Positions 1 to 64,000 of a stretch of DNA of 64,000 nucleotides are shown here, piece after piece (position 1 is the first letter of the stretch; every line of letters starts with the position of its first letter). A program made the position numbers and the translations under genes. The stretch covers positions 124,001 through 188,000 of the forward strand of contig JANXCS010000004.1 of assembly GCA_025060105.1 (NCBI GenBank), given 5' to 3'. The notes under the pieces were generated by a model that worked only from the letters and a program-made list of their open reading frames with translations, searched no databases and was not told the origin of the DNA. The stretch comes from Pseudothermotoga sp. (GTDB lineage: Bacteria; Thermotogota; Thermotogae; Thermotogales; DSM-5069).

Positions 1-1268
1 GTATTGATAACGTATTCAACAGGATCGCCGGCTTTCACCTCCTGCAAGTACCTTTCGTACTTGGAAGAAATGGCCAGCACGAATCCCTTCTCTGGTGCCT
101 TCCCAACCCACCCTCTCGATATAACTTTGCCGTTCTCGACCACAAAATAGAGAGTGTCGTCTCTCCTGGGTATTTGGAGACCAAATTCCCTCGTGAATAT
201 CAACACCTCGCCTTGAGCTACGGTGTTGACACCCTTCACGATGAACAGGAGCTGACCTACTCGCACGTTCAGATCAAAATAGAACCTTTCTATATGTACA
301 GTCCCAGCGTAAGTGTAAACGAAGATTGGTCTCTCACCGTACGGAGTTTGCAAGATCTTACCATCGATGATCAGTAACCCGATTGGAATTCCAGTTCCAG
401 GGTCAAAGTAGCTCGCATTCACACCCGCCACTGCGCTGTTCTTGGCAACCATGATTTCCACGCTCTCCATGGTACCGATGCCTGAGGAACTTATGGCTGG
501 CTTAAGTTCAACGATACTTGGATCTATCCAAAGGTAATTCACCAAAACCTCTTTGTTGCCAATACGTTCAGTTGTCTGCTGCCAATACACACCGTTCGCG
601 AGCCATTCTCTCCCAAGCATTGGCATTCTCAGCTCAAAAACCAGCACACTCGGCTCCAGTTTTGTGACTATCACAGGCTCGACATCGACGGCCAAATCGA
701 GTTCCACCTTGACTGAATTTTCACCACTCGTTATCTTCACAGGTTCTACACTGATTGCAGAGCTCACGCAAGGCGCGATCTCGACCGTTAGTCTCCCCTT
801 CGAAGTACGTACTGCGATCATGTGTTCCGACACGAAACCTACAAAATTCAATTTGAGTTGATTTTTCTCAAAGGTGACGGACCTGAGGATCGGTACAGCG
901 TCCAACAGTGCCATGTAGCCCGGAGCCGTTCTGTAGAGTTTTAGGTCGAGGATCTTCTGCAGAGTTTCTATTTTGATGAGAACTTTTTTTCCATCGAATC
1001 GTGCGGATTTCTCATATAAGTCCAGAAAATCCACCGTGACGTTCCCATCGCTGGTGATGAGGATGATCTTCTTTTCGAAAATCAAATAAGCTCGACCAGA
1101 CCTTTCCGATAGAACGAAAGTCAACCCCAACTTCTCAAGCTCTTTCACCTCAACAAATCCACCTGATTCCTCCAAAGAAACAAACTTCCCTTGAAACCCC
1201 ACTAAAACTTGCGCCACAACTAAACAAGAAACAGATAAGAGAATTGATAGAAGCAACGTAACCTTCAT
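1..1268 (-). CDS. Exported phosphodiester glycosidase (NAGPA/DUF2233-like), C-terminus cut off by window edge
   Basis: The frame is open from an ATG at 1268 to the left edge of the window, giving about 422 residues without a stop, so the C-terminal part is missing. The N-terminus is a clear signal peptide (MKVTLLLSILLSVSCLVVAQ). A poorly conserved N-terminal region of about 240 residues precedes a segment reading GVNASYFDPGTGIPIGLLI, which is typical of phosphodiester glycosidase (NAGPA, DUF2233) domains, enzymes that remove sugars from phosphodiester links in exported glycopolymers. The start overlaps the stop of the nucleoside phosphorylase by 4 nt (ATGA), so the gene is the last seen member of the two-component operon. 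The family call rests on this motif; the substrate is unknown. Confidence 0.72.
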   Translation of the reverse strand, partial: MKVTLLLSILLSVSCLVVAQVLVGFQGKFVSLEESGGFVEVKELEKLGLTFVLSERSGRAYLIFEKKIILITSDGNVTVDFLDLYEKSARFDGKKVLIKIETLQKILDLKLYRTAPGYMALLDAVPILRSVTFEKNQLKLNFVGFVSEHMIAVRTSKGRLTVEIAPCVSSAISVEPVKITSGENSVKVELDLAVDVEPVIVTKLEPSVLVFELRMPMLGREWLANGVYWQQTTERIGNKEVLVNYLWIDPSIVELKPAISSSGIGTMESVEIMVAKNSAVAGVNASYFDPGTGIPIGLLIIDGKILQTPYGERPIFVYTYAGTVHIERFYFDLNVRVGQLLFIVKGVNTVAQGEVLIFTREFGLQIPRRDDTLYFVVENGKVISRGWVGKAPEKGFVLAISSKYERYLQEVKAGDPVEYVIN

Positions 1269-2557
1269 TCGATCACCTCTAAAACGACCGGTGGTATTTC
1301 TGAAGATCGCTCTGAAAACTCGTACGCGGACTTGACGAGTTCTAGAGCGGTCATCAAATCACTCTTGTTCGAGTAATACAGTCTCGCTATCACGTCACCA
1401 GCGTTGACCCAATCTGACACTTTCTTCACCAGTTCTATACCAACTGAATGGTCTATATCGTCCTCCTTCTTCGTCCTTCCCCCACCCAGCATCACACAAG
1501 CTCTTCCAATGGCCTCGGCATCCAGTTGTACGATGTAACCAGCACGCTCAGCTTTCAGATCGATAATTCTCTCGCTAACAGGCAATCGGTCTGGTTCATC
1601 CACAACTTTGGGATCACCACCTTGATACTCAATGAACTTTTTGAACAACATCAATGGTTTGCCAGAGCAAACCATCCGTTCGATGTCATCCTCAGTAACT
1701 TTGATCCCAGCCAAGTCCAGCATCTCTTTGACAATAACATAGGAGAGTTTCATTACATCGGTTGGACCGTTCCCTTTCAAACACTCGATGGCTTCGATCA
1801 CTTCTAGAGAATTCCCAACCATCCGTCCCAGAGGCTGATCCATGTTGGAGATGACCGCTTTCGCTTTTCTACCACTTCGTTTGATTATATCTATCATCAG
1901 ACGAGCGAGGGCTTCAGCCTGCTGTAGATTCTTCATGAACGCTCCCCGCCCGACCTTAACGTCGAACAATATCGCGTCCGCTCCCGCCGCAAGTTTCTTA
2001 CTCACGATGCTGGAAGCGATCAGAGACAAATTCTCAACCGTCGCCGTTGCATCCCTCAAAGCGTAGATTTTTTTATCGGCCGGTGCAAGATTTTCCGTTT
2101 GGCTCACTATGGAAAAACCCACTTCGTCCACGATCCTGAGAAATTCCTCTTTCTTCAAAGATGTTTTCATGCCCGGTATCGATTCGAGTTTGTCGATGGT
2201 GCCGCCCGTGTGACCTAAACCTCGACCAGACATCTTGGCGACTTTGACACCGAAACTGGCAACGATTGGGAGCACGACGAAACTTATTTTGTCCCCCACA
2301 CCTCCGCTCGAATGTTTGTCGAGTTTAACACCTTTCAAAGACGAAAGATCCAATCTCTCACCAGACTCGAGCATCGCCATCGTCAAATCGTACGTCTCTC
2401 TCTCGTTCATTCCTTGAAAGTAAACGGCCATGAGGAATGCCGACATTTGATAGTCTGGAATCTCCCCAGCTGTGTACTTTTGAACCACGAAATAGATTTC
2501 TTCTCTTTTGAGTTCCATTCCATCGCGCTTTTTCCTTATGATGTCATACATCCTCAT
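1265..2557 (-). CDS. pdp: Pyrimidine-nucleoside (thymidine) phosphorylase
   Basis: This 430-residue protein has the length and layout of pyrimidine/thymidine phosphorylases, which split thymidine, deoxyuridine or uridine with phosphate into base and (deoxy)ribose-1-phosphate in the cytoplasm. The glycosyltransferase family 3 signature is visible as KLDKHSSGGVGDK near residue 80, followed by KMSGRGLGHTGGTIDKLESI. The C-terminal region (VQLDAEAIGRACVMLGGGR) matches the family's C-terminal domain. It overlaps the sensor kinase gene by 4 nt upstream and the glycosidase-like gene by 4 nt downstream, so translation is probably coupled. It could be called deoA; discrimination between thymidine-only and broad pyrimidine activity cannot be made by eye. 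Confidence 0.93.
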   Translation of the reverse strand: MRMYDIIRKKRDGMELKREEIYFVVQKYTAGEIPDYQMSAFLMAVYFQGMNERETYDLTMAMLESGERLDLSSLKGVKLDKHSSGGVGDKISFVVLPIVASFGVKVAKMSGRGLGHTGGTIDKLESIPGMKTSLKKEEFLRIVDEVGFSIVSQTENLAPADKKIYALRDATATVENLSLIASSIVSKKLAAGADAILFDVKVGRGAFMKNLQQAEALARLMIDIIKRSGRKAKAVISNMDQPLGRMVGNSLEVIEAIECLKGNGPTDVMKLSYVIVKEMLDLAGIKVTEDDIERMVCSGKPLMLFKKFIEYQGGDPKVVDEPDRLPVSERIIDLKAERAGYIVQLDAEAIGRACVMLGGGRTKKEDDIDHSVGIELVKKVSDWVNAGDVIARLYYSNKSDLMTALELVKSAYEFSERSSEIPPVVLEVIE

Positions 2558-3810
2558 TGTTTCTCCACTTCCCGATGCAGAGGTATCATCACCGTGAACG
2601 TCGTTCCAACACCAACTTCACTACGCACATTTATTTGTCCCCCATGTCTATCGACGATCGATTTCACGATCGACAAGCCAAGGCCAGAACCACCCATCTT
2701 TCTACTCCTACCTTTGTCCACCCGATAGAACCTATCGAAGATCCTCGACAGAGCATCCTTGGGTATACCTGGACCGGTGTCGGAAACCTCTATGACGGCG
2801 TGATCGTCATCCTTTTTCACACAGACTCTCACGCGTTTCTCACCCATCTCTTTCAAAGAAGTGTACTTGATGGCGTTATCAACGAGGTTCAACAACATTT
2901 GGACCATCCTGTCTTGATCGGCCCAGATCGTCACATTTTCACACTGCGTTTCCACATCCACACCGTACTCTTTCGAGAGCGGTTCAACGATGGAAAGTAC
3001 ATAGTTGACAACCACGCACATGTCCGTCTCTTTGAACTCAAACCTAGCCTCGCCAGACTCCATCCTCTCCAAATCGAGCAGATCGTTTATCATTCTCGAC
3101 ATCCTCGCCGCTTCGTTTTCTATGATCGTCAAGAATCTCTTGCGCGTTTCGATATCCATGTCTGGATCGTTCAAAAGCGTTTCTGCATAACCATGAATAG
3201 AAGTGAGCGGTGTTCTCAACTCATGGGAAACGTTGGAAACGAATTGCTTCCTCAGTTCGTTCAGCTCGTATTCCTTCGTCACATCTCTCATTATGATGAT
3301 TATTCTCCGCTCTCCCCTCGGCAACAACACAGGTATCATTCTGCACGAGTAATGTTTTTTCTCATCGTTGACGTACATCAAAACGTTTGACTCTTGAGTT
3401 TGCCATGCCCTCACCGTTTCTTCGAACAGTTCTATGACGTAGTAGTCTTCCACAGCTTCGTATATTTTCCTCGCGATAGGTTCGGATCTGGTGATTTTCT
3501 GGGCTGCAGCGTTAGCGAAAGTTATTGTTCCATCGGCCTCAACGAACAATATGGGATCGGAAATGTTATCGAGCAAGGTCAATATGTTCTCTCTGCTCCT
3601 CTGAGCGATCGCCAGTTCGTCCTCTATAGTCTTCAGTTTCTTGCGCAATCGCTCTAACACATAGGAGGGTGGAGAGTCTTCAACCACATCGGCAAGCTCT
3701 GCCACCCTCCTGAAGAAACGCAGAAGATTTTTGTTGGATCTCAGCAGCGACAGTGAGTACAAAAAAAACCCTGTCGCTGCCACTGCGGCGACCACGAGTA
3801 AGATTACCAC
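2554..3810 (-). CDS. PhoR/HpkA-like sensor histidine kinase
   Basis: This 418-residue membrane histidine kinase starts at a GTG four bases after the response-regulator gene. One N-terminal membrane helix (residues 1-20) is followed by a linker, a PAS domain (about 70-180), the dimerisation/H-box with phospho-accepting His196 in FVSNVSHELRTPLTSI, and a HATPase domain with N box (LLNLVDNAIKYT), G1 (VSDTGPGIP) and G2 (GGSGLGLSIVK). There is no evident extracytoplasmic sensor domain, so the signal is probably sensed by the PAS domain or the membrane. The architecture resembles Thermotoga HpkA, partner of DrrA. The stimulus is unknown. Confidence 0.93.
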   Translation of the reverse strand: MVILLVVAAVAATGFFLYSLSLLRSNKNLLRFFRRVAELADVVEDSPPSYVLERLRKKLKTIEDELAIAQRSRENILTLLDNISDPILFVEADGTITFANAAAQKITRSEPIARKIYEAVEDYYVIELFEETVRAWQTQESNVLMYVNDEKKHYSCRMIPVLLPRGERRIIIIMRDVTKEYELNELRKQFVSNVSHELRTPLTSIHGYAETLLNDPDMDIETRKRFLTIIENEAARMSRMINDLLDLERMESGEARFEFKETDMCVVVNYVLSIVEPLSKEYGVDVETQCENVTIWADQDRMVQMLLNLVDNAIKYTSLKEMGEKRVRVCVKKDDDHAVIEVSDTGPGIPKDALSRIFDRFYRVDKGRSRKMGGSGLGLSIVKSIVDRHGGQINVRSEVGVGTTFTVMIPLHREVEKQ

Positions 3811-3813
3811 AAA

Positions 3814-4533
3814 TTACTCTTCCTTCCCAGGATCGCGGAACTTGTAACCCTTACCTCTCACCGTGATTATGTACTTTGGATTCGAAGGATCCTCTTCGAT
3901 CTTCGTTCTCAACCTCCGAATGTGCACATCCACAGTCCTCGTGTCACCATAGTAATCGTAGCCCCAAAGCTTGTCGAGCAAAACATCCCTACTGAAGACC
4001 TTTCCTTCATTCTCGGCTAGGAATCTGAGCAGTTCGAACTCGAGCGGAGTCAATGCTACCTTCTGCCCGTTCACTCTAACCTCGTACCTCTCGACGTCGA
4101 TTTCCAAACCTTTGGCGATGATCTTCTTTGGTCTCTCTTCACGCTCTTGAGCACTCAGCTGGATCCTCCTGAAGATCGCTTTGACACGTGCGATCATTTC
4201 CCTGACACTGAAAGGCTTGGTGATGTAGTCGTCCGCACCGAGTTCTAAACCGAGCACCTTGTCGAATTCCTCTCCTTTAGCGCTGAGGAAGATGACCGGT
4301 GTGTTCCTGTACTTTTCCACGGCCCTGAGTTGCCTGACGAGTTCAAACCCATCCATCTGTGGTAGCATGATGTCGACGATGAACATGTCCACACTTTCAT
4401 TCGTAGCTACTTTGAGTGCCTCTTCCGCATCGTACGCTTTCAGCACATCGTAACCTTCCCGGGCCAAGTTGTAACTCACGAGCTCGATGATGGAAGGATC
4501 GTCATCGACAACCAGAATCTTCTTTTTCGCCAT
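3814..4533 (-). CDS. OmpR/PhoB-family response regulator (DrrA-like)
   Basis: A 239-residue two-domain regulator. The receiver domain (about 1-120) has the acidic pocket DDD at residues 10-12, phospho-accepting Asp54 in FIVDIMLPQMDG, and the conserved Lys in DDYITKPF. The C-terminal winged helix carries the typical LTPLEFELLRFLAEN and RTVDVHIRRLRTKIEEDP motifs. The ATG at 4533 is chosen because the protein then begins MAKKKILVVDDD and GGGTGAG lies just upstream; a longer frame to 4605 adds residues that run into the promoter. It is the first gene of an operon with the kinase. Target genes are unknown; self-regulation is possible. Confidence 0.93.
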   Translation of the reverse strand: MAKKKILVVDDDPSIIELVSYNLAREGYDVLKAYDAEEALKVATNESVDMFIVDIMLPQMDGFELVRQLRAVEKYRNTPVIFLSAKGEEFDKVLGLELGADDYITKPFSVREMIARVKAIFRRIQLSAQEREERPKKIIAKGLEIDVERYEVRVNGQKVALTPLEFELLRFLAENEGKVFSRDVLLDKLWGYDYYGDTRTVDVHIRRLRTKIEEDPSNPKYIITVRGKGYKFRDPGKEE

Positions 4534-4584
4534 AGTCTCACCCTTACGGGTACACCTCCTTTCACGAACGTTCACCGCGTTAAC

Positions 4585-4590
4585 ATTATA
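4585..4590 (-). promoter_or_regulatory. Extended -10 promoter for the two-component operon
   Basis: On the minus strand TATAAT is preceded by TGT, forming an extended -10 (TGTTATAAT). Seventeen bases upstream there is only a weak -35 (TGGTGT), which overlaps an inverted repeat ACAC-CA-GTGT at 4608-4617. Transcription would start near 4578, leaving a leader of about 45 nt before the regulator ATG at 4533. Confidence 0.6.
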
Positions 4591-4634
4591 ACAGACAAAT
4601 GACAATTACACCAGTGTGTTATCTGACAGTTCTA

Positions 4635-5600
4635 TCAGATTTCTCCAACTTGGTGGAGAAAATCCAATAAGAATCCTTTAAGAAGACCAGAAAATTCCTC
4701 GATGATCTCGATTGTGATCTTCTTCAGTTCCTTCAATTCTCCTTCCCGCGCGACGAAATCGTTCCAACTGAGTGTACGGTCGAGGTTCGAATAAACCTTT
4801 TCGAAAATGTCATCGACTTTGTAAAGGTTCCTCAACCCGAGCAGTCTCACCCGTTGAACCAATTCCCTCAAATTCTTCGTTTGCTTCGGCTCTGACTCTG
4901 TGATGATCTTCAAGGTTTCTCGATCTTCAAGGTAAAGCAGATATGCGAGAAATTCGTCATAAGAGAAGTGTCTGTAAGCTAGTTCTTCAGCTTTTTTCCT
5001 GTTCCATAAAAGGCTTTCTAAAACGTCACCCAAACGCCCCGGTGCATTGTGATACGGCATTGACAGATCTTCAAGATGATGGATCGCTCTGGCGAGGAAG
5101 CGATAACCCCAGTATCTGTCTTTCTTTTCAAAAGCTTTTTTCGACATTTCAACGAAGTATAAGAAAGATTCACTACCTTCAAAGAAATCAAAAAAGAGCA
5201 GTTTGTACTTCATGTGTCTGACGCCTTGACTGTCTCCAATGATGGATTGCAATTTTGACAGATTCAAACCCTCATCCATTCCAAGGTCTGGTTCTGTGGA
5301 ATAGACTGTGAGTATCTGCCAAATCGGCACTCTGCCATCAATCGGTGTAGGATCTGGAGGATAGAACTTTGCCCATGCGGGCACAAATGTTGAGATGAAC
5401 TTTCCACAGACATCATCTAGTATCAGTTTTTCAGTGTTGTAAATCCTCTTCTCCACATAGGTGTAAGGGGTTATCTGCACGAGTGAATCTGCTTTGGGTA
5501 AAGTGGATTTGACGATCAAGTAAGTCAGAGTCTCGTGCGCAGACCATGCAAAAGTCAGAACGAATGTGAAGAGTGATAAGAAGATCAGCAACCTTTTCAT
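4635..5600 (-). CDS. Exported zinc phospholipase C / S1-P1 nuclease-like protein
   Basis: A 321-residue exported protein with signal peptide MKRLLIFLSLFTFVLTFA; cleavage there would leave Trp19 as the mature N-terminal residue. Zinc phospholipase C and P1 nuclease use their N-terminal Trp as a metal ligand. A segment HHLEDLSMPYH (His174, Asp178, His184) has exactly the H-x3-D-x5-H spacing of B. cereus PLC (HYLGDVNQPMH). Further candidate ligands are His22, Asp105, His129 and the pair His211/Asp215. The ATG at 5600 follows a GAGGTG site by 6 nt and is preferred over the upstream GTG at 5609. It stands alone between the two-component operon and divergent rocD. Whether it cleaves phospholipid, nucleic acid or something else is not known. 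Confidence 0.68.
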   Translation of the reverse strand: MKRLLIFLSLFTFVLTFAWSAHETLTYLIVKSTLPKADSLVQITPYTYVEKRIYNTEKLILDDVCGKFISTFVPAWAKFYPPDPTPIDGRVPIWQILTVYSTEPDLGMDEGLNLSKLQSIIGDSQGVRHMKYKLLFFDFFEGSESFLYFVEMSKKAFEKKDRYWGYRFLARAIHHLEDLSMPYHNAPGRLGDVLESLLWNRKKAEELAYRHFSYDEFLAYLLYLEDRETLKIITESEPKQTKNLRELVQRVRLLGLRNLYKVDDIFEKVYSNLDRTLSWNDFVAREGELKELKKITIEIIEEFSGLLKGFLLDFLHQVGEI

Positions 5601-5642
5601 ACACATCACCTCAAAAAGAATTTACCACTTTGAAAGCATTAA

Positions 5643-5672
5643 TGAGCATACGAAAGCAAAAGTGAGCATACG
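5643..5672. repeat. Two direct copies of TGAGCATACG, 20-bp period
   Basis: The 10-mer TGAGCATACG occurs at 5643-5652 and again at 5663-5672, so the copies are exactly 20 bp apart, about two helical turns. They lie in the divergent promoter region between the PLC-like gene and rocD. The spacing suggests an operator for a dimeric regulator, but no function is proven. Confidence 0.45.
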
Positions 5673-5747
5673 TGAGAACGAGAAAGTATCCCAATGTTGA
5701 CTCAAGATAGTCACCAACTGTTGAGAAACGTTGTATTTTGCGAGACT

Positions 5748-5775
5748 TTGAATTTCTTGGCTTCAATGTTATTCT
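5748..5775 (+). promoter_or_regulatory. Candidate sigma-A promoter for rocD
   Basis: TTGAAT (5748-5753) and TATTCT (5770-5775) are separated by 16 bases and lie about 28 nt upstream of the rocD start codon, leaving room for the AAAGGAGGAGG ribosome site. The -10 matches the consensus imperfectly. Confidence 0.45.
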
Positions 5776-5802
5776 ACTGTTGCATGGAAAGGAGGAGGTC
5801 CA

Positions 5803-7035
5803 ATGAACAGCCAGTTCTATATCGACATTGAATACACATACGGCGCTCATAACTATAAACCTTTGCCGGTCGTCATCGACAGAGCTGAGCGCGTGTGGGT
5901 GTGGGATGTGGAGGGAAAAAGGTACATAGACATGCTCTCCTCCTATTCGGCCCTGAACCATGGACACAGACATCCGAAGATCGTCAAGGCACTCATGGAT
6001 CAACTTCAAAAAGTAACACTCACATCGCGTGCTTTCCACAACAGCGTGCTGGGTTTGTTCGAGGAAAAACTGGCAAAGTTCGCAAAGTACGACAAGGTTC
6101 TCCCAATGAACACGGGGGCGGAAGCCGTTGAAAGCGCCCTCAAAATAGCCAGAAAATGGGCTTACTACAAGCGTGGCATACCCATGAACGAGGGTAACAT
6201 CATCGTGGCAGAAGGGAATTTTCATGGAAGAACGATCACCATCGTTTCGTTCTCGACCGAGCACCAGTACAGAGACGGCTTTGGACCATACACACCAGGT
6301 TTCAAAGTTGCCAAATTCGGCGATGCTGAAGAAGTTGAAAGACTGATCGATGACAGAACGTTGGGTATCTTGATCGAGCCAATCCAAGGCGAGGGTGGTG
6401 TCAAAGTACCACCACAAGGTTATCTGACGAAGCTCAGAGAAATTGCCACAAAGCATCGAATATTGATGATGCTGGATGAAATTCAAACAGGTTTGGGAAG
6501 AACCGGTAAGATGTTCGCTTGGCAGTGGGAAGATGCCAAACCAGACATACTGATACTCGGGAAAGCCCTCGGCGGTGGTGTCTATCCCGTTTCAGCTGTG
6601 CTCGCCAGCAATGAAGTTATGGACGTGCTCAAACCAGGCGATCACGGCTCAACGTTCGGCGGAAATCCGCTGGCTGCTGCCGTCGGTATGGCCGCGATAG
6701 ATGTCCTCGTTGAAGAGAAGCTCGATGAACGTGCACGAACGCTCGGAGAATACTTCATGAACCAGTTGAAACTAATCAAGAGCGACTGTATAAAAGAGAT
6801 AAGAGGTAAAGGTTTATTGATAGGTGTGGAAATAAAGAAAGAATTTGGTCCGGCACGCCCATTCTGTGAAAAGCTCGCCAAGCTTGGAGTTCTGTGTAAA
6901 GAAACGCACGAACAAGTGATCAGGTTCGCACCACCACTCGTGATAGAAAAGGAAGAGATCGACTGGGCCCTGGAAAGAATCGAGAAAGTCCTCATGGAAC
7001 CTTCCTACGAACACAAAGTTTTGAAACTCTCCTGA
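5803..7035 (+). CDS. rocD: Ornithine--oxo-acid aminotransferase
   Basis: A 410-residue class III PLP aminotransferase. Ornithine aminotransferases transfer the delta-amino group of ornithine to 2-oxoglutarate, giving glutamate semialdehyde and glutamate. Visible features are MLSSYSALNHGHRHPKI, NTGAEAVESALKIARKW, EPIQGEGGV, the PLP-aspartate in LDEIQTGLGRTGK, and the Schiff-base lysine Lys254 in ILGKALGGGVYPVSAV. A strong AAAGGAGGAGG site precedes the ATG, and a hairpin terminator follows directly, so it seems to be a single-gene unit. Other class III transaminases (acetylornithine, 4-aminobutyrate) are less likely because the N-terminal region and PVSAVLAS match the OAT type. Confidence 0.88.
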   Translation: MNSQFYIDIEYTYGAHNYKPLPVVIDRAERVWVWDVEGKRYIDMLSSYSALNHGHRHPKIVKALMDQLQKVTLTSRAFHNSVLGLFEEKLAKFAKYDKVLPMNTGAEAVESALKIARKWAYYKRGIPMNEGNIIVAEGNFHGRTITIVSFSTEHQYRDGFGPYTPGFKVAKFGDAEEVERLIDDRTLGILIEPIQGEGGVKVPPQGYLTKLREIATKHRILMMLDEIQTGLGRTGKMFAWQWEDAKPDILILGKALGGGVYPVSAVLASNEVMDVLKPGDHGSTFGGNPLAAAVGMAAIDVLVEEKLDERARTLGEYFMNQLKLIKSDCIKEIRGKGLLIGVEIKKEFGPARPFCEKLAKLGVLCKETHEQVIRFAPPLVIEKEEIDWALERIEKVLMEPSYEHKVLKLS

Positions 7036-7045
7036 AATCTCGCCG

Positions 7046-7075
7046 AAATGGCCGTCCGCTTGGACGGCCATTTTT
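7046..7075 (+). terminator. Rho-independent terminator after rocD
   Basis: Stem AAATGGCCGTCC / GGACGGCCATTT with loop GCTT, followed by a short T run ending at 7075, located 11 bases after the rocD stop. It is a strong, textbook intrinsic terminator. Confidence 0.9.
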
Positions 7076-7151
7076 GTAAAGTTTCCTTCAAAACTCTCAC
7101 GATTCTCATGGGCTAAGATTTTGCTGATGAGTGAATGGGAGGTGTCCCACA

Positions 7152-7859
7152 GTGAAACCTTTCATCGTTCTTGTGAGCGCTTCGGAGAGAAAGTATGGAA
7201 ATTCTTCTCAGTTGCTTTATTTAGCGGCTGAAGGCGTGCAAGATGGAGGGGGAAGCTTTGAGATCGTTCATCTTTCAGATCACGTCATCAAACCGTGCAT
7301 TGGGTGTGTTTCAGATGAGGAAAGACTTTGCAAATATCCTTGTCTGATCGCAGACGATGACTTCAACAATCTCGCGACCAAACTCATCAACTCACAGGGT
7401 TTCATCGTAGCTACACCCGTTTATTGGTACGCACCGAACGGAAATTTGAAGAACTTCATCGACAGACTCACGAGTTTGGAGAATATGATAGACCACGTGG
7501 GAAGGAGTTCACTCGAAGGAAAAGTTGCAGGATTCATAGCGGCCGGTTCGGACAGCGGAGTGATGATGGCGATATCTTACATGGCGATCACTTTCAACAG
7601 TATGGGTGTTCACATCGTTCCGTGGTCGATGGCTTACACCCATTCACCTGATCCAACCGAAGACGTTCAAGCCATGATGGACGCTTACAACGTTGGTTTG
7701 ATCACAGCGAAAATGGCAAGAATACTCATGAACAATGAGTATGTGGGCTATGAACCAAAAGTTGATCTTGAGAAGCTGAAGCGAAAGATCGAAAGCGTGC
7801 GCTCACAGTTTGAGGATGAAAAAAAGCTCAGGATGAAGAAACTGAGCTCCTTGGGTTAG
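7152..7859 (+). CDS. Flavodoxin-fold NAD(P)H-dependent FMN reductase-like protein
   Basis: A 235-residue protein of the flavodoxin/NADPH-dependent FMN reductase superfamily. The FMN phosphate loop is seen in SASERKYGNSSQLL at the N-terminus, then CIGCVSDEERLCKYPCLIADD, a cysteine cluster like that of iron-sulfur flavoproteins, and ATPVYWYAPNGNLKNFIDR. The start is taken as GTG at 7152, since GGGAGGTG lies 7 nt upstream; an upstream GTG at 7131 lacks such a site. The next gene, an S9 peptidase, starts 11 nt after the stop, so the two are probably co-transcribed. Cofactor content and electron donor cannot be told from sequence. Confidence 0.8.
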   Translation: MKPFIVLVSASERKYGNSSQLLYLAAEGVQDGGGSFEIVHLSDHVIKPCIGCVSDEERLCKYPCLIADDDFNNLATKLINSQGFIVATPVYWYAPNGNLKNFIDRLTSLENMIDHVGRSSLEGKVAGFIAAGSDSGVMMAISYMAITFNSMGVHIVPWSMAYTHSPDPTEDVQAMMDAYNVGLITAKMARILMNNEYVGYEPKVDLEKLKRKIESVRSQFEDEKKLRMKKLSSLG

Positions 7860-7870
7860 GAGGGAGAAGC

Positions 7871-9754
7871 ATGTGGAGCGTTTCGAGCTTCGCAAAATTG
7901 GTCAGCCCAACTGAAGTCAAAATAAGCCCAAATGGCGTTTGGATCGCCTACACGATCAAAAGAGTGAATCCAGAGAAGAACAAAACTGCCAGACAGATAG
8001 TCCTCCACAACCTGGAAGACGATGGAGAGTTTTTCCTCCCAGAGAACACATCGAAACCACGCTTTTCACCAGATTCAAAGAGATTGGCCTATCTCAAGAA
8101 GGACGACGAAGAAAGTAAACTTTTCGTGATGGAACTCAGAAATTTCTCATCTCAACTCATCACAACAGCCGATTCGATAAGTTTCTTCGACTGGTCCCCG
8201 TCTGGCCGCAGTTTGTTCGTAGTGACACAAAAAAAGCGCAAAGACCCCGATCTGTATTTTGAAACGCACATACCGGTTTGGTTTGATGCAAAAGGATTCC
8301 TCGATGATTGTAAGGATGTCTTTCATATTTTCGATGTGGAATCTTGCCAAGAACTCGATCAATTTGAAGAGAGAAATGTCGTGTTCGCGTTCTGGTCTAA
8401 ACAAGGTATAGTTTACACTCTTGCCCATGAAGAAGCTCCGTTCACGCGTTTCAATGTGATGCTTTACAGTGAAAGGTCCAAGAAGACTGTACTTGAAAAT
8501 GTGGGGATGATCGCGACTGACCATCTTCAGGATGGTCTAATCCTGTTGGGGAGACATCAAAAGAACGTTTTTCAACATGATTACGTTTATCTTTTGAAGA
8601 ACGGCGAGTTGCTGTCCCTTACGGAACGCTACGGCTTGGATAACTCCGGACACATAAGTTTGGAAGTGTGGGCCTCCGACAGTGAAAGTTATCCGATCGC
8701 CAGAGGCGAATGGGTTTACTTCAAAACGGGAGATAGAGGCAATGTGAAGTTAGAACGCATGCACCTGACCGATTTTCAGAAAGAAACCGTTCTCGCCGAG
8801 GGGGCTGTGACTTGTTTCGATGCGAGTGAAGATGGAAAGGTTGTTTACGTTGCAGTCAACAGCGAGATTGGAGCTGAAGTCTATCTACATAGAAGTGGAT
8901 ATCCTGAGAGGATCACATCACTGAATCTGCAGTTTTTAGAAACCGTACCAGTGAGAAAATTACACCATTTCGAATACAAAAGTTTCGATGACACAACGAT
9001 CGATGCTTGGTATCTCAAACCAGACAGACCTCCAGCACCTCTGATCGTTTTTGTTCACGGAGGACCAAAGGGCGCTTATGGTAACTGTCTCTATTTTCTA
9101 GGCCAACTCCTCGCTCAAGAGGGTTTCTACGTTCTGTATACGAACCCTCGTGGCAGTGATAATTACGATGAGAATTTTGCCCTGGCAGTGAAGAAGAAAA
9201 CTGGTTTGGAAGATTTTTCAGATATCATGCACGGTGTGGAGGCCATCAAGAAAAAGGAAGACATCACCGACGTCGGCATAACAGGTATCAGTTACGGTGG
9301 TTTCATGACCAACTGGGCCATAACTCAAACCAACATTTTCACTGCAGCTGTGAGTGAGAACGGTATCAGTTATTGGTTCACGAGCTACGCGTTTTCTGAC
9401 ATAGGCTTCTGGTTCGATAAGAACTTGATAGGTGAAGATCCACTCGTTGATGAAAACTACAGGAAGCTGAGTCCAATATTTTACGCGAAAAACGTAAAAA
9501 CGCCCCTGCTTTTGATCCACAGCTTGGAGGATTATCGCTGTCCCCTCGATCAATCACTCATGTTCTACACGGTGCTCAAAGATCTCGGCAAGGAGGTTTA
9601 CATAGCCATCTTTAAGAAAGGAGCGCACGGTCACAGTGTACATGGCAGTTATTCACACAGACTGAAGCGGTACAAATTGATCTTGGAATTCTTCAAGCAA
9701 AAATTGATGCTGAAACGCGAAAAATTCGATCCAGAAGAATGCTTCAAAACTTGA
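7871..9754 (+). CDS. S9-family serine peptidase (acylaminoacyl/prolyl oligopeptidase type)
   Basis: A 627-residue cytoplasmic peptidase; no signal peptide is seen. The N-terminal two thirds have the irregular repeated beta-strand pattern of a propeller (for example KPRFSPDSKRLAYLKKDDEE), and the C-terminal third is an alpha/beta hydrolase. The catalytic triad is visible: Ser474 in GISYGGFMTNW, Asp554 in HSLEDYRCP and His586 in KGAHGHSVHGS. The oxyanion region IVFVHGGPKGAYG is also present. Such enzymes release N-acylated residues or cleave short peptides, which fits the peptide importers further along. Its stop codon overlaps the end of the convergent radical SAM gene by 11 bp. Confidence 0.92.
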   Translation: MWSVSSFAKLVSPTEVKISPNGVWIAYTIKRVNPEKNKTARQIVLHNLEDDGEFFLPENTSKPRFSPDSKRLAYLKKDDEESKLFVMELRNFSSQLITTADSISFFDWSPSGRSLFVVTQKKRKDPDLYFETHIPVWFDAKGFLDDCKDVFHIFDVESCQELDQFEERNVVFAFWSKQGIVYTLAHEEAPFTRFNVMLYSERSKKTVLENVGMIATDHLQDGLILLGRHQKNVFQHDYVYLLKNGELLSLTERYGLDNSGHISLEVWASDSESYPIARGEWVYFKTGDRGNVKLERMHLTDFQKETVLAEGAVTCFDASEDGKVVYVAVNSEIGAEVYLHRSGYPERITSLNLQFLETVPVRKLHHFEYKSFDDTTIDAWYLKPDRPPAPLIVFVHGGPKGAYGNCLYFLGQLLAQEGFYVLYTNPRGSDNYDENFALAVKKKTGLEDFSDIMHGVEAIKKKEDITDVGITGISYGGFMTNWAITQTNIFTAAVSENGISYWFTSYAFSDIGFWFDKNLIGEDPLVDENYRKLSPIFYAKNVKTPLLLIHSLEDYRCPLDQSLMFYTVLKDLGKEVYIAIFKKGAHGHSVHGSYSHRLKRYKLILEFFKQKLMLKREKFDPEECFKT

Positions 9755-10649
9755 TGGGCCCGCCCGTGGCGGGCTTGAATTTTGCTCCCTGAAAGGTGTT
9801 CCTGCGCTTCAGTTCTGATTCGATGGCACTCACAACTTCGTTCTTCGTCAGATTCCACCTCGCAAAGAGCGTACCAGTTCGTGGTGGGTCGGAAACGAGT
9901 CTGTGTATGACGATGTTCGGCGATAGATTCTCCAGAAAGGCTACCGTCCTTTCGATGAAAGCTTCAAAACTGATTGGTTGAAAAGAACCTTCTTTGAACA
10001 TTTTTCCCAACGGACTATCCTCCACAATGTAGAGCGAATGGATCTTCACTCCATCGACATTCAAATACGATAGGACTTTCGCGGTATCGACAACGTCCTC
10101 AAGTTCATCCCAAGGCAGATCGACGATGACGTGTACAACGATCTCAAAGCCGTGCTTTTTGGTCCTCAAAACCGCGTCGACGAACTCCGCTACCCCATGA
10201 CCTCTGTTGAGAATCCTCAGCGTTCGGGAGTTGATGGTTTGAAGACCGAGCTCCAACGAAACGTCCACTTTGGATTTAAACTCGCTCAACAAGTTCAGGA
10301 CCTCTTCGGACACACAATCGGGTCTTGTGGAGACCGCGAGCTGCACTATGGAGTCATCCACGAGCGCCTCTGAATATTTCTCACGCAGAATGTTGATGGG
10401 AGCATAAGTATTCGTGAAAGATTGAAAATAAGCTATGAACTTGGTTGCTCCGTACTTTCTCATCGCCCATTCTTTCTGCCTGAGCACTTGTTCACGAACA
10501 GATAAACCGTGCAAGGCATTGAACCCACTGCCAGTTGGGTCGCAGAATATACATCCACTACCTTTCTCCCTGTTCGGGCAAGTGAAACCGGCATCTATGA
10601 CGAGCCTGTGGACTTTGGCACCGTACCGACGTTTCAGATATTCGCTCAA
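9744..10649 (-). CDS. Radical SAM protein, TIGR01212/YhcC family
   Basis: A protein of about 301 residues with the family-specific cluster motif DAGFTCPNREKGSGCIFC (C-x7-C-x2-C) and a CPT-GSGF follow-on. YhcC-like enzymes are radical SAM proteins of poorly known function. The annotated start is TTG at 10649, which overlaps the mtaD stop (TTGA). However, the family normally begins with an RYN...YLK stretch, and the six codons upstream of this TTG read IDRYNK. A GAGGAGG site (10678-10684) lies 10 nt before an ATT at 10667, so a start at that ATT is possible. The 3' end overlaps the convergent S9 peptidase gene. Confidence 0.82.
   Translation of the reverse strand: MSEYLKRRYGAKVHRLVIDAGFTCPNREKGSGCIFCDPTGSGFNALHGLSVREQVLRQKEWAMRKYGATKFIAYFQSFTNTYAPINILREKYSEALVDDSIVQLAVSTRPDCVSEEVLNLLSEFKSKVDVSLELGLQTINSRTLRILNRGHGVAEFVDAVLRTKKHGFEIVVHVIVDLPWDELEDVVDTAKVLSYLNVDGVKIHSLYIVEDSPLGKMFKEGSFQPISFEAFIERTVAFLENLSPNIVIHRLVSDPPRTGTLFARWNLTKNEVVSAIESELKRRNTFQGAKFKPATGGPIKF
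9757..9773. terminator. Weak intrinsic terminator hairpin inside the 3' end of the radical SAM gene
   Basis: GCCCGCC-CGT-GGCGGGC forms a 7-bp GC-only stem immediately after the S9 peptidase stop, followed on the plus strand by TTGAATTTT. It lies within the last codons of the convergent radical SAM gene, so it could stop plus-strand transcription while being read as coding sequence on the other strand. The T tract is interrupted, so the call is tentative. Confidence 0.45.
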
Positions 10650-11887
10650 TTTGTTGTACCTATCAATCTTTTGATCGCCTCCTCACATTTTTTGAAGACG
10701 TACTCTTCGTCGATGGTGGGGAACTTCCCATCATAATAGATCCACCGTCCCTTCACCATGGTGGCGAACACGTCCAACGAACAACCCGCATGAACGATGT
10801 GTGCTTTGATCTTCTCGCGTGGCACGTACCACGGTTTATTCAAATCTACAACGATCAAATCCGCATCGTCCCCGATTTCTATCCTTCCTGAGCTCAACCC
10901 GAGGGCCTTAGCCCCTTGTTCGATCGCCATGGACAAAGCTTGTTCAACCGAAAGGTGATGCGGGTCTGTCAACTTTTGAAGTAACGTCGCCAAGCGCATT
11001 TCGTACCAAACATCGAGACTGTTGTTGCTCGCAGCACCATCTGTACCCAAACAAACCTGCACGTTTGACGAAATGAATTTGTGAATTGGGGCAATCCCAC
11101 TGCCCAGTTTGAGGTTGCTCGTAGGGTTGTGAACAACGAAGAATTTGTCGTTGGCAAGTAAGGGGATGTCAGAGTCCTTCACATGAACGCAGTGAGCGAA
11201 CAACACTTTGCAATCTCTCAATGAAGTTTGGAGGAGACTGCTCAAATCGTAGTCCTCTTCGCTCGTCTCGTACAGGTGTATCATGATGGGAGATCGCAGT
11301 TTCAAAGCCATTTTTGCTATCTCGTCTATGTAGCGGAGAGAGCAACTGTAAGGTGCGTGAGGGCCGAACCCAACTCTTATGAGACCGTTTCTCCCATCCC
11401 ATCTTTCGTAATATTCAACGTTTTGCTTGAGTCTGCCCTTCTCAGAATCGAAGTCGACCAGCCCCCGTGTGATCAAAACCTTCATACCGAAGTCTAGAGC
11501 AGCCCTTGCCACGGAATCGCAGTGAAAGTACATATCCGCGTATGCCACGATACCACGTTTTGCCATCTCCATTTGCGCCAACATCGTACCGTAGTAAACA
11601 TCTTGTTCGGTCAGCCTCTCTTCTACAGGTAGTATTCTCTCGAAGAGCCATTCTTTGAGTTTCAAATCCTCCGCATATCCACGCATGAGCGTCATCGCCG
11701 CATGTGTGTGGGCGTTGATGAACCCTGGCATCACGAGCTTATTCGAAAAGTCGTAAACTTCACACGAGCCTCGCACCGATAACTCACCGATCGCAGTGAT
11801 TTTACCGTCCTCTATCAAAATGTCGCAAACTTCTGGCTCAGAGCGAACATTCCTCATAACGAGACCATTTTTCAAAAGTACACTCAT
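10646..11887 (-). CDS. mtaD: 5-methylthioadenosine/S-adenosylhomocysteine deaminase
   Basis: A 413-residue amidohydrolase-family enzyme. The metal-binding signature is MPGFINAHTHAAMTLMRG (H-x-H), followed by IMIHLYETSEE, a later HCVHV histidine and the aspartate in LGTDGAASNN. This matches the Thermotoga MTA/SAH deaminase type (TM0936-like), which converts adenosyl groups of methylthioadenosine and S-adenosylhomocysteine to inosyl forms in the methyl-donor recycling pathway. The ATG at 11887 overlaps the phosphohexomutase stop (ATGA) and is preferred to the longer frame starting at 11917. A related aminohydrolase with other substrates cannot be excluded. Confidence 0.85.
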   Translation of the reverse strand: MSVLLKNGLVMRNVRSEPEVCDILIEDGKITAIGELSVRGSCEVYDFSNKLVMPGFINAHTHAAMTLMRGYAEDLKLKEWLFERILPVEERLTEQDVYYGTMLAQMEMAKRGIVAYADMYFHCDSVARAALDFGMKVLITRGLVDFDSEKGRLKQNVEYYERWDGRNGLIRVGFGPHAPYSCSLRYIDEIAKMALKLRSPIMIHLYETSEEDYDLSSLLQTSLRDCKVLFAHCVHVKDSDIPLLANDKFFVVHNPTSNLKLGSGIAPIHKFISSNVQVCLGTDGAASNNSLDVWYEMRLATLLQKLTDPHHLSVEQALSMAIEQGAKALGLSSGRIEIGDDADLIVVDLNKPWYVPREKIKAHIVHAGCSLDVFATMVKGRWIYYDGKFPTIDEEYVFKKCEEAIKRLIGTTN

Positions 11888-13317
11888 ATTTGTCTCACGA
11901 CCCTTTCGATCGAGCACAAACGTGATTCAATCTCTTTCTCGCTCGATCCAACCACTTTGATGTAGATCTTGAGCTTCGGTTCTGTACCGGATGGCCTCAC
12001 ATAAATCTTTACTCCATTCAGTTCGATCAGGAGTGTTTCGCTCGGCATCTTCGGATCATTCTCATAATCACGAACGTTGATCACAGGATAACCAGCGAGT
12101 TTTTGTGGTGGATGGAGTTTGAGTTCTTCGTATTTTTTCGATGCGTGAATCACGGATTCAAATGGGATGGATACCAATTTTTCCCCATGGTAGCCGTACG
12201 TTTCATACAAGGATTTCAAAAGTTCTAGAGGATCATGTTTGGAGCAAAGGGCTGCTATCAACGCTGAACCCAAAACACCGTCTTTGTCTCTCACGAGGTG
12301 TCCAGTGAGATAACCACAACTTTCTTCGAACGCGAAAAAGTAATCCAAATTGAGCTCTCTCAACTCATTCTCTATCAGGTGACCGATGTATTTGAATCCA
12401 GTGGGTGTTTCAAAAACTCTCAAACCCATTTTCTCACACATGGGGACCACCATATCCGTAGTGACTATCGTTTTGATCAGACAACTCCCTCGGGGTGCTC
12501 TGTGTCTCAACAACTGTGTCAACAAAACTCCAACTTGGTTTCCCGTCAGCTTCCTTCCATCCACAACCAATCCGACCCTGTCACAATCCGGATCGGTTGC
12601 GATACCGAATCGAACGTTTTCTTTCCTACAGAGTTTTTTAACATCATCAAAAGCCTCATCGTACTCGGGGTTTAAAGATGACACCTTGGAAAAGTTCGGA
12701 TCGAATCCCATCTGGTTTTCAACGCAGAATACTTCGAAACCGAGTCGCCTCAACACCATCGGCACAAAGCGGGCTCCGGTTCCTTGAAGCGGTGAGTAAA
12801 CAATCTTCTTTGGAGAATCCACATAGCCTCCCACCAACTCTATGAGTCCTTCGATGTACTTCTTCTCGATCTCTTTTGGAACTGGATTCACTGTACCTAT
12901 TCTGCCTGTATGACAACTCTTCCCCATCATGGATGCGATCTTCTCTGTGTATCGAGGCACGGCTTGTACCCCGTCACTCGTATAGACTTTGTAACCGTTG
13001 TACTCTGGTGGATTGTGGCTGGCTGTGATGACGACACCAACCCCCGCGTTCATCTCTCTCACGGCGAAAGAGAGCAGAGGCGTCGGTACAGGTTCTTCAA
13101 AGATAAAAGCGTCTATACCACTATCAGCAAAAGTTTTGGCAGCCAACTTTGCAAACACATCGGAGTTCTTCCTCGTATCGTACGCGATGACGACACCGTT
13201 TAGACCTTCCTCATGCATCCAAGTTGCAACTGCCTGCGAAACAGTCATGACGAGATTTTCATCGAACTCGCCCTTCCGCATGATGCCCCTCACACCACCA
13301 GTTCCAAATAGGATCAA
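11884..13317 (-). CDS. Phosphoglucomutase/phosphomannomutase (alpha-D-phosphohexomutase)
   Basis: A 477-residue phosphohexomutase, which moves phosphate between C1 and C6 of hexose phosphates. The N-terminus reads FGTGGVRGIM; the catalytic phosphoserine loop is VITASHNPPEYNGYKVY; the metal loop is ATDPDCDRVGLV; the sugar loop is FAFEESCGYL; and the phosphate-binding loop is VRPSGTEPKLKIY. The TTG at 13317 is chosen because it overlaps the recN stop as TTGA and has GGGGGA 6 nt upstream; a GTG at 13332 would be the only longer option. Glucose versus mannose preference is not decided. Confidence 0.88.
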   Translation of the reverse strand: MILFGTGGVRGIMRKGEFDENLVMTVSQAVATWMHEEGLNGVVIAYDTRKNSDVFAKLAAKTFADSGIDAFIFEEPVPTPLLSFAVREMNAGVGVVITASHNPPEYNGYKVYTSDGVQAVPRYTEKIASMMGKSCHTGRIGTVNPVPKEIEKKYIEGLIELVGGYVDSPKKIVYSPLQGTGARFVPMVLRRLGFEVFCVENQMGFDPNFSKVSSLNPEYDEAFDDVKKLCRKENVRFGIATDPDCDRVGLVVDGRKLTGNQVGVLLTQLLRHRAPRGSCLIKTIVTTDMVVPMCEKMGLRVFETPTGFKYIGHLIENELRELNLDYFFAFEESCGYLTGHLVRDKDGVLGSALIAALCSKHDPLELLKSLYETYGYHGEKLVSIPFESVIHASKKYEELKLHPPQKLAGYPVINVRDYENDPKMPSETLLIELNGVKIYVRPSGTEPKLKIYIKVVGSSEKEIESRLCSIERVVRQI

Positions 13318-14867
13318 ACGACATCCCCCCACACGTCTTTACCACCGATCATACGTAGCAACTCATCTTTCCTCTCCTTAGAACTGAGTTGTCTGACGTT
13401 CATGCTGTCAGTTCCGTCTTTTTCCACGAAAAAATGTCTATCGGCATGTCTGGCCACCTGTGGCAGATGGGTCACAACGATCACTTGCGCTCGATTCGAC
13501 AAAGATTTGAGTTTCTCTCCAAGCACGTTTCCAGTGATACCCCCTATACCGCTGTCTATCTCATCGAACACGAATGCGCCACCAGCATGACCAGTGATGA
13601 CCAACTGTACAGCGAGCACCATGCGTGAGAGTTCTCCTCCGGACAGAACATCTCTCAAGCTCCTCAGTTCTCCTCCTTCGAGTTTGATGACGAACTCAAC
13701 ATCGCTGATACCGCTCGGCGTTAGATGATCGAACTTTCCAATTTTTACGAGAAAATCCACATTCATAGCTAGTTCCTTGAGATGCTTTTGCACTTCTCTT
13801 TCAAATTCGACGGCCCTTTCGATCCTACGTTCATGCAAACGTTGCGCTAGATCCCAACAGATTCGCTGTATCGAGACGAGTTCTTTATTGGCTAGGTAGA
13901 GTTGTTGCCTTTTTTCGAGCAGTTCCTTTCTTTCTTGCTCCAACTTCATCCAGTTTTTCTTGATGTTTTCCCAATCTGGGCCGAAGCGTCTCCTGAGCTC
14001 GTTGTAAATCGCAAGCCTTGCCTCTATTTCGCTGGCATCTTCAATTTGAATTTCCTCAACGAATTTATGGATCATTCGCTTAACTTCATTCGAATTTTCG
14101 ACTATGCTCCTCAACAACTCCGATAAACCTTGTGGGAGCAACGTCGACATTTTCTCTGCCGAGATGACCAGCCTCCAGAGCCTCGCCAAGATGTCATCGT
14201 TCAGAGTTTCAGATATTTCTTCCAAAAAGGATGTGAGTTGCTTAGCCTTGCTGATCCTCTCAAACCTTTCTTTGAGAGACCTTTCCTCCTCCTCGTTTGG
14301 CTTGTATTTTTCAAAGAAAAGAAGCTGTCTATCCAATTCTTCGATCTCCTGATCTATATTTCTATCTGAGAATCCTTCTATTAAATTGAGCAACTCTTGC
14401 ATCCTTTGGTACGCACCTTTGTATTCATTCAGCAGTCGATCGTTATCACAGAATCTATCTAAGAGTGACAGCTGGTGACGCTTCTTCAACAAGTTCACAT
14501 GAGAATTTTGCTGATGAAAATGAATTGAATCTTCAAAAAGTCTTTCTACGACGGCCTGAGGATACATTTTGCCATCTATACGATAGATCCATCTTTTACC
14601 AGAACTCAAACTCACAACATGTTCGCCTTCCTTTATACCGATTTCTCTGAGTTCTTCATCCACACTCTTCACCAAAATGAGCGCTTCCAACCACGTGTCC
14701 TCACCGAGGAGAAACTCGACTTTCTTTCCAAGTAAAGCCTGTAAACCTCTCAAGAGAATCGACTTTCCCGCCCCAGTTTCACCAGTTATGACATTTAAAC
14801 CTTCGCTGAACTCGAGGTCGAAATCTTTAAAAAACAGCAGGTTTTTTCCACCAAAACGCAGTACCAT
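13314..14867 (-). CDS. recN: DNA repair protein RecN
   Basis: A 517-residue SMC-like ATPase, slightly shorter than the usual 550-570. Walker A is NVITGETGAGKSILL near the N-terminus, the ABC-type signature is VLSGGELSRMVLAVQL, and Walker B is AFVFDEIDSGIGG. The middle of the protein is rich in charged coiled-coil sequence (about residues 140-370). RecN is a cohesin-like protein that helps double-strand break repair by recombination. It sits between a UvrD-type helicase and the phosphohexomutase and starts 16 nt after the helicase stop. Confidence 0.93.
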   Translation of the reverse strand: MVLRFGGKNLLFFKDFDLEFSEGLNVITGETGAGKSILLRGLQALLGKKVEFLLGEDTWLEALILVKSVDEELREIGIKEGEHVVSLSSGKRWIYRIDGKMYPQAVVERLFEDSIHFHQQNSHVNLLKKRHQLSLLDRFCDNDRLLNEYKGAYQRMQELLNLIEGFSDRNIDQEIEELDRQLLFFEKYKPNEEEERSLKERFERISKAKQLTSFLEEISETLNDDILARLWRLVISAEKMSTLLPQGLSELLRSIVENSNEVKRMIHKFVEEIQIEDASEIEARLAIYNELRRRFGPDWENIKKNWMKLEQERKELLEKRQQLYLANKELVSIQRICWDLAQRLHERRIERAVEFEREVQKHLKELAMNVDFLVKIGKFDHLTPSGISDVEFVIKLEGGELRSLRDVLSGGELSRMVLAVQLVITGHAGGAFVFDEIDSGIGGITGNVLGEKLKSLSNRAQVIVVTHLPQVARHADRHFFVEKDGTDSMNVRQLSSKERKDELLRMIGGKDVWGDVV

Positions 14868-14882
14868 GGCGATACCACACCC

Positions 14883-16769
14883 TCAATCAACATCAATCCA
14901 TTCAACGAGATGTTTAGGAATTCTCTCAATGAAATCGGACATCTTCATCCAGTAAAAATAGCTAGGTTTCGTGGATTCTTGACGCATTATGTAGAGTAAC
15001 TCTTTGGCGCGCGTTATCGCGACGTAAAAGATTCTTTCTTCTTCATCCAACTTTCCATCGGTGATGGCGTAGTAGCTCGGGAAGTCACCTGGATTCACAC
15101 TCAGTATGAAAACTACATCCCATTCCAATCCTTTCGCTTGATGAACCGTTGTGAGCGTCACCTTTCTTCCCCCAGTTTCTCGGGTCACATCCTCACTGAT
15201 GGCGAGGTCAGATAGGAACCTTTCTAAAGATTTGTAACGCTCGGCTATCTCTATCAACTTCTGCACATCCGCTTTTCTTTCAACGTAGTCATGGTAACTG
15301 TTCTCCAAATATTCACGGTAGAAAGATTCGTACAGATATTCTATCTTCTCAGAAACGCTGTCTTGCCGAGCCACGTTCAGGAGAACCTCTTCAAGCTTTA
15401 ACAGGGAGGGACGCTTGTTTGGAAAACTGTCAAAGATATCTTCAAATTCGATCGAACCAATTGAAGAAGCATGGTCGGCGAAGGCCGATGCCGTTTTCAC
15501 ACCTATTCCGGGGAACAACCGAGCCACTCTGATCCAAGAGATCTTTTCCCTTGGATTTTGAACCAATCTTAGAAAAGCCAGAACGTCTTTCACATGTGCC
15601 GTCTCTGTGAACCTCAATCCCGAAAGGATTCGAAAATCTATCTGGTGCTTACTGAGCTCCAACTGCAATTCGAAAGAATGCGAATGGCTCCTGTACAAAA
15701 CACCGATTTGATTCGGATCGTAGCCGAACTCGAGCAACCTCAATATCTCTTTCGCCACGAAGCTTGCTTCACTCACTTTGTCCCAAGTGTTGACCACTTT
15801 CGGTTTGATCCCGTTGGGTTTGACTGAACGGAGCAACTTCGGCACACTCGAACGCGGGATCATAGCGTTGATGAATTCAACTATCGCTTCAGTACTTCTA
15901 TAATTCGTCTGTATCTTGAATATCTTGGCGTTGGAGTGAGCGAAATCTTTCACGTTCTCAAACCGTGCACCTCTGAAAGAGTAAATACTCTGCGCATCGT
16001 CAGCCACCACGAAGGCATTACCATGAACGCTCGACAGAAGATCGACGAGTTTCAGCTGAAGTATGTTCGTGTCTTGAAATTCATCTACCAATATCCATTT
16101 ATACTTCGAAGCCTCCCTGTATCTAACTTGTGAATCGTGTTCGAGGAGAAAGACTGTCAGAGTCAGTAGATCATCGTAGTCCATGCAGTTTTGAGAGCGT
16201 TTTTCAAGTGCGTACTCTTTGTGAATCTCTTCGATCACACTCTCGAACTCGATGTGCTTAGGATAAAGTTCCAATAGAGTTTCCCTCAACGAAGATAGCG
16301 TGTTCGCACTGTAGGAAAAGATCTTCTGAATGATCGTTGGAGCCGGGAAATGCTTTTGCTTTTCCTCGGAGAATATCTTATCGATCACTTTTGTTCTGAC
16401 GTGTTTGATCAAACTGAGTGAATCTTCCTCATCGAGGATGGTGAAATTGGCTGAGAATCCCAACCGATTGGCATACTTTCTCAGCATGAGATTACAAACG
16501 TGGTGGAACGTACCAGCCGTGAGGTTTTCAAGGTCCGATCCGGTGACGCGTTTCGCACGTTCTATCATCTCGTTCGCGGCAGCACGCGTGAAAGTCACCA
16601 GCAATATCTGCGAAGGCTCAACACCAATGCTGAGCAAATGTAGCAGTTTGTATGTGATGACGCGGGTTTTGCCAGAACCTGGTCCTGCTATGACCAGAGA
16701 TCTACCTTCCGATTCGAGGACGGCCACTCTTTGTTCTTCATCCAACTCTTGAAAGTAATCTATTTTCAT
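14883..16769 (-). CDS. UvrD/Rep/PcrA-type superfamily 1 DNA helicase
   Basis: A 628-residue ATP-dependent 3'-5' helicase. Motifs in order: Q motif LDEEQRVAV, Walker A VIAGPGSGKTRV, Ia LLVTFTRAAANEM, Walker B LVDEFQDTNILQL, III VADDAQSIYSFRGA, IV QTNYRST, V LTTVHQAKGLEWDVVFI and VI EERIFYVAITRAKELL. It is about 100 residues shorter than E. coli UvrD, mostly at the C-terminus, where the RNA polymerase-binding tail of UvrD/PcrA is not seen. It is in one operon with recN, pointing to a repair role. The gene symbol is left open because UvrD, PcrA and Rep cannot be separated by eye. Confidence 0.92.
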   Translation of the reverse strand: MKIDYFQELDEEQRVAVLESEGRSLVIAGPGSGKTRVITYKLLHLLSIGVEPSQILLVTFTRAAANEMIERAKRVTGSDLENLTAGTFHHVCNLMLRKYANRLGFSANFTILDEEDSLSLIKHVRTKVIDKIFSEEKQKHFPAPTIIQKIFSYSANTLSSLRETLLELYPKHIEFESVIEEIHKEYALEKRSQNCMDYDDLLTLTVFLLEHDSQVRYREASKYKWILVDEFQDTNILQLKLVDLLSSVHGNAFVVADDAQSIYSFRGARFENVKDFAHSNAKIFKIQTNYRSTEAIVEFINAMIPRSSVPKLLRSVKPNGIKPKVVNTWDKVSEASFVAKEILRLLEFGYDPNQIGVLYRSHSHSFELQLELSKHQIDFRILSGLRFTETAHVKDVLAFLRLVQNPREKISWIRVARLFPGIGVKTASAFADHASSIGSIEFEDIFDSFPNKRPSLLKLEEVLLNVARQDSVSEKIEYLYESFYREYLENSYHDYVERKADVQKLIEIAERYKSLERFLSDLAISEDVTRETGGRKVTLTTVHQAKGLEWDVVFILSVNPGDFPSYYAITDGKLDEEERIFYVAITRAKELLYIMRQESTKPSYFYWMKMSDFIERIPKHLVEWIDVD

Positions 16770-16783
16770 TCACATCACCGCCA

Positions 16784-19700
16784 TCAGAATATATCCGCTC
16801 CCACAGAACCCGTGATCGGATCGAACGAAAAACTCTTTTTGGGAAACTCCTTTATGAAAAATTTGAACGACAATTTTTCGAGGCTGAATTTACCAATCGT
16901 TGAAAAACTCGTCTCGAAGACCAGACCCCAACAGTGTAAATCTTTGGACAATGTCAATTCGAGAGAATTGACTGAGAACGGCTTCAACGTGCCTGAAAAG
17001 GAAACCTGGATGCTCGGATCGAAGCTCGAAAGTTCGTAGGAAGCTCTCAATCTGTAAGAACTCTGGGTGTACGCCATGGAAAAGCTATGCCTGGCCGAGC
17101 CAGTGTAGAAAGAACCCTTCGCTTGTACGGTCAAAAGACTTAAAGGTTGCACATTCAAAGTGTAATTCACAGCCAGATCCGGCCTGCTCATGAAAAGAAA
17201 GTTTTGCCCCCTCACGCTCAGCTTGTTTTCTAAGATGTCTACGTGTGGTGTCTTGTCGTATCTGTATGTGAAGCTGGTCTCATGGTTGAATGAACCGTAA
17301 CCCAAATTTATCTTCCAATCCGTTTTGTGGAACTTTTCTTGTTCAATCTGGTAAACTGTTTCGGTGTAGACGGTCCAACGGAAAGAAAAAATGTCGAACG
17401 TGCTGTTGGTCTTGATCAAAAGATCATCCCATTTGTACTGAATCAGATCGTAACCTGTCGAGAATTCCACGCTGCTCGTTGGTATTTTCAAAGTTGTAGA
17501 AAAAGTGGTTTTGGAAAGATCGGAGAAATCAGAGAAACCAGCGTACAGAATGTTGTTCATCGAAGCCCTGTTCTGATAGCCAAGGGAGACAGAAAAGAAA
17601 TCCACAGGTTTCAATGTGAAGTTCGTTATAGTCCGTTGCGATAGAAGATATTCCGCATTTTTTCCGTGAGCCAACCAGAATCCAGCACGGAGGGATGAAT
17701 CGAAGGAAAGATCGAACCATCCTCCGCGCAACAACGCCGTTTTGAAAGGCAGATTCGTATCGAGTTGAAAATAGTTCCTTGAATAATTCTGGGTGATACT
17801 GGTCCCGCTCAACTCATAACTACCACTCAGGGACAGATCGAACTGTTTGAAAACCTCTGGTAGTTTCCACTGCATCCCCACGTCGTATCTGCCAAAGGTG
17901 TAGATCTCATCTAAATGATCGAATAAATTCCCTTCAGAATAACTCACCGAGGAATTGTGCTGCAAAGAATTGATCGTCAACGAAAAAGGATCCTTCGAAA
18001 CGGTGAATTTTTTTATCGATACACTCGGTAAAATCCATCTGGTCGAGGTTCGCGTTCTGTTGACGGAATTTTGTACCACGAAATCTTTCGCAGGATTGAA
18101 AGTTTGCTCGAAAGAGAATCTATCATCGCTGAAATACGCTCTAAGTTTTGAATACAAAGAAGGTATCGATAACACGCCATTCAGTTCGTAATCGAGGCCT
18201 GAAGGTCTTTCCAAGGTGTAACTGCTCATACTCAGTTCCCATTCATTCCTTTTGTAATTCATCGCGAGTTTAGAGTAGTTGCCAGCGTTATCCCCCTTCT
18301 CTCTGTAACCAACGCTCGCCGAGACGGACCCATTCGGGTATGTTACGTTGTAAACACTTTCGAGGTTGAATCCCTCGTTTTTAGAGTAACCAAACTTCAC
18401 TGAGAACGGTTGAGGTCCCTCACTCAAAGAAACGAAGTAGACAGGTAAATAAACTGTTGGAACATTGAATACGAATAGGACCACGTTGTGAGCAACCAAA
18501 TAGTCGTTCTCCTTTATCTCCACGCTGGTCGCCTGCAATCTGTAATGAGGTTCTTCAAGTTCACACGTGGTCAAATAAGACGTTTGAAATTCTCCATAAT
18601 CATCCTTCATGTAGGAAGACTTTGCAGCAAAGAACAGTTGATGCTTGACTTTTTCTTCGTCCGTGAAGAGAGTTTTACCTCTTGGTTGTATGACGAGCGC
18701 GAGTTTTTCAGAAAAAACGTAGTAAAGTTGATGAGCCTTTATTTGTGTGTCTTTCCTGCTGTACAAAACGTTACCCTCAGCGAGAATCTTCTCGGCCTCG
18801 TTCGAATCGTTCAAAAAAATCGTGAGCGTTGAGCATTGGATCACAACGTCTCCATAAGAAACCTCTACAGAACCTGAAACGATTACTTTCCCCTTTTCGA
18901 AACTCATATTGGTAGCCTTGAGTTGCATAGTTGCTGCGTGGCTCTGTGAAAAGAGGAAGATCACGAAGAATATCACCAAAAACCTCGTTAAGAGTTCTCT
19001 CAATCTATAGCTGAGAGGTGTATCGAGGAAAATGAATAAAACAGCTCCTACGAGTCCAAAACCCAGATTTGGCAACCATGCCGCTAGCACTGGATCCATG
19101 AGCCTTTCTTTCCCCATAGCGCTGACCCAAGCACCAGAACCTTGATAGAGAACGACCAATACGAAGGTGATTATGACACCCCAAGATTTGCTCTTCAAAT
19201 TGAACATCAAAGATAATGGGACCCCCACGAGCGCTATTATGATCGGACCGAGAGCGATCGAATAACGAGTGTGGAGTTCCACTATCCAAGGGGCCGGATC
19301 TATACCGAGTTTCTTGAGTGTGTTGATCCTCTCTCTCAGTTCCTCACTCTTCATGTCTCTAGGTGTTTTACCGGTTCTCAAAATGGACTCTATATCTTGT
19401 TTGAGGTCCAGTTCCACCTTCGAAAAATTCACATCGAGCCTCAGAAAACCTTCTTTATCCACTTTGTACATGCGTCCATCGTACATGAACCATTTGTTTC
19501 CTTCTTTGGTGACACGACGCGCCGTGATTATTTCCTCTTCGGCAGGATCGTTTCTGAAAAGAACTACGTTCTCCAATACGCCGTTTTGCCTGTCATACTT
19601 TTTCACATAAAAATACTGATTATCGTCCACCTTGGTCAGAACGTTCTCACTGATGAAAACTTCTGGCTTTCTGTAAACATACTTTGAGAGTACTTGATCT

Positions 19701-20095
19701 GCCTTCTGGTTGAACTCCGGTACCACCCTATCGTTCAAAAGATAAGCTACACAGCTGAGTATCACACCGAGAAGAAGAAAAGGAACGATCAACACTTTCA
19801 ACGAGATGCCGTGCACCTGCATAGCCATCAACTCTCTGTCACTGGAAAGCTTTGAAAGGACCCAGAACACGGCGAGCAGTATCCCAACAGGTACACCGAG
19901 GGCTGTGAAGTAAGGTAGATAATAGTATAAGATCCTGAGAAGCACGAAGAAACTCACCCTGTGCCTCACGATCAAATCTGACAATTGGTAGAGTATCTCC
20001 ACGCTGACGAAGACGATGAAACCTCCAAGACCTATCAACAGAGGACCCAAAGAGAGTCTGAATAAATATTTAATCAGTATCGTCAAAAAGGACAC
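16784..20095 (-). CDS. LptF/LptG-type permease fused to an LptA/LptD (OstA)-like periplasmic and beta-barrel part
   Basis: A single frame of 1103 codons. Residues 1-360 look like an LptF/LptG (YjgP/YjgQ) permease: three N-terminal membrane helices (about 13-35, 50-80, 100-120), a periplasmic jellyroll region, and three C-terminal helices (about 278-298, 305-325, 340-358). A seventh hydrophobic segment, RFLVIFFVIFLFSQSHAA (371-388), looks like a signal peptide with an SHA cleavage site. Residues 390-500 resemble OstA/LptA (GKVIVSGSVEVSYGDVVIQC, AEGNVLY). The remaining 600 residues are alternating beta-strand sequence ending in Phe, like LptD or other outer-membrane barrels. A TTG at 20086, 6 nt after GAAGGTG, may be the true start. 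This would link inner-membrane extraction and outer-membrane insertion of a lipid or glycolipid in one polypeptide. Confidence 0.8.
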   Translation of the reverse strand: MSFLTILIKYLFRLSLGPLLIGLGGFIVFVSVEILYQLSDLIVRHRVSFFVLLRILYYYLPYFTALGVPVGILLAVFWVLSKLSSDRELMAMQVHGISLKVLIVPFLLLGVILSCVAYLLNDRVVPEFNQKADQVLSKYVYRKPEVFISENVLTKVDDNQYFYVKKYDRQNGVLENVVLFRNDPAEEEIITARRVTKEGNKWFMYDGRMYKVDKEGFLRLDVNFSKVELDLKQDIESILRTGKTPRDMKSEELRERINTLKKLGIDPAPWIVELHTRYSIALGPIIIALVGVPLSLMFNLKSKSWGVIITFVLVVLYQGSGAWVSAMGKERLMDPVLAAWLPNLGFGLVGAVLFIFLDTPLSYRLRELLTRFLVIFFVIFLFSQSHAATMQLKATNMSFEKGKVIVSGSVEVSYGDVVIQCSTLTIFLNDSNEAEKILAEGNVLYSRKDTQIKAHQLYYVFSEKLALVIQPRGKTLFTDEEKVKHQLFFAAKSSYMKDDYGEFQTSYLTTCELEEPHYRLQATSVEIKENDYLVAHNVVLFVFNVPTVYLPVYFVSLSEGPQPFSVKFGYSKNEGFNLESVYNVTYPNGSVSASVGYREKGDNAGNYSKLAMNYKRNEWELSMSSYTLERPSGLDYELNGVLSIPSLYSKLRAYFSDDRFSFEQTFNPAKDFVVQNSVNRTRTSTRWILPSVSIKKFTVSKDPFSLTINSLQHNSSVSYSEGNLFDHLDEIYTFGRYDVGMQWKLPEVFKQFDLSLSGSYELSGTSITQNYSRNYFQLDTNLPFKTALLRGGWFDLSFDSSLRAGFWLAHGKNAEYLLSQRTITNFTLKPVDFFSVSLGYQNRASMNNILYAGFSDFSDLSKTTFSTTLKIPTSSVEFSTGYDLIQYKWDDLLIKTNSTFDIFSFRWTVYTETVYQIEQEKFHKTDWKINLGYGSFNHETSFTYRYDKTPHVDILENKLSVRGQNFLFMSRPDLAVNYTLNVQPLSLLTVQAKGSFYTGSARHSFSMAYTQSSYRLRASYELSSFDPSIQVSFSGTLKPFSVNSLELTLSKDLHCWGLVFETSFSTIGKFSLEKLSFKFFIKEFPKKSFSFDPITGSVGADIF

Positions 20096-20777
20096 CTTCC
20101 CCTCTTTTGAACAGTCTCATCTGGTCTCTGAAACACTTGTAGTTTGTGCCAGAAACAGCGAAAAGTACGGATTCGACGATGTTCGTGCATAGATCGGCCG
20201 TTTCTTCCAAATTCTGAGCGATTTCTAGAAGGCAAAGGATGCGTTCTGATTGGTTCGGTTTTTCTCTGAGCAAGCTTGCCAGTTCTGATCTGATATCTTG
20301 AAACATTTCATCTATCTCTGAATCTTTCATGCACACTTCAAAAGCTGTCTCAGATCGCATGTCCGCAACGACTCCCAACGTTTCTTTGAACAACAGAGCC
20401 ACACTCTTCGCCATCCTCACGATGTTCGGATCGACACCCACGGGCTGTTCTCTGTAAAAGTTCAGAAGCAATTGTGCCATTTTCCTCACTCTGTCACCTA
20501 TTTTTTCAAGGATGTTGGCCACTTCCAACGTACCAACCAAAAACCTCAGGTTGAACCCTGTGGGGGTGTACAGCCCGAGTAAAATCGTTGCCTCCTCTCT
20601 GAGCTCGATTTCCATCGCATCCAGCACATCGTCGTCTTCGACCACCTGTCTGACCAAAGCTGGTTGCCTAGTTTCCATTGACTCGATCGTGCGGATCAGC
20701 ATCTTCTCAGTGAACCAACCCATCTTCATCAAAGCTTTCTTGTATCTTTCAATTTTCTGCTCCAATAACCATTTCAA
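20070..20777 (-). CDS. phoU: PhoU-domain protein (phosphate signalling regulator)
   Basis: A 235-residue all-helical protein with two PhoU repeats of about 100 residues each. The repeats have the acidic metal-binding pattern, for example EVANILEKIGDRVRKMAQLL in the first and EIAQNLEETADLCTNIVE in the second. PhoU links the Pst phosphate transporter to the PhoR kinase in other bacteria, but no pst gene is in this window. It starts with a TTG overlapping the nadK stop (TTGA) and its 3' end overlaps the permease-fusion gene by up to 26 nt. It may act on another partner than Pst. Confidence 0.85.
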   Translation of the reverse strand: MKWLLEQKIERYKKALMKMGWFTEKMLIRTIESMETRQPALVRQVVEDDDVLDAMEIELREEATILLGLYTPTGFNLRFLVGTLEVANILEKIGDRVRKMAQLLLNFYREQPVGVDPNIVRMAKSVALLFKETLGVVADMRSETAFEVCMKDSEIDEMFQDIRSELASLLREKPNQSERILCLLEIAQNLEETADLCTNIVESVLFAVSGTNYKCFRDQMRLFKRGEGVLFDDTD

Positions 20778-21556
20778 GGTTCACTCACGCCCTTTCCGTA
20801 ACCCACCTTGCTCCTCAACACGGAGAAGAAGTCGTAATGAACGGGTCTAAGCAGTGAAAAGCTCCTACTCGATTTTTCAACCAATACTTCCGTACCAGTT
20901 TCTGCATACACCCCATCGACGATCAATTCAGATTCAAGCTGACTCACTATGTGGATCTTTCTATCGCCAGGTACCACTATGCTCCGATTTTGAAGATAAT
21001 ATGGGGCCACTGGCATCAGTTGAACAACGTCGCAACTTGGAATCACGATGGCACCGCCGAGTGAAAGATTGTATGCCGTTGATCCCGTCGGGGTAGATAC
21101 CAAGATGCCGTCGGCAAAGAAAACCAGATCACTGCAACCATTTATGGAGACCTTGAATTCACTCATGGGTTTAATCTTCGCACGAAATATCGCATCGTTG
21201 ACTGCTTCGAATTCTTTCCCATTCGCCGTAACTTTCAACATCCATCTGCTTTCGGCAACGATCCTTCCACTCTCAAGATCGTGTAAGAACCGTTCGGCTT
21301 CCTCGATCTTGTATGGGGTCAAAAAACCGATCCTTCCCGCCTTGAAACCAACTATCGGCACAGAGACACACTTCACGGCTCTCAAAACCGTACCATCTCC
21401 GCCCACAACCAAAGCAAAATCACACTCTTCACTCATTGGCCTACAAGAAAGTTCACGCACATCGACGACGTGCAATCTATGTCTCACTTGCTGGTAAAGT
21501 TCAACTGCTTCTCTGTCCCTTCCAGATTTGTACACGATAACGCATTTATAATTCAA
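20774..21556 (-). CDS. nadK: NAD kinase
   Basis: A 260-residue ATP-NAD kinase that makes NADP from NAD. The signature GGDGTVLRAVK and the later loop STPTGSTAYNLSLGG, which are the family's substrate and phosphate-binding motifs, are both clear, and NDAIF precedes them. Length is typical for small bacterial NadK. The start is TTG at 21556 overlapping the yggT stop by 4 nt (TTGA), and the stop overlaps the phoU start in the same way. Confidence 0.93.
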   Translation of the reverse strand: MNYKCVIVYKSGRDREAVELYQQVRHRLHVVDVRELSCRPMSEECDFALVVGGDGTVLRAVKCVSVPIVGFKAGRIGFLTPYKIEEAERFLHDLESGRIVAESRWMLKVTANGKEFEAVNDAIFRAKIKPMSEFKVSINGCSDLVFFADGILVSTPTGSTAYNLSLGGAIVIPSCDVVQLMPVAPYYLQNRSIVVPGDRKIHIVSQLESELIVDGVYAETGTEVLVEKSSRSFSLLRPVHYDFFSVLRSKVGYGKGVSEP

Positions 21557-21849
21557 CGTAATCTCACCGCCAAATCGAAAAGGGTCCTAACAACAAAATT
21601 CTCAAGAAAAACGAGCACAAGGATGGCTATCATGGGCGATACATCGACTGGTCCAACTAACGGCAATAACTTTCGCAACGGTCTGAGCACGAGATCTGCC
21701 ACGCTATCGACGAACTGTCTGAAAGCTGAGTATCTGAAAGGAGTCAGCCAGCTCAGGATGGTTGATAGGATCACGGCGAGAAGTTCAACATATATGAAAA
21801 GCTGTAAAACTTTGGCCACTGCGTACAACAAGTTCGACAACACGAACAT
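21553..21849 (-). CDS. YggT-family membrane protein
   Basis: A 98-residue protein with two membrane helices (about residues 3-29 and 65-92) separated by the conserved WLTPFRYSAFRQFVDSVADLVLRPLRKLLP region typical of the YggT family. Family members are linked genetically to cell division and osmotic stress but have no proven activity. Here it sits between the YggS protein and nadK; the yggS-yggT pairing is widespread in bacteria. It starts 3 nt after the yggS stop. Confidence 0.87.
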   Translation of the reverse strand: MFVLSNLLYAVAKVLQLFIYVELLAVILSTILSWLTPFRYSAFRQFVDSVADLVLRPLRKLLPLVGPVDVSPMIAILVLVFLENFVVRTLFDLAVRLR

Positions 21850-21852
21850 GCA

Positions 21853-22524
21853 TCAACCTCCTTGCAACACTGCTCTACCGATGCGAACCATCGTGGCACC
21901 TTCTTCGATCGCCACCTCGTAATCGTTGGTCATACCCATGGAAAGATGTACGAGCTTCGGCCAATCCTTCGATAGTTCATCCCTCAACTCTCGAAGTTTT
22001 CTGAACACCCAGCGCACTTGTTGTGCATCTTCGACGAACGGAGCCATGGTCATCAAACCGACGACTTCAATTGCCCTATATTTCTGTGATGAATTCAGCA
22101 AATCACGAATTCTTTCCGGCTCAACTCCAGCTTTACTTTTTTCACCCGCCACGTTGACCTCTATGAAAACCTTTTGAATTTTATTCACTTTTGATGCCAT
22201 CCTGTCTATTTCAGCCATCTCTTGCTCTCTGAACACAGAATGGATGTACTCACACCTTGGTACAACGTATTTGATTTTGTTGGTTTGAATCCTTCCGATG
22301 AAGTGCCAGACAGCGTTCGGTGCCACTTCATACTTTTTCACCAATTGCTGTGCATAATTTTCGGCAAGATCTGTAACACCAAGCTCGCTCAAAAGTTTTA
22401 CCTGCTCCAAACTAGCTTCTTTCACAACTACGATCAGCTTCACAGATTCCGGGTCACGACCCGCTCTGGCTGCGGCTCGATGTATCTTTTCCTTCACATT
22501 CTGAAGGTTCCGTAACAAGTCCAT
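21853..22524 (-). CDS. YggS/PROSC-family PLP homeostasis protein
   Basis: A 223-residue fold-type III PLP-binding protein. The PLP lysine lies in VKLIVVVKEASLEQVK; NAVWHFIGRIQTNKIKYV, VGLMTMAPF and the phosphate site LSMGMTNDYEVAIEEGATMVRIG are typical. Family members control free PLP levels and have no known enzyme activity. The ATG at 22524 is preferred since AGAGGTGG lies 8 nt before it; the longer frame to 22536 begins with a GTG inside that ribosome site. It overlaps the 3' end of ruvB by 71 nt, an unusually long overlap. Confidence 0.88.
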   Translation of the reverse strand: MDLLRNLQNVKEKIHRAAARAGRDPESVKLIVVVKEASLEQVKLLSELGVTDLAENYAQQLVKKYEVAPNAVWHFIGRIQTNKIKYVVPRCEYIHSVFREQEMAEIDRMASKVNKIQKVFIEVNVAGEKSKAGVEPERIRDLLNSSQKYRAIEVVGLMTMAPFVEDAQQVRWVFRKLRELRDELSKDWPKLVHLSMGMTNDYEVAIEEGATMVRIGRAVLQGG

Positions 22525-23506
22525 CGAAGAGACCACCTCTCAATTTGCTCCCATAACCAAGGTGACGGTATGCAACATCTGTGACGATCCTACCGCGAGG
22601 CGTCCTCACCAACAATCCTGAACGCAGCAGATACGGTTCGTAAACTTCTTTGAGCGTGTCGATCTCGAGGTTCAAGGTTGCCGCGAGTGCCTCTAGACCA
22701 ACCGGTCCACCATCGTATATCTCAATGATCGTTCGCAGTATCTTTCGGTCTATCTCATCGAGGCCGAGCGAATCTATCTCAAGTATGTCCATGGTCTTCA
22801 AAACGACAGTTTCAGTTATCCTCTTTTCCCCACGCACGGTTGCAACATCTCTAACTCTTTTTAAAAGTCTCAGAGCGGTACGTGGTGTTCCTCTCGAACG
22901 CTGAGCGATGAGCTCGGCCGCTTTCTTGTCGATAGGTATGTTGAGCCGCTCACAGGCCCTCTCGATTATCAATCTCAGATCATCTACGCTGTAAAAATCG
23001 AGTTCGAATATCATACCAAACCTGTTCCTCAAAGGAGAACTGAGTAGTCCACTCCTAGTGGTTGCGCCTATCAAAGTGAAGGGCTTGAGCTTGATCCTCA
23101 CGGATCTTGCCGTCGGTCCTTTACCTATCATCACATCCACCTGGAAATCTTCCAACGCAGAGTAGAGGACTTCTTCTGCTGTTTTGTTCATCCTGTGAAT
23201 CTCGTCGACGAACAACACATCACCTTCTTCTAAACTCGACAGTATTGCGGCGATGTCTCCCCCGCGCTCTATAACGGGACCACTCGTGACGTATATGTTT
23301 TTCTTCATCTCTTTGGCTATCACGTGTGCCAACGTTGTCTTTCCGAGTCCTGGAGGACCCGCGAGCAAAACGTGATCCAAAGGCTCCGAACGCATCTTTG
23401 CAGCTTGTAAAGCTATCCTCAGCTTCCTTTTCACCTCGTCCTGTCCAACGTATTCATCCAAGTTGTTTGGCCTCAGACTGAGAAGTGGTTCAGTTTCCTT
23501 CATCAC
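22454..23506 (-). CDS. ruvB: Holliday junction branch-migration ATPase RuvB
   Basis: A 350-residue AAA+ motor that drives branch migration with RuvA. Walker A is LAGPPGLGKTTLAHVIA, Walker B VLFVDEIHRM, sensor 1 LIGATTRSGLLSSPLRNRFG, and the C-terminal winged helix has RTPRGRIVTDVAYRHLG. Family members usually end near the following GGLFDG; here about 20 extra residues (LVTEPSECEGKDTSSRSQSG) follow, exactly in the stretch that overlaps yggS. The start is GTG 23506 (GTGA overlap with asnS) or the adjacent ATG 23503. No ruvA or ruvC is in the window. Confidence 0.95.
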   Translation of the reverse strand: MMKETEPLLSLRPNNLDEYVGQDEVKRKLRIALQAAKMRSEPLDHVLLAGPPGLGKTTLAHVIAKEMKKNIYVTSGPVIERGGDIAAILSSLEEGDVLFVDEIHRMNKTAEEVLYSALEDFQVDVMIGKGPTARSVRIKLKPFTLIGATTRSGLLSSPLRNRFGMIFELDFYSVDDLRLIIERACERLNIPIDKKAAELIAQRSRGTPRTALRLLKRVRDVATVRGEKRITETVVLKTMDILEIDSLGLDEIDRKILRTIIEIYDGGPVGLEALAATLNLEIDTLKEVYEPYLLRSGLLVRTPRGRIVTDVAYRHLGYGSKLRGGLFDGLVTEPSECEGKDTSSRSQSGS

Positions 23507-24801
23507 GGATACACCCTATAGAGCGTTCTTGCGAACGGGATAGCCTCCCTTATGTGCTCCAAACCACAGATCCACGCTACCGTACGTTCAATTCCAAGAC
23601 CAAAACCACTGTGGGGAACGCTTCCCCACTTTCTCAGATCAAGGTACCATTGGTACTTCTCGATCGGCAAATTGAATTCTTGGAGTCTCTCAACCAACAG
23701 ATCGTAATCATGTATTCTTTGAGAACCTCCAATGATTTCCCCATAACCTTCCGGTGCGAGTAAATCCGCGCACAAGACCACCTCTGGCCTGTTGGGATCA
23801 GGCTGCATGTAAAACGCTTTTGCTTTCCTAGGATAATGCGTGACGAACACGGGCTTTTCAAATTGAGAAGCTATCATTGTTTCCTCATCGCCACCGAAGT
23901 CGTCTCCCCATTGGATATCAACGCCCTTGGACTGTAGAAACTTGATCGCCTCATCGTAGGTTATTCTCTCAAAAGGTGGTGTCACTTTCTCCAGTTTGGA
24001 AACATCTCTTCCCAGAGCCAGCAAATGCTCAGAGGCATTCTCGAGAACGTATTTCACCACGTGAGACACCAACTCTTCCTGCAACCTCAAATTGTCCTCA
24101 TGCTCGTAATAAGCTACTTCCGCTTCGTGCATCCAGAATTCTATCAAGTGCCTCCTCGTTTTTGATTTCTCGGCTCGGAAAGTCGGACCTAGGTTATAAA
24201 CCTTACCAAAGGCTAGGCACGCCGCTTCCAAGTAGAGCTGGCCAGTTTGAGTCAAATAGACCTTACCGTAGTCGAAGTAGTCCAACTCGAACAGATTTCC
24301 CGCCGTCTCACCTATTGAACCTGTGAAAATGGGTGTATCTATGAGGACGAAGTTTCTCTCTTTGTAAAACTTCCTTATCGCCCATATGATCGCATCACGA
24401 ACGCGAAGAATATGAAATTGTCTTCTAGATCGCAACCACAGGTGCCTATAGCTCATGAGAAAGTCTATGCCGTGATCCTTCTTGGATATGGGGTAAGGTT
24501 CTTCAGGTATCTGGACTGGCAAAACATCGGTTGCGAGTATTTCCACACCGAAGGGAGATCTTTTGTCCTCTTTCACCGTTCCTCTCACGACGACGCTAGA
24601 TTCTATCCGAAGCTTGCCGGCACTTTCGAACACATCGCTTGGCACAGTTGAACTTTCAACGATGACTTGCACAAAACCTGTACCATCCCTGAACTGAATA
24701 AAATGAATCTTTCCGCTGGAACGTATGTTCCACACCCAACCGCGCAACTCGACGGTCTCACCGATATGCTTTTTCAATTCTTCCACATAGACCCACTTCA
24801 C
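23503..24801 (-). CDS. asnS: Asparagine--tRNA ligase
   Basis: A 432-residue class II aminoacyl-tRNA synthetase. An N-terminal OB-fold anticodon-binding domain (VELRGWVWNIRSSGKIHFIQFRDGTG) is followed by the catalytic core with motif 2 (GPTFRAEKSKTRRHLIEFWMHEAE) and motif 3 (HSGFGLGIERTVAWICGL). The length and C-terminal region (YQWYLDLRKWGSVPHSG) match AsnRS rather than the longer bacterial AspRS. The GTG start follows GGAGGAGG by 8 nt. It is the first gene of the long minus-strand operon. Confidence 0.93.
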   Translation of the reverse strand: MKWVYVEELKKHIGETVELRGWVWNIRSSGKIHFIQFRDGTGFVQVIVESSTVPSDVFESAGKLRIESSVVVRGTVKEDKRSPFGVEILATDVLPVQIPEEPYPISKKDHGIDFLMSYRHLWLRSRRQFHILRVRDAIIWAIRKFYKERNFVLIDTPIFTGSIGETAGNLFELDYFDYGKVYLTQTGQLYLEAACLAFGKVYNLGPTFRAEKSKTRRHLIEFWMHEAEVAYYEHEDNLRLQEELVSHVVKYVLENASEHLLALGRDVSKLEKVTPPFERITYDEAIKFLQSKGVDIQWGDDFGGDEETMIASQFEKPVFVTHYPRKAKAFYMQPDPNRPEVVLCADLLAPEGYGEIIGGSQRIHDYDLLVERLQEFNLPIEKYQWYLDLRKWGSVPHSGFGLGIERTVAWICGLEHIREAIPFARTLYRVYP

Positions 24802-24835
24802 CGTTCAGACCTCCTCCTTCTGCACATCAATTAGA

Positions 24836-24844
24836 ATCATACCA
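24836..24844 (-). promoter_or_regulatory. Extended -10 promoter upstream of asnS
   Basis: On the minus strand TGG-TATGAT forms an extended -10 about 35 nt upstream of the asnS GTG. No good -35 is seen at 17 nt. It lies back to back with the tRNA-Cys promoter on the other strand and would drive the 12-gene operon down to the radical SAM gene. Confidence 0.5.
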
Positions 24845-24857
24845 TCTGTTCACGAGC

Positions 24858-24886
24858 TTGAACGCGCGTGTTCATTGTGGTATAAT
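24858..24886 (+). promoter_or_regulatory. Sigma-A promoter of tRNA-Cys
   Basis: TTGAAC (24858-24863) and a perfect TATAAT (24881-24886) are separated by exactly 17 bases. The expected start is within a few bases of the mature 5' end of tRNA-Cys at 24897. Confidence 0.88.
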
Positions 24887-24896
24887 GTGCAAGGAA

Positions 24897-24972
24897 GGCG
24901 ACGTAGCCAAGCGGTTAAGGCGGGGGTCTGCAAAATCCCTATACGTGGGTTCGAATCCCACCGTCGCCTCCA
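24897..24972 (+). tRNA. tRNA-Cys (anticodon GCA)
   Basis: A full cloverleaf of 76 nt including encoded CCA: acceptor GGCGACG/CGTCGCC, D arm GCC...GGC, anticodon stem GGGGT/ATCCC with loop CTGCAAA (anticodon GCA), and T arm GTGGG/CCCAC with TTCGAAT loop. Discriminator base U73 is the known identity base for cysteine. It has its own promoter and a terminator directly after it. Confidence 0.95.
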
Positions 24973-24974
24973 GG

Positions 24975-24997
24975 GGGAGGGTTTTCCCTCCCTTTTT
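24975..24997 (+). terminator. Intrinsic terminator after tRNA-Cys
   Basis: GGGAGGG-TTTT-CCCTCCC followed by five T, beginning 3 nt after the tRNA CCA end. It would end the tRNA transcript before rtcB, or attenuate read-through into it. Confidence 0.9.
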
Positions 24998-25024
24998 GCT
25001 CGATCTTCCCTCGAGGTGGTTTTC

Positions 25025-26422
25025 ATGGACGTAAAGCGCATCGACAGATACATCTTCAGCGTGAAAGGAAAAAACGTGGATGCCATCATTTTCACAGATT
25101 CAGAAACCATCAACGATCCTGAATTCAAAGAAGCTCTACAGCAGATCGTGAATGTCACCCACATGCCGGGCATAGTTGCCGCACTCGCGATGCCCGACAT
25201 ACACTGGGGTTACGGTTTTCCTATAGGTGGTGTGGGTGTATTCGATGCAAAAAACGGCGTGATATCGCCAGGTGGAATCGGTTTCGATATAAATTGTGGT
25301 GTTCGGTTGATGCTCACATCTTTGAGTTTTGAACAAGTCAAACCGCATTTACGCAAATTGGTCGAAACGATCTATGAAGCTGTACCAGTGGGCGTCGGTG
25401 CTAGTGGAGCTGTGAAGGTCTCTGAGAAAACACTGCGTCGTGTCTGCATCGAGGGTGCCCATTGGGCCGTTGAGAACGGGTACGGGCTCAAAGAGGATCT
25501 CGAAAGAATAGAAGATTCTGGAAGACTTTCTCCAGCAAATCCTGAAGATGTTTCGTCTAAAGCCATCGAACGTGGGTTGGATGAACTCAGCACGCTCGGC
25601 GCGGGCAATCACTTCATAGAGATACAGAAAGTTGAGAAGATATTCGACTCGAAAGCCGCGGAAATCTTTGGGATTTTTGAAGATCAGGTTGCCATCTCCG
25701 TGCACTGTGGAAGCAGAGGGTTCGGTCACCAGATCGCCACGGACTACATACAAATCATGCGTGACAAGCTGGCCCAACACAACAAAGATCTACCTGACAA
25801 ACAACTCATAAATGCTCCGTTCGACCATCCTGTTGGTCAGCAGTATTTCAGCGCCATGAACTGTGCTGCAAATTATGCCTTCGCTAACAGGCAGATGATA
25901 GGTCACATGGTTCGAACAGCCTTTTTGAAAATCTTTCCTACGGCTAGGATTTGGCTCCTGTACGATGTGGCACACAATATAGCGAAAGTCGAGATGTACA
26001 ATGGTAAGAAATTGATCGTTCATAGAAAGGGAGCAACGAGGTCGCTCGGCCCAAACAATCCTTTGCTCCCCGATGTGTACAAAAACACAGGACAACCTGT
26101 ACTCATACCTGGGAGCATGGGAAGCGCATCTTATGTACTGGTTGGGACGAAAAAGGCTGAGGAGATATCCTACGGTAGTACCGCACACGGCGCAGGAAGA
26201 ATGGTAGGTCGTCGAGCAGCGTTGAGAAGTCTGAGTTACGATCAAGTCATGAGAGAGTTGAAGGAAAAAGGCATTGAAGTGATGAGCAAAGGTAAGAAAA
26301 CACTCGTTGAAGAAGCTCCAGAAACCTACAAAGACGTGGACCGTGTGGTGGAAATCGTCGATCAAGTGGGTATAAGTAGAAAGGTGGCAAGGCTCGTCCC
26401 ATTGGGCGTGGTTAAGGGATGA
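25025..26422 (+). CDS. rtcB: RNA-splicing ligase RtcB
   Basis: A 465-residue member of the RtcB family, which joins RNA 2',3'-cyclic phosphate or 3'-phosphate ends to 5'-OH ends with GTP and Mn2+. Metal- and guanylate-site motifs are visible: PDIHWGYGFPIGGVGVFD, GGIGFDINCGVR, LGAGNHFIEIQ, VHCGSRGFGHQIA, the DVAHNIAKVE histidine and VHRKGATRSLGP. The ATG at 25025 follows GAGGTGG and gives the usual N-terminus; a longer frame would run through the tRNA. It sits just behind a tRNA gene and overlaps the MFS gene start by 4 nt. No archease gene is next to it. Confidence 0.95.
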   Translation: MDVKRIDRYIFSVKGKNVDAIIFTDSETINDPEFKEALQQIVNVTHMPGIVAALAMPDIHWGYGFPIGGVGVFDAKNGVISPGGIGFDINCGVRLMLTSLSFEQVKPHLRKLVETIYEAVPVGVGASGAVKVSEKTLRRVCIEGAHWAVENGYGLKEDLERIEDSGRLSPANPEDVSSKAIERGLDELSTLGAGNHFIEIQKVEKIFDSKAAEIFGIFEDQVAISVHCGSRGFGHQIATDYIQIMRDKLAQHNKDLPDKQLINAPFDHPVGQQYFSAMNCAANYAFANRQMIGHMVRTAFLKIFPTARIWLLYDVAHNIAKVEMYNGKKLIVHRKGATRSLGPNNPLLPDVYKNTGQPVLIPGSMGSASYVLVGTKKAEEISYGSTAHGAGRMVGRRAALRSLSYDQVMRELKEKGIEVMSKGKKTLVEEAPETYKDVDRVVEIVDQVGISRKVARLVPLGVVKG

Positions 26423-27783
26423 AGTTCTACCTCAACTTGGAAGGCGTTGGATCAACACTGTATGCCCTACTGACACAGGGTGCTGTTTTCACTGGCTTGG
26501 CTCTCGCTTTCAATCTCGATGAATTTCTGATCGGTTTGACTGCATCATTTCCAATGATCGCACAGCTTTTCCAAGTCCTTTCACCGATGGTTGTAGAAAA
26601 ATTTCCGCGCCGCAGGGCTTTGGTGAATTTTTTCAACATCTCAGCACGCACCCCATGGGCCGTTTTGATCCTCTTGCTAGCCTTTAAAGAAAGAAATCCC
26701 ACGATTTTCGTTTTAATCTTCGCACTCTCTCAGATCTTCGGAACGCTCGCAGGTAACGCGTGGACATCGTTAGTGAGGGACCTCATCTCAGAATCGGAGA
26801 GAGGAGATTTCTTTGGTAAAAGAAACGTTTATATATCCCTGGCTTCTCTGATATTCTTCTATATCTACTCTTTACTGATAGACTGGCTAAAAGATCCTTT
26901 AGGTTATCAGTTGTCGATAGCCATTGGTATGCTAGGCACATTCATTTCCTTTTGGTCGATGCTCAAAGTTCCCGAAGTTCAACTGAAGAGCTCGGGGGCA
27001 AGGGCCGAAGTCAGGTTTGTTTTCCAAGATAAGAATTTCATGAAGCTGTGTACCTTTTACTTCGTCTGGAACGTGGTGATCGCCTTCACATCACCTTTCT
27101 TCAGTTATCATTTACTGAAAAATTTGCACGTTCCGTTCTCATACATAGGTATGACTGGTGTACTGAGCAGCATCGTTGCCATGATCTTCTACTTCGCGTG
27201 GGGCAAACTCTCCGATAAGCTCGGTCATAAGTCGATCGCGATGGTTGGTGTCTTCATAGTTAGTTTTTTGCCAACCATGTGGTTTTTCATGAACAACCTC
27301 ACTTACAGATATCTGATGATAGCAGACGCGATCGTAACTGGTATTGGATGGTCAGCGATAAACCTCTCTTTTTTAACACTCCCCATGGAAGTAGCCCAAA
27401 GTTCGTCAACAGCATACTTTGCAACTTATTCCGCCTTCGGCGGTGTGGGAGGACTCGTTGGCGCTCTGATCGGCGGAGCAACTGCAAAGTTATTGTCGAA
27501 CGTTCATCTTGGTCCAAGCAGTTTTCCAATATATGGACTGCAGATCATGTTTCTCGTTTCAGGTCCACTCAGGGCGTTCACGTTGAGGTTACTCGGCAGA
27601 GTTAGGGCGAGACGGTACGTTCCTTTAAAAACTCTCATCGCCAACGCGTTGTTTCTCTCCCGAGACAACGCGTCGGAGAGGACAAATTACTCAAACATCT
27701 ACGAGATTTTGAAAATTGTCAAAAAAAAGATCGAAGAGAAAGAGGGGGATGACAAAACTTGGCGCGTGAAACGATGGTGGTGA
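26419..27783 (+). CDS. Major facilitator superfamily transporter
   Basis: A 454-residue polytopic protein with about 12 hydrophobic segments. Loops with the MFS pattern are seen, for example GDFFGKRNVY after the first bundle and WGKLSDKLGHKSIAMVG, a motif A copy, at the start of the second half. Substrate is unknown. The last 60 residues are a charged cytoplasmic tail. It starts on the ATGA shared with the rtcB stop, so it is translationally coupled to the RNA ligase. Confidence 0.82.
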   Translation: MKFYLNLEGVGSTLYALLTQGAVFTGLALAFNLDEFLIGLTASFPMIAQLFQVLSPMVVEKFPRRRALVNFFNISARTPWAVLILLLAFKERNPTIFVLIFALSQIFGTLAGNAWTSLVRDLISESERGDFFGKRNVYISLASLIFFYIYSLLIDWLKDPLGYQLSIAIGMLGTFISFWSMLKVPEVQLKSSGARAEVRFVFQDKNFMKLCTFYFVWNVVIAFTSPFFSYHLLKNLHVPFSYIGMTGVLSSIVAMIFYFAWGKLSDKLGHKSIAMVGVFIVSFLPTMWFFMNNLTYRYLMIADAIVTGIGWSAINLSFLTLPMEVAQSSSTAYFATYSAFGGVGGLVGALIGGATAKLLSNVHLGPSSFPIYGLQIMFLVSGPLRAFTLRLLGRVRARRYVPLKTLIANALFLSRDNASERTNYSNIYEILKIVKKKIEEKEGDDKTWRVKRWW

Positions 27784-28208
27784 GGAAGATATTCAACGAC
27801 AGAATCGTTTTGGAAAGGGATAGAACCTCCATGTGCGGTAGATGTCCAGCGAACGTGTTTTGCACTGGTGAAACACAAAAGATGCGCTTGATAGTTGAAA
27901 GAACTGACCTGGAATTGAACGAGGGTGACATCGTATTGGTTGAGACACCTGCGGTGAGTGCAACGAAAATGGCTTTCATCGTCTACACGATCCCGACGAT
28001 CTTGTTCATCGTCACAACAGCTCTGACTGTGAGGAGATTCGAAGAATTAACCGCATTTTTCCTGGGACTTCTGAGCGTCGCTGCGTACTTTTTTGTTCTC
28101 AAAGTTTACGATAAGCGCTTCAGAAAGAAATTTAAACCGAGAGTGCTTGGAATCATTGAGACTGCAGAGCGAGTAAGTCCATCAGATGGCGCTTCTCTTC
28201 CGAAATGA
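27759..28208 (+). CDS. RseC/MucC-family membrane protein
   Basis: A 149-residue protein with an N-terminal cysteine cluster (CGRCPANVFC, residues 21-30), a small beta domain, and two membrane helices (about 68-88 and 93-113) with the short loop typical of SoxR-reducing system protein RseC. In other bacteria RseC-like genes lie with rnf electron-transport genes, but no rnf gene is here. The TTG start overlaps the end of the MFS gene by 25 nt and follows GAGGGGG. The 3' end overlaps the convergent ferritin-like gene by 56 bp. Confidence 0.75.
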   Translation: MARETMVVRKIFNDRIVLERDRTSMCGRCPANVFCTGETQKMRLIVERTDLELNEGDIVLVETPAVSATKMAFIVYTIPTILFIVTTALTVRRFEELTAFFLGLLSVAAYFFVLKVYDKRFRKKFKPRVLGIIETAERVSPSDGASLPK

Positions 28209-28605
28209 TCTTTTTCACAGTTTCCTTCTCGTTTCCAACGTATGGCAAGAGTTCCGAATAAAAAATGATACTGTCCTTCTCAACCTCTACAGCTAGATTC
28301 AACGCTTCTTTGAAACTCACTTGCTTCATGCGCTCCATCGTTGGAAACACCGACATACTCGCATAACTTTTGAGATATCCAGCCACTTCTTCGGAAACCC
28401 AACTGTCAATCGACGATTCACGGTGAGAAACGTTGTTGATCAATCCTTTGAAGATTTCTTGGTGTACCCTCTCTTGTTGCGCCAGATTCAGAAACAGTTG
28501 TTTCGTATTCTTGTCAATCTGTTTTTCTGCCATGTTTGAATAAAAGACATACCCTTCCGCTTCGATTTTCAAAGCGATGGAAAGAAGCTCTGTCAAATTC
28601 ACCAT
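28153..28605 (-). CDS. Ferritin-like diiron protein (rubrerythrin-type four-helix bundle)
   Basis: A 150-residue helical protein. Iron-ligand patterns of the ferritin-like family are seen: EAEGYVFY, then QQERVHQEIF in the first half, and AVEVEKDSIIFY with SEEKRHLMDL in the second half, giving the paired E...ExxH set. There is no C-terminal rubredoxin domain. Such proteins often protect anaerobes from peroxide or store iron. It follows korA by 16 nt and may be in that operon. Its last 56 bp overlap the end of the rseC-like gene on the other strand. Confidence 0.8.
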   Translation of the reverse strand: MVNLTELLSIALKIEAEGYVFYSNMAEKQIDKNTKQLFLNLAQQERVHQEIFKGLINNVSHRESSIDSWVSEEVAGYLKSYASMSVFPTMERMKQVSFKEALNLAVEVEKDSIIFYSELLPYVGNEKETVKKIISEEKRHLMDLLALQSQ

Positions 28606-28621
28606 ACGATATTCGCTCCTT

Positions 28622-29782
28622 TCATAACTCCTTCAGTTCTAGATGGAGTTCATTGATACCGTTCAACACTTCCTCGGGTGTTATCAATTCGCCTCCAACT
28701 TTCGTCACGAGTCTGACCCTCAGGTTTTTCTTGGTTAAACTGAGCACTTCTTTGGCATATTGACCGAGGTTCATCTCTGCAAAAAGTACGGCTTCAGCTT
28801 TACTCAACAATTCTTTAAGTCTCGTTGCTGGCACGGGCCAGATGCTTATCGGCCTAAACATCCCGACTTTTATCTTGCTCTGTCTGGCTATCTTCACTGC
28901 CCTGATCGCACTTCTGGCCACGGACCCATAAGCAACAACCAAGATTTCAGCATCGTCAGTCATGTATTCTTCGTACATAGCAATCTCGTCTGCGTGGATT
29001 TTGATTTTGTTTGATAACCTCCTGACGAGCTTGTCACTCACTTCAAAACTCGACTGAGGAAAGCCAGCCTCATCGTGCACTAAACCTGAGACGTGGAAGC
29101 GTGCTTTTCCCATCTCAACCAGAGGTAGAGGAGTCGGCTCGGCGAAGTCCTTTTCTGCAAATGGTGTGTATATTTCTTCTTCTTCGAGTTCTGTCTCGCG
29201 CAATCTCGGTATTATTACTATTTCTTTGTCATCAGGGAGCTCGAAAGTTTCCCTCATGTGCCCGAGGACTTCGTCCATGAGAAATATCACGGGAGTTCTA
29301 TATTTTTCGGCATAGTTGAATGCTGTGATGATCAATTTGTACGTTTCACCGACGCTCCAGGGGTATAAGGCTATGATTTCGTGATCACCGTGTGTACCCC
29401 AACGTGCTTGCATGATGTCCCCTTGAGCTGGCTGGGTTGGAAGGCCTGTGGATGGTCCTCCCCTCATGACGTTGACGAAAACACACGGTGTTTCCGTCAT
29501 GATCGCGTAGCCAATGGATTCTTGCATCAAACTGAAACCAGGACCACTGGTTGCAGTCATCGATTTCACACCAGCGAGCGACGCACCAATGATGGCAGCA
29601 GCGCTGGCAATTTCATCTTCCATTTGTATGAAAACACCGCCAACTTTCGGTAACTCACGAGCCATCACTTCCGCAATTTCAGAAGAAGGTGTTATGGGAT
29701 AACCTGCGTAGAAACGGCAACCTGCCCTGATGGCACCCAGAGCACAAGCTTCGTTTCCTTGCATCAGAACGCGTTCACCCAT
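28622..29782 (-). CDS. korA: 2-oxoacid:ferredoxin oxidoreductase alpha subunit (KorA-like)
   Basis: A 386-residue alpha subunit of 2-oxoacid:acceptor oxidoreductases, which make acyl-CoA and reduced ferredoxin from 2-oxoacids. The N-terminus has NEACALGAIRAGCRFYAGYPITPSSEI; MRGGPSTGLPTQPAQGDIMQARWGTHG follows in two adjacent stretches. The ATG at 29782 follows AAGGGAG by 8 nt and overlaps the ferredoxin stop by 8 nt. The expected TPP-binding beta subunit and the gamma subunit are not adjacent: the next gene is ferritin-like. 2-oxoglutarate is the likely but unproven substrate. Confidence 0.88.
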   Translation of the reverse strand: MGERVLMQGNEACALGAIRAGCRFYAGYPITPSSEIAEVMARELPKVGGVFIQMEDEIASAAAIIGASLAGVKSMTATSGPGFSLMQESIGYAIMTETPCVFVNVMRGGPSTGLPTQPAQGDIMQARWGTHGDHEIIALYPWSVGETYKLIITAFNYAEKYRTPVIFLMDEVLGHMRETFELPDDKEIVIIPRLRETELEEEEIYTPFAEKDFAEPTPLPLVEMGKARFHVSGLVHDEAGFPQSSFEVSDKLVRRLSNKIKIHADEIAMYEEYMTDDAEILVVAYGSVARSAIRAVKIARQSKIKVGMFRPISIWPVPATRLKELLSKAEAVLFAEMNLGQYAKEVLSLTKKNLRVRLVTKVGGELITPEEVLNGINELHLELKEL

Positions 29783-30002
29783 TTTGGACACTCCCTTGAA
29801 CTGTCTCGAGTTGTTTGACTGCAACGGCAAAATCTGGACACAAATTTTCACACATCAAACAACCGATGCATTTGTTCCGATCACTCACAATCGGCCTGAG
29901 GAGCTCACCTTTCGAAAGAGCCCCCGTCGGACAAAACGCATAGCATATTCCACAGCGCTTGCACCAATCGTAGTTGATGTGTATATCGTACTGCTTCTTC
30001 AT
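29775..30002 (-). CDS. korD: 2[4Fe-4S] ferredoxin, delta subunit of the 2-oxoacid oxidoreductase
   Basis: A 75-residue dicluster ferredoxin with two C-x2-C-x2-C-x3-C motifs: CKRCGICYAFCP and CIGCLMCENLCP. In kor operons this small protein is the delta subunit that takes electrons from the catalytic subunits. It directly precedes korA and overlaps it by 8 nt. Confidence 0.88.
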   Translation of the reverse strand: MKKQYDIHINYDWCKRCGICYAFCPTGALSKGELLRPIVSDRNKCIGCLMCENLCPDFAVAVKQLETVQGSVQNG

Positions 30003-30018
30003 TCAAACTTTCCTCCTC

Positions 30019-31137
30019 TCATTTGAGCAAAGTCAGAAAGACTCCCGCCGCAACTGCCGAACCAACCACACCGGCGACGTTTGGACTCATGGCGTGCATC
30101 AGTATGAAGTTCGTTGGATCCACTTCACTCGCGAGTCTCTGAGCGACCCTCGCAGATGTCGGTACGGCGGAAACACCTGAGGCACCTATCAATGGGTTGA
30201 TCTTATGTTTCAAGAAAAGATTCATGAACTTCGCGAAAAGTATCCCACCGGCAAGCGAACAAACGAACGCGAAAGCACCCAATCCGAAGACCTTCAAAGT
30301 TTCTGGTTTGAGAAACATGTCAGCTCTCGCAGAAGCTCCAACACACAGCATGAGTATGACCGTCACCGTATCGAGTATGAATCTGCTTGCAGCCTCAACG
30401 AGTCGCTTCACGTTTCCAACTTCTCTGAGAAGATTACCCAACATCAACATACCTACCAAAGGTAGTGATTGAGGTACTAGAGCTGCAGAGACAACGGTGA
30501 CTATTATTGGAAAGACTATCCTCTCTGCTTTTGAAACCTTCCTCGGTGGCCCCATTCTGATCATGCGCTCCTTCTTCGTGGTGAGGAGCTTTGAAACAGG
30601 TGGTTGCAGAATTGGTATCAACGCAATGTAAGAGTATGCGGCTATGGCTACCGCTGAAAGCAATTCGGGTGAAAAACGGCTCGCCACGTATATCGTCGTT
30701 GGACCATCCGCTCCACCTATGATGCCTATCGTCGCTGACTGCTTCGGTGTAAAACCTAGGACTCTCGCCATCATGAAAGCGGTGAATATCCCTATCTGCG
30801 CAGCACCACCGAGAAACATCGTCAGTGGATAAGAGAGCATGAAGGAGAAATCTGTCAGGGCACCTATTCCCAAAAATATCAAAGGTGGGAATATGCCTAG
30901 GCTCATACCTTGCTTCAGATACCAGATCAGTCCTCCCTCATCGAGGATGCCAGTCAACTGAGGAGGAATATTTGCCAGCACGATCCCAAAAGATATCGGT
31001 ACCAGTAACAGCGGCTCTGCATCTTTCTTCACTGCTACGTAGAGTAAAACTGTGGCTATTCCAAACATCAAAAGGTTTCCAACTGTGAAATGTGAAAAAG
31101 CTGTTTGCTGCAACATCTGAAGAATTCCCTGCAGCAT
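30019..31137 (-). CDS. oadB: Na+-translocating decarboxylase beta subunit (OadB/MmdB/GcdB type)
   Basis: A 372-residue polytopic membrane protein of the sodium-pumping decarboxylase beta family. The family signature GIIGGADGPTTIYVASRFSP is present, along with an N-terminal GNLLMFGIATVLLYVAVKKD helix and a C-terminal GVSAVPTSARVAQRL stretch. The beta subunit couples decarboxylation of carboxybiotin to Na+ export. No biotin carrier, alpha or gamma subunit is next to it, so those must be encoded elsewhere. It lies 28 nt after hutU and 16 nt before the ferredoxin gene. Substrate (oxaloacetate, methylmalonyl-CoA or glutaconyl-CoA) is undecided. Confidence 0.87.
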   Translation of the reverse strand: MLQGILQMLQQTAFSHFTVGNLLMFGIATVLLYVAVKKDAEPLLLVPISFGIVLANIPPQLTGILDEGGLIWYLKQGMSLGIFPPLIFLGIGALTDFSFMLSYPLTMFLGGAAQIGIFTAFMMARVLGFTPKQSATIGIIGGADGPTTIYVASRFSPELLSAVAIAAYSYIALIPILQPPVSKLLTTKKERMIRMGPPRKVSKAERIVFPIIVTVVSAALVPQSLPLVGMLMLGNLLREVGNVKRLVEAASRFILDTVTVILMLCVGASARADMFLKPETLKVFGLGAFAFVCSLAGGILFAKFMNLFLKHKINPLIGASGVSAVPTSARVAQRLASEVDPTNFILMHAMSPNVAGVVGSAVAAGVFLTLLK

Positions 31138-31165
31138 CGTACAAGCCTCCTATGTGTTTACGATT

Positions 31166-32830
31166 TCACTCCATCATTGGATACCTCAGACCTTTCTTTC
31201 TCGCCGTTTCGAGCGCGATCTCATAACCGGCATCGAGGTGCCTTATAACCCCGATACCAGAATCGTTGGTCAAGACTCTCTCGAGCTTCTGACGGGCCAA
31301 TTCTGTTCCGTCCGCAACGATGACCATACCTGCATGTATCGAATAGCCTATACCCACACCTCCACCGTGATGCACGGACACCCACGTTGCACCACTGGCT
31401 GTGTTCAATAAAGCATTCAAGATCGGCCAATCGGCGATCGCATCGCTCCCGTCCTTCATCGCTTCCGTTTCTCTGTATGGAGAGGCAACCGATCCCGTAT
31501 CGTGATGATCTCTGCCTATCACGATCGGTGCTTTGAGCTCGCCTTTTTTCACCATCTCATTCATGGCCAAACCCATGAGCGTTCTTTCACCTTGACCGAG
31601 CCAGCATATCCTTGCAGGTAAGCCTTGCCATTTCACCTTCTTTTGTGCCATCTCTATCCACTTGCGAAGATGTTCATCTTCGCCGAACAATTCAAGAACT
31701 TTTCTATCGGTCGCGTAGATATCTTGGGGATCACCTGAAAGCGCCACCCACCTGAATGGTCCTTTACCCTGTGCGAACAAATCTCTTATGTATTCTGGTA
31801 CATAACCGGGTATATCGAACGCGTTCTCAACGCCATGTTCGTAGGCTAACCTTCTGAGGTTGTTTCCATATTCGAAAACCTTTGCACCTTGTTTCTTCAT
31901 CTCCAAAATGGCGTTCACATGTTCAACCACAGATTCATAAACCCTCTCCAAATATTCTCGAGGATTTTCTCTCCTCAATTCAGTAGCCTCTTCAACACTG
32001 AGACCTTTTGGAACATAACCGTTCAATGGATCGTGTGCGGCCGTTTGGTCGGTCACAACGTCCGGTATTATGCCCATCCGAACGAGCTTTGGATGTATCT
32101 CCGCAGCGTTTCCTAAAAGAGCCACCGATAAAGGTCGACCAGTTTTCACAGCTTCCTTCACGAGCCTCAACGCTTCGCTCAAATCATCGGTCCAAGTGTC
32201 GAGATATCCTGTTCTCAACCTTCTATCTATCATTCTTTTGTCCACTTCGACCGCCAGTATTACCCCTTCGTTCATCGTTACCGCGAGTGGTTGAGCTCCT
32301 CCCATTTCGCCGAGACCTGCAGTCAAAACGAATTTACCTTTCAAGGTCCCATTGAAATATTTGCGCGCCACGGCATAGAAGGTTTCGTACGTACCTTGGA
32401 GTATTCCCTGCGTACCTATGTAAATCCAGCTACCAGCCGTCATCTGACCAAACATGATCAAACCTCGTTCTTCGAGCTCTCTGAAATACTCCCAAGTTGC
32501 CCACTTCGGAACGAGCAAAGAGTTGGCTATCAACACTCTCGGTGCCCATTCGTGCGTCTTGAACACGGCAACTGGTTTACCACTCTGAACGAGGAGCGTT
32601 TCATCGTTCTCAAGCACCTTCAATGTCTCAACGATTTTATGAAAACACTCCCAATTTCGGGCGGCTTTTCCTGTACCTCCATATACAATCAAATTCATTG
32701 GATCTCTTGCAACCTCTGGATCAAGGTTGTTCATCAACATCCGCATCGCTGCTTCAGTTTGCCAGCTCTTACAAGTCAGAGTTGCCCCACGGGGCGCCTT
32801 AACGATCATTCCCTTCGTGAGTTTTTCCAC
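31166..32830 (-). CDS. hutU: Urocanate hydratase
   Basis: A 554-residue urocanase, the second step of histidine breakdown (urocanate plus water gives imidazolonepropionate) with tightly bound NAD. Family hallmarks are [51 protein letters not shown], the active-site region [11 protein letters not shown] and [16 protein letters not shown]. Length is normal. The GTG start follows GGGAGG by 9 nt. Neither hutH nor hutI is adjacent. It appears to head the operon hutU-oadB-korD-korA-ferritin-like. Confidence 0.95.
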
Positions 32831-32851
32831 CCTTTCAAACCTCCCGCATTT

Positions 32852-32881
32852 ATTGTATCATTTTGTTTCGAAAAACGACAA
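32852..32881 (-). promoter_or_regulatory. Candidate promoter for the hutU operon
   Basis: On the minus strand TTGTCG (32876-32881) and TACAAT (32852-32857) are 18 bases apart, and the -10 is preceded by TGA, an extended -10. It lies in the 70-bp divergent gap between hutU and the fumarase genes. Confidence 0.6.
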
Positions 32882-32900
32882 GATTGTGGGGTGATAAACC

Positions 32901-33749
32901 GTGAAAGTTTTCTATTTCGATTGTAGTAATGTGATCGAGAAAATTTCCGAACATCTAGCGATGGCCAACAGCATCTTAACGAAAGATGTTCTCGAGCACG
33001 TCGAAACTTACGAAGGTCCATTCTGCGAAGTGATAAAGAGAAACGTAAAAGTTGCAAAAGAAAAGGATCTTCCGCTTTGCCAAGATACAGGATTTGTGGA
33101 ATTCTTCGTGTTCATACCATTCAACTCGGTGTTCGATAGACCTTTACAAGACATCTGTGATGAAGCCGTCAGAAAAACTTACCTTTTGAAACCTTATCGG
33201 TTCTCTCTGGTGAACGATCCACTCTATGAACGCAAGAATACCCAAGACAACACACCTTCGGTTTGCCATCTTTTTCATTGGAATGAAGAAAAACTACAAG
33301 TGAGGTTTCTCGTGAAAGGTGGAGGTAGTGAGAACCTCTCAAGATTGTTCATGTTACCACCGGGTTCGAGTGAGGATGATCTCGTTGAGATTTTGGTCAA
33401 GCACGTTTCAGATCACGGGTTCAACTCTTGCCCACCTGTGAGAGTTGGGGTTGGTATCGGCGGAAGCTCCGATAAAGCGATGCTACTTTCCAAGCTCGCG
33501 CTGACCTACAATTTGAACGAGAGAAACTCGAACTCTCGCTACGCGACTTTAGAGCAACGCATACTGGATGAACTGAACAAGCTGAAGATAGGCTTTCAAG
33601 GCCTTGGTGTCGGTCCGACAGCACTCACTGTGCACGTTCTCTATGCTCCTACTCACATTGCAAACCTTCCAGTTGCTGTTTCATTCGATTGTTATCTTTC
33701 AAGGAAAGGAGTGGTAGAGATTGAACCTGACGCAATTGAAAGCAGGTGA
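32901..33749 (+). CDS. Class I fumarase (Fe-S hydro-lyase) alpha subunit
   Basis: A 282-residue N-terminal-domain subunit of the two-subunit Fe-S fumarase/tartrate dehydratase family. Visible hallmarks are LCQDTGFVEFFV with a cluster cysteine at residue 60, KGGGSENLSRLFML, and SCPPVRVGVGIGGSSDKAM. It would convert fumarate and malate when paired with the beta subunit that overlaps its end by 29 nt. L(+)-tartrate dehydratase uses the same fold, so the substrate is inferred. The GTG start follows GGGGTGA. Confidence 0.86.
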   Translation: MKVFYFDCSNVIEKISEHLAMANSILTKDVLEHVETYEGPFCEVIKRNVKVAKEKDLPLCQDTGFVEFFVFIPFNSVFDRPLQDICDEAVRKTYLLKPYRFSLVNDPLYERKNTQDNTPSVCHLFHWNEEKLQVRFLVKGGGSENLSRLFMLPPGSSEDDLVEILVKHVSDHGFNSCPPVRVGVGIGGSSDKAMLLSKLALTYNLNERNSNSRYATLEQRILDELNKLKIGFQGLGVGPTALTVHVLYAPTHIANLPVAVSFDCYLSRKGVVEIEPDAIESR

Positions 33750-34227
33750 ACAAGTGAGATATTCTGGAAGCATGATCGTGATGCGTGATGCCGCACAAAA
33801 AAGACTTGAATCCTTGCTGAACCACGATCAAAGATTGCCAATCGACATGAGTGGTAAGATCGTTTTCTATGCCGGTCCAACCAGAGTCGTTAATGGAAGG
33901 TTCGCCATAGGACCAACGACGAGCGAAAGGATGGATAAATACCTCAAGATGCTTTTTGAGCTCGGGGTCTCAGCTACCGTAGGTAAAGGGAAAAGGAGCG
34001 AGCTTGCCAAAAGGTTGTGCAGAGAATACAAAAGGGTCTATTTGCTCGCACCGAGTGGTGCGGCCGCCGCACTCTCTGAGTACGTCGAAAGTATGACACT
34101 CTTGGCTTTCGAAGATCTCGGAACCGAGGCTATATATGAAATCAACGTGAGAAACTTTCCTCTCATAGTAGCGATAGACAGTGATGGTAGAGACTTGTTT
34201 GAAATGATAAAATCGAATTCAGAGTGA
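33721..34227 (+). CDS. Class I fumarase (Fe-S hydro-lyase) beta subunit
   Basis: A 168-residue C-terminal-domain subunit of class I fumarase/tartrate dehydratase. MIVMRDAAQKRL and KIVFYAGPT match the family, and the GPTTSERMDKY segment is the usual substrate-site region. The TTG start at 33721 follows GGAGTGG by 6 nt and lies inside the alpha gene, giving a 29-nt overlap and tight coupling. Confidence 0.87.
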   Translation: MNLTQLKAGEQVRYSGSMIVMRDAAQKRLESLLNHDQRLPIDMSGKIVFYAGPTRVVNGRFAIGPTTSERMDKYLKMLFELGVSATVGKGKRSELAKRLCREYKRVYLLAPSGAAAALSEYVESMTLLAFEDLGTEAIYEINVRNFPLIVAIDSDGRDLFEMIKSNSE

Positions 34228-34244
34228 AGATAAGGGGGTAAAAT

Positions 34245-35747
34245 ATGATGAAAATTGTCTGGTTATTGTTAGCTATTGTTGGTTCTATATTCGTGTTTTT
34301 CAATACTATTTTTTCAAATATTGTTGTTGTTTCATGTTTCGCTATGCTTGCTCTAGCTTGGTTTTTGCCGAGGCGAAAGGCTCACATCGAACAGAAAGAA
34401 CAAAGATCTGAAAGTGAAAGATTTTTTGAAGAGATCTTCTTATCTGCGGACTCACTCAAACAGGATGCAGCCGAACTTGGAGAAGTTTCGAACAAGGTTC
34501 ATGAGATGTCCAGAACTCTATCTGAGCAATCGAAAAAAGTTTCTCAGTTGATTCAATCGCTCACCGCTGCGTTGGAAGAGACATCTTCCAGTACGAGCGA
34601 GATAACCAAAACTTCCCAAGTGATCAGGAGCGACGCTCAGAGAATGAAGCAAGAATTTTCACTTCTTGAAGAAGGACTCGAAAAAATCCAAAGCGAATTA
34701 TCGTCGCTCTCCGAAGAAAATACTCGAACTGCCGAAAAAATGGATACACTCCTATCAGCGATGGAAAAGTTAAAAAGAACAACAGCACAAATCACTGAAA
34801 CCGTTCAGTTGATCAAGCAGATCTCTGACCAAACCAACTTACTTGCCTTGAACGCGGCGATCGAGGCTGCGCGTGCAGGTGAACACGGTAGAGGTTTCGC
34901 CGTCGTTGCAGAGGAAGTTAGAAAACTCGCCGAGCAATCCAGAGGATTTGCCGATTCTATAATCCGAAGTATTGAAGCTGTAGAAGAAGCTGTGGAAGAT
35001 TCTGTAAAGAAGAATGAGGATGTCGCAAGAACGATAAGGGAAACGGCACACACCAGTCAGACCTTCGCGGAAAATCTGAAAAAGTTCAAAGATCAAACAA
35101 CTAGTTTCTCAAAAACGCTCGAAGAAATGGTCAGTTCAATCCAAAGCCAAGTTAACGCCACACAAGAAATAGAATTGGCGGTGAGTAACAACACAAACGC
35201 GGCTTCACAACTTATGGAATTCACTTTGGAAACCGAAAAGAACGCAGCCTCCCTCGAAACAGCTTCTTCACAATTGTCGGAGAAATCCAAAGTTTTGTCC
35301 GTCAGATCTCTAAAACTGAGAGGCTTGACCGGCGCCAGATCTTGGCTGATGGATCGAGTGAGAGAACTTTCAGAACTCTTTGCAAAACCAGAATGTCAGA
35401 GATTGGATTGGAACGCTTTTGAACCTATAGCTAAGAAGTTCCTCGAAGAAAAGCAAGGCATCTACGAAGCTTTGTTCGTGGCAGATGCCGATGGAAACTT
35501 CATCACAACGACCGGCACTCGAGGTACCATCAAAGACAGAAACTATTTCCAGCGTTTGAAGAAAAACCAGATAGATTGGGCCATTTCAGATCCAATCCGT
35601 TCGCGCGCGACGGGCAATATAGTCATAACCATAGCTTTCGCTGTTCGACAGGATGGGATCTTCAAAGGTGTAGCCGGGGCAAACTTGAACGTGGCCAAGC
35701 TCGAAGAACAAGTGGAGCGAGCAACCGATCAAGCTCGACAGAAATGA
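34245..35747 (+). CDS. Methyl-accepting chemotaxis protein with a C-terminal Cache-like domain
   Basis: A 500-residue receptor. Two close membrane helices (about 4-20 and 25-41) have almost no periplasmic loop. The signalling domain follows, with the invariant tip [20 protein letters not shown] and [16 protein letters not shown], and coiled-coil arms on both sides (about 60-360). After it, residues 365-495 read like a Cache sensor: [59 protein letters not shown]. Cache domains normally lie outside the cell before the first or second helix; here the order puts it in the cytoplasm after the signalling domain. The gene lies 17 nt behind the fumarase beta gene. The ligand is unknown. Confidence 0.85.
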
Positions 35748-36691
35748 CACCTACAGAAATGACCTGCTGATACCTCGACGAGTGGAGGTTCTTCAGTTCT
35801 GCACATCTCTACAGCTTGAGGACATCTCGTGTGGAACACACATCCACTCGGTGGATTGGCTGGATTGGGTATCTCACCCCTTGGGATTATCCTGATGCGT
35901 CGACCCGTTCCGAAGGATGGGATCGAATCTAACAGGGCCTTGGTGTAAGGATGAGACGCCCTTTCAAAGATGTCTTCCTTCGATCCTATCTCCATTATTT
36001 TTCCCAGATACATCACCGACACATGTGTGGCCATGTGGTCGACTACGGCCAGGTTGTGTGTGATGAACATGTACGTTAAATTGAACTTCTCTCTGAGTTC
36101 TTTCAAGAGTGTGAGAACCCTGGCTTGAACGGAAACATCCAAAGCGGACGTTGGTTCATCCAACACGAGGAATTCCGGTTTCAAAACCAGAGCCCTCGCG
36201 ATCGCGATCCTCTGCCTTTGCCCTCCAGAAAACTCGTGAGGGTATCTGAACATGTGTTCCTCCCTCATGCCTACCATCTCGAGTATCTCTTTGATCCGAC
36301 AGTATATCTCGTCAGAGCGCATTTTAAAATGGATTTTCAACCCCTCACCGATGATGTCTTTAACTAACTTTCGTGGATGCAGAGAATTGTAAGGATCCTG
36401 TTGGACGATCTGCATGCGTCTCCTGTACTCTAGAAAATCTTTCTTGCTGAGTTTCGTTATGTCGCAACCATCGTACAATATCCTCCCCGAGGTCGGTTCG
36501 ATGAGTTTGATCACGGTCCTACCCAACGTACTTTTGCCCGAACCGGATTCACCGACAACGGCAAAAATGGATCCCTTTTCTATTTCGAAAGAAACATCGT
36601 CGACTGCCCTCACATAAATTGGCTTTGAAAGCAGAGATTTTCTGACTTCGAAATATTTTTTGAGATTTTCGATCCTAATCAAGGTTGCCAT
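35729..36691 (-). CDS. Oligopeptide-type ABC transporter ATPase (OppF-like), system 1
   Basis: A 320-residue ATPase of the Opp/Dpp group. Walker [14 protein letters not shown] loop [11 protein letters not shown], signature [16 protein letters not shown], Walker [15 protein letters not shown] and the H-loop histidine are all clear. The C-terminal cysteine-containing [13 protein letters not shown] region is typical of peptide importers. ATG 36691 follows GGGGGA and overlaps oppD by 17 nt. The last residues [10 protein letters not shown] come from a 15-bp tandem duplication. Its end overlaps the chemotaxis gene by 19 bp. Confidence 0.9.
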
Positions 36692-37661
36692 GTTGATCCC
36701 CCGCACTGTACAAGTGACATGCCACGAAATGATCGTTCGAAGCTTCTACCAACTCAGGGAGTTCCACTTTACACTTTTCAAAAACATACTTGCATCTTGG
36801 ATGAAAACGACACCCACTCGGTGGATCGACCAGATCCGGGACAATTCCTGGTATACCCCTCAGCTCTTTCTTCTGTCCAACAAGTGGTATCGAATCTATC
36901 AGACCAACCGTGTAAGGATGCATTGGACGAGCGAATATTTCATCACTGTTGGCAACTTCCACAACGTTTCCGGCGTACATGACCGCCACTTTATCACAAA
37001 ATTCAGAGGCAATCGCCAAATCGTGAGTGATGAAAATCACCGCGTTCTTACCAACCTTAACGAGGTTATCAAGCAATTCGAGTATTTGAGCTTGTATTGT
37101 CACATCGAGTGCTGAAGTTGGTTCGTCCGCTATCAGTAACTTGGGTTTAACGGCCAACGCCATAGCTATCATCACCCTTTGAGCCATACCTCCACTCAGC
37201 TCGTGGGCGTACAAATCAATGGTTCTCTTCCAATCGAGCCCCACCATGGTGAGAGCTTCTGGAACCAAATCGTAAGCTTCTTTCAGAGATATATTTTGAC
37301 TGTGCGCTATCGCTTCAGCCACTTGAAAGCCAACCTTGAAAACTGGGTTCAGCGCCGCAACGGGTTCTTGGAAGATCATGGATATGTGTTTTCCTCTTAT
37401 TTTTTCCATCTCTTCTTCAGAGAGTTGGAGTAAGTCTCGGCCGAGAAACTCAACTTGTCCGCTTTTTATCTCTCCAGGGGATTCTATCAGTCTCATGATG
37501 GACAGAGCGGTCACGGATTTTCCACAACCTGTTTCACCAACGATGGCGAGTCTTTCCTCCTCGTTGAGCCACAGTCTAACCCCATTGAGCGCCTTGATCA
37601 CACCACGGTACGTGTAGAAAACGACTCTCAGATCTTTCACATTCAAAAGTGATCCACGCAC
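36675..37661 (-). CDS. Oligopeptide-type ABC transporter ATPase (OppD-like), system 1
   Basis: A 328-residue ATPase with Walker [17 protein letters not shown] loop IFQEPVAALNPVF, signature ELSGGMAQRVMIAMAL and Walker [15 protein letters not shown]. The C-terminal PPSGCRFHPRCKYVF motif is the OppD/DppD cysteine region. The GTG start follows AGGTGA by 6 nt and comes 6 nt after the permease gene. It pairs with the OppF-like subunit to form the ATPase heterodimer. Confidence 0.92.
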   Translation of the reverse strand: MRGSLLNVKDLRVVFYTYRGVIKALNGVRLWLNEEERLAIVGETGCGKSVTALSIMRLIESPGEIKSGQVEFLGRDLLQLSEEEMEKIRGKHISMIFQEPVAALNPVFKVGFQVAEAIAHSQNISLKEAYDLVPEALTMVGLDWKRTIDLYAHELSGGMAQRVMIAMALAVKPKLLIADEPTSALDVTIQAQILELLDNLVKVGKNAVIFITHDLAIASEFCDKVAVMYAGNVVEVANSDEIFARPMHPYTVGLIDSIPLVGQKKELRGIPGIVPDLVDPPSGCRFHPRCKYVFEKCKVELPELVEASNDHFVACHLYSAGDQHGNLD

Positions 37662-37667
37662 GCAGAA

Positions 37668-38558
37668 TCACCTTCGCAGCCTTGGATCTAGAATGTCCCT
37701 GATGCCATCTCCCAAGAGGTTGAAACCGAGCACCACCAAAGCTATGAAGAGTCCTGGAAAAGTGGATATCCACCAATGCTGAATCAGATAGCTTCTACCA
37801 TCACTCACTATTGCGCCCCATTCTGGTGTAGGAGGTTGAGCTCCGAGTCCCAAGAATCCCAAACCTGCCGCTGTGAGGATGATCGTACCCATCCTCAACG
37901 TGAGCTGTACGAGGACGGGGGAAAGGCACATGGGAAGTATGTGAAGAAGTAGGATTCTCAGATCGCTCGCTCCCACAGCCTTAGCTGCTTCTACGAACGG
38001 TTGAGATTTTATGCGCATAGCTTCAGCTCTGGCCAACCTTGCAATGACCGTCCATTCCACGAGCGATATCGCAATGATGGCGTTCGTCAAACCGCGACCC
38101 AACACGGCTGAGAGTGCCATAGCGAGTATCAACCTCGGAAAGGCAAGAAAAATATCCGTGATGCGCATCAGCACCTCATCGAGCCAACCCCCAAAGTAAC
38201 CTGCCGTGATACCTATCGCCGTACCTATCGTTCCACTTATCACTGTGACTAGAAAGATTATCCACACTTCGATCCTCGCGCCGTACAATATCCTACTCAA
38301 AATATCTCTACCAAATTGGTCTGTGCCAAAAAGATACCGCGCGCTGGGAGGTTTCAACCTGTTCACAAGATCCACCTTCACAGGATCGTATGGTGCTAAC
38401 AGAGGTGCCAAAAGTGCCATCAACAGAAAGCCAACGACTATGAAAGTGCCGACCATGGCGAGTTTGGTCCTTCTCCAGAGATAGAGGGTGTGTTTCCAAT
38501 CTTCAATCACTGGTTTCCAACGAGACATCGTGGTTTTCTCTAACTGAGTGTTCTCCAA
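37668..38558 (-). CDS. Oligopeptide-type ABC transporter permease (OppC-like), system 1
   Basis: A 296-residue permease with the OppC N-terminus (one helix, LLAPYDP, then YLFGTDQFGRDILSRILYGAR), further helices and the EAA-loop EAAKAVGASDLRILLLHILP. It ends with the typical GDGIRDILDPRLR. It would form the membrane channel with the OppB-like subunit. The TTG start at 38558 has GAGGGGTG just upstream. Confidence 0.92.
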   Translation of the reverse strand: MENTQLEKTTMSRWKPVIEDWKHTLYLWRRTKLAMVGTFIVVGFLLMALLAPLLAPYDPVKVDLVNRLKPPSARYLFGTDQFGRDILSRILYGARIEVWIIFLVTVISGTIGTAIGITAGYFGGWLDEVLMRITDIFLAFPRLILAMALSAVLGRGLTNAIIAISLVEWTVIARLARAEAMRIKSQPFVEAAKAVGASDLRILLLHILPMCLSPVLVQLTLRMGTIILTAAGLGFLGLGAQPPTPEWGAIVSDGRSYLIQHWWISTFPGLFIALVVLGFNLLGDGIRDILDPRLRR

Positions 38559-38571
38559 ACTTGATCACCCC

Positions 38572-39582
38572 TCAAATCCTCATTCTCGGATCGAGCACAG
38601 CATAGATGATGTCCACCACGAGGTTCACGAGAGAATAAATAACCGCCACGAACAATGTTCCACCCATGATTGCCGGGTAATCCAGTACCAACAGTGCGTT
38701 GACTATGTATCTCCCGAGTCCAGGCCAGCTGAAGATCGTTTCCGTCAGAACTGCTCCCTCGAGTAACCCACCGAACGTCAAACCTACTATGGTTACAACC
38801 GGTATCAACGCATTCCGCAAAGCATGTCTGTATATCACAAAACGTCTACCTATGCCTTTCGATTTTGCAGTTCTAATAAAATCTTGGCGCAAGACATCGA
38901 GCATGCTCGCTCTGGTGATCCTCGCAATAGATGCTGTGGCAGAGTAGCCCAAAACGATCGTTGGTAAGACCAAATGAGCCAAGGCATCTTTAAAAGCTTC
39001 CATGTTTCTCGATAAAAGTGCATCGAGCAAGAGCAAACCTGTGTACCTCGTCGGTGGGATAGTGAACAAACTCAACCTACCCCCACCTGGCAACCAGCCA
39101 AGACGATAGTAAAAAAGAAGCAGTAACAAAAGACCTGTCCAGAATACAGGCATAGAAACGCCAAGTATGGAGAAAACCCGTGAAAAATGGTCTATGAACT
39201 TGTTCCTGTGGACAGCTGAAAAAATTCCGAGCGTGATACCCAATATCACAGAGAGCAGTGTGGCAGATATCGCTAACTCCAGTGTGGCTGGGAAGAATTC
39301 CGCTATATCTTTAACTACAGGCCTGTTGGTCTTTAAAGACTTACCGAGATCTCCTTTCAAAAGCCCAGACATATAATCTAGGAATTGATTGATGAGTGGT
39401 TTATCTAAACCAAGCCTTCTCTTCAGATCTTCGACCAGATCAACTGGTGCATTTCCACCGAGTATCGCACCGACTGGATCTGCAGGTATCACCTTTGAAA
39501 TGACAAAAACCAACACAGAAACCCCAAAGAGAACGAGTAACATCAAGAACAGTCGCTTCACTATGAAGGACACAAGCTTCAT
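38572..39582 (-). CDS. Oligopeptide-type ABC transporter permease (OppB-like), system 1
   Basis: A 336-residue permease with the OppB N-terminus (IVKRLFLMLLVLFGVSVLVF), RRLGLDKPLINQFLDYMSG, six helices, the EAA region RTAKSKGIGRRFVIYRHALRNALIP and the end VDIIYAVLDPRMR. The ATG at 39582 gives the standard N-terminus; a longer frame to 39651 would translate the terminator hairpin. A hairpin separates it from the binding-protein gene upstream. Confidence 0.92.
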   Translation of the reverse strand: MKLVSFIVKRLFLMLLVLFGVSVLVFVISKVIPADPVGAILGGNAPVDLVEDLKRRLGLDKPLINQFLDYMSGLLKGDLGKSLKTNRPVVKDIAEFFPATLELAISATLLSVILGITLGIFSAVHRNKFIDHFSRVFSILGVSMPVFWTGLLLLLLFYYRLGWLPGGGRLSLFTIPPTRYTGLLLLDALLSRNMEAFKDALAHLVLPTIVLGYSATASIARITRASMLDVLRQDFIRTAKSKGIGRRFVIYRHALRNALIPVVTIVGLTFGGLLEGAVLTETIFSWPGLGRYIVNALLVLDYPAIMGGTLFVAVIYSLVNLVVDIIYAVLDPRMRI

Positions 39583-39628
39583 GTGTTTATACAGACCCCC
39601 TCGTGCAGAGTTCGAGGAAAGAGACAAA

Positions 39629-39648
39629 CGGCCGGCATGAGCCGGCCG
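39629..39648 (-). terminator. Hairpin between binding-protein gene and oppB, likely partial terminator
   Basis: CGGCCGGC-TCAT-GCCGGCCG lies just after the binding-protein stop, followed on the minus strand by TTTGTCTCTTT. The stem is strong but the T tract is broken, which fits a leaky terminator that lets the binding protein be made in excess over the permease subunits. Confidence 0.65.
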
Positions 39649-39654
39649 CATCGA

Positions 39655-41229
39655 TCATTTCTTCTTGATCTTTGTGAAGTCGAACACGAGAGTGTAACCC
39701 TCGCAAGCTTTTTCGAAATCTAAAACATCGTTGCTGACTGCCCAGAATATCACAGGCTGGTACAGCATAACGAACGGACTTTTGTATATCCAGTACTCTT
39801 GAAGTTCTTTATAAAGTTGGGCGCGTTTCACTGGATCTTGTTCTATGCCTGCTTTCTCCGCAAGATCAGCAGCGTAGTCATCGTACCACATGTTGCGCCA
39901 CGCAAGTTGTCTAACTCTATGATTAGCGAAAGGTTTCGCCAAGGCGTCTGGATCTGGATAATCGATACCCCAACCTGCTATGATCATTTGGTGACCTTGT
40001 TGACGGTATTTTGCGTACATTTCACCTGACGGCATGAGCACGATGTTTGCCTTGATTCCAATTTCCGCCAAATTGGCTTGAACAACTACTGCCTCGTTTC
40101 TCCTTATTTCTGTGGTGCTCGTGATCAACTCAACTTCGAATCCGTTTGGATAACCTGCTTCTGCGAGCAGCTGCTTTGCTTTCTGCACATCTCGCTTGAA
40201 TGGATTGAGCTCGATGTAACCAAAATAACCTATAGGCATAAAGTTCTGGTTCAGCACTGCAAATCCTCTCATAACTGAATTGATGATCGCATCGTAGTCG
40301 ATAGCATATTTGATCGCCAAACGTACCCTTTCATCCTTGAACGGTCCCCAACCAACATTCATGGCTATGTATTCGTTTGCTTGACCTGGCGTGGTGACCA
40401 ATCTTATGTTCGCAGGCTTAGTTGCCTTGAGCTGGGCAGCTTGCTCTGTGGTGATGTTCCAAGCTATGTCCACATCACCCTTTTGAACAAGTAAAAACTG
40501 TGTGGTTTCCTCAGGTACATCACGAATGATGATCCTCTTCAGTGGTGGCTGACCTGCCCAGTAATGTGGATTGGCCTCGAGAGTAACGATTTCTCTTCTC
40601 TTCCATTCAGTTATGACGTATGGACCAGCACCAGCTGCTATCGATTTATCGGTCAAATAAGCTTGCCCAAGGTCGTTGTTCACCTCGTTTGCCAGAACGA
40701 CCTTCTTGTTCACCACACCTCCCCAAGGTGGTGCGATGATCGAAAGCACGATGTTTGGAGCCAACGGCTTCGTCTTCAAAACCACCGTGCGCTCATTTTC
40801 AGCATAAATCGTTTGTTCCATGTTGTCTGCAGTGAGACCTAGGGACTCGAACAACCAAGCCGGAGACTTTCTTATCTTGAGAACTCTTCTGAAAGAGAAC
40901 ACCACATCTTCCGCTGTGAGTGGATCACCGTTGGAAAACTTCAAACCCTTTCTCAAGTAGAACTTCCACACTGTACCATCTGGTGAGACTTCCCAACGCT
41001 CAGCAAGATCAGGAACGGGTGTTATAACACCATTGACAGGCTCTAGCTTCGTCAAGCCGGAATACGCAGCGGTCACAACGGCTGCGGCGAACGTTTCATA
41101 ACACACTGCAGGATCGAGTGTGATGAATATCTCTGTGTTAGCAGCGATGACGAGCGTATCTTTAGGCGTTTTGGCGAAGGCTACGACGAACATGAACAAC
41201 ACGAGTGTCCAGACCAACAATTTTCTCAC
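39655..41229 (-). CDS. Peptide/solute-binding protein of ABC transporter, system 1
   Basis: A 524-residue family 5 extracellular solute-binding protein. The signal peptide MRKLLVWTLVLFMFVVAFA ends in AFA with no lipobox cysteine, so it would be a soluble periplasmic protein. DTLVIAANTEIFITLDPAVCYE, RKGLKFSNGDPLTAEDVVFSF and LLAEAGYPNGFEVEL are typical of peptide binders. The ligand could be an oligopeptide or, as in several Thermotoga homologues, an oligosaccharide. GTG start follows GGGGGG. Confidence 0.92.
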   Translation of the reverse strand: MRKLLVWTLVLFMFVVAFAKTPKDTLVIAANTEIFITLDPAVCYETFAAAVVTAAYSGLTKLEPVNGVITPVPDLAERWEVSPDGTVWKFYLRKGLKFSNGDPLTAEDVVFSFRRVLKIRKSPAWLFESLGLTADNMEQTIYAENERTVVLKTKPLAPNIVLSIIAPPWGGVVNKKVVLANEVNNDLGQAYLTDKSIAAGAGPYVITEWKRREIVTLEANPHYWAGQPPLKRIIIRDVPEETTQFLLVQKGDVDIAWNITTEQAAQLKATKPANIRLVTTPGQANEYIAMNVGWGPFKDERVRLAIKYAIDYDAIINSVMRGFAVLNQNFMPIGYFGYIELNPFKRDVQKAKQLLAEAGYPNGFEVELITSTTEIRRNEAVVVQANLAEIGIKANIVLMPSGEMYAKYRQQGHQMIIAGWGIDYPDPDALAKPFANHRVRQLAWRNMWYDDYAADLAEKAGIEQDPVKRAQLYKELQEYWIYKSPFVMLYQPVIFWAVSNDVLDFEKACEGYTLVFDFTKIKKK

Positions 41230-41261
41230 GCGTTATCCCCCCTCTGTCTTAGTTTGAAAAA

Positions 41262-41290
41262 ATTGTACCACACTTGGGACTCCTCTTCAA
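41262..41290 (-). promoter_or_regulatory. Promoter of ABC system 1
   Basis: On the minus strand TTGAAG (41285-41290) and TACAAT (41262-41267) are 17 bases apart, about 33 nt upstream of the binding-protein start codon. Confidence 0.75.
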
Positions 41291-41402
41291 GTACTCTTCT
41301 CAAAAATACGAAGATCCAGAGGGGAGAACTCATCAAAATCTTCATTTTGAAAAAAACAAACGTTGTTGCAGACTATCTTTACAATTTTTCAGGTTTACCG
41401 AT

Positions 41403-41408
41403 TATAAT
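41403..41408 (+). promoter_or_regulatory. -10 element of a candidate promoter for the rhomboid gene
   Basis: A perfect TATAAT at 41403-41408 lies 19 nt before the rhomboid TTG. The best -35 (TTTACA, 41378-41383) is 19 bases away, which is long. The short leader supports the TTG start at 41428 rather than any codon further upstream. Confidence 0.5.
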
Positions 41409-41427
41409 CTTCAAGGGAGGGCGCAGC

Positions 41428-42117
41428 TTGAGAAATCTCAAAATCACCCACGTTATCCTCGTCATGAACGTGTTGATCGCTATATTGATGTTGATGACGA
41501 GAACGACTTCTATGCTTCGAAACGAAGCCTATCTCCTTTTGAAGTTCGGTGCCCAGTTCGGTCCACTCGTGGCGAGAGGAGAATGGTACAGAACCATCAC
41601 CGCGATCTTCGTTCATGGTGGAATTTTGCACCTTCTTTTCAATTCGTACGCTTTATTCTATTTCGGTACCATAGTTGAATCCATATATGGCTCGGAAAAG
41701 TTCGTAGCCTCATATCTTTCGTCAGGTCTCATTGGGAACATTGCGACCCAGTTGTTCTACTATGGTTCCGTCTCAGTAGGCGCAAGTGGGGCGATATTTG
41801 GACTCGTTGGTATGCTCTTCATTTTGGGTTTCAAACGTGACGCACCTTTTTATGCAAGATCCTTCACAGGTTATGCTTTACTTCCCATGATCATTTATAA
41901 CGTCGTGTTTGGTTTCCTTCCAGGAAGCGGCATAAACAATGCGGCACATCTTGGAGGCTTCTTTGCAGGTGTACTGATAGGCTATCTCGTTAAACCCCTG
42001 CCGGCTATTTACAGCAGAAGGAGATCTATGTTTTATGCTTGGAGAACGATAGCCATCATGTTTGGAGCGCTCGTTGTGTACAGTTTCTTCATGTTAATCT
42101 TCCATTCAGCAGTGTGA
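41428..42117 (+). CDS. Rhomboid-family intramembrane serine protease
   Basis: A 229-residue six-helix membrane protease. The catalytic serine is in SVGASGAIFGLVG and the catalytic histidine in NNAAHLGGFFAGV; the first-loop FVHGGILHLLFNSYALFYFG motif is also present. The frame extends upstream to 41254, but GGGAGGG lies 6 nt before the TTG at 41428 and a TATAAT lies within the upstream extension, so the short form is preferred. Rhomboids cut single-pass membrane proteins; the substrate is unknown. It converges on the HPr-kinase-like gene with 2 bp between stops. Confidence 0.92.
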   Translation: MRNLKITHVILVMNVLIAILMLMTRTTSMLRNEAYLLLKFGAQFGPLVARGEWYRTITAIFVHGGILHLLFNSYALFYFGTIVESIYGSEKFVASYLSSGLIGNIATQLFYYGSVSVGASGAIFGLVGMLFILGFKRDAPFYARSFTGYALLPMIIYNVVFGFLPGSGINNAAHLGGFFAGVLIGYLVKPLPAIYSRRRSMFYAWRTIAIMFGALVVYSFFMLIFHSAV

Positions 42118-42119
42118 AG

Positions 42120-43838
42120 TCAAAGCTCTTCAATCAGCTTCAGCAAAGCTTTTGCGGCGAGCATCGTTCCTTCTTTTTCGTACCCCTCAACACCGAGCAT
42201 CGTTCTTATCTCTCCAACTTTCACACCTGTTTCGAACATTTTCTTGAGGTAATATTCTGCGAGCTTGTGGTGTTCTTTTTGCCTCTGAACGGCTCCAAAA
42301 GGATTCGCAAAGTAAGACGTGACGAGACCATTTTCTGAGGTGGTGCCCTTACTCATTCTCTTGCCTTCCGAAAAGACCCTCAACGCATCCTCCACATTGT
42401 CGAAGAAAACTATCCTGTCTTCGTCTTTGTCGACTTCAGTGTAGTTGTTCGCGTAGAAGAAGAAATCGATGTGTGTTGGTGTGATTATCTCGCTGTAATT
42501 GTTGAAAGGTACTATAACTCTTGCGTTTATTTGATCTGGATTCATGAATATGCTTCTGTCCATGGTTGAATAAGCATATCCAGGTGGTAAGTCATCGAGT
42601 CTAACGAAAGCTCCCGTTTCTGTACCGTATGCGACCACATGACCATCCATCACAGTAAGACTTCCCATGTCATCTATGATCGTATCTACTTGAGCAACTT
42701 CTTCGAGCCTACTCAGAGCGTCCAACGTTTCACTCTTTCCTGCTCCACTGTCACCCACGAACATGGCAACGGCCATCTTCCCATTCTTCAGAAGTATACG
42801 GGCCATCGAACCGTGTATGGGCAATCTCCCCTGATCGATCCTGATCAAATTGTGAAGAGTGAGAGTTGTTTTTTTCATATAACCAAAATAATCGTTCTCG
42901 TCTAAAGCAGGAATGATACCAATATACATTTTTCCGTCCTTGAAGATCACACCGTTTTTCCAACGATCGTTGAAACCGGGGATCCTCTCAGGCTCTAGAC
43001 CGAAGATCAACATTCCGTCAGGCTCTCTCTGCCTCAAGTCCCTCGGACTAGCAAGCTCGAACAGGTTAGCCAAACCAGCTCCGTGTGCAAGAAAATCCAC
43101 ATGCACCAAATTGTAAAACAGTAGATCACCAACGAAAATAGCGAATCTGAACCAGTCTTTAGGATTCAACTCGACTTTGTCCAGTATTTTTTCTTCTACT
43201 ACCGGAACGACTCCTTTTCTCTTGTTCGATTTTGTATAAAAGATCACGGGAGGATCGAACACGGCCCCCCAAACGGTTGGAATCCTCCTGATCCAAGGTG
43301 CTCGATCGAACTTTTCATCCTCCAATTCTTCAGCGAGAAAAACCACCTGAGCACCGCTCGGAAGCTGTCTCATCACTGTTGGGAATGAGTTGGAGATGTT
43401 CATCACCAACTCGCGGTACAAATTTTTAATAACGGCTTTGAACTGATCGCTGATCTCTGTGACTGTGTACTCGATGCTCGCGCGTCTCACATGATCATCG
43501 GAATATTTTTCATAACGGACCATGAACCTGTGTTTCGATCGCCAGAATGAATAGAAAGCTTCGACAAATTTCTCGAGATCACGCGGATTCACATAATAAA
43601 TGATGTTCGTTAACTCCTTTATGTTTCTCATGGTCAAAAGATGCAGATATTCAACGAACCTTCTCAAATCGTAATCGCCGTCCAATCTGAAAGCGTTCAA
43701 AGCGTTGAGCAATGGACTTCGCTTCTCTCTGAGTATCTCTATGAACTCTTTCAGCAATTGCTCAAACTTTTTCTGTGCCATGATCTGACTGTAGTTCGTG
43801 TAGATAACAGAACCATCTATGACAACGCTGCGACTCAC
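42120..43838 (-). CDS. HPr-kinase/PEPCK-like P-loop protein of unknown function
   Basis: A 572-residue protein not assigned to a named enzyme. Residues 340-375 read PIHGSMARILLKNGK then AMFVGDSGAGKSETLDALSRL, close to the HPr kinase/phosphorylase pattern (HG...GDSGxGKSE); the P-loop begins at residue 362. The acidic follow-up VDTIIDDMGSL could be the Mg2+ site. The 330-residue N-terminal part, mixed helix and beta, has no recognised domain. The GTG start follows AGGTG by 6 nt. No HPr or PTS gene is near. It may be a PEPCK-fold kinase or GTP/ATP-using carboxykinase relative; the function remains open. Confidence 0.6.
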   Translation of the reverse strand: MSRSVVIDGSVIYTNYSQIMAQKKFEQLLKEFIEILREKRSPLLNALNAFRLDGDYDLRRFVEYLHLLTMRNIKELTNIIYYVNPRDLEKFVEAFYSFWRSKHRFMVRYEKYSDDHVRRASIEYTVTEISDQFKAVIKNLYRELVMNISNSFPTVMRQLPSGAQVVFLAEELEDEKFDRAPWIRRIPTVWGAVFDPPVIFYTKSNKRKGVVPVVEEKILDKVELNPKDWFRFAIFVGDLLFYNLVHVDFLAHGAGLANLFELASPRDLRQREPDGMLIFGLEPERIPGFNDRWKNGVIFKDGKMYIGIIPALDENDYFGYMKKTTLTLHNLIRIDQGRLPIHGSMARILLKNGKMAVAMFVGDSGAGKSETLDALSRLEEVAQVDTIIDDMGSLTVMDGHVVAYGTETGAFVRLDDLPPGYAYSTMDRSIFMNPDQINARVIVPFNNYSEIITPTHIDFFFYANNYTEVDKDEDRIVFFDNVEDALRVFSEGKRMSKGTTSENGLVTSYFANPFGAVQRQKEHHKLAEYYLKKMFETGVKVGEIRTMLGVEGYEKEGTMLAAKALLKLIEEL

Positions 43839-44279
43839 TCACCACACCTCTCTGTGAGATTTATATCCTCATTCTCTTTCGCTAGCTGGACATATTGTCG
43901 ACGAAGTCGTTACAAGGCGTTTCTGAAGAGAAAATAGGGGCAAGAACAATCAGATCAAACGACCGGCTGGGAGCATTAAACCAAGAACCTTTGTGAACAA
44001 AAGCCAAATGGCCCACACAACAACAATGGAATATAATCCACCTTTCAAAATGTCGACCCACAAGACTTTCTCCTTCAAAATCAAAATGGTTTTTTATTTC
44101 AATTTTCTCGAGCAACGGTTAACCACAATCAAACAAAAAAGTTTTTCACACGAATTTCTTGGAAATTACCGCCCTATTTTTCCCTATCTCTGTTTTCCGC
44201 ACCTTTTTACTCGTTTTCATTACCTGTTATCACTTTGGTAGAATGTTTGTTGTGAAGGTATTAGGTGGAGGTGACCTAC
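43839..44279. other. Divergent intergenic region, AT-rich, no gene seen
   Basis: About 440 bp between the start of the HPr-kinase-like gene and ABC system 2. It is visibly more AT-rich than the coding sequence around it. Its right end holds an extended -10 for the ABC operon. Open frames here are short and lack ribosome sites. No tRNA or clear RNA fold was recognised. Confidence 0.6.
44236..44244 (+). promoter_or_regulatory. Extended -10 promoter of ABC system 2
   Basis: TGG-TAGAAT lies 35 nt before the first permease start codon. Only weak -35 sequences (TTTTCA or TTTCAT) are found upstream, as expected for an extended -10. Confidence 0.5.
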
Positions 44280-45317
44280 TTGATAACATACATTATCAGA
44301 AGACTGCTCTTGCTACCTTTGATACTGTTCGGTATATCCCTGATCGTCTTTGGCATGATCCAAAGCCTTGGACCAGATAGACTCCTGGCTGCTTACGTGA
44401 ATCCGGGAGTTTTGGACAAACTGACACCAGTTCAATTAGAAAAGATAAAGCAAAAGTATGGATTGAGCGATCCTATGATGATTCGTTATGTTAAATGGCT
44501 CAAGAACACATTGCAAGGCGATCTTGGATGGTCGTTGGTGGGTAAACAACCCGTCAGGGATGCCATACTGAACAGACTACCTTGGACGGTAGAGCTCGCT
44601 CTGTACTCAATCGTACCTGTGGTTTTCGTGGGAGTGTGGCTTGGTGTTATCGCTGCTGTGAACCGAGATAAGTTTCTTGATCACTTCGTCAGGATTTTTG
44701 CCGTTGTTGGTTGGAGCTTTCCTGACTTTGTTTTTGGATTGATCGTACTCATGATTTTTTACAGTGTGCTTGGGTGGTTCCCACCGGGGAACCTCAGCCT
44801 TTGGGCCGATCAAATCGTCAAATCTCCTGAATTCAAACGGTTCACATCCTTGATAACGATAGATGCTCTTTTGAATGGACGATTCGACGTGTTCGTTGAC
44901 GCTGTACGACACTTGATCGCCCCGATCATCACGTTGTCTTGGCTTTGGTGGGCGTACTTATTGAGAATAACGCGCTCTAGCATGCTAGAAGTGTTGACGA
45001 AAGAATATATCAGAACAGCCAGAGCCAAAGGACTGTCAGAAAGGATCGTCATAAACAAACACGCAAGGAGAAACGCGATGATACCGGTAGTCACGGTGGG
45101 AGGAGCCATGGTCATTCAACTGTTCGCCGGTACTGTGATCGTCGAAACAGTTTTTAACAGGACCGGCATGGGAAGCTTCACAGCCACAGCAGCAACACAA
45201 TTAGATTATGCATCGATAATGGCCTCCACACTTTTTTATTCGTTCATACTCGTCGTTGGAAACCTTGTGATAGACATACTGTACGCCGTGGTTGACCCGC
45301 GTGTCAGACTCGGTTGA
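44280..45317 (+). CDS. Oligopeptide-type ABC transporter permease (OppB-like), system 2
   Basis: A 345-residue permease starting MITYIIRRLLLLPLILFG, with KYGLSDPMMIRYVKWLKN, the EAA region RTARAKGLSERIVINKHARRNAMIP and the end DILYAVVDPRVRLG. TTG at 44280 is preferred, since GGAGGTGA lies 5 nt upstream; the GTG at 44265 lies in that ribosome site. The periplasmic loop near residues 165-200 is longer than in system 1. Confidence 0.9.
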   Translation: MITYIIRRLLLLPLILFGISLIVFGMIQSLGPDRLLAAYVNPGVLDKLTPVQLEKIKQKYGLSDPMMIRYVKWLKNTLQGDLGWSLVGKQPVRDAILNRLPWTVELALYSIVPVVFVGVWLGVIAAVNRDKFLDHFVRIFAVVGWSFPDFVFGLIVLMIFYSVLGWFPPGNLSLWADQIVKSPEFKRFTSLITIDALLNGRFDVFVDAVRHLIAPIITLSWLWWAYLLRITRSSMLEVLTKEYIRTARAKGLSERIVINKHARRNAMIPVVTVGGAMVIQLFAGTVIVETVFNRTGMGSFTATAATQLDYASIMASTLFYSFILVVGNLVIDILYAVVDPRVRLG

Positions 45318-45330
45318 GGGAGGCCGAAGC

Positions 45331-46209
45331 ATGAAGATCGAAACAAAAAGGATGTTGAGAAGACTTTTGAGAAATCCTTCAGCCGTTTTGGGATTCGCAC
45401 TCTTGATCTTTTTCACTTTCGTCGCCATCCTCGCACCGCTCATATGTCCACCACAATCTTACGATCCATACATGATACCAATCGTAACTTGGGATAAGAC
45501 TCCACAGCCTCCGACGAAAGGCCATCCGTTTGGAATCATAGATGGTAGAGACATCTTTTACGGTGTTGTGTGGGGCACCAGAACGGCCTTCAAAGTGGGG
45601 TTGATCGTCACTTTAACTTCGACATTGGTTGGACTCGTAATCGGTTCGATAGCGGGATATTTCGGAGGTTGGCTCGATGAGATTCTCATGAGAATTACAG
45701 ACATATTCCTGTCGATTCCATACATACTTGCAGCCATCGTCATGACCGCCTTCCTCGGGATGGGTCTAGACAAGGTGATGATTTCCTTGATCGTGTTCGG
45801 TTGGATGGGTACCGCGAGGCTCATCAGGGCGAACATACTTCAGGCTAGAGAAGAACAATATGTGCTGGCCGCAAGGGCTCTAGGTGTGAGCGATTTCTTG
45901 GTCATAACGAAACATATATTGCCGAACACCATATTTCCTGTGGTTATTCAAGCAACCATGCGAATAGGTTCGTTGGTCATCACCGCTGCGGCGCTGAGTT
46001 TCCTCGGACTTGGAGCACCCGTTGGGTATGCTGACTGGGGATCACTTTTGAATTTCTCAAGAAACTGGCTTTTAGGAGCCTCAGGAGAGGCTTTCAAGTA
46101 TTGGTATGCGATAGTGTATCCGGGTACAGCCATGATTCTGTTCGTGCTCGCATGGAACTTGGTCGGAGACGCGTTGAGGGACGCCTTCGATCCACGCTTG
46201 AGAGGGTGA
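45331..46209 (+). CDS. Oligopeptide-type ABC transporter permease (OppC-like), system 2
   Basis: A 292-residue permease with LLRNPSAVLGFALLIFFTFVAILAPL, the GTRTAFKVGLI loop, the EAA-like region AARALGVSDFLVITKHILP and the end GDALRDAFDPRLRG. ATG 45331 follows GGGAGG and lies 13 nt after the OppB-like stop. The region after the first helix (PICPPQSYDPY...PFGIIDGRDIFYG) differs from system 1, which may reflect another substrate or binding protein. Confidence 0.92.
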   Translation: MKIETKRMLRRLLRNPSAVLGFALLIFFTFVAILAPLICPPQSYDPYMIPIVTWDKTPQPPTKGHPFGIIDGRDIFYGVVWGTRTAFKVGLIVTLTSTLVGLVIGSIAGYFGGWLDEILMRITDIFLSIPYILAAIVMTAFLGMGLDKVMISLIVFGWMGTARLIRANILQAREEQYVLAARALGVSDFLVITKHILPNTIFPVVIQATMRIGSLVITAAALSFLGLGAPVGYADWGSLLNFSRNWLLGASGEAFKYWYAIVYPGTAMILFVLAWNLVGDALRDAFDPRLRG

Positions 46210-46215
46210 TCGATC

Positions 46216-47226
46216 GTGAATAAAAAACCGATACTGACCGTCAGAGGACTTAAAACTTACTTTCAAACCGAGGATGGTGTGGTGAAGGCCGTTGATGGTG
46301 TTGATTTTGATGTGTATGAAGGAGAAACCTTAGGTATAGTAGGCGAATCAGGTTGTGGTAAGAGCGTCACAGCTTTGTCGATCCTCAGAATACTCGACGA
46401 AAGGGGAAAAATAGTGGATGGACAAGTCCTACTCGATGGGGCGGATCTGACCAAAATGGACGAACAGGATATGAGAAAAATCAGAGGCAAAGATATAGCC
46501 ATGATCTTTCAAGAACCCATGGTCGCGTTGAATCCAGTGTTCACCATTGGGGAACAAATCGTGGAAGCGATCATGCTCCATCAAAAATTGGATGAGAAAA
46601 CCGCAAGATCTTTGGCAATAGATCTGCTGAAAAAAGTAGGTATACCCGAACCAGAAAAACGAATAGATCAATATCCACACGAACTCTCTGGTGGAATGAG
46701 ACAGCGCGCGATGATCGCGATGGCACTATCCTGTAAGCCAAAAGTACTGATCGCGGATGAACCAACTACAGCTTTAGACGTGACTATCCAAGCGCAAATC
46801 ATGGAACTGATGAAACAGCTTCAACGGGAATATGGTATGGCGATCATATTGATAACCCACGATTTGGGGCTCATTGCAGAGAACGCTGATAGAGTGGTAG
46901 TGATGTACGCAGGGAAAGTTGTGGAGTACTCTCATGTCAAATCCCTTTTCAACGATCCAAAGCATCCCTACACGTGGGGTTTGTTGCATGCAATTCCAAG
47001 GCTGGATATTGAGCAAAGTCGACTATACAACATACCCGGTGTGGTGCCAGACCCGTTACATTTCCCAAACGGATGCAAGTTTCACCCAAGGTGTGAATTC
47101 AAAGAAGACAGATGCACCGCTGAAGAACCCAGGCTCATCGAGGTTGACGAGGGCCATCTTGTGAGGTGCTTCTTCTGGCAGAAGGTGGAGCAGGCCAAGA
47201 TCAGAGAGGTTGGTGAGCTTGTATGA
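46216..47226 (+). CDS. Oligopeptide-type ABC transporter ATPase (OppD-like), system 2
   Basis: A 336-residue ATPase with Walker [17 protein letters not shown] loop [13 protein letters not shown], signature [16 protein letters not shown] and Walker [14 protein letters not shown]. The C-terminal [15 protein letters not shown] is the typical cysteine region. It begins 6 nt after the OppC-like stop; its stop overlaps the next ATPase start by 4 nt (ATGA). Confidence 0.93.
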
Positions 47227-48386
47227 GTGTGATCCTCAAAGTTGAAAATTTGGTCAAATACTTTCCCATAAGGGCCGGGGTTTTCAAACGTATCGTTGGA
47301 TGGGTCAAAGCGGTGGATGATGTTTCATTCGAGATCAACGAAGGAGAAACCGTGGGCCTCGTTGGAGAGTCTGGTTGTGGTAAAACTACGATAGGTATGG
47401 TCTTACTCAGATTGTACGAACCTACTTCCGGCAGAATCATAATTGCCAACGAAGATACCACTTATTTTTTCATGCCACCTCTGCGCGCAAAATCTTATTT
47501 GAAAAGAACATACATAGACAGATTCAACAAGTTGTTGAAAGATGCGGGATCTAAAGATGCAGTCATCGATACGCTTGAAGGTGTGGATAAAATCTACGCG
47601 AAACTGTTCTTCAACGAAGCCAGGTCTTCCGCCAGGAAATTTTATTCGTTATTGTTATCAAGCATGGATGAGAAACGTAGAGAGTTCAGAAAGAACGTTC
47701 AAATAGTTTTTCAAGATCCGTACAGTTCACTCAATCCCAGACTCAGGATAAAATCCATCGTCGGTGAAGGACCTGCAGTTCACAGGTTGGTGAAAAGTGA
47801 GAAAGAGCTCATAAATAAGGTTCGATCAGTGCTCGAAGATGTTGGCATCAGTGGCGATTATATGTACAGATTTCCACACGAATTTTCCGGTGGTCAAAGA
47901 CAGAGAATCGGTATTGCTCGAGCACTCGCGCTCTCCCCGAAGCTCGTGATAGCAGACGAAGCGGTTTCAGCCTTGGATGTTTCTATAAGATCGCAGATCA
48001 TCAACCTCATGAAAGACCTCCAGCGTGAACACAAATTGACCTATCTTTTCATATCTCACGATCTTGCCGTTATAAAATATGTGAGCGATAGAATAATCGT
48101 GATGTACCTTGGTAAAATCGTCGAAACGGCGAGTAAAAAAGAGTTGTTCGACAAACCGTTGCATCCGTACACGAGGGCTTTGATGAGTGCTATTCCCATA
48201 CCCAATCCAAACATCAAGAAAGAAAGGATCATTCTCACAGGTGATGTGCCAAGCCCGGTGAACCCCCCACCCGGTTGTAGATTCCACACACGTTGCTATA
48301 TGGCTGTTGACGTGTGCTCGAAGATCGAACCAAAACTCAGGGAAATCTCACCAGGTCATGCGGTTGCTTGCCATCTTGTGAAATGA
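47223..48386 (+). CDS. Oligopeptide-type ABC transporter ATPase (OppF-like) with an extra internal segment, system 2
   Basis: A 387-residue ATPase with Walker [14 protein letters not shown] loop [11 protein letters not shown], signature [17 protein letters not shown] and Walker [15 protein letters not shown]. Note EAVSALD where DEPTSALD is usual. Between Walker A and the Q loop there is an extra stretch of about 55-60 residues (roughly 80-150, rich in Arg/Lys and aromatic residues) that the OppF-like protein of system 1 lacks. The C-terminal [11 protein letters not shown] motif is normal. A strong terminator follows directly. Confidence 0.9.
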
Positions 48387-48388
48387 AA

Positions 48389-48415
48389 AAACCCCGGGCT
48401 TCAAGCCCGGGGTTT
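48389..48415. terminator. Bidirectional terminator between ABC system 2 and its binding protein
   Basis: A near-perfect stem AAACCCCGGGCT / AGCCCGGGGTTT with T-rich flanks on both strands, placed between two convergent genes. It can serve both the ATPase operon (plus) and the binding-protein gene (minus). Confidence 0.9.
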
Positions 48416-48427
48416 GATTTCTTTGAA

Positions 48428-50281
48428 TCACTCTTCCTTCCACAATGTGTAATAATCAGCTGCACCAGGCATCATTGGATTGTAGTACCAACCTTTGACC
48501 CAGCTCCTTCTCACGTTCAAACTTTGAGGTTCATAGAGTGCAACACCAAGTACATGCTTGATCGCAAACTCTTGTACTTTCCTGTAGATATCCACCCTGA
48601 CCTTGGGATCTGTTTCTATGGCAGCTTTTTCTATGAGTTCGTTACAACTCTTACCACCGAGCTCGGGTGTGGGTGTCGAAACGAATTTTTTGAAATTCTC
48701 GCCCTGAGCGAAACCATAAGTACCTGCAGAATGATAGTATGTCTGGATGAAGTTGTGGGGGTCTGGATAGTCCGCAAGCCAGCCTATGATGAACGCTGGT
48801 AGATATCCTTGCTTGTAAGAAGTCAAATAGGTTGGCCATTGTTCACCGCGCACCTCGATCTTGAACTTCGGATTGATCATTTCAACGTAGGTTTTTATCA
48901 TTTCAGCCACAGTCCTTCTCGCTTCGTTACCTGTGTTATAAAGTAAAGTGAGCTTGAAACCTTTTCTCCATACCTCTCCATTCCATGCTTTCTTGAACTC
49001 TTCGGTAGCCTTGGTGATGCTGAACTCGAACATGGGCAATTTTGGATCGTAACCAAGTAAACTGCTGGGTAAGTCCGCGGGCACTCTGTTTCCAAGACCG
49101 CGCAGAACGTCCTTTATCACAGCATCGTAGTTTATAACGTAGGCAAACGCCCTTCTAACATGCTCATCACTGAAGAAGTCTGGTGGGATACCGTTGCCAT
49201 CCAGTTTACCAGAACCGATGTACTTGCTATCCGGCTTCACGTTCCAATTGAAGTGGAGTGATGTAACGCTTATAATAGGAAGACCCTTAGTGATGGTTAC
49301 ACCAGGCATGTTCTCAACTTGTGGCAGATATTGTGATGGAACAGCAACAATATCTGCATCTCCCTTTTCGAGCATGGCTCTCCTAGTAGACCACTCTTCG
49401 ATCGTCCAGATGATCACCCTTTTTATCTTCGCTGGTCCTTTCCAATAACCATCAAATCTTTCGAGAACAACCCTCATCTGAGCCCTGTCCCACTCGACAA
49501 GCTTGAACGGCCCTGTTCCCATTGCCTTCGCGTACAGAGGAGATTCTTCCTTTGGAAGGTCCCAATGTTTCCACCAAGTGTCAGGTTTACCATCCCAACA
49601 ACCTTGCTGAATGGCCCACTGTTTGTTCAAAATCATGCCCCAGTTCGCAAAACCACATATGATTGAAAGGAATGGACCAAATGGTCTGGAGAGCTTGAAG
49701 ACCACACTGTCACCACTGACTTCAATGGCAGGATCGATGTAGTCCGTGTAAACTTTGATCAGCGCATCACGATACTGTGGCAAAGGTTCTTTCGTCGTTC
49801 GATCAAGTAATTCGCTGAGAGGTTTGCCCACAACTTTTTCAACGAATTCATCCAACGAATAAACCTCGAACAGAGCCTCCCAAAGCATCCACATGGGTCC
49901 ACCAGATGGGTCGAAGAGCAAACCTCTTTCGAAGCTGTACTCGACGTCTTCTGGCGTCAACACTGCACCGTTGTGGAATTTCACATTTTTCCTGATCGGG
50001 AAGATGTACGTCTTGCCACCATCTTTGATGAGACCATTCTCCAAACTTGGTACAGCTGTGGCCAGTCTCGGTGCCATTTCAACAACACTGGACCCAACAT
50101 ACTCGATCAAACACTCATAGATCTGCCCTAAAACTTCCCCACTCGCCGTATCATAAGCGAAGTGTGGGTCCAATGTGTCTGGCTCGCCGATCGTGAGAGT
50201 TATGATGGTGTCAGGATTCTTGATCTGCGCAAAGATCAACGTTGTCGCGATTAAAACCAACACGATCCAAAATCTCCTCAT
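48428..50281 (-). CDS. Peptide/solute-binding protein of ABC transporter, system 2
   Basis: A 617-residue family 5 solute-binding protein, larger than the system 1 protein. The signal peptide MRRFWIVLVLIATTLIFAQ has no lipobox. TIGEPDTLDPHFAYDTASGE, RKNVKFHNGAVLTPEDVEYSF and ADYPDPHNFIQTYYHS are typical of peptide binders. ATG 50281 follows GGGGGG and gives a proper signal peptide; the frame to 50314 adds residues upstream of the ribosome site. It converges on ABC system 2, with which it very likely works, but has its own promoter. Confidence 0.92.
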   Translation of the reverse strand: MRRFWIVLVLIATTLIFAQIKNPDTIITLTIGEPDTLDPHFAYDTASGEVLGQIYECLIEYVGSSVVEMAPRLATAVPSLENGLIKDGGKTYIFPIRKNVKFHNGAVLTPEDVEYSFERGLLFDPSGGPMWMLWEALFEVYSLDEFVEKVVGKPLSELLDRTTKEPLPQYRDALIKVYTDYIDPAIEVSGDSVVFKLSRPFGPFLSIICGFANWGMILNKQWAIQQGCWDGKPDTWWKHWDLPKEESPLYAKAMGTGPFKLVEWDRAQMRVVLERFDGYWKGPAKIKRVIIWTIEEWSTRRAMLEKGDADIVAVPSQYLPQVENMPGVTITKGLPIISVTSLHFNWNVKPDSKYIGSGKLDGNGIPPDFFSDEHVRRAFAYVINYDAVIKDVLRGLGNRVPADLPSSLLGYDPKLPMFEFSITKATEEFKKAWNGEVWRKGFKLTLLYNTGNEARRTVAEMIKTYVEMINPKFKIEVRGEQWPTYLTSYKQGYLPAFIIGWLADYPDPHNFIQTYYHSAGTYGFAQGENFKKFVSTPTPELGGKSCNELIEKAAIETDPKVRVDIYRKVQEFAIKHVLGVALYEPQSLNVRRSWVKGWYYNPMMPGAADYYTLWKEE

Positions 50282-50319
50282 CTTCTCAACCCCCCAACAA
50301 TATGTACCGCACAAAGCAA

Positions 50320-50348
50320 ATTATACACCTCAACGTGTGCCCGGTCAA
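50320..50348 (-). promoter_or_regulatory. Promoter of the system 2 binding-protein gene
   Basis: On the minus strand TTGACC (50343-50348) and a perfect TATAAT (50320-50325) are 17 bases apart, close to consensus. The -35 overlaps the stop codon region of the ECF ATPase gene. Confidence 0.88.
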
Positions 50349-50968
50349 AGCTCCACAATGATGTCCGCTAAGCTATGAAAAACATTCGATCGTTGGGCTG
50401 TCACCACGATGGCTTTTCCACATCCCTTCTGAGCCTTGAGGATCTCTAGCACGCTCTCCTTTCCCATCCGATCCAAACCTATGAGTGGCTCATCCAAGAG
50501 CAAAAGATCCGGTTCATGAACGAGAGCACACGCAATCGCAACGCGCCTAGCTTCACCTTCAGAAAGTTGGAATGGACTCTTTTCGAGAATCTTGTCGGTC
50601 AGACCGACGGCATTGATCGCTTCTTTCACACGTACTTCGACGTCGTCAAAGCCAAAATTGCGCGCTGAGAAGGCTATTTCCTCAAACACTGTTTCACAGA
50701 AGAACTGATCCTCGGCCCTCTGCATGACATAACCGATCTTTTTGAAATCCTCTCGTTTCAAAGGGGTTCCATTCAGCAGAACGGATCCAAATTGAGGCTT
50801 GAGCAAACCAGCCATCAATTTGAGTAGAGTGGATTTACCACTTCCATTTGGCCCACGAATGAGTAGTAATTGGCCTGCCCGTACCGTTATACTGAAACCA
50901 TCGAACAACTTTTTATTCTCATCGTATCCAAAAGTGATTCCAATCAATTTCAATTCAACATTCGACAT
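50345..50968 (-). CDS. ECF-type ABC transporter ATPase (second of two)
   Basis: A 207-residue ATPase, short for the EcfA/CbiO group. Walker A is IRGPNGSGKSTLLKLMAGLL, Q loop MQRAEDQFF, signature QLSEGEARRVAIACAL, Walker B LLLLDEPLIGLD. The AEDQ motif in the Q loop region is typical of energy-coupling factor ATPases for vitamins or metals. It overlaps the first ATPase gene by 14 nt. The usual tail domain is reduced. Confidence 0.88.
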   Translation of the reverse strand: MSNVELKLIGITFGYDENKKLFDGFSITVRAGQLLLIRGPNGSGKSTLLKLMAGLLKPQFGSVLLNGTPLKREDFKKIGYVMQRAEDQFFCETVFEEIAFSARNFGFDDVEVRVKEAINAVGLTDKILEKSPFQLSEGEARRVAIACALVHEPDLLLLDEPLIGLDRMGKESVLEILKAQKGCGKAIVVTAQRSNVFHSLADIIVEL

Positions 50969-51641
50969 CTTCGAACCTTTCTTCCAAAAAATCCTCTAAG
51001 CTTCCGAAAAAATCCACGCTTCCTCTCCTCATATGAATGATTTGCGTCGCGAGATTGAAGAAAATCTTTGGCTCATGCGTAGAGATGAGGATCGTTTTGC
51101 CCATTTTTTTGAGCTCCTCCAAAGCTTTGAGTATCTCATATACACCTTCATCATCCAGCATGGATGTGGGCTCATCCAAAAGGAAAATTTCTGGTTGAAG
51201 TGCATATAAAGATGCCACAGCAAGTTTTTGCGCAGTTCCACCAGAAAGTGTGAAAGGATCATCATGCCTTCTTTCGTCAAGTTGAAAACTTTCAAGCGTT
51301 TTCTGTACCCTTGCTCGTATCTGATCCCTACTCAATCCCAAATTTTCCAATCCAAATGCGATATCTTCCTCAACGGTGGAACCAATGATTTGATCGAATG
51401 GATTGTGGAAAACATAACAACAAATCTTTTTCAAATCGATTTCTTTCAAATCTTTCCCATTCAGACGTATAAACCCAGATTGAAGTGGTAGTAAACCAGC
51501 GAGGAGTTTAAACAGAGTGGTCTTACCAGAACCGTTCGCCCCGACAACGAGGACGAATGAATTTTCCTCTATCTTCAAATTGATGTTCTTCAAAGCCCAA
51601 CCATCGCCATAACTGAAACTGACATCGATCAGTTCGAGCAT
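50955..51641 (-). CDS. ECF-type ABC transporter ATPase (first of two)
   Basis: A 228-residue ATPase. Walker A is VVGANGSGKTTLFKLLAGLL, the Q loop region FHNPFDQIIGSTVEEDIAFGLENLGL has the DQ motif of EcfA proteins, the signature is FTLSGGTAQKLAVASLYAL and Walker B is IFLLDEPTSMLDDEG. With the following gene it would form the EcfA1-EcfA2 ATPase pair. No EcfT membrane scaffold or S component is adjacent, so the transported vitamin cannot be named. It starts 3 nt after the methyltransferase stop. Confidence 0.88.
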   Translation of the reverse strand: MLELIDVSFSYGDGWALKNINLKIEENSFVLVVGANGSGKTTLFKLLAGLLPLQSGFIRLNGKDLKEIDLKKICCYVFHNPFDQIIGSTVEEDIAFGLENLGLSRDQIRARVQKTLESFQLDERRHDDPFTLSGGTAQKLAVASLYALQPEIFLLDEPTSMLDDEGVYEILKALEELKKMGKTILISTHEPKIFFNLATQIIHMRRGSVDFFGSLEDFLEERFEDVEC

Positions 51642-51644
51642 GAT

Positions 51645-52238
51645 TCACACCTTTACAGATTTGTAGATGCGTATTCCACCTTCTTTGTGAATATCTTCGA
51701 CGTTTCCAAAGACTTCCCCCATCGTTCGTTTCACGTAAGAGCCACCTTTGTTATGGTGTGCAACCGCTTGAAGAGACCCCCCGTTGTTTAAATGTTCAAA
51801 AGATCCCTTGATCAGTCTCAGCACAGTTTCCTTTCCTGCAGCGAGTGGTGGATTCATGAGTATAAGATCGAAAGTGTCGTTTTTCCACGGTTCGAAGAAA
51901 GCTCCATGCTTGATCACGACATCTACATTGTTCTTCTTCGCGTTTATCTTGGCGAACTCCACAGCCCTTTCATTGATATCACTCATGTATATCTCCAAAT
52001 CTGGATATTCTGATTTCAACACAATACCGATCACACCATAACCACAACCAAGATCGAGCACCTTCTTACCATGGATCTGACAGTGTTCTATCAATATTCG
52101 TGTAGCTTTGTCTATTTCACCAAAACTGAAAACGCCAGACGGCGTTTGGAATTGATAAATTCTTCCGTTCTTCAGTTTCAATATGGCTGTTTTGATCCTC
52201 AATTCGCACCTCGGTTTTTCAACGTAATAGTGCTCCAT
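51645..52238 (-). CDS. Class I SAM-dependent methyltransferase (RsmC/methyltransferase-small type)
   Basis: A 197-residue methyltransferase. TPSGVFSFGEIDKATRILIE, the SAM motif VLDLGCGYGVIGIVL, the acidic DINERAVEFAKINAK and the catalytic LILMNPPLAAGK (NPP motif) match small RsmC-like 16S rRNA (guanine-N2) methyltransferases. A protein or other nucleic acid target is possible, so no symbol is given. Its ATG lies directly after the terminator of ppdK, so it probably needs its own promoter or read-through. Confidence 0.84.
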   Translation of the reverse strand: MEHYYVEKPRCELRIKTAILKLKNGRIYQFQTPSGVFSFGEIDKATRILIEHCQIHGKKVLDLGCGYGVIGIVLKSEYPDLEIYMSDINERAVEFAKINAKKNNVDVVIKHGAFFEPWKNDTFDLILMNPPLAAGKETVLRLIKGSFEHLNNGGSLQAVAHHNKGGSYVKRTMGEVFGNVEDIHKEGGIRIYKSVKV

Positions 52239-52248
52239 GGAAACAAAA

Positions 52249-52265
52249 GGGGGCCGTTGGCCCCC
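52249..52265 (-). terminator. Intrinsic terminator after ppdK
   Basis: GGGGGCC-AAC-GGCCCCC on the minus strand followed by TTTTGTTT, placed 5 nt after the ppdK stop and immediately before the methyltransferase start. Confidence 0.88.
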
Positions 52266-52270
52266 AGCTC

Positions 52271-54937
52271 TCAGTCAACAGATTTGGTCAACTTTTTGTC
52301 GTGAATGAGTGTAGCTTGAGCCGCTGCAAGCCTCGCTATAGGTACCCTGTACGGTGAACAACTCACATAGTCTAAGCCAGCTTTGTGGAAGAAATGGATG
52401 GACCTTGGATCTCCTCCATGTTCTCCACACACACCGACCTTCAAGTTGGGCCTCGCTTGTTTCCCCTTCTTAGTACCCATCTCAACCAACACACCAACAC
52501 CATCGTAATCGAGTGTCTTGAATGGATCGTGCTCGAGTATACCCTTTTCTAAGTATTCCGGCAGGAACTTACCAACATCATCTCGGCTGAACGCGAATGT
52601 CATCTGTGTCAAGTCGTTCGTCCCAAAGCTGAAGAATTCTGCCTCTTTTGCTATTTCATCGGCTGTAACGCAAGCTCTCGGTACTTCGATCATCGTTCCT
52701 ATTTTGTAATCGATCTTCAAACCTGACTCTTCTATCATTTTGTCAGCAACCTCTTTGATGATCTTCTTCAAGAACGATATCTCATTCACGTGTCCCACCA
52801 AAGGTATCATGATCTCCGGTATGACATCCATACCCGTTTCCTTTTTCAATTCGATCGCAGCGCCTATGATTGCCTTTGTCTGCATGATTGCTATCTCAGG
52901 ATAAGTTATGGTGAGCCTGCAACCACGATGACCGAGCATTGGGTTCAGCTCAGTCAGAGATTTAACGATGTCTTTCAAGTCCTTCGGTGATATGCCAAGC
53001 TCCTTCGCCGTCTCTTCGATCTGCTCGTCGTCGTGCGGTAAGAACTCATGGAGTGGTGGATCTATCAGCCTGATCGTGACGGGATAACCAGCCATGAATT
53101 TGAACAAGCCTTTGAAGTCTTCCTTCTGCAATGGTAACAACTCATTCAGTGCTTTTTCCCTTTCTTCCTTCGTCTTCGCAACGATCATCCTGCGCATCTT
53201 AGGTATTCTATCTTTCTCAAAGAACATGTGCTCGGTTCTGCAGAGTCCTATACCCTCTGCACCAAACTTCCTCGCCACTTCGGCGTCCCTTGGTATATCG
53301 GCATTGGCTCTAACACCGAGTTTTCTGATTTCATCTGCCCACATCAAAAGCTCTGCCACTTCACCTTCGAGACCCACAGGTTTGATCGTATCAACTTTTC
53401 CAAGGAGGACTTCTCCTGTGGAACCGTCTATTGATATCCACTCACCTTCTTTGACGAAGATATCGTTGACCCTGAACAATCCCTCTTCTTCCTTGACTTC
53501 GATCGTCTCTGCACCAACGATCGCTGGTTTACCCATACCCCTGGCAACAACTGCTGCGTGGGATGTCATACCACCTCTGGAAGTGAGTATACCCTGTGCG
53601 AACGCCATTCCCCCGACATCCTCAGGGCTCGTTTCAGGTCGGACGAGTATCACTTTTTGCCCGCTTCTCCCCATTTCCTCAGCTTTTTTAGAATTGAAAA
53701 TAACCATACCAGTCGCGGCACCAGGAGAAGCAGGCAAACCTTTCGCTATCACTTTTGCTTTCGCTCTCGCTTTATCCTCAAAACGAGGATGCAGTACACG
53801 TTCCACATCTTCAGGTTTGACACGCAGTACGGCTTCTTGTTTGGTGATGATACCTTCTTTCGCCATATCCACAGCGATCTTGATGGCCGCTCTAGAGGTT
53901 CTCTTTCCGCTCCTTGTCTGGAGCATGTAGAGCTTGCCTTCCTCGATCGTGAACTCTATATCCTGCATGTCTCTGTAATGTCTCTCCAGTTTGTCCATTA
54001 TCGCCATCAGCTCGTCATAAACTTTTGGCATCAAACGTTTCAATTCCGCAAGTGGAACTGGTGTTCTGATCCCTGCAACTACATCCTCACCTTGCGCGTT
54101 TTGCAAGAATTCTCCGTAGACTTCTTTTTCTCCTGTGTTGGGATTGCGTGTGAAAGCGACACCTGTTCCAGATCGCTCACCCATATTCCCAAAAACCATG
54201 GCAACGACGTTGACAGCCGTTCCGAGCAATTCATCCTCTTTGATGTTGTGTATTTCCCTGTATTTGACAGCTCTGTCACTCATCCAACTTCTGAATACCG
54301 CATCGATCGCAAGCCACAGTTGTTTCTCTACATCCTGAGGGAATTCCTTACCCTCTTCTTCGTAGATGCCTTTGTAAATATCGACCAATTTCATCAGATC
54401 GTTGGCATCAAGCTCGATGTCCAGCTTGACACCCTTTTGTTTTTTGACTTCTTCGAGTGCGTTTTCAAATTTACTCCTCGGAATTCCAAGCGCCGTGTCA
54501 CCGAACATCTGCAGGAACCTTCTGTAGGCATCGTAGGCAAACCGTGGATTGTTCGTCATTTTGATTAAACCTTTAACCGTTCGATCGTTCAATCCGAGGT
54601 TCAAAATAGTGTCCATCATACCTGGCATCGATATGGCTGCGCCCGATCTAACCGACACGAGTAGTGGTTTGTCTGGATCACCGAAACCTTTACCTGTGAC
54701 CTTCTCAAGCCTCTTCATCGCTTCGTCAACTTGATATTTAAGACCTTCAGGATAAGTGTAACCATGTTGATAATAGTATCTGCACACCTCAGCGGAAATA
54801 GTGAATCCAGGGGGAACTGGTATTCCCAAGTTCGTCATTTCTGCTAGGTTCGCACCTTTACCGCCGAGTATGTCCTTCATCTCAGCGTTTCCTTCAGCCG
54901 AACCGTCGGCAAAGAAATAAACCAACTTCTTGTTCAT
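52271..54937 (-). CDS. ppdK: Pyruvate, phosphate dikinase
   Basis: An 888-residue enzyme that interconverts pyruvate, ATP and Pi with PEP, AMP and PPi. The N-terminal ATP-grasp domain starts with GGKGANLAEMTNLGIPVPPGFTIS across two adjacent stretches; the central swivel domain carries the phospho-histidine in LTSRGGMTSHAAVVARGMGK; the C-terminal TIM barrel ends with GVCGEHGGDPRSIHFF. The ATG at 54937 follows GGGAGGTG and gives the standard start. Thermotogales use PPDK in glycolysis or gluconeogenesis. It follows an unknown exported protein by 13 nt, so both may share a transcript. Confidence 0.96.
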   Translation of the reverse strand: MNKKLVYFFADGSAEGNAEMKDILGGKGANLAEMTNLGIPVPPGFTISAEVCRYYYQHGYTYPEGLKYQVDEAMKRLEKVTGKGFGDPDKPLLVSVRSGAAISMPGMMDTILNLGLNDRTVKGLIKMTNNPRFAYDAYRRFLQMFGDTALGIPRSKFENALEEVKKQKGVKLDIELDANDLMKLVDIYKGIYEEEGKEFPQDVEKQLWLAIDAVFRSWMSDRAVKYREIHNIKEDELLGTAVNVVAMVFGNMGERSGTGVAFTRNPNTGEKEVYGEFLQNAQGEDVVAGIRTPVPLAELKRLMPKVYDELMAIMDKLERHYRDMQDIEFTIEEGKLYMLQTRSGKRTSRAAIKIAVDMAKEGIITKQEAVLRVKPEDVERVLHPRFEDKARAKAKVIAKGLPASPGAATGMVIFNSKKAEEMGRSGQKVILVRPETSPEDVGGMAFAQGILTSRGGMTSHAAVVARGMGKPAIVGAETIEVKEEEGLFRVNDIFVKEGEWISIDGSTGEVLLGKVDTIKPVGLEGEVAELLMWADEIRKLGVRANADIPRDAEVARKFGAEGIGLCRTEHMFFEKDRIPKMRRMIVAKTKEEREKALNELLPLQKEDFKGLFKFMAGYPVTIRLIDPPLHEFLPHDDEQIEETAKELGISPKDLKDIVKSLTELNPMLGHRGCRLTITYPEIAIMQTKAIIGAAIELKKETGMDVIPEIMIPLVGHVNEISFLKKIIKEVADKMIEESGLKIDYKIGTMIEVPRACVTADEIAKEAEFFSFGTNDLTQMTFAFSRDDVGKFLPEYLEKGILEHDPFKTLDYDGVGVLVEMGTKKGKQARPNLKVGVCGEHGGDPRSIHFFHKAGLDYVSCSPYRVPIARLAAAQATLIHDKKLTKSVD

Positions 54938-54950
54938 CAAAACACCTCCC

Positions 54951-56225
54951 TCATTTGATATACCAGTTTGTAGTATAACTGTTGTTCTCCACTGTGCCAA
55001 CAACTACTAAAACCGATTGAGAGGCTATCCCGAGCAATTTTTCAACGATGGGAGCAAGGTCCACGAAGACGAACAGAGAATGCTTCGCAGGATCAAAAAT
55101 TTTCAAAGCTTTTTCTAGAGAAAACCTCTCTTTGCTCTGCTGATCGCTGAACACTCTAACATACTTGCCATCACTCTTCACGGTGAAATTATCAATTTTC
55201 AGAGTGTCTGCTACGATCTCGCCTCGACCGAGAGTTTTGGCTATCTCTTGTATCGAAATTTTTGATTCGATCACCGCATAGAAAGACGGGTTAGTAGCTT
55301 TACCTTCCTTTTGAGTTTCGAAAAGGCTCTGTATGAACTGTGCCACGCCGATCGACACAGCCATTCTTCCTGTGGTTTTTTCAGAAAGGCCGAGGATCTT
55401 TTCAACCATGTTCCCCAGATCGTTCGAAATTCCAAAGGTTTGTGCGATCATACCGGAGAAAGTTGCAGGTATGGTGCCAAAAATTTGCTCGTAAGTACCT
55501 TTTAAGCTTGCGGCGCTCTGAACGTTCGAAAAGATGAAGATCTCTCCAGAGAGATTTGTATCTCTGTGTAGCGCATACGAAGACGCTGGTTTTGCGTCTG
55601 CCAAAACTTTGACTGCGGCATCATTCTTTGCCCTCAATCTTTGAAAACCGGTCAGCTTATCTTGCTCGACTTTCACCACAAAAACGGATTCGAACTCAGC
55701 CCCACTCAAATTGAGTTTTGGAGCGTAGCCAACAGCCCATACTGAATTATCCTCAAACCATTTGAGCACTTCGTTCGGTACACTGCCACCACCACTTAAG
55801 CATAGATCTATAAATTCACGCTTGTTCGAGATGAACACATAACCTTTTTGAGCTTTTGAGACCATCTCACTGCCCAGTAGATCACCAACAGCTTTGGCCA
55901 ACTTTTCTGCTTCTTTCGCGGGACCTGCGGCTAAGAGAAAGTTTTCTCCTTTCTGGACAAGCAGAATTTGGTTTGAGAGTAGTTCGTTGAACTGTTCAAT
56001 TTTTGTGCCGTACTTCACAAGCTGACTGGCCACAACACCTTGGATCATGTTTTCAAGACCGAGTCCGTTGATGAGTGTGTCGAACAGAGGTATTTTCTTC
56101 ATTTGATCATAGTACTTGGCGTTGTTTCTACTCAAAAGTATTGAGTCGTAACCTGCAGGAATGAACTCACTGATGCCGAACAAAATCGTACTTGTCAGCA
56201 TCAATAGCACGATCAAGTTTCTCAT
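54951..56225 (-). CDS. Exported protein of unknown function (DUF3352-like), upstream of ppdK
   Basis: A 424-residue protein I do not recognise with certainty. It has a signal peptide (MRNLIVLLMLTSTILFG) and no other strong hydrophobic segment apart from a weak C-terminal one near LLGIASQSVLVVVGTVE. The rest is mixed alpha/beta, with phrases such as GENFLLAAGPAKEAEKLAKAV and KHSLFVFVDLAP that recall DUF3352-type exported proteins. The ATG follows AGGGAGG. It is the first gene of a unit with ppdK, 13 nt apart, an odd pairing of an exported protein with a cytoplasmic enzyme. Confidence 0.6.
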   Translation of the reverse strand: MRNLIVLLMLTSTILFGISEFIPAGYDSILLSRNNAKYYDQMKKIPLFDTLINGLGLENMIQGVVASQLVKYGTKIEQFNELLSNQILLVQKGENFLLAAGPAKEAEKLAKAVGDLLGSEMVSKAQKGYVFISNKREFIDLCLSGGGSVPNEVLKWFEDNSVWAVGYAPKLNLSGAEFESVFVVKVEQDKLTGFQRLRAKNDAAVKVLADAKPASSYALHRDTNLSGEIFIFSNVQSAASLKGTYEQIFGTIPATFSGMIAQTFGISNDLGNMVEKILGLSEKTTGRMAVSIGVAQFIQSLFETQKEGKATNPSFYAVIESKISIQEIAKTLGRGEIVADTLKIDNFTVKSDGKYVRVFSDQQSKERFSLEKALKIFDPAKHSLFVFVDLAPIVEKLLGIASQSVLVVVGTVENNSYTTNWYIK

Positions 56226-56256
56226 CGGGATACCTCCCTACAAGATTTTTCACTCA

Positions 56257-56265
56257 ATAATACCA
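56257..56265 (-). promoter_or_regulatory. Extended -10 promoter for the exported protein and ppdK
   Basis: TGG-TATTAT on the minus strand, 32 nt before the ATG at 56225. There is no clear -35 at 17 nt. The remaining 200 bp up to the HU promoter show no gene. Confidence 0.5.
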
Positions 56266-56407
56266 TAAAATCAGCCAATATCAGGCTCTAGATTTCCAAA
56301 AATTTGAAAATATGGCGAGAATTTTTCTCTGGCTTCATCTAGTTCCTGTTTCCACCGTATTTCTTATAACTTCATTCAACGTTTTCATCGAAAAATTCTA
56401 GACCCAC

Positions 56408-56437
56408 TTGAAATGACTCGCCCCAAAGTGCTATTAT
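56408..56437 (+). promoter_or_regulatory. Promoter of the HU gene
   Basis: TTGAAA (56408-56413) and TATTAT (56432-56437) with an 18-base spacer, about 57 nt before the HU start codon. The leader contains AAGGAGGGGG just before the ATG. Confidence 0.75.
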
Positions 56438-56493
56438 ACAAGCAAGAGGGAGATATGATCTCCCGAAATCGCTGTAAGGAGGGGGGTTGAAGG

Positions 56494-56766
56494 ATGAACA
56501 AGAAGGAACTCGTCGACAAGGTCGCGAAGAAAGCCGGACTCAAGAAGAAAGATGTCAAGAAGATTGTCGACACGATGCTCGAGTCCATCACTGAAGCTCT
56601 GGCCAAGGGTGAGAAGGTCCAACTCGTTGGCTTTGGAAGCTTCGAGGTCCGCAAAGCTGCACAGAGGAAGGGTGTGAACCCACAGACGAAGAAACCAATC
56701 ACGATACCCGCAAGGAAAGTACCAAAATTCAGACCCGGCAAAGTCTTGAAGGAAAAAGTTAAGTGA
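56494..56766 (+). CDS. hup: DNA-binding protein HU
   Basis: A 90-residue HU/IHF-family nucleoid protein that bends and compacts DNA. The N-terminal helices MNKKELVDKVAKKAGLKKKD, the GEKVQLVGFGSFEVRKAAQR turn and the DNA-arm sequence NPQTKKPITIPARKVPKFRPGK are all standard. It is very lysine-rich. The gene has its own promoter and terminator and an exceptionally strong ribosome site, suggesting high expression. Confidence 0.97.
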   Translation: MNKKELVDKVAKKAGLKKKDVKKIVDTMLESITEALAKGEKVQLVGFGSFEVRKAAQRKGVNPQTKKPITIPARKVPKFRPGKVLKEKVK

Positions 56767-56770
56767 GTTT

Positions 56771-56792
56771 AAGGGGGCCACCTAGCCCCCTT
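56771..56792. terminator. Bidirectional terminator between HU and mnmE
   Basis: AAGGGGGC-CACCTA-GCCCCCTT, followed by CTCATTTT on the plus strand, between two convergent genes (HU plus, mnmE minus). On the minus strand the stem is followed by AAACTC, so it is more convincing as the HU terminator. Confidence 0.75.
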
Positions 56793-56793
56793 C

Positions 56794-58146
56794 TCATTTT
56801 CCAACACAGAAATCTTTGAATATACGTTCGATCAGATCACTCGTGTATTCTTTCCCCAGCAAATTATCGAGTGCTTTGAGACATTCTCTCAATCTTTCTG
56901 CTACGATATCCAACTTTTCGAGATTCATTTCTTCGATCGCCGATTCGAGGTTTGTTTGACATGACAATAGAAGTTCGTACTGGCGTGCTGTGGTGATATA
57001 GCCTTCACTGTTTTCAAAAAGATCTTGAACTTGTTTTACTATCTCTTCTTCGAGTTGCTCCACACCCTCTCTCTTAAGGGCAGAGATCACTAGAACGTGA
57101 GCGTTCGTTCCAAGCGCTTCTCTTAGGCTTTCGATATCTATCTTTTCAACCACATCGACCTTGTTCACCACAACCAAGTATCTTTTTTGCTTTATGAGTT
57201 GTAGTATCCTCAAATCGTCCTCATCCAAGGGGGAACTCGCATCGAGAACAAAAAGAATCAAATCCCCCTGAGTTGCCGCGTTTATAGCCCTTTCTACACC
57301 TATTTTTTCAACCCTATCGTGTGTGTCCCTTATGCCCGCAGTATCGAGCAATGTGAACGTGATACCCTTGATAGTTACACTGGCCTCTATGATGTCACGG
57401 GTTGTACCCGGTACCTCCGTCACGATCGCTCTTTCCTCATTGAGTAAGGCATTGAGTAAGGTCGATTTACCAACGTTAGGTTTACCTACTATGACTATCT
57501 TCAAACCTTTCGAGATAGCCAATCTGCTATCCGCATTCTTCAAAGCTTCATCCACTTTGCCGGTAAGCTCTAAAAGCATCGTCTTCATCTGCGTTGGTTC
57601 GGTCAAAACTTCATCAGGATAATCGAACTCAACCTCTATCTGGGCAAGCACACCTAGAAGATCTTCTCGTAACTGTTCAACCAGCTTGGCCAATCTGCCC
57701 GAAAGATTCGCCGCTGCCATTTTAACTGCTGTTTTCGATGTTGCTTCTATAATTTGTTTTATAGACTCAGCCTTGGTCAGGTCCATCTTGCCATTCAAAA
57801 AAGCTCTCTTGGTGAACTCACCAGCTTCCGCAAGTCTCGCGCCAGTTTGCAAAAATCTTTCTAAAACCATTTGGGTCACGATGGGTCCACCGTGACACAT
57901 CACTTCCACCATGTCTTCACCCGTGTAAGAGTTGGGAGATTTGTAAAAGACGACCACAACTTCGTCCAGTACCTGGCCGTTTTCGTCCAAGACAAAATTA
58001 TGGTAAACTCTTCGTGGTTCAATGGTGCTTGGTACACTGCTGAGGGTTTGGAGACAAATCTTCCAAGAATCCGGGCCGCTCAAACGAATCACCGATATTG
58101 CACCGATACCTCTGGGACTCGATATGGCAGCTATTGTATCTGACAA
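56794..58146 (-). CDS. mnmE: tRNA modification GTPase MnmE
   Basis: A 450-residue GTPase that, with MnmG, makes the 5-carboxymethylaminomethyl group on wobble uridine of tRNAs. The N-terminal folate-binding domain starts SDTIAAISSPRGIGAISVIR; the G domain has G1 IVGKPNVGKSTLLNALL, G2 PGTTRD, G3 LLDTAGIRDT and G4 VVNKVD; and the protein ends with the functional cysteine motif FCVGK. TTG at 58146 is chosen since GGGAG lies 8 nt upstream and the family begins there; the frame extends upstream into yqeY. It starts 4 nt after the yqeY stop. Confidence 0.94.
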   Translation of the reverse strand: MSDTIAAISSPRGIGAISVIRLSGPDSWKICLQTLSSVPSTIEPRRVYHNFVLDENGQVLDEVVVVFYKSPNSYTGEDMVEVMCHGGPIVTQMVLERFLQTGARLAEAGEFTKRAFLNGKMDLTKAESIKQIIEATSKTAVKMAAANLSGRLAKLVEQLREDLLGVLAQIEVEFDYPDEVLTEPTQMKTMLLELTGKVDEALKNADSRLAISKGLKIVIVGKPNVGKSTLLNALLNEERAIVTEVPGTTRDIIEASVTIKGITFTLLDTAGIRDTHDRVEKIGVERAINAATQGDLILFVLDASSPLDEDDLRILQLIKQKRYLVVVNKVDVVEKIDIESLREALGTNAHVLVISALKREGVEQLEEEIVKQVQDLFENSEGYITTARQYELLLSCQTNLESAIEEMNLEKLDIVAERLRECLKALDNLLGKEYTSDLIERIFKDFCVGK

Positions 58147-58150
58147 TCTC

Positions 58151-58600
58151 TCAACTCCCAGCGAGAAGTTCGGAAACGATCTTGTTGACGAGTTTACCGT
58201 CGGCTCTTCCTTTGACATGTGGCATGATGGCTTTCATAGCTGTTCCGATGTCTTTTGGTCCGGCCAGTTTCAATTCTGAGATGATCTTCTTGGCAAGCTC
58301 TCTTATTTCCTCCTCACTCATTTGCTTAGGCATGTAGGACTGTATAATTTGAATTTCCTCTTTCTCTGCTTGAGCTAAGTCTTGTCTTCCGCCTTTTTCG
58401 TACATTTCTATAGCTTCCTGCCTTCTTTTTATCTCTTTCAGCATGATCTGAAGTATTTCTTCGTCCGTGGCTGGTCCGATCTTTTCAACTTCAAAATTTT
58501 TGATTGCCGCTAAAATCATTCTCAAAGTCCTCACTTTCGCTTCCTCTTTGTTTTTCATGGCATCTTTTAGATCTTGACTCAACCTTGCTTTCAATTCCAC
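58151..58600 (-). CDS. GatB/YqeY-domain protein
   Basis: A 149-residue helical protein of the YqeY family, similar to the tail domain of amidotransferase GatB. It shows KVRTLRMILAAIKNFEVE, RRQEAIEMYEKGGRQDLAQAE and the C-terminal PHVKGRADGKLVNKIVSELL. Family members may bind tRNA, but the role is not known. GTG at 58600 follows GGAGGTG by 6 nt, so it is preferred over the TTG at 58615 inside that site. It is placed between the HD-GYP gene and mnmE. Confidence 0.88.
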   Translation of the reverse strand: MELKARLSQDLKDAMKNKEEAKVRTLRMILAAIKNFEVEKIGPATDEEILQIMLKEIKRRQEAIEMYEKGGRQDLAQAEKEEIQIIQSYMPKQMSEEEIRELAKKIISELKLAGPKDIGTAMKAIMPHVKGRADGKLVNKIVSELLAGS

Positions 58601-58618
58601 AGTGCTCACCTCCAAATT

Positions 58619-59671
58619 TCATTCGATCACTGAAGCCACCTTGAGATCTCTCACCTCGGTCAGATCGATGATCTCACCGTACTCCGTTTGAACAATCGGT
58701 CTTAAAGGATTGTTTCTATTCACACCAACCACGATGGACTTGTGTCCATTGCTGAGCATAACTGTAGTACCTATAGGATAAAGTCCCAGTATGGAGATCA
58801 TGGTCTGTACCACCTTGGGATCCAGTTTTCCCAGGGAAGCCAATTTCACAAGTTCTGATATGGCTTTGTACGGCGTCCAAGATGGCTTGTAAGATCTACT
58901 CGAAACGAGTGCATCGTAGATATCAACGACGCTCACGATACGTGCAAACAAACTTATCTGCTGATCTCTCAATCCAGCTAAATAACCAGATCCATCGATC
59001 TTCTCATGATGATCTCTAACGCTGCTCAAAACATTTTCATCGTTCAAACCAGATTTTCTGCAAATTCTCTCACCGAACATCACATGTTTTTTCATGATTT
59101 CGAACTCTTCGGGTGTCAACCGCCTTGGCGCTAAGAGTATTTCTCGTGGGACCAAAACTTTGCCCACATCGTGGATCATGGAAGAGAAAGCAAGATGAGA
59201 GAGTGACTCCAGTTTTAAACCCATTTCCAATCCGATCAGGGTTGAAATCATACTCACGTGTACTTCGTGGGTGTACGTGTACTCCTCGTCAGTTTGCTGA
59301 ACGAGAAAGACGAGTGACAACTTGTCACCATAGCTTTTTAAAACGTCACTCAAGATAGTCTGTGAAGCCCTCCAAACTTGTTCACTATCTATTTTGAATT
59401 TTTCAACGGCGGAAATGAATACCCGTTTAATCTCCTCTTTGGCCGTTTCGATCTTCTGCGGATCAACTACCGGAGGTAAAAACTCGTTCACCTTGACCCA
59501 GATTCGATCGATGCCGTTGAGTTTGAGAATCTCGATCTTGTCCGGTGTGATATTGTTTCCAGCGTCGATCAAGATCCGTCCATCTGGGCCCTTGATAGTT
59601 TCCAGGGAAACTTCTACTCCCGTGAGCGCTTCCACACTCTTCAAAATGATCTGTGAGGCTTCAATCTTCAA
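58619..59671 (-). CDS. HD-GYP domain phosphodiesterase-like protein
   Basis: A 350-residue protein. The N-terminal 120 residues are a small beta domain (TIKGPDGRILIDAGNNITPDKI) as in many HD-GYP proteins. The HD-GYP core follows with SSMIHDVGKVLVP, later HVMFGERICR, and DHHEKIDGSGYLAGLRDQQI, then VSVVDIYDALVSSRSYKP. Such domains hydrolyse cyclic di-GMP or related dinucleotides. The defining GYP is GYL here. The last 70 residues form an extra beta-rich end. The start overlaps the M16 peptidase gene by 11 nt. Confidence 0.87.
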   Translation of the reverse strand: MKIEASQIILKSVEALTGVEVSLETIKGPDGRILIDAGNNITPDKIEILKLNGIDRIWVKVNEFLPPVVDPQKIETAKEEIKRVFISAVEKFKIDSEQVWRASQTILSDVLKSYGDKLSLVFLVQQTDEEYTYTHEVHVSMISTLIGLEMGLKLESLSHLAFSSMIHDVGKVLVPREILLAPRRLTPEEFEIMKKHVMFGERICRKSGLNDENVLSSVRDHHEKIDGSGYLAGLRDQQISLFARIVSVVDIYDALVSSRSYKPSWTPYKAISELVKLASLGKLDPKVVQTMISILGLYPIGTTVMLSNGHKSIVVGVNRNNPLRPIVQTEYGEIIDLTEVRDLKVASVIE

Positions 59672-60896
59672 TCGCCCTCACCACACCACTTTCGGTGCCG
59701 GCCGGCACTACACCTACCCAGTGCCACGGTCTTTCACAAATCTGCCTCCAAAGAGTCCTCACACGCTTTAGAGTAACTGCTTCGATCCTCTTCAACATCT
59801 CGTCCACGGTCAATGGTTCACCTTTCGCCATCAAAAGTTCTAGTACATATCCAAATATGCTCGAGACACTCTCGGTCATCATCTTGAGTTTGCCCATTAG
59901 GCGCTGTTTTCCGTACTCGAACAGATCCTCGGTTATGTCTTGCTTCGCTATTTTTTTCAATTCTTCAACATACTTCTCCAATTTGTTCAAGCTCGTGCAA
60001 GCGTACACACCGAAGATACCTTTGTCCTTCCAGACGGTGTTCAAGACATCCACATCGTAAACGAGTCCAAGTTGCTCTCTTATCCGCATGAACAAAAGTG
60101 AACTCATACCGCTACCAAGCAAAGTGCTCAATACCATGAATGCAGGATAATCTTCACTGGATACGCCACAATCGAGACGCGTCCCACTTATCAGATGTAC
60201 CTGCGTCAGGTCTTTTTTACCCTCACAAACAGTTCTTTCTGGCTTGAAAAGAACATCAATCTTCGGAGGATCGATACCTCTGTTGTTTGCCTCAAGAACT
60301 TTCTTCAACTTTTCTAGAACGCTTTTGGTCACTTTGCCGGCAGCAACTACGTCTACATTTCCATAGTACGACGAATGAAAGGCTAGGACCTTTTCTCTGT
60401 TGAGTCTTTCGACTGTCTCTTTGTAGCCACTCACCGGCCGCGAGTACGGTTCCTCAAGATAAGTCTCAGCGAATAGATCCTGCACTCTACTTTCGTGATC
60501 TTCGTTGTAAGTTTTTATTTCTTCAATTATAACAGATTTTTCAAGCTCTATCGATCTCTCTTCCAGAAGGGGGTTGAAAACTATCTCCGAGAGAATTTCG
60601 ATGGCTTTCTCATGATGGTCGTGAGGTACTTTCGCGAAGTAAACGGTGAAATCCTTCGTCGTGAAAGCGTTTAGACCCCCTCCAACGATCTCAAGATTGA
60701 ATTTCAATGTGAATTCATCAAACTTTTTGGTACCTTTGAACGCAGCGTGCTCAATGAGATGGGCTAAGCCAGCCTCATTTGGCTCCTCATTGGCAGAGCC
60801 AACTGGTACGATGAACGCGAGCGACAGTGTTTTGACTGAAGAAATGGGCACGTAGTAAATGTGCCCATTTGAAGCCTTTGTGATTTCAATTTTCAT
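59661..60896 (-). CDS. M16-family zinc metallopeptidase
   Basis: A 411-residue inverzincin peptidase. The HxxEH zinc motif is in LAHLIEHAAFKGTKKF near residue 47, with the downstream glutamate region SVIIEEIKTYNEDHESRVQ. The C-terminal half has the inactive-lobe pattern GSGMSSLLFMRIREQLGLVYDV. Such enzymes (PqqL/YmxG-like) degrade peptides in the cytoplasm. It lies 17 nt behind pnp, an arrangement common in Gram-positive bacteria and Thermotogales, and is probably co-transcribed with it. Confidence 0.92.
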   Translation of the reverse strand: MKIEITKASNGHIYYVPISSVKTLSLAFIVPVGSANEEPNEAGLAHLIEHAAFKGTKKFDEFTLKFNLEIVGGGLNAFTTKDFTVYFAKVPHDHHEKAIEILSEIVFNPLLEERSIELEKSVIIEEIKTYNEDHESRVQDLFAETYLEEPYSRPVSGYKETVERLNREKVLAFHSSYYGNVDVVAAGKVTKSVLEKLKKVLEANNRGIDPPKIDVLFKPERTVCEGKKDLTQVHLISGTRLDCGVSSEDYPAFMVLSTLLGSGMSSLLFMRIREQLGLVYDVDVLNTVWKDKGIFGVYACTSLNKLEKYVEELKKIAKQDITEDLFEYGKQRLMGKLKMMTESVSSIFGYVLELLMAKGEPLTVDEMLKRIEAVTLKRVRTLWRQICERPWHWVGVVPAGTESGVVRAIED

Positions 60897-60912
60897 GACA
60901 CGTGCCTCCGTT

Positions 60913-63087
60913 TCAATCTTCGTCCGATTTTGGCTTGTTTCTGGGGCGTACTGGGCCTTTTTCCTCCTTCATCAATCTTTCCCGGGTCGGCTTTCTTTCC
61001 CCTTCAGAATGGTCTGAAGATGGTATTTCTTCGAATTGGAGTCTGCCCAGATTGTCAATGTTACACACTTTAACTTTCAACGTGTCGCCGATCTTTAGAG
61101 TTTTAATGTTGCTTGCTATTTTGCTCTGATGCAGAAGTCCTATCTTGCCCGGACCGACTTCCAGAAAAACTCCGAAAGGTTCTATGCGAGTGATTTTACC
61201 TTCGAAGATGTCTCCAACTGCTATGTCTCTGACTATTTCGTTTATCTTGTTGATCGCTGAATCAACCTTCTGTTCGCTATTACCTATAACGCTCACACGA
61301 CCAGTTTCGTCGTCCACGGATATTTGAACGTCGAATTCCTTTATGATGCCTTTTATTACACGCCCACCCGGTCCAATGATTTCTCCGACTCTCGTCGGGT
61401 CAACAACCGTCGTTTTTATGATGGGTGCATACACAGAAAGGCTAGATCTGGGCTTGTCGATGGTGTTGTACATCTTCTCGAGTACGAACAATCTTGCCTC
61501 TTTGGCTTGATTCAGAGCTCGATACAAGAGTTCCCTTGAAACACCCGAAACTTTGCAATCCATTTGGAAAGCGGTGATACCATCTTTTGTGCCGGCCACT
61601 TTGAAGTCCATATCACCCCAATGATCTTCCGCACCCATTATGTCTGTCAACACCACTTCTGAATCAGGTTCAATGATCAAACCCATCGCAACACCAGCGA
61701 CGTGTTTCTTCACAGGTACACCAGCATCCATGAGTGCGAGCGAACCTGAGCACACTGTAGCCATCGATGATGAGCCGTTGGACTCGAGTATCTCCGAGAC
61801 CACCCTTATCGTGTAAGGGAACTCATCTTCCGATGGTAAAACGAATTTCAAAGCACGTTCTGCGAGATGTCCATGACCTATTTCCCTCCTGCTTGGTCCC
61901 CTGAGTGGTTTCACTTCCCCGGTGCAAAACGGTGGGAAATTGTAATGCAGCATGAACCTCTTGGTGCCTTCCTCCAGAATCGTGTCGATGATCTGCTCGT
62001 CCATCGGGGCACCCAGCGTTACGATACCCAAGCTTTGGGTTTCTCCCCTGGTGAACAGCGCGGAACCATGGACTCTCGGTAACAAACCAATTTCACAACT
62101 TATCGGTCTGATATCCTTAGGACCTCTCAGATCTAGCCTGATGCCTTCCTCAACGATGATTCTCCTCATTCTGTGCTTCATTTTTTCCTCGTACAGATCT
62201 TTAAGTTGAATGATGTATTGATTCAGCAACTCTTCAGCATATTTTTCCTTGAGACGATTAACGATCGATTCGTAGTATTCACCGATTGCTTGAGCCCTTG
62301 CTTTTTTGCCTTGTGTGAGTAATCTCTTACGGAGCTCTGCTTCATCGATCAATGAGAGGAAATCCTTCTCGATTTCCTCGGGTAACTTTTTCTCCTCGAT
62401 TTGAACTTTGGATACGTTGAATTCACTGATGATGTCCTGCTCGAATTCAACGATCTTCTTGATCGCATCATGAGCCTTGAACAAAACCTCTATCATCTGC
62501 TCTTCACTGACTTCTTTCGCCTCACCCTCAACCATCGTTATGGCATCCGCTGTTCCAGCGACCACGATATCGATCAAGCTTCTTTCAATTTGTTCATCCG
62601 TTGGAAAGAAAATCACTTCTCCATCGATGAGTCCAACCCTCACGGCAGCGACCACGCCGTTGAAGGGTATATCTGATACGTTGAGCGCCAAGGATGCAGC
62701 CATCACACCAACCACGTCTGGGGGATTGACTGGATCAGCTGAAATGACGGTGACTATCACTTGAACTTCATTTCTAAGATGCTTCGGAAACAGAGGCCTT
62801 ATAGGTCTATCGATGGTGCGGGCTGAAAGTATGGCAGCTTCGCTCGGTTTACCCTCACGTTTAATGAACCCTCCTGGTATCTTTCCAGCCGCGTAAAACC
62901 GTTCTTGAAATTCTACAGTTAGCGGCACGAAATCGACACCCTCGGTCACTTGATCAGACATGACCGCAGTTGCTAGAACGGTCGTGTCACCAATTCTCGC
63001 CAAAATGGCTCCGTTGGCTTGTTTCGCCAACCTTCCATGCTCAACATAAAACTCTTTCCCCAAAATGGTTCGATGCCAGTATTTCAA
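60913..63087 (-). CDS. pnp: Polynucleotide phosphorylase
   Basis: A 724-residue 3'-5' exoribonuclease that uses phosphate. Two RNase PH domains (about 1-220 and 320-540), the linking helical domain, a KH domain ([20 protein letters not shown]) and an S1 domain ([20 protein letters not shown]) appear in order, with the active-site [17 protein letters not shown] region in the second PH domain. A charged tail of about 40 residues ends the protein. TTG at 63087 is preferred, as AGAGGTG lies 6 nt upstream; GTG 63096 is within that site. It follows rpsO after a hairpin. Confidence 0.96.
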
Positions 63088-63113
63088 AACTATCACCTCT
63101 CCATCAAGAAACT

Positions 63114-63133
63114 AAAAGCGGGCCAGCGCCCGC
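63114..63133 (-). terminator. Hairpin with T run between rpsO and pnp
   Basis: GCGGGC-GCTG-GCCCGC then TTTTAGTTT on the minus strand, in the gap between rpsO and pnp. It may be a partial terminator for rpsO, comparable in place to the well-known rpsO-pnp terminator of enterobacteria, or an attenuator or processing site ahead of pnp. Confidence 0.7.
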
Positions 63134-63153
63134 CCTCTCCTTCGTTTTCCTCT

Positions 63154-63417
63154 TCATTTCCTCAAATTCAACTTTTCAATCAAGCTTCTGTAGGACTCGG
63201 GATTCACTCTCTTGAGGTATCTCAGCATCTTTCGCCTTCTTCCGACCATCTTCATTAAGCCTCGTCTGGAATGAAAATCCTTTGGATGCAATTTCAAATG
63301 CTCAGTGAGATGGTTGATGCGAGCCGTCAGAAGTGCGATCTGTACCTCCACTGAACCTGTGTCCTTCTCGTTGATTCTGAATTGTTCAATGATCTGTTGC
63401 TTCTGCTCTTTGTCCAT
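63154..63417 (-). CDS. rpsO: 30S ribosomal protein S15
   Basis: An 87-residue S15 protein that binds 16S rRNA in the small-subunit platform. The family signature [27 protein letters not shown] across residues 40-66 is intact, and [16 protein letters not shown] precedes it. ATG 63417 is used; the longer frame to 63447 includes the ribosome site GGTGGAGGTG. It lies after tRNA-Gly and before pnp. Confidence 0.97.
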
Positions 63418-63485
63418 GCATACACCTCCACCTCTTACAGCCTTCAACCCAGAAGGGGAATTTCACCCTCATCCGAGTTGAGGTC

Positions 63486-63560
63486 TGGAGCGGGCGACGG
63501 GGGTCGAACCCGCGACCCTCAGCTTGGGAAGCTGATGCTCTACCACTGAGCTACGCCCGC
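63486..63560 (-). tRNA. tRNA-Gly (anticodon CCC)
   Basis: A 75-nt cloverleaf with encoded CCA: acceptor GCGGGCG/CGCCCGC, D arm GCTC...GAGC, anticodon stem TCAGC/GCTGA with loop TTCCCAA (anticodon CCC), T arm GCGGG/CCCGT (closing pair G-T) with TTCGACC loop, discriminator T. The rpsO gene follows about 70 nt later and may share its transcript. Confidence 0.93.
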
Positions 63561-63573
63561 TCGCCAAAAAATA

Positions 63574-63601
63574 ATTATACCACATTCGAGTGGTTCATCA
63601 A
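63574..63601 (-). promoter_or_regulatory. Promoter of tRNA-Gly, probably also rpsO-pnp
   Basis: TTGATG (63596-63601) and a perfect TATAAT (63574-63579) on the minus strand, 16 bases apart, with TGG before the -10. The start lies near the mature tRNA 5' end at 63560. Confidence 0.82.
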
Positions 63602-63617
63602 CACTGATGACGGAAAC

Positions 63618-63866
63618 TCAGCTCGTGGAAAACTTTTCTTTCAACAGTTCCAAAACACGCTTGGCGTTGTTTTCCTGCAACAAGATTCTGAAAAATTCAT
63701 ATGCCTGCAGATCGATTTCCCCAGTTTTGTTCAAAAAATAAACTTTCAACCTGGTTTTGAAAAGCTCTTTTTCCACCTCTGCCATGGAAGCAATACTTTT
63801 CACCACTTCGATCAATCGTTCATCGTGCAAACAAGCTTCTGCGATCTGCAGGAGCACATCGTCCAT
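63618..63866 (-). CDS. Small hypothetical protein, 82 residues
   Basis: Not recognised. The protein is short, acidic to neutral and helical in character (MDDVLLQIAEACLHDERL, then FKTRLKVYFLNKTGE and RILLQENNAKRVLELLKEKF), without membrane segment or known motif. Its ATG lies 3 nt after the stop of the partly seen upstream gene, so the two form one unit, which supports it as a real gene. Confidence 0.6.
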   Translation of the reverse strand: MDDVLLQIAEACLHDERLIEVVKSIASMAEVEKELFKTRLKVYFLNKTGEIDLQAYEFFRILLQENNAKRVLELLKEKFSTS

Positions 63867-63869
63867 TCA

Positions 63870-64000
63870 TCAAGCTTGCTTAGCCGTCACAAAAACCTTG
63901 AAAGATATGCCAGTGCGCGTTTCGTTCTCGATCTTGGCTTCCATGAAACCGGGTACCATGTAAAGATCTTTGCCGTTCTCGTTTAGGAATCTGCGAGCAA
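63870..64000 (-). CDS. C-terminal end of an unidentified protein, cut by the window edge
   Basis: The minus-strand frame is open from the right edge to a TGA at 63870-63872 and encodes at least 42 residues, ending in ETRTGISFKVFVTAKQA. The segment GKDLYMVPGFMEAKIENE is well formed but I cannot assign a family. The start lies outside the window. The small gene after it starts 3 nt behind its stop. Confidence 0.6.
   Translation of the reverse strand, partial: ARRFLNENGKDLYMVPGFMEAKIENETRTGISFKVFVTAKQA

Follow-up and report, generated by a model that had tools for sequence, protein, structure and literature searches.

In the window, the 64,000-nucleotide stretch of Pseudothermotoga sp. DNA analysed here, one gene encodes a complete LptF/LptG-type permease, followed by a short hydrophobic segment and then by a full-length LptD. 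It is considered likely that the product is a polyprotein, which would be cut by signal peptidase I into a permease, probably homodimeric, and a free LptD exporting a glycolipid other than LPS.

Architecture of the fused gene

The frame runs without interruption on the minus strand from 20095 to 16784 and comprises 1103 codons, which confirms the single frame given in a preliminary description of the sequence and adds its strand (Table 1). It shares 26 bases with the end of a PhoU-like gene. Since the spacing of the Shine-Dalgarno-like GGGGAAGG suits the TTG at 20086, this codon may be the start instead of the GTG at 20095, resulting in a protein shorter by three residues. The hydropathy of the product shows seven peaks, and in a fold comparison of a full-length model one half matches LptD and the other half LptG/LptF.

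Table 1. Features of the fused gene, with positions in the window.
Feature	Position	Strand	Basis
Whole fused gene: LptF/G permease, putative internal signal peptide and LptD	16784..20095	minus	1103 codons; start GTG 20095 or TTG 20086
LptF/LptG-type permease, residues 1-360, six TM helices	19016..20095	minus	Pfam PF03739; LptF/LptG structures by sequence and by fold
Periplasmic beta domain between TM3 and TM4, residues 148-229, in the place of the LptF/G jellyroll	19409..19654	minus	AlphaFold secondary structure
Putative internal signal peptide, residues 365-387: LRELLTR n-region, FLVIFFVIFLF h-region, SQSHA c-region	18935..19003	minus	Sequence, hydropathy, alignment columns, natural split L146
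Predicted cleavage site of signal peptidase I, A387/A388	18934..18935	minus	Small residue at 387; Bipolaricaulota sites
LptD N-terminal jellyroll (OstA domain), residues 388-556	18428..18934	minus	Pfam, profile matches, AlphaFold
LptD signature TTC...PHY...P..YLP..F, residues 509-563, with Cys511	18407..18571	minus	Invariant residues; signature recurs in stand-alone LptDs from other phyla
LptD beta barrel, residues 557-1103, terminal Phe	16787..18427	minus	AlphaFold all-beta; best Foldseek matches all LptD
LHCW motif, residues 1053-1056, with Cys1055	16928..16939	minus	Likely long-range disulphide partner of Cys511

The six-helix LptF/LptG-type permease recognised before was confirmed by the Pfam model LptF_LptG (PF03739), which covers residues 9-354 with an E of 8.5e-83 and 278.7 bits compared to a gathering score of 27.9. 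Hydropathy, AlphaFold and the fold matches (6mjp_G, 6mit_G and 8frl_G) agree on six transmembrane helices, with TM3 and TM4 flanking a periplasmic beta domain. Since the permease reached 157.6 of 230 bits for the NCBIfam LptF equivalog and 146.5 of 240 bits for the LptG equivalog, and was thus below both cut-offs, it can be assigned to the family but not to LptF or LptG in the strict sense. It is the single PF03739 protein of the window's genome and, as the only copy, probably forms a homodimer.

For the second half, a profile was made of residues 389-1103 aligned with 35 relatives. Compared to the PDB, this profile matched best the LptD of Neisseria gonorrhoeae (7omm, E=4.5e-8) and the LptD 8h1r (5.5e-7), with the cysteine of the TTC motif aligned on the T-C of LptD. 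The AlphaFold model of the same residues is all-beta with a pLDDT of 86.6 and a pTM of 0.61, and the chain ends in ...DIF. In Foldseek, the best 29 matches of this model in the PDB were all LptD, with E down to 3e-21. Since the TM-scores were modest (0.34-0.50 over full-length entries) and the pTM was 0.61, the closure of the barrel and the number of its strands are unreliable. The residues C511, Y518, P546, P551 and P563 are invariant in the 36 sequences. Cys1055 is present in most members, while some have no C-terminal cysteine (LHHW, LHKW), and the LptD halves of Bipolaricaulota contain four cysteines. A long-range disulphide between Cys511 and Cys1055 is likely. A signal-peptide-like segment precedes this half, which would be located in the outer membrane.

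Pfam models captured the LptD half incompletely. LptD_N gave a weak match at residues 396-451, and PF03968 (OstA) matched 20 of the 36 members at an E of 1 or below (best 2e-8), the member of the window lying 0.2 bits below the cut-off. The Pfam model of the LptD barrel, PF04453, matched in none of 103 Thermotogota genomes. Since it matched in only 2 of 14 control genomes compared to 6 of 14 for LptD_N, PF04453 is a narrow model, and it gave way to the profile made here for the barrel searches. With this profile, separate LptD-like frames were found across other phyla, comprising about 680-750 amino acids and the same TTC...PHY and LHCW cysteines. Altogether, the profile matches to solved LptDs, the AlphaFold model with LptD as its 29 best matches and the two conserved cysteines common to stand-alone LptDs identify residues 388-1103 as a full-length LptD with a predicted jellyroll, the TTC...PHY signature, a large barrel and a terminal Phe. 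The LptA/LptD-like beta part ending in Phe of the preliminary description is accordingly LptD itself, while LptA is encoded by a separate gene.

The LptD half varies in length. In family f9 (Kosmotogaceae/Mesotoga-like; L046, L047, L053, L066 and L067) it is enlarged, with a total of 1434-1494 amino acids compared to about 1100 elsewhere. Four further loci (L040, L050, L058 and L061) contain about 70-80 extra residues between the signal peptide and the TTC motif, perhaps a second jellyroll, and in L044 and L065 a Pro/Thr-rich linker of about 45 residues follows immediately after the predicted cut site.

The joint between the two halves

The seventh hydrophobic segment with an SHA end, as described before, was found again as a hydropathy peak at residues 365-383 ahead of S385-H386-A387. 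After TM6, the positively charged RLRELLTR leads into a hydrophobic core, which is short and is followed by a small residue. The predicted cut site (marked by a slash) reads SHA/AT in the window and VFS/, GFS/, VYA/ or AFG/ in relatives. Column 387 is small in 34 of the 35 sequences with a residue there (S17, A9, G7, C1, P1), and only 14 of the 1039 columns are of this kind; the -2 position is mostly aromatic and the -3 position mostly small or aliphatic. The genome's own N-terminal signal peptides are alike at the cut site (LSFA/Q, LLFS/QQ, SFG/KT), and compared to their mean uncharged run of 17.5 residues the joint is short with a mean of 15.6. In Bipolaricaulota, the joint comprises textbook sites (AWA/QEPPP, AHA/QD), and some segments hold a charged residue, which a membrane helix would avoid. 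The AlphaFold confidence is the lowest of the chain at residues 375-388 (below 50), and the first beta strand starts about three residues past the predicted cut site.

Column statistics were used in place of a c-region weight matrix built on 19 signal peptides of this genome. With the matrix, the joint did not stand out from the remaining helices of the protein (mean best score of 5.7 compared to 5.5 for TM3), since any hydrophobic run is rewarded. Judged by its residues and alignment columns, the joint resembles an internal signal peptide more than a stable helix, and signal peptidase I would cut after A387. The resemblance to a signal peptide and the small residue at 387 support the precursor cut by signal peptidase that had been proposed at the outset.

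A separate LptD gene is present in four genomes. In UR.bin268 (L146), the permease ends in ...EPLKRLLG and a stop, and four bases further on, in another frame, LptD starts with MHLRYKSFSPVLFIISLFFIILSGTKVFS/ATAY. This LptD carries an N-terminal signal peptide (MHLRYKSF...KVFS/AT) in place of the internal one, and a simple frameshift in sequencing would not readily account for the additional charged n-region. In G005 (L136 and L043), LptF, LptG and LptD are three genes, and LptD again has its own signal peptide. The LptD of G005 forms a sister branch to the fused LptD of the family to which this genome belongs (100/100), and the LptF/LptG pair of G005 also groups with this family, on long branches (98/87 and 99/96). 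Since both trees place the genes with their own family, contamination is unlikely and a secondary fission with duplication of the permease is most likely. The same genome encodes a 603-amino-acid LptA-like protein (L077:6294-8105), which contains several OstA-type repeats in tandem and may be a covalent LptA chain. In two Bipolaricaulota loci (L212 and L213), permease and LptD are adjacent separate genes. Since such natural splits exist, LptD can work without a covalent link.

Alternatively, the seventh segment could stay in the inner membrane, taking over the helix-plus-jellyroll job of LptC, with one chain running from the permease to the outer-membrane barrel. This would fit the lack of a separate LptC in the window's genome, the length of the joint, which overlaps the lengths of TM5 and TM6, and the retention of the fusion over two phyla. 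It is nevertheless unlikely in view of the conserved small -1 residue, the textbook cut sites in Bipolaricaulota, the conserved separate LptA and the four genomes with LptD as its own gene. Moreover, with only about three residues between the segment and the first strand, a single jellyroll of about 5 nm would need to reach across a periplasm traversed by the long coiled-coil stalk of Omp-alpha, which makes a covalent bridge less likely. According to its title, Engel 1992 describes Omp-alpha as spanning the periplasm of T. maritima. The covalent bridge between inner and outer membrane, offered in the preliminary description besides the cleaved precursor, is therefore not favoured. That the chain remains uncut and couples pump and exit covalently, at least where both membranes are closely apposed, is rather improbable.

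Free LptD could also originate from internal initiation just upstream of the signal peptide, either exclusively or together with the fusion. Although an in-frame ATG, GTG or TTG occurs in the stretch upstream of the signal peptide in 29 of 38 genes, the start positions are not conserved and a Shine-Dalgarno-like site is present in only 4 of the 38, and this origin is hardly to be expected. Cleavage of a polyprotein by signal peptidase I thus remains the preferred reading of the joint.

Distribution and origin of the fusion

The permease was found in 100 of 103 Thermotogota genomes, and in about 86 of these 100 it belongs to a single fused frame of at least 1054 amino acids. The exceptions are mostly contig ends or frameshifts, with two true splits. 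Since the single frame is kept this widely, the fusion is not a sequencing accident, and a frameshift or misassembly as its cause is ruled out. In four genomes that are otherwise well assembled (L156 of G044, L157 of G078, L158 of G093 and L211 of Marinitoga lauensis LG1), single stops or frameshifts, due either to sequencing error or to real decay, interrupt the fused gene.

Among named genomes, the fusion was observed in Pseudothermotoga, Thermosipho, Fervidobacterium, Mesoaciditoga, Kosmotogaceae and Athalassotoga saccharophila, and the same scan unexpectedly showed it in Candidatus Bipolaricaulota/Acetothermia. The eight Bipolaricaulota genomes first checked contain one permease each. In a sample of 100 Bipolaricaulota genomes the permease was present in 91, about 76 of them with frames of at least 950 amino acids. 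The 28 loci of this phylum that were read comprise 23 confirmed permease-LptD fusions, two pairs of adjacent separate genes and two loci cut by contig ends, while in L214 LptD is absent within the stretch read. The Thermotogales setting suggested before thus holds insofar as the fusion is widespread in Thermotogota, but since it also occurs in Bipolaricaulota it is not a speciality of Thermotogales.

In the permease tree, Thermotogota and Bipolaricaulota form sister clades (100/98) and are separated from the sampled permeases without a fusion. Since the two are sisters, one fusion event or one transfer would be the simplest reading, and the fusion probably arose once. Outside both phyla, no fusion was found among the matches listed in the domain-wide samples. 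A 1269-amino-acid frame of G170 proved to be a false candidate, consisting of a GC-rich extension upstream of the permease, and the LptD frames of more than 1000 amino acids in L137-L140 hold no permease. In G179, a genome of another phylum, LptA-like, permease and LptD genes are packed in a row. Here (L135:1528-5393) and in G114 (L140:1735-6203), the permease lies directly upstream of a separate LptD gene with an overlapping frame, an arrangement which is a likely precursor of the fusion.

Partner genes, cargo and known systems

The genes of Omp85, LptB and one LptA-like protein are located in other parts of the genome than the fused gene. LptB (G000:C3:156454-157146) scored above the NCBIfam equivalog cut-off, and all 31 genomes searched contain an LptB above the curated cut-off. 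The separate LptA-like protein comprises 206 amino acids with its own signal peptide, and its gene, located between SerS and an SLH/coiled-coil protein, is conserved. Omp85 was found in 26 of the 31 genomes, including that of the window. Of the two partners named in the preliminary description, LptB is thus present, while a separate LptC was not found in the window's genome, where the LptC model matched only the LptA-like protein. In all LptB loci read (L076:3973-5150; L071-L074, L087-L089), the gene immediately ahead of LptB encodes a Skp/OmpH-like chaperone; this conserved pair links outer-membrane protein folding with lipid export. The LptA-like gene at L075:4409-7598 (also L078 and L086) adjoins genes for SerS, an SLH/coiled-coil (Omp-alpha-like) protein and a PEGA-repeat protein.

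LpxC of lipid A synthesis was found in none of the 103 Thermotogota genomes, in agreement with PMC5007114. In the control genome of Thermotoga maritima, PF03739, PF03968, PF06835 and Omp85 were matched and LpxC was not. Since lipid A synthesis is missing, the cargo must be a lipid other than LPS, most likely a membrane glycolipid, and in Thermotogota the system works like Lpt but not for LPS. The export of a lipid to the toga, as first suggested, is supported. A glycolipid cargo is proposed for LPS-less Lpt systems in a passage of PMC10353723 that names T. maritima; for the Lpt orthologues of this species, Putker 2015 is cited there.

The absence of LpxC, together with the fast divergence of the barrel sequence (mean column identity of 20%), could also be explained by a barrel half that is a vestige or a different porin without a role in lipid export. 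Since the LptD signature residues are invariant across the phylum, LptB and LptA are kept and the fold matches LptD first and not porins, this explanation is very unlikely.

For the favoured polyprotein, the following course can be assumed. Residues 1-360 would be inserted as the permease and pair as a homodimer driven by the separately encoded LptB, while the segment 365-387, acting as internal signal peptide, would thread the remaining chain into the periplasm. Cleavage after A387 by signal peptidase I would release an LptD of 716 residues, which chaperones, among them the Skp-like protein encoded beside LptB, would carry to the BamA/Omp85 machine for insertion into the outer membrane of the toga. 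The separate LptA-like protein would then bridge permease and LptD, and a lipid other than lipid A, most likely a membrane glycolipid, would be exported.

A survey from 2022 described Thermotogae as lacking nearly all outer-membrane genes except bamA and the toga as a protein layer replacing the outer membrane (PMC8871954). Contradicting this survey, our data show that an apparently complete Lpt route is retained in Thermotogota in the absence of the lipid A pathway, and that the annotation as a permease has concealed its LptD. In the literature searched, whose coverage does not extend to the key review by Putker et al. 2015, no report of a permease-LptD fusion was found; the fused architecture is probably already displayed in domain databases. 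The lipid of the toga and its delivery route are now directly testable. The fusion would represent a polyprotein of bacteria from which signal peptidase produces one protein of the inner and one of the outer membrane, and its occurrence in two phyla with grouping permeases bears on the history of the outer membrane in deep-branching bacteria.

Compared to the Lpt systems of the LPS-less diderms Borrelia and Thermus, the system described here likewise comprises an Lpt machine without LPS and a glycolipid as proposed cargo (PMC10353723), while the passages of that paper on Thermotoga do not mention a permease-LptD fusion. Diderm Firmicutes also possess a single LptF/G homologue, and thus one permease gene instead of two, but LPS is made there and LptD was not found (PMC5007114). 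With LptF and LptG of the LptB2FG transporters of E. coli, Klebsiella, Pseudomonas and Vibrio, the permease shares the full-length PF03739 domain, the six transmembrane helices and the periplasmic beta domain; it differs in being a single genomic copy, probably homodimeric, whose chain runs on into LptD and whose cargo cannot be lipid A-based LPS. The LptD (Imp/OstA) of proteobacteria and other phyla has in common with the second half the jellyroll and large barrel, the TTC signature, the long-range cysteine pair and the top Foldseek matches, whereas here LptD has neither its own gene nor a start codon, its signal peptide lies inside a larger protein and it falls below detection by PF04453. 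A similar case is FbcH of Bradyrhizobium, a cytochrome b/c1 polyprotein. Although its proteins are unrelated to LptF/G and LptD, it likewise combines a membrane protein and an exported protein in one chain, which is split at an internal signal sequence.

Follow-up and report, generated by a model that had tools for sequence, protein, structure and literature searches.

The question raised by this locus is what kind of protein carries an HPr-kinase-like P-loop on a chain of 572 residues: a kinase acting on a novel target, or an enzyme of the phosphoenolpyruvate carboxykinase (PEPCK) fold, the two options named in a sequence-only reading of the same DNA. In the window, i.e., the whole 64,000-nucleotide stretch of Pseudothermotoga sp. 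DNA that was analyzed, the gene occupies positions 42120..43838 on the minus strand and comprises 572 codons plus a stop, with a GTG start. According to the ORF list and the translation, the frame contains no internal stop codon and is thus a real 572-residue ORF, as had been read; its homologues span the full length, and the motifs HGSMARI...GDSGAGKSETLDAL are present in the product. Since the gene has no second copy in its own genome of 1.92 Mb and its homologues range from 91% to 33% identity, it lies far beyond chance. Residue numbering used here begins at the Ser following the GTG codon.

Convergent to this gene, with 2 bp separating their ends, lies a rhomboid-family protein gene (41254..42117, plus strand; PF01694, 131 bits), which is mentioned as a neighbour and for which no functional link is claimed. 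Genes of oligopeptide ABC transporters were recognized by Pfam on both sides, namely two SBP_bac_5 genes at 39655-41229 and 48428-50314 and a BPD_transp_1 gene at 44265-45317. These matches bear out the earlier description of a gene convergent with a rhomboid protease and placed between peptide importers.

Scanning of the window protein against Pfam and NCBIfam yielded no model above its own cut-off. The closest approach was PF01293 (PEPCK_ATP), which over residues 314-376 scored 22.1 bits where 26.5 are required, while the NCBIfam PEPCK model NF006821 reached 30.1 bits against 369, and DUF4914 (PF16260) matched the P-loop region weakly (residues 335-379, 11.2 bits, cut-off 25.7). A clear match to an already characterized full-length family was therefore not found. 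The HprK models PF07475 and TIGR00679 did not match the window protein at all, and among its relatives the best HprK scores were 14.8 of 33.3 bits for PF07475, in a Tenericutes relative, and 15.2 of 240 bits for TIGR00679. When the window protein was used as a single query, the PDB sequence search returned no meaningful match; with the family profile, the top matches were ABC-transporter P-loops, together with one PEPCK at E 0.96. At E ≤ 0.001, the matches in the viral library were two giant-virus PEPCKs only. Titles and abstract openings in the mainly open literature revealed no publication on the family. Among annotated records, one relative, located on an L. fermentum plasmid, was labelled phosphoenolpyruvate carboxykinase.

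Because PDB sequence searches gave no meaningful match, the fold assignment rests on structure prediction and profile alignment. The AlphaFold2 model of the window protein (19 sequences) had a pLDDT of 88.2 and a pTM of 0.88. When it was compared with the PDB by Foldseek, all of the best 50 matches listed were PEPCKs, with a best E of 1.1e-16. VIA-align superposed the model on the PEPCK of T. cruzi with Z 22.8 and rmsd 3.3 over 349 aligned residues, and on that of T. thermophilus with Z 22.6 and rmsd 3.5 over 348, the superposed part of the model beginning near residue 170 and reaching residue 571. This part of the chain is accordingly modelled as a complete two-domain PEPCK fold, with a PEPCK-type N-terminal domain at approximately residues 170-315 (42891..43328, minus strand; VIA-align, hhalign, conservation) and a PEPCK-type catalytic domain at approximately residues 316-571 (42123..42890, minus strand; Foldseek, VIA-align, hhalign).

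Profile alignment pointed in the same direction. The core, from residue 171 on, scored 75.2, 83.8, and 84.4 in hhalign against alignments of canonical, class b, and class c PEPCKs, respectively. As a control, the columns of the core were shuffled twenty times against each of the three alignments, yielding maxima of 22.7, 22.8, and 25.7 in the same order. As judged from these alignments, the homology of the core to the PEPCK/HprK superfamily exceeds chance. Together with the predicted structure and the PEPCK active-site residues that have been kept, this supports the PEPCK-fold option of the sequence-only reading.

The same reading had assigned some 330 N-terminal residues to a part without known domains. 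About half of that stretch is covered by the PEPCK-type N-terminal domain, and only about 165 residues are extra. These form an added helical domain (approximately residues 1-165; 43341..43838, minus strand), as delimited by the model, by conservation, and by the lack of PEPCK profile similarity, hhalign scores against the PEPCK alignments being 13-17. Modelled separately, this domain was mostly helical with a pLDDT of 75, and several of its residues (W98, R99, R103, Y140, R141, and R156) are near-invariant. Foldseek gave no match for it at E ≤ 0.001. VIA-align with residues 1-165 retrieved mostly globins, some phycobiliproteins, and one RsbR N-domain, with a best Z of 5.8 over 108 residues; the globin-fold likeness of the modelled domain is below a trustworthy level and is taken as a lead only. 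No invariant His was present in this domain among the aligned homologues, so haem binding by it is unlikely.

Conservation of active-site residues was evaluated in 92 distinct homologues, 47 from Thermotogota and 45 from the Tenericutes/Bacillota side; PEPCK positions are given in E. coli PckA numbering, with correspondence established by sequence alignment. In a MAFFT alignment of the four classes, Y207, G209, K212, K213, H232, S250, K254, D268, D269, N331, and R333 were kept in all 16 rows of the family, and the counterparts of Y207, K212, K213, H232, K254, D268, D269, N331, and R333 were invariant in 92/92 homologues. In the window protein, the PCK-specific motif YFGYMKK (residues 316-322; 42870..42890, minus strand) supplies Y207, K212, and K213, with Y, K, and K in 92/92, and K321 and K322, likewise in 92/92, form the XKK of the PCK-specific domain. 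H341 (42813..42815, minus strand; 92/92) takes the metal-ligand histidine position H232, the kinase-2 acidic pair D388-D389 (42669..42674, minus strand; 92/92) corresponds to D268 and D269, and N437-A-R439 (42519..42527, minus strand; 92/92) corresponds to N331 and R333. The catalytic Asp and His residues, whose lack would have spoken against the sequence-only reading, were thus present in every aligned homologue. R206, in the PEPCK-type N-terminal domain (codon 43218-43220, minus strand), was also invariant in 92/92; it equals E. coli R65 by one hhalign profile alignment, with which the MAFFT alignment disagrees.

The P-loop itself, GDSGAGKSE (residues 361-369; 42729..42755, minus strand), is of the HPr-kinase type, and GDSGxGKSE was found in 92/92 homologues, so that the P-loop reported earlier is real. 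A motif scan of the family gave GKSE in 92/92 and GKTT in 0/92, whereas GKTT was found in 9/9 canonical PEPCKs and in 10/11 of class b, and GKST in 15/15 of class c. In the four-class alignment, the T255 position is Ser and the K288 position is Arg. By sequence alignment, the adenine-pocket positions R449 and T455 hold E/K/T and A, and a loose RX5TR pattern somewhere downstream of the P-loop was seen in 3/92 homologues. The HprK signature (I,L,M)E(I,V)RG(I,L,M,V)G(I,V)(I,L,M), a consensus taken from the legend of PMC2937029, occurred in 0/92. The likeness to an HPr-kinase core noted earlier consequently holds for the P-loop and the HG region, but does not extend to the signature or to any HprK profile score above cut-off.

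When compared with ATP-dependent PckA (PF01293; structures from E. coli, T. thermophilus, and T. cruzi), the protein shares the two-domain fold, YxGxxKK, the metal His, the P-loop Lys, the DD pair, and N331/R333. It differs by GKSE in place of GKTT, by lacking the RX5TR adenine pocket, by Arg for K288, by a shorter C-terminus, by the N-terminal addition, and by its sub-cut-off profile score. With HprK it has in common GDSGxGKSE, the HG preceding the P-loop, and the DD pair; however, HprK has about 300 residues and the window protein has the whole PEPCK architecture. The best profile partners of the core were class c and class b PEPCKs, which occur in Thermotogota too. These types were recognized through comparison of their motifs with Table 2 of PMC2684135, a table that includes the S. 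bovis/L. casei and A. pernix types, with motifs fitting class c (542-556 aa) and class b, respectively; no row of it holds the residue set of the window-protein family. Both classes differ from the family in forming separate tree groups, in keeping the NTG and T455 positions, and in having GKST or GKTT loops. In a quick tree, a long and fully supported branch separated the family from the three other PEPCK classes; the program warned of long-branch joins, and the two phyla did not separate inside the family. It was filed as a separate family of the superfamily, since neither the ATP-PEPCK motifs nor the HprK signature and profiles matched.

Strong matches to the family were found in 81/103 Thermotogota genomes; at E ≤ 0.001 the tally is 86, and in five of these genomes the sole match is weak and belongs to another PEPCK type. 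In the second sample, drawn from the phylum of a Tenericutes MAG, the family was present in 62/295 genomes, the tally at E ≤ 0.001 being 121 with weak P-loop matches included. It was absent from 7/7 genomes of genus g13. These seven genomes, as well as G057 and G089, had none of the PEPCK-like genes sought, while most of their relatives have one to three types. In G041:C7:528057-529809 (in L116), the homologue lies in three pieces in different frames, either a broken gene or a sequencing error.

Thermotogota hold two more divergent PEPCK types, class c (L064-L079) and class b (L054-L063 and L129). Over the 103 genomes, canonical PEPCK was counted in 4, class b in 10, and class c in 49. The 81 genomes with the window-protein family divide into 54 with another PEPCK type and 27 without one, the window genome belonging to the latter. 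In the second sample, 8/17 genomes with canonical PEPCK also carry the family. Presence and absence thus gave no support to replacement of PEPCK, the association with the canonical type in that sample being positive, with an odds ratio of 3.7 (p 0.012, no correction for relatedness). PEP carboxylase (PF00311) was found in none of the 103 Thermotogota genomes, and a pyruvate carboxylase/oxaloacetate decarboxylase subunit in 98 of them. HprK over cut-off was found in 0/103, a weak negative because the same search was silent on the B. subtilis control too.

The reading that we favor, with a probability of about one half, is that the window protein represents a distinct family of the PEPCK/HPr-kinase P-loop superfamily and is a PEPCK-type phosphotransferase that carries an extra helical domain at its N-terminus and uses a small carboxylate, either oxaloacetate or something close to it, as substrate. 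From the invariance of the metal, P-loop, acidic-pair, and substrate-side residues we infer an active PEPCK-like phosphotransferase, and the retention of N331/R333-type residues favors a small carboxylate over a protein as its substrate. A divalent metal would be bound by K322, H341, and D389, and the phosphoryl donor (ATP, GTP, or PPi) would be placed on the P-loop with K367, S368, and D388. Oxaloacetate or a close relative would be held by R439, N437, Y316, and probably R206, and the phosphoryl group would then be transferred between donor and substrate. That other PEPCKs coexist with it, that it lacks the ATP pocket, and that it has gained a domain all suggest a role other than that of PckA. 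Against this explanation stand the GKSE loop, which is a protein-kinase loop, and the 27/81 genomes without another PEPCK type, in which the family could itself be the PEPCK for that reason.

Next in likelihood comes a true PEPCK, followed by a protein kinase of the HprK type. The former would be a divergent but ordinary enzyme interconverting oxaloacetate and NTP (or PPi) with PEP, CO2, and NDP (or Pi), in gluconeogenesis or oxaloacetate supply. In its favor are the fold, the nearly complete PEPCK reaction centre, the standing as sole PEPCK-like gene found in a third of the family's Thermotogota genomes, the window's own among them, and the missing PEP carboxylase; we nevertheless hold it doubtful, as other PEPCK types stand alongside in the 54 genomes, the canonical association is positive, GKTT and RX5TR are not matched, and nearly all genomes already have the pyruvate carboxylase/oxaloacetate decarboxylase subunit. 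Phosphorylation of Ser/Thr on another protein by an HprK-like kinase, or kinase/phosphorylase, is unlikely. It draws on the universal GDSGxGKSE, which matches the loop shown for L. casei HprK in the legend of PMC2937029 and the K-S-E order given for M. pneumoniae HprK in PMC11204831, and on the superfamily that HprK and PEPCK have in common, entered by Cheek et al. 2005 as a single kinase family (PMC1079889). The missing signature, the HprK profiles under cut-off, the retained substrate-side N331 and R333 with the PCK-specific KK, and the presence of a whole two-domain PEPCK all argue against it.

Somewhat more speculative, and improbable as a whole, is a surviving intermediate that links PEPCK and HprK, a PEPCK-fold phosphotransferase with an HprK-type loop, a lost adenine pocket, PPi or another donor, a substrate other than oxaloacetate, and gating by a fused globin-like sensor domain that may be haem-free. 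That catalysis has been lost and the protein serves as a sensor or regulator is very improbable: the loss of the ATP-pocket residues and the gain of an N-terminal domain speak for it, yet the residues needed for catalysis do not vary in either phylum, and drift would not have preserved them. Hardly credible is replacement of homoserine kinase (ThrB), an idea that came from a Tenericutes gene row and was rejected. In L015, L017, and L018, thrC, hom, asd, and lysC are close to the family gene or directly next to it, but a separate ThrB seems to be encoded in that row, namely a protein resembling a GHMP-type ThrB as judged from its start (L015:11091-11963), and many Thermotogota hold both the family gene and a strong ThrB match (e.g., G035-G037 and G047-G052).

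When considering the consequences, a gene of this distribution in two phyla passes no Pfam or NCBIfam cut-off, and the sole annotated record found says PEPCK, though two defining ATP-PEPCK motifs are absent. If the protein is not a PEPCK, metabolic models that rely on the label are in error; should it be one, it represents a new nucleotide-binding type. The combination, within a single chain, of traits from PEPCK and from HPr kinase bears on the relationship between a metabolic-enzyme fold and a bacterial protein kinase.

Gene neighbours, the comparison of which had been proposed for Thermotogales, changed by lineage and indicated no pathway; across the regions from Thermotogota and the second phylum, no neighbour family recurred in all lineages. 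The Pseudothermotoga group has the rhomboid gene beside the family gene. In the Thermosipho group the neighbours are an RNase III domain protein and PmbA/TldD proteins, the RNase III one also in Fervidobacterium. In family f10, six regions had EngB-like GTPase and Sir2 neighbours, and 10/45 Tenericutes/Bacillota regions had signal peptidase I. The EngB-like GTPase gene lies directly upstream in L101, L102, and L106-L109 of a Thermotogota family and, in the other phylum, in one genome (L180). It is preceded by lon in L101, L102, and L180, the order in L180 being trigger factor, lon, engB, and the family gene; of the 7 lon-linked regions in the second set, 6 have lon on the opposite strand, and the arrangement carries no functional claim. 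In two genomes, the family gene converges on a class b PEPCK gene (G008:C1:1440917-1443926 in L093 and G010:C156:80175-83287 in L092).
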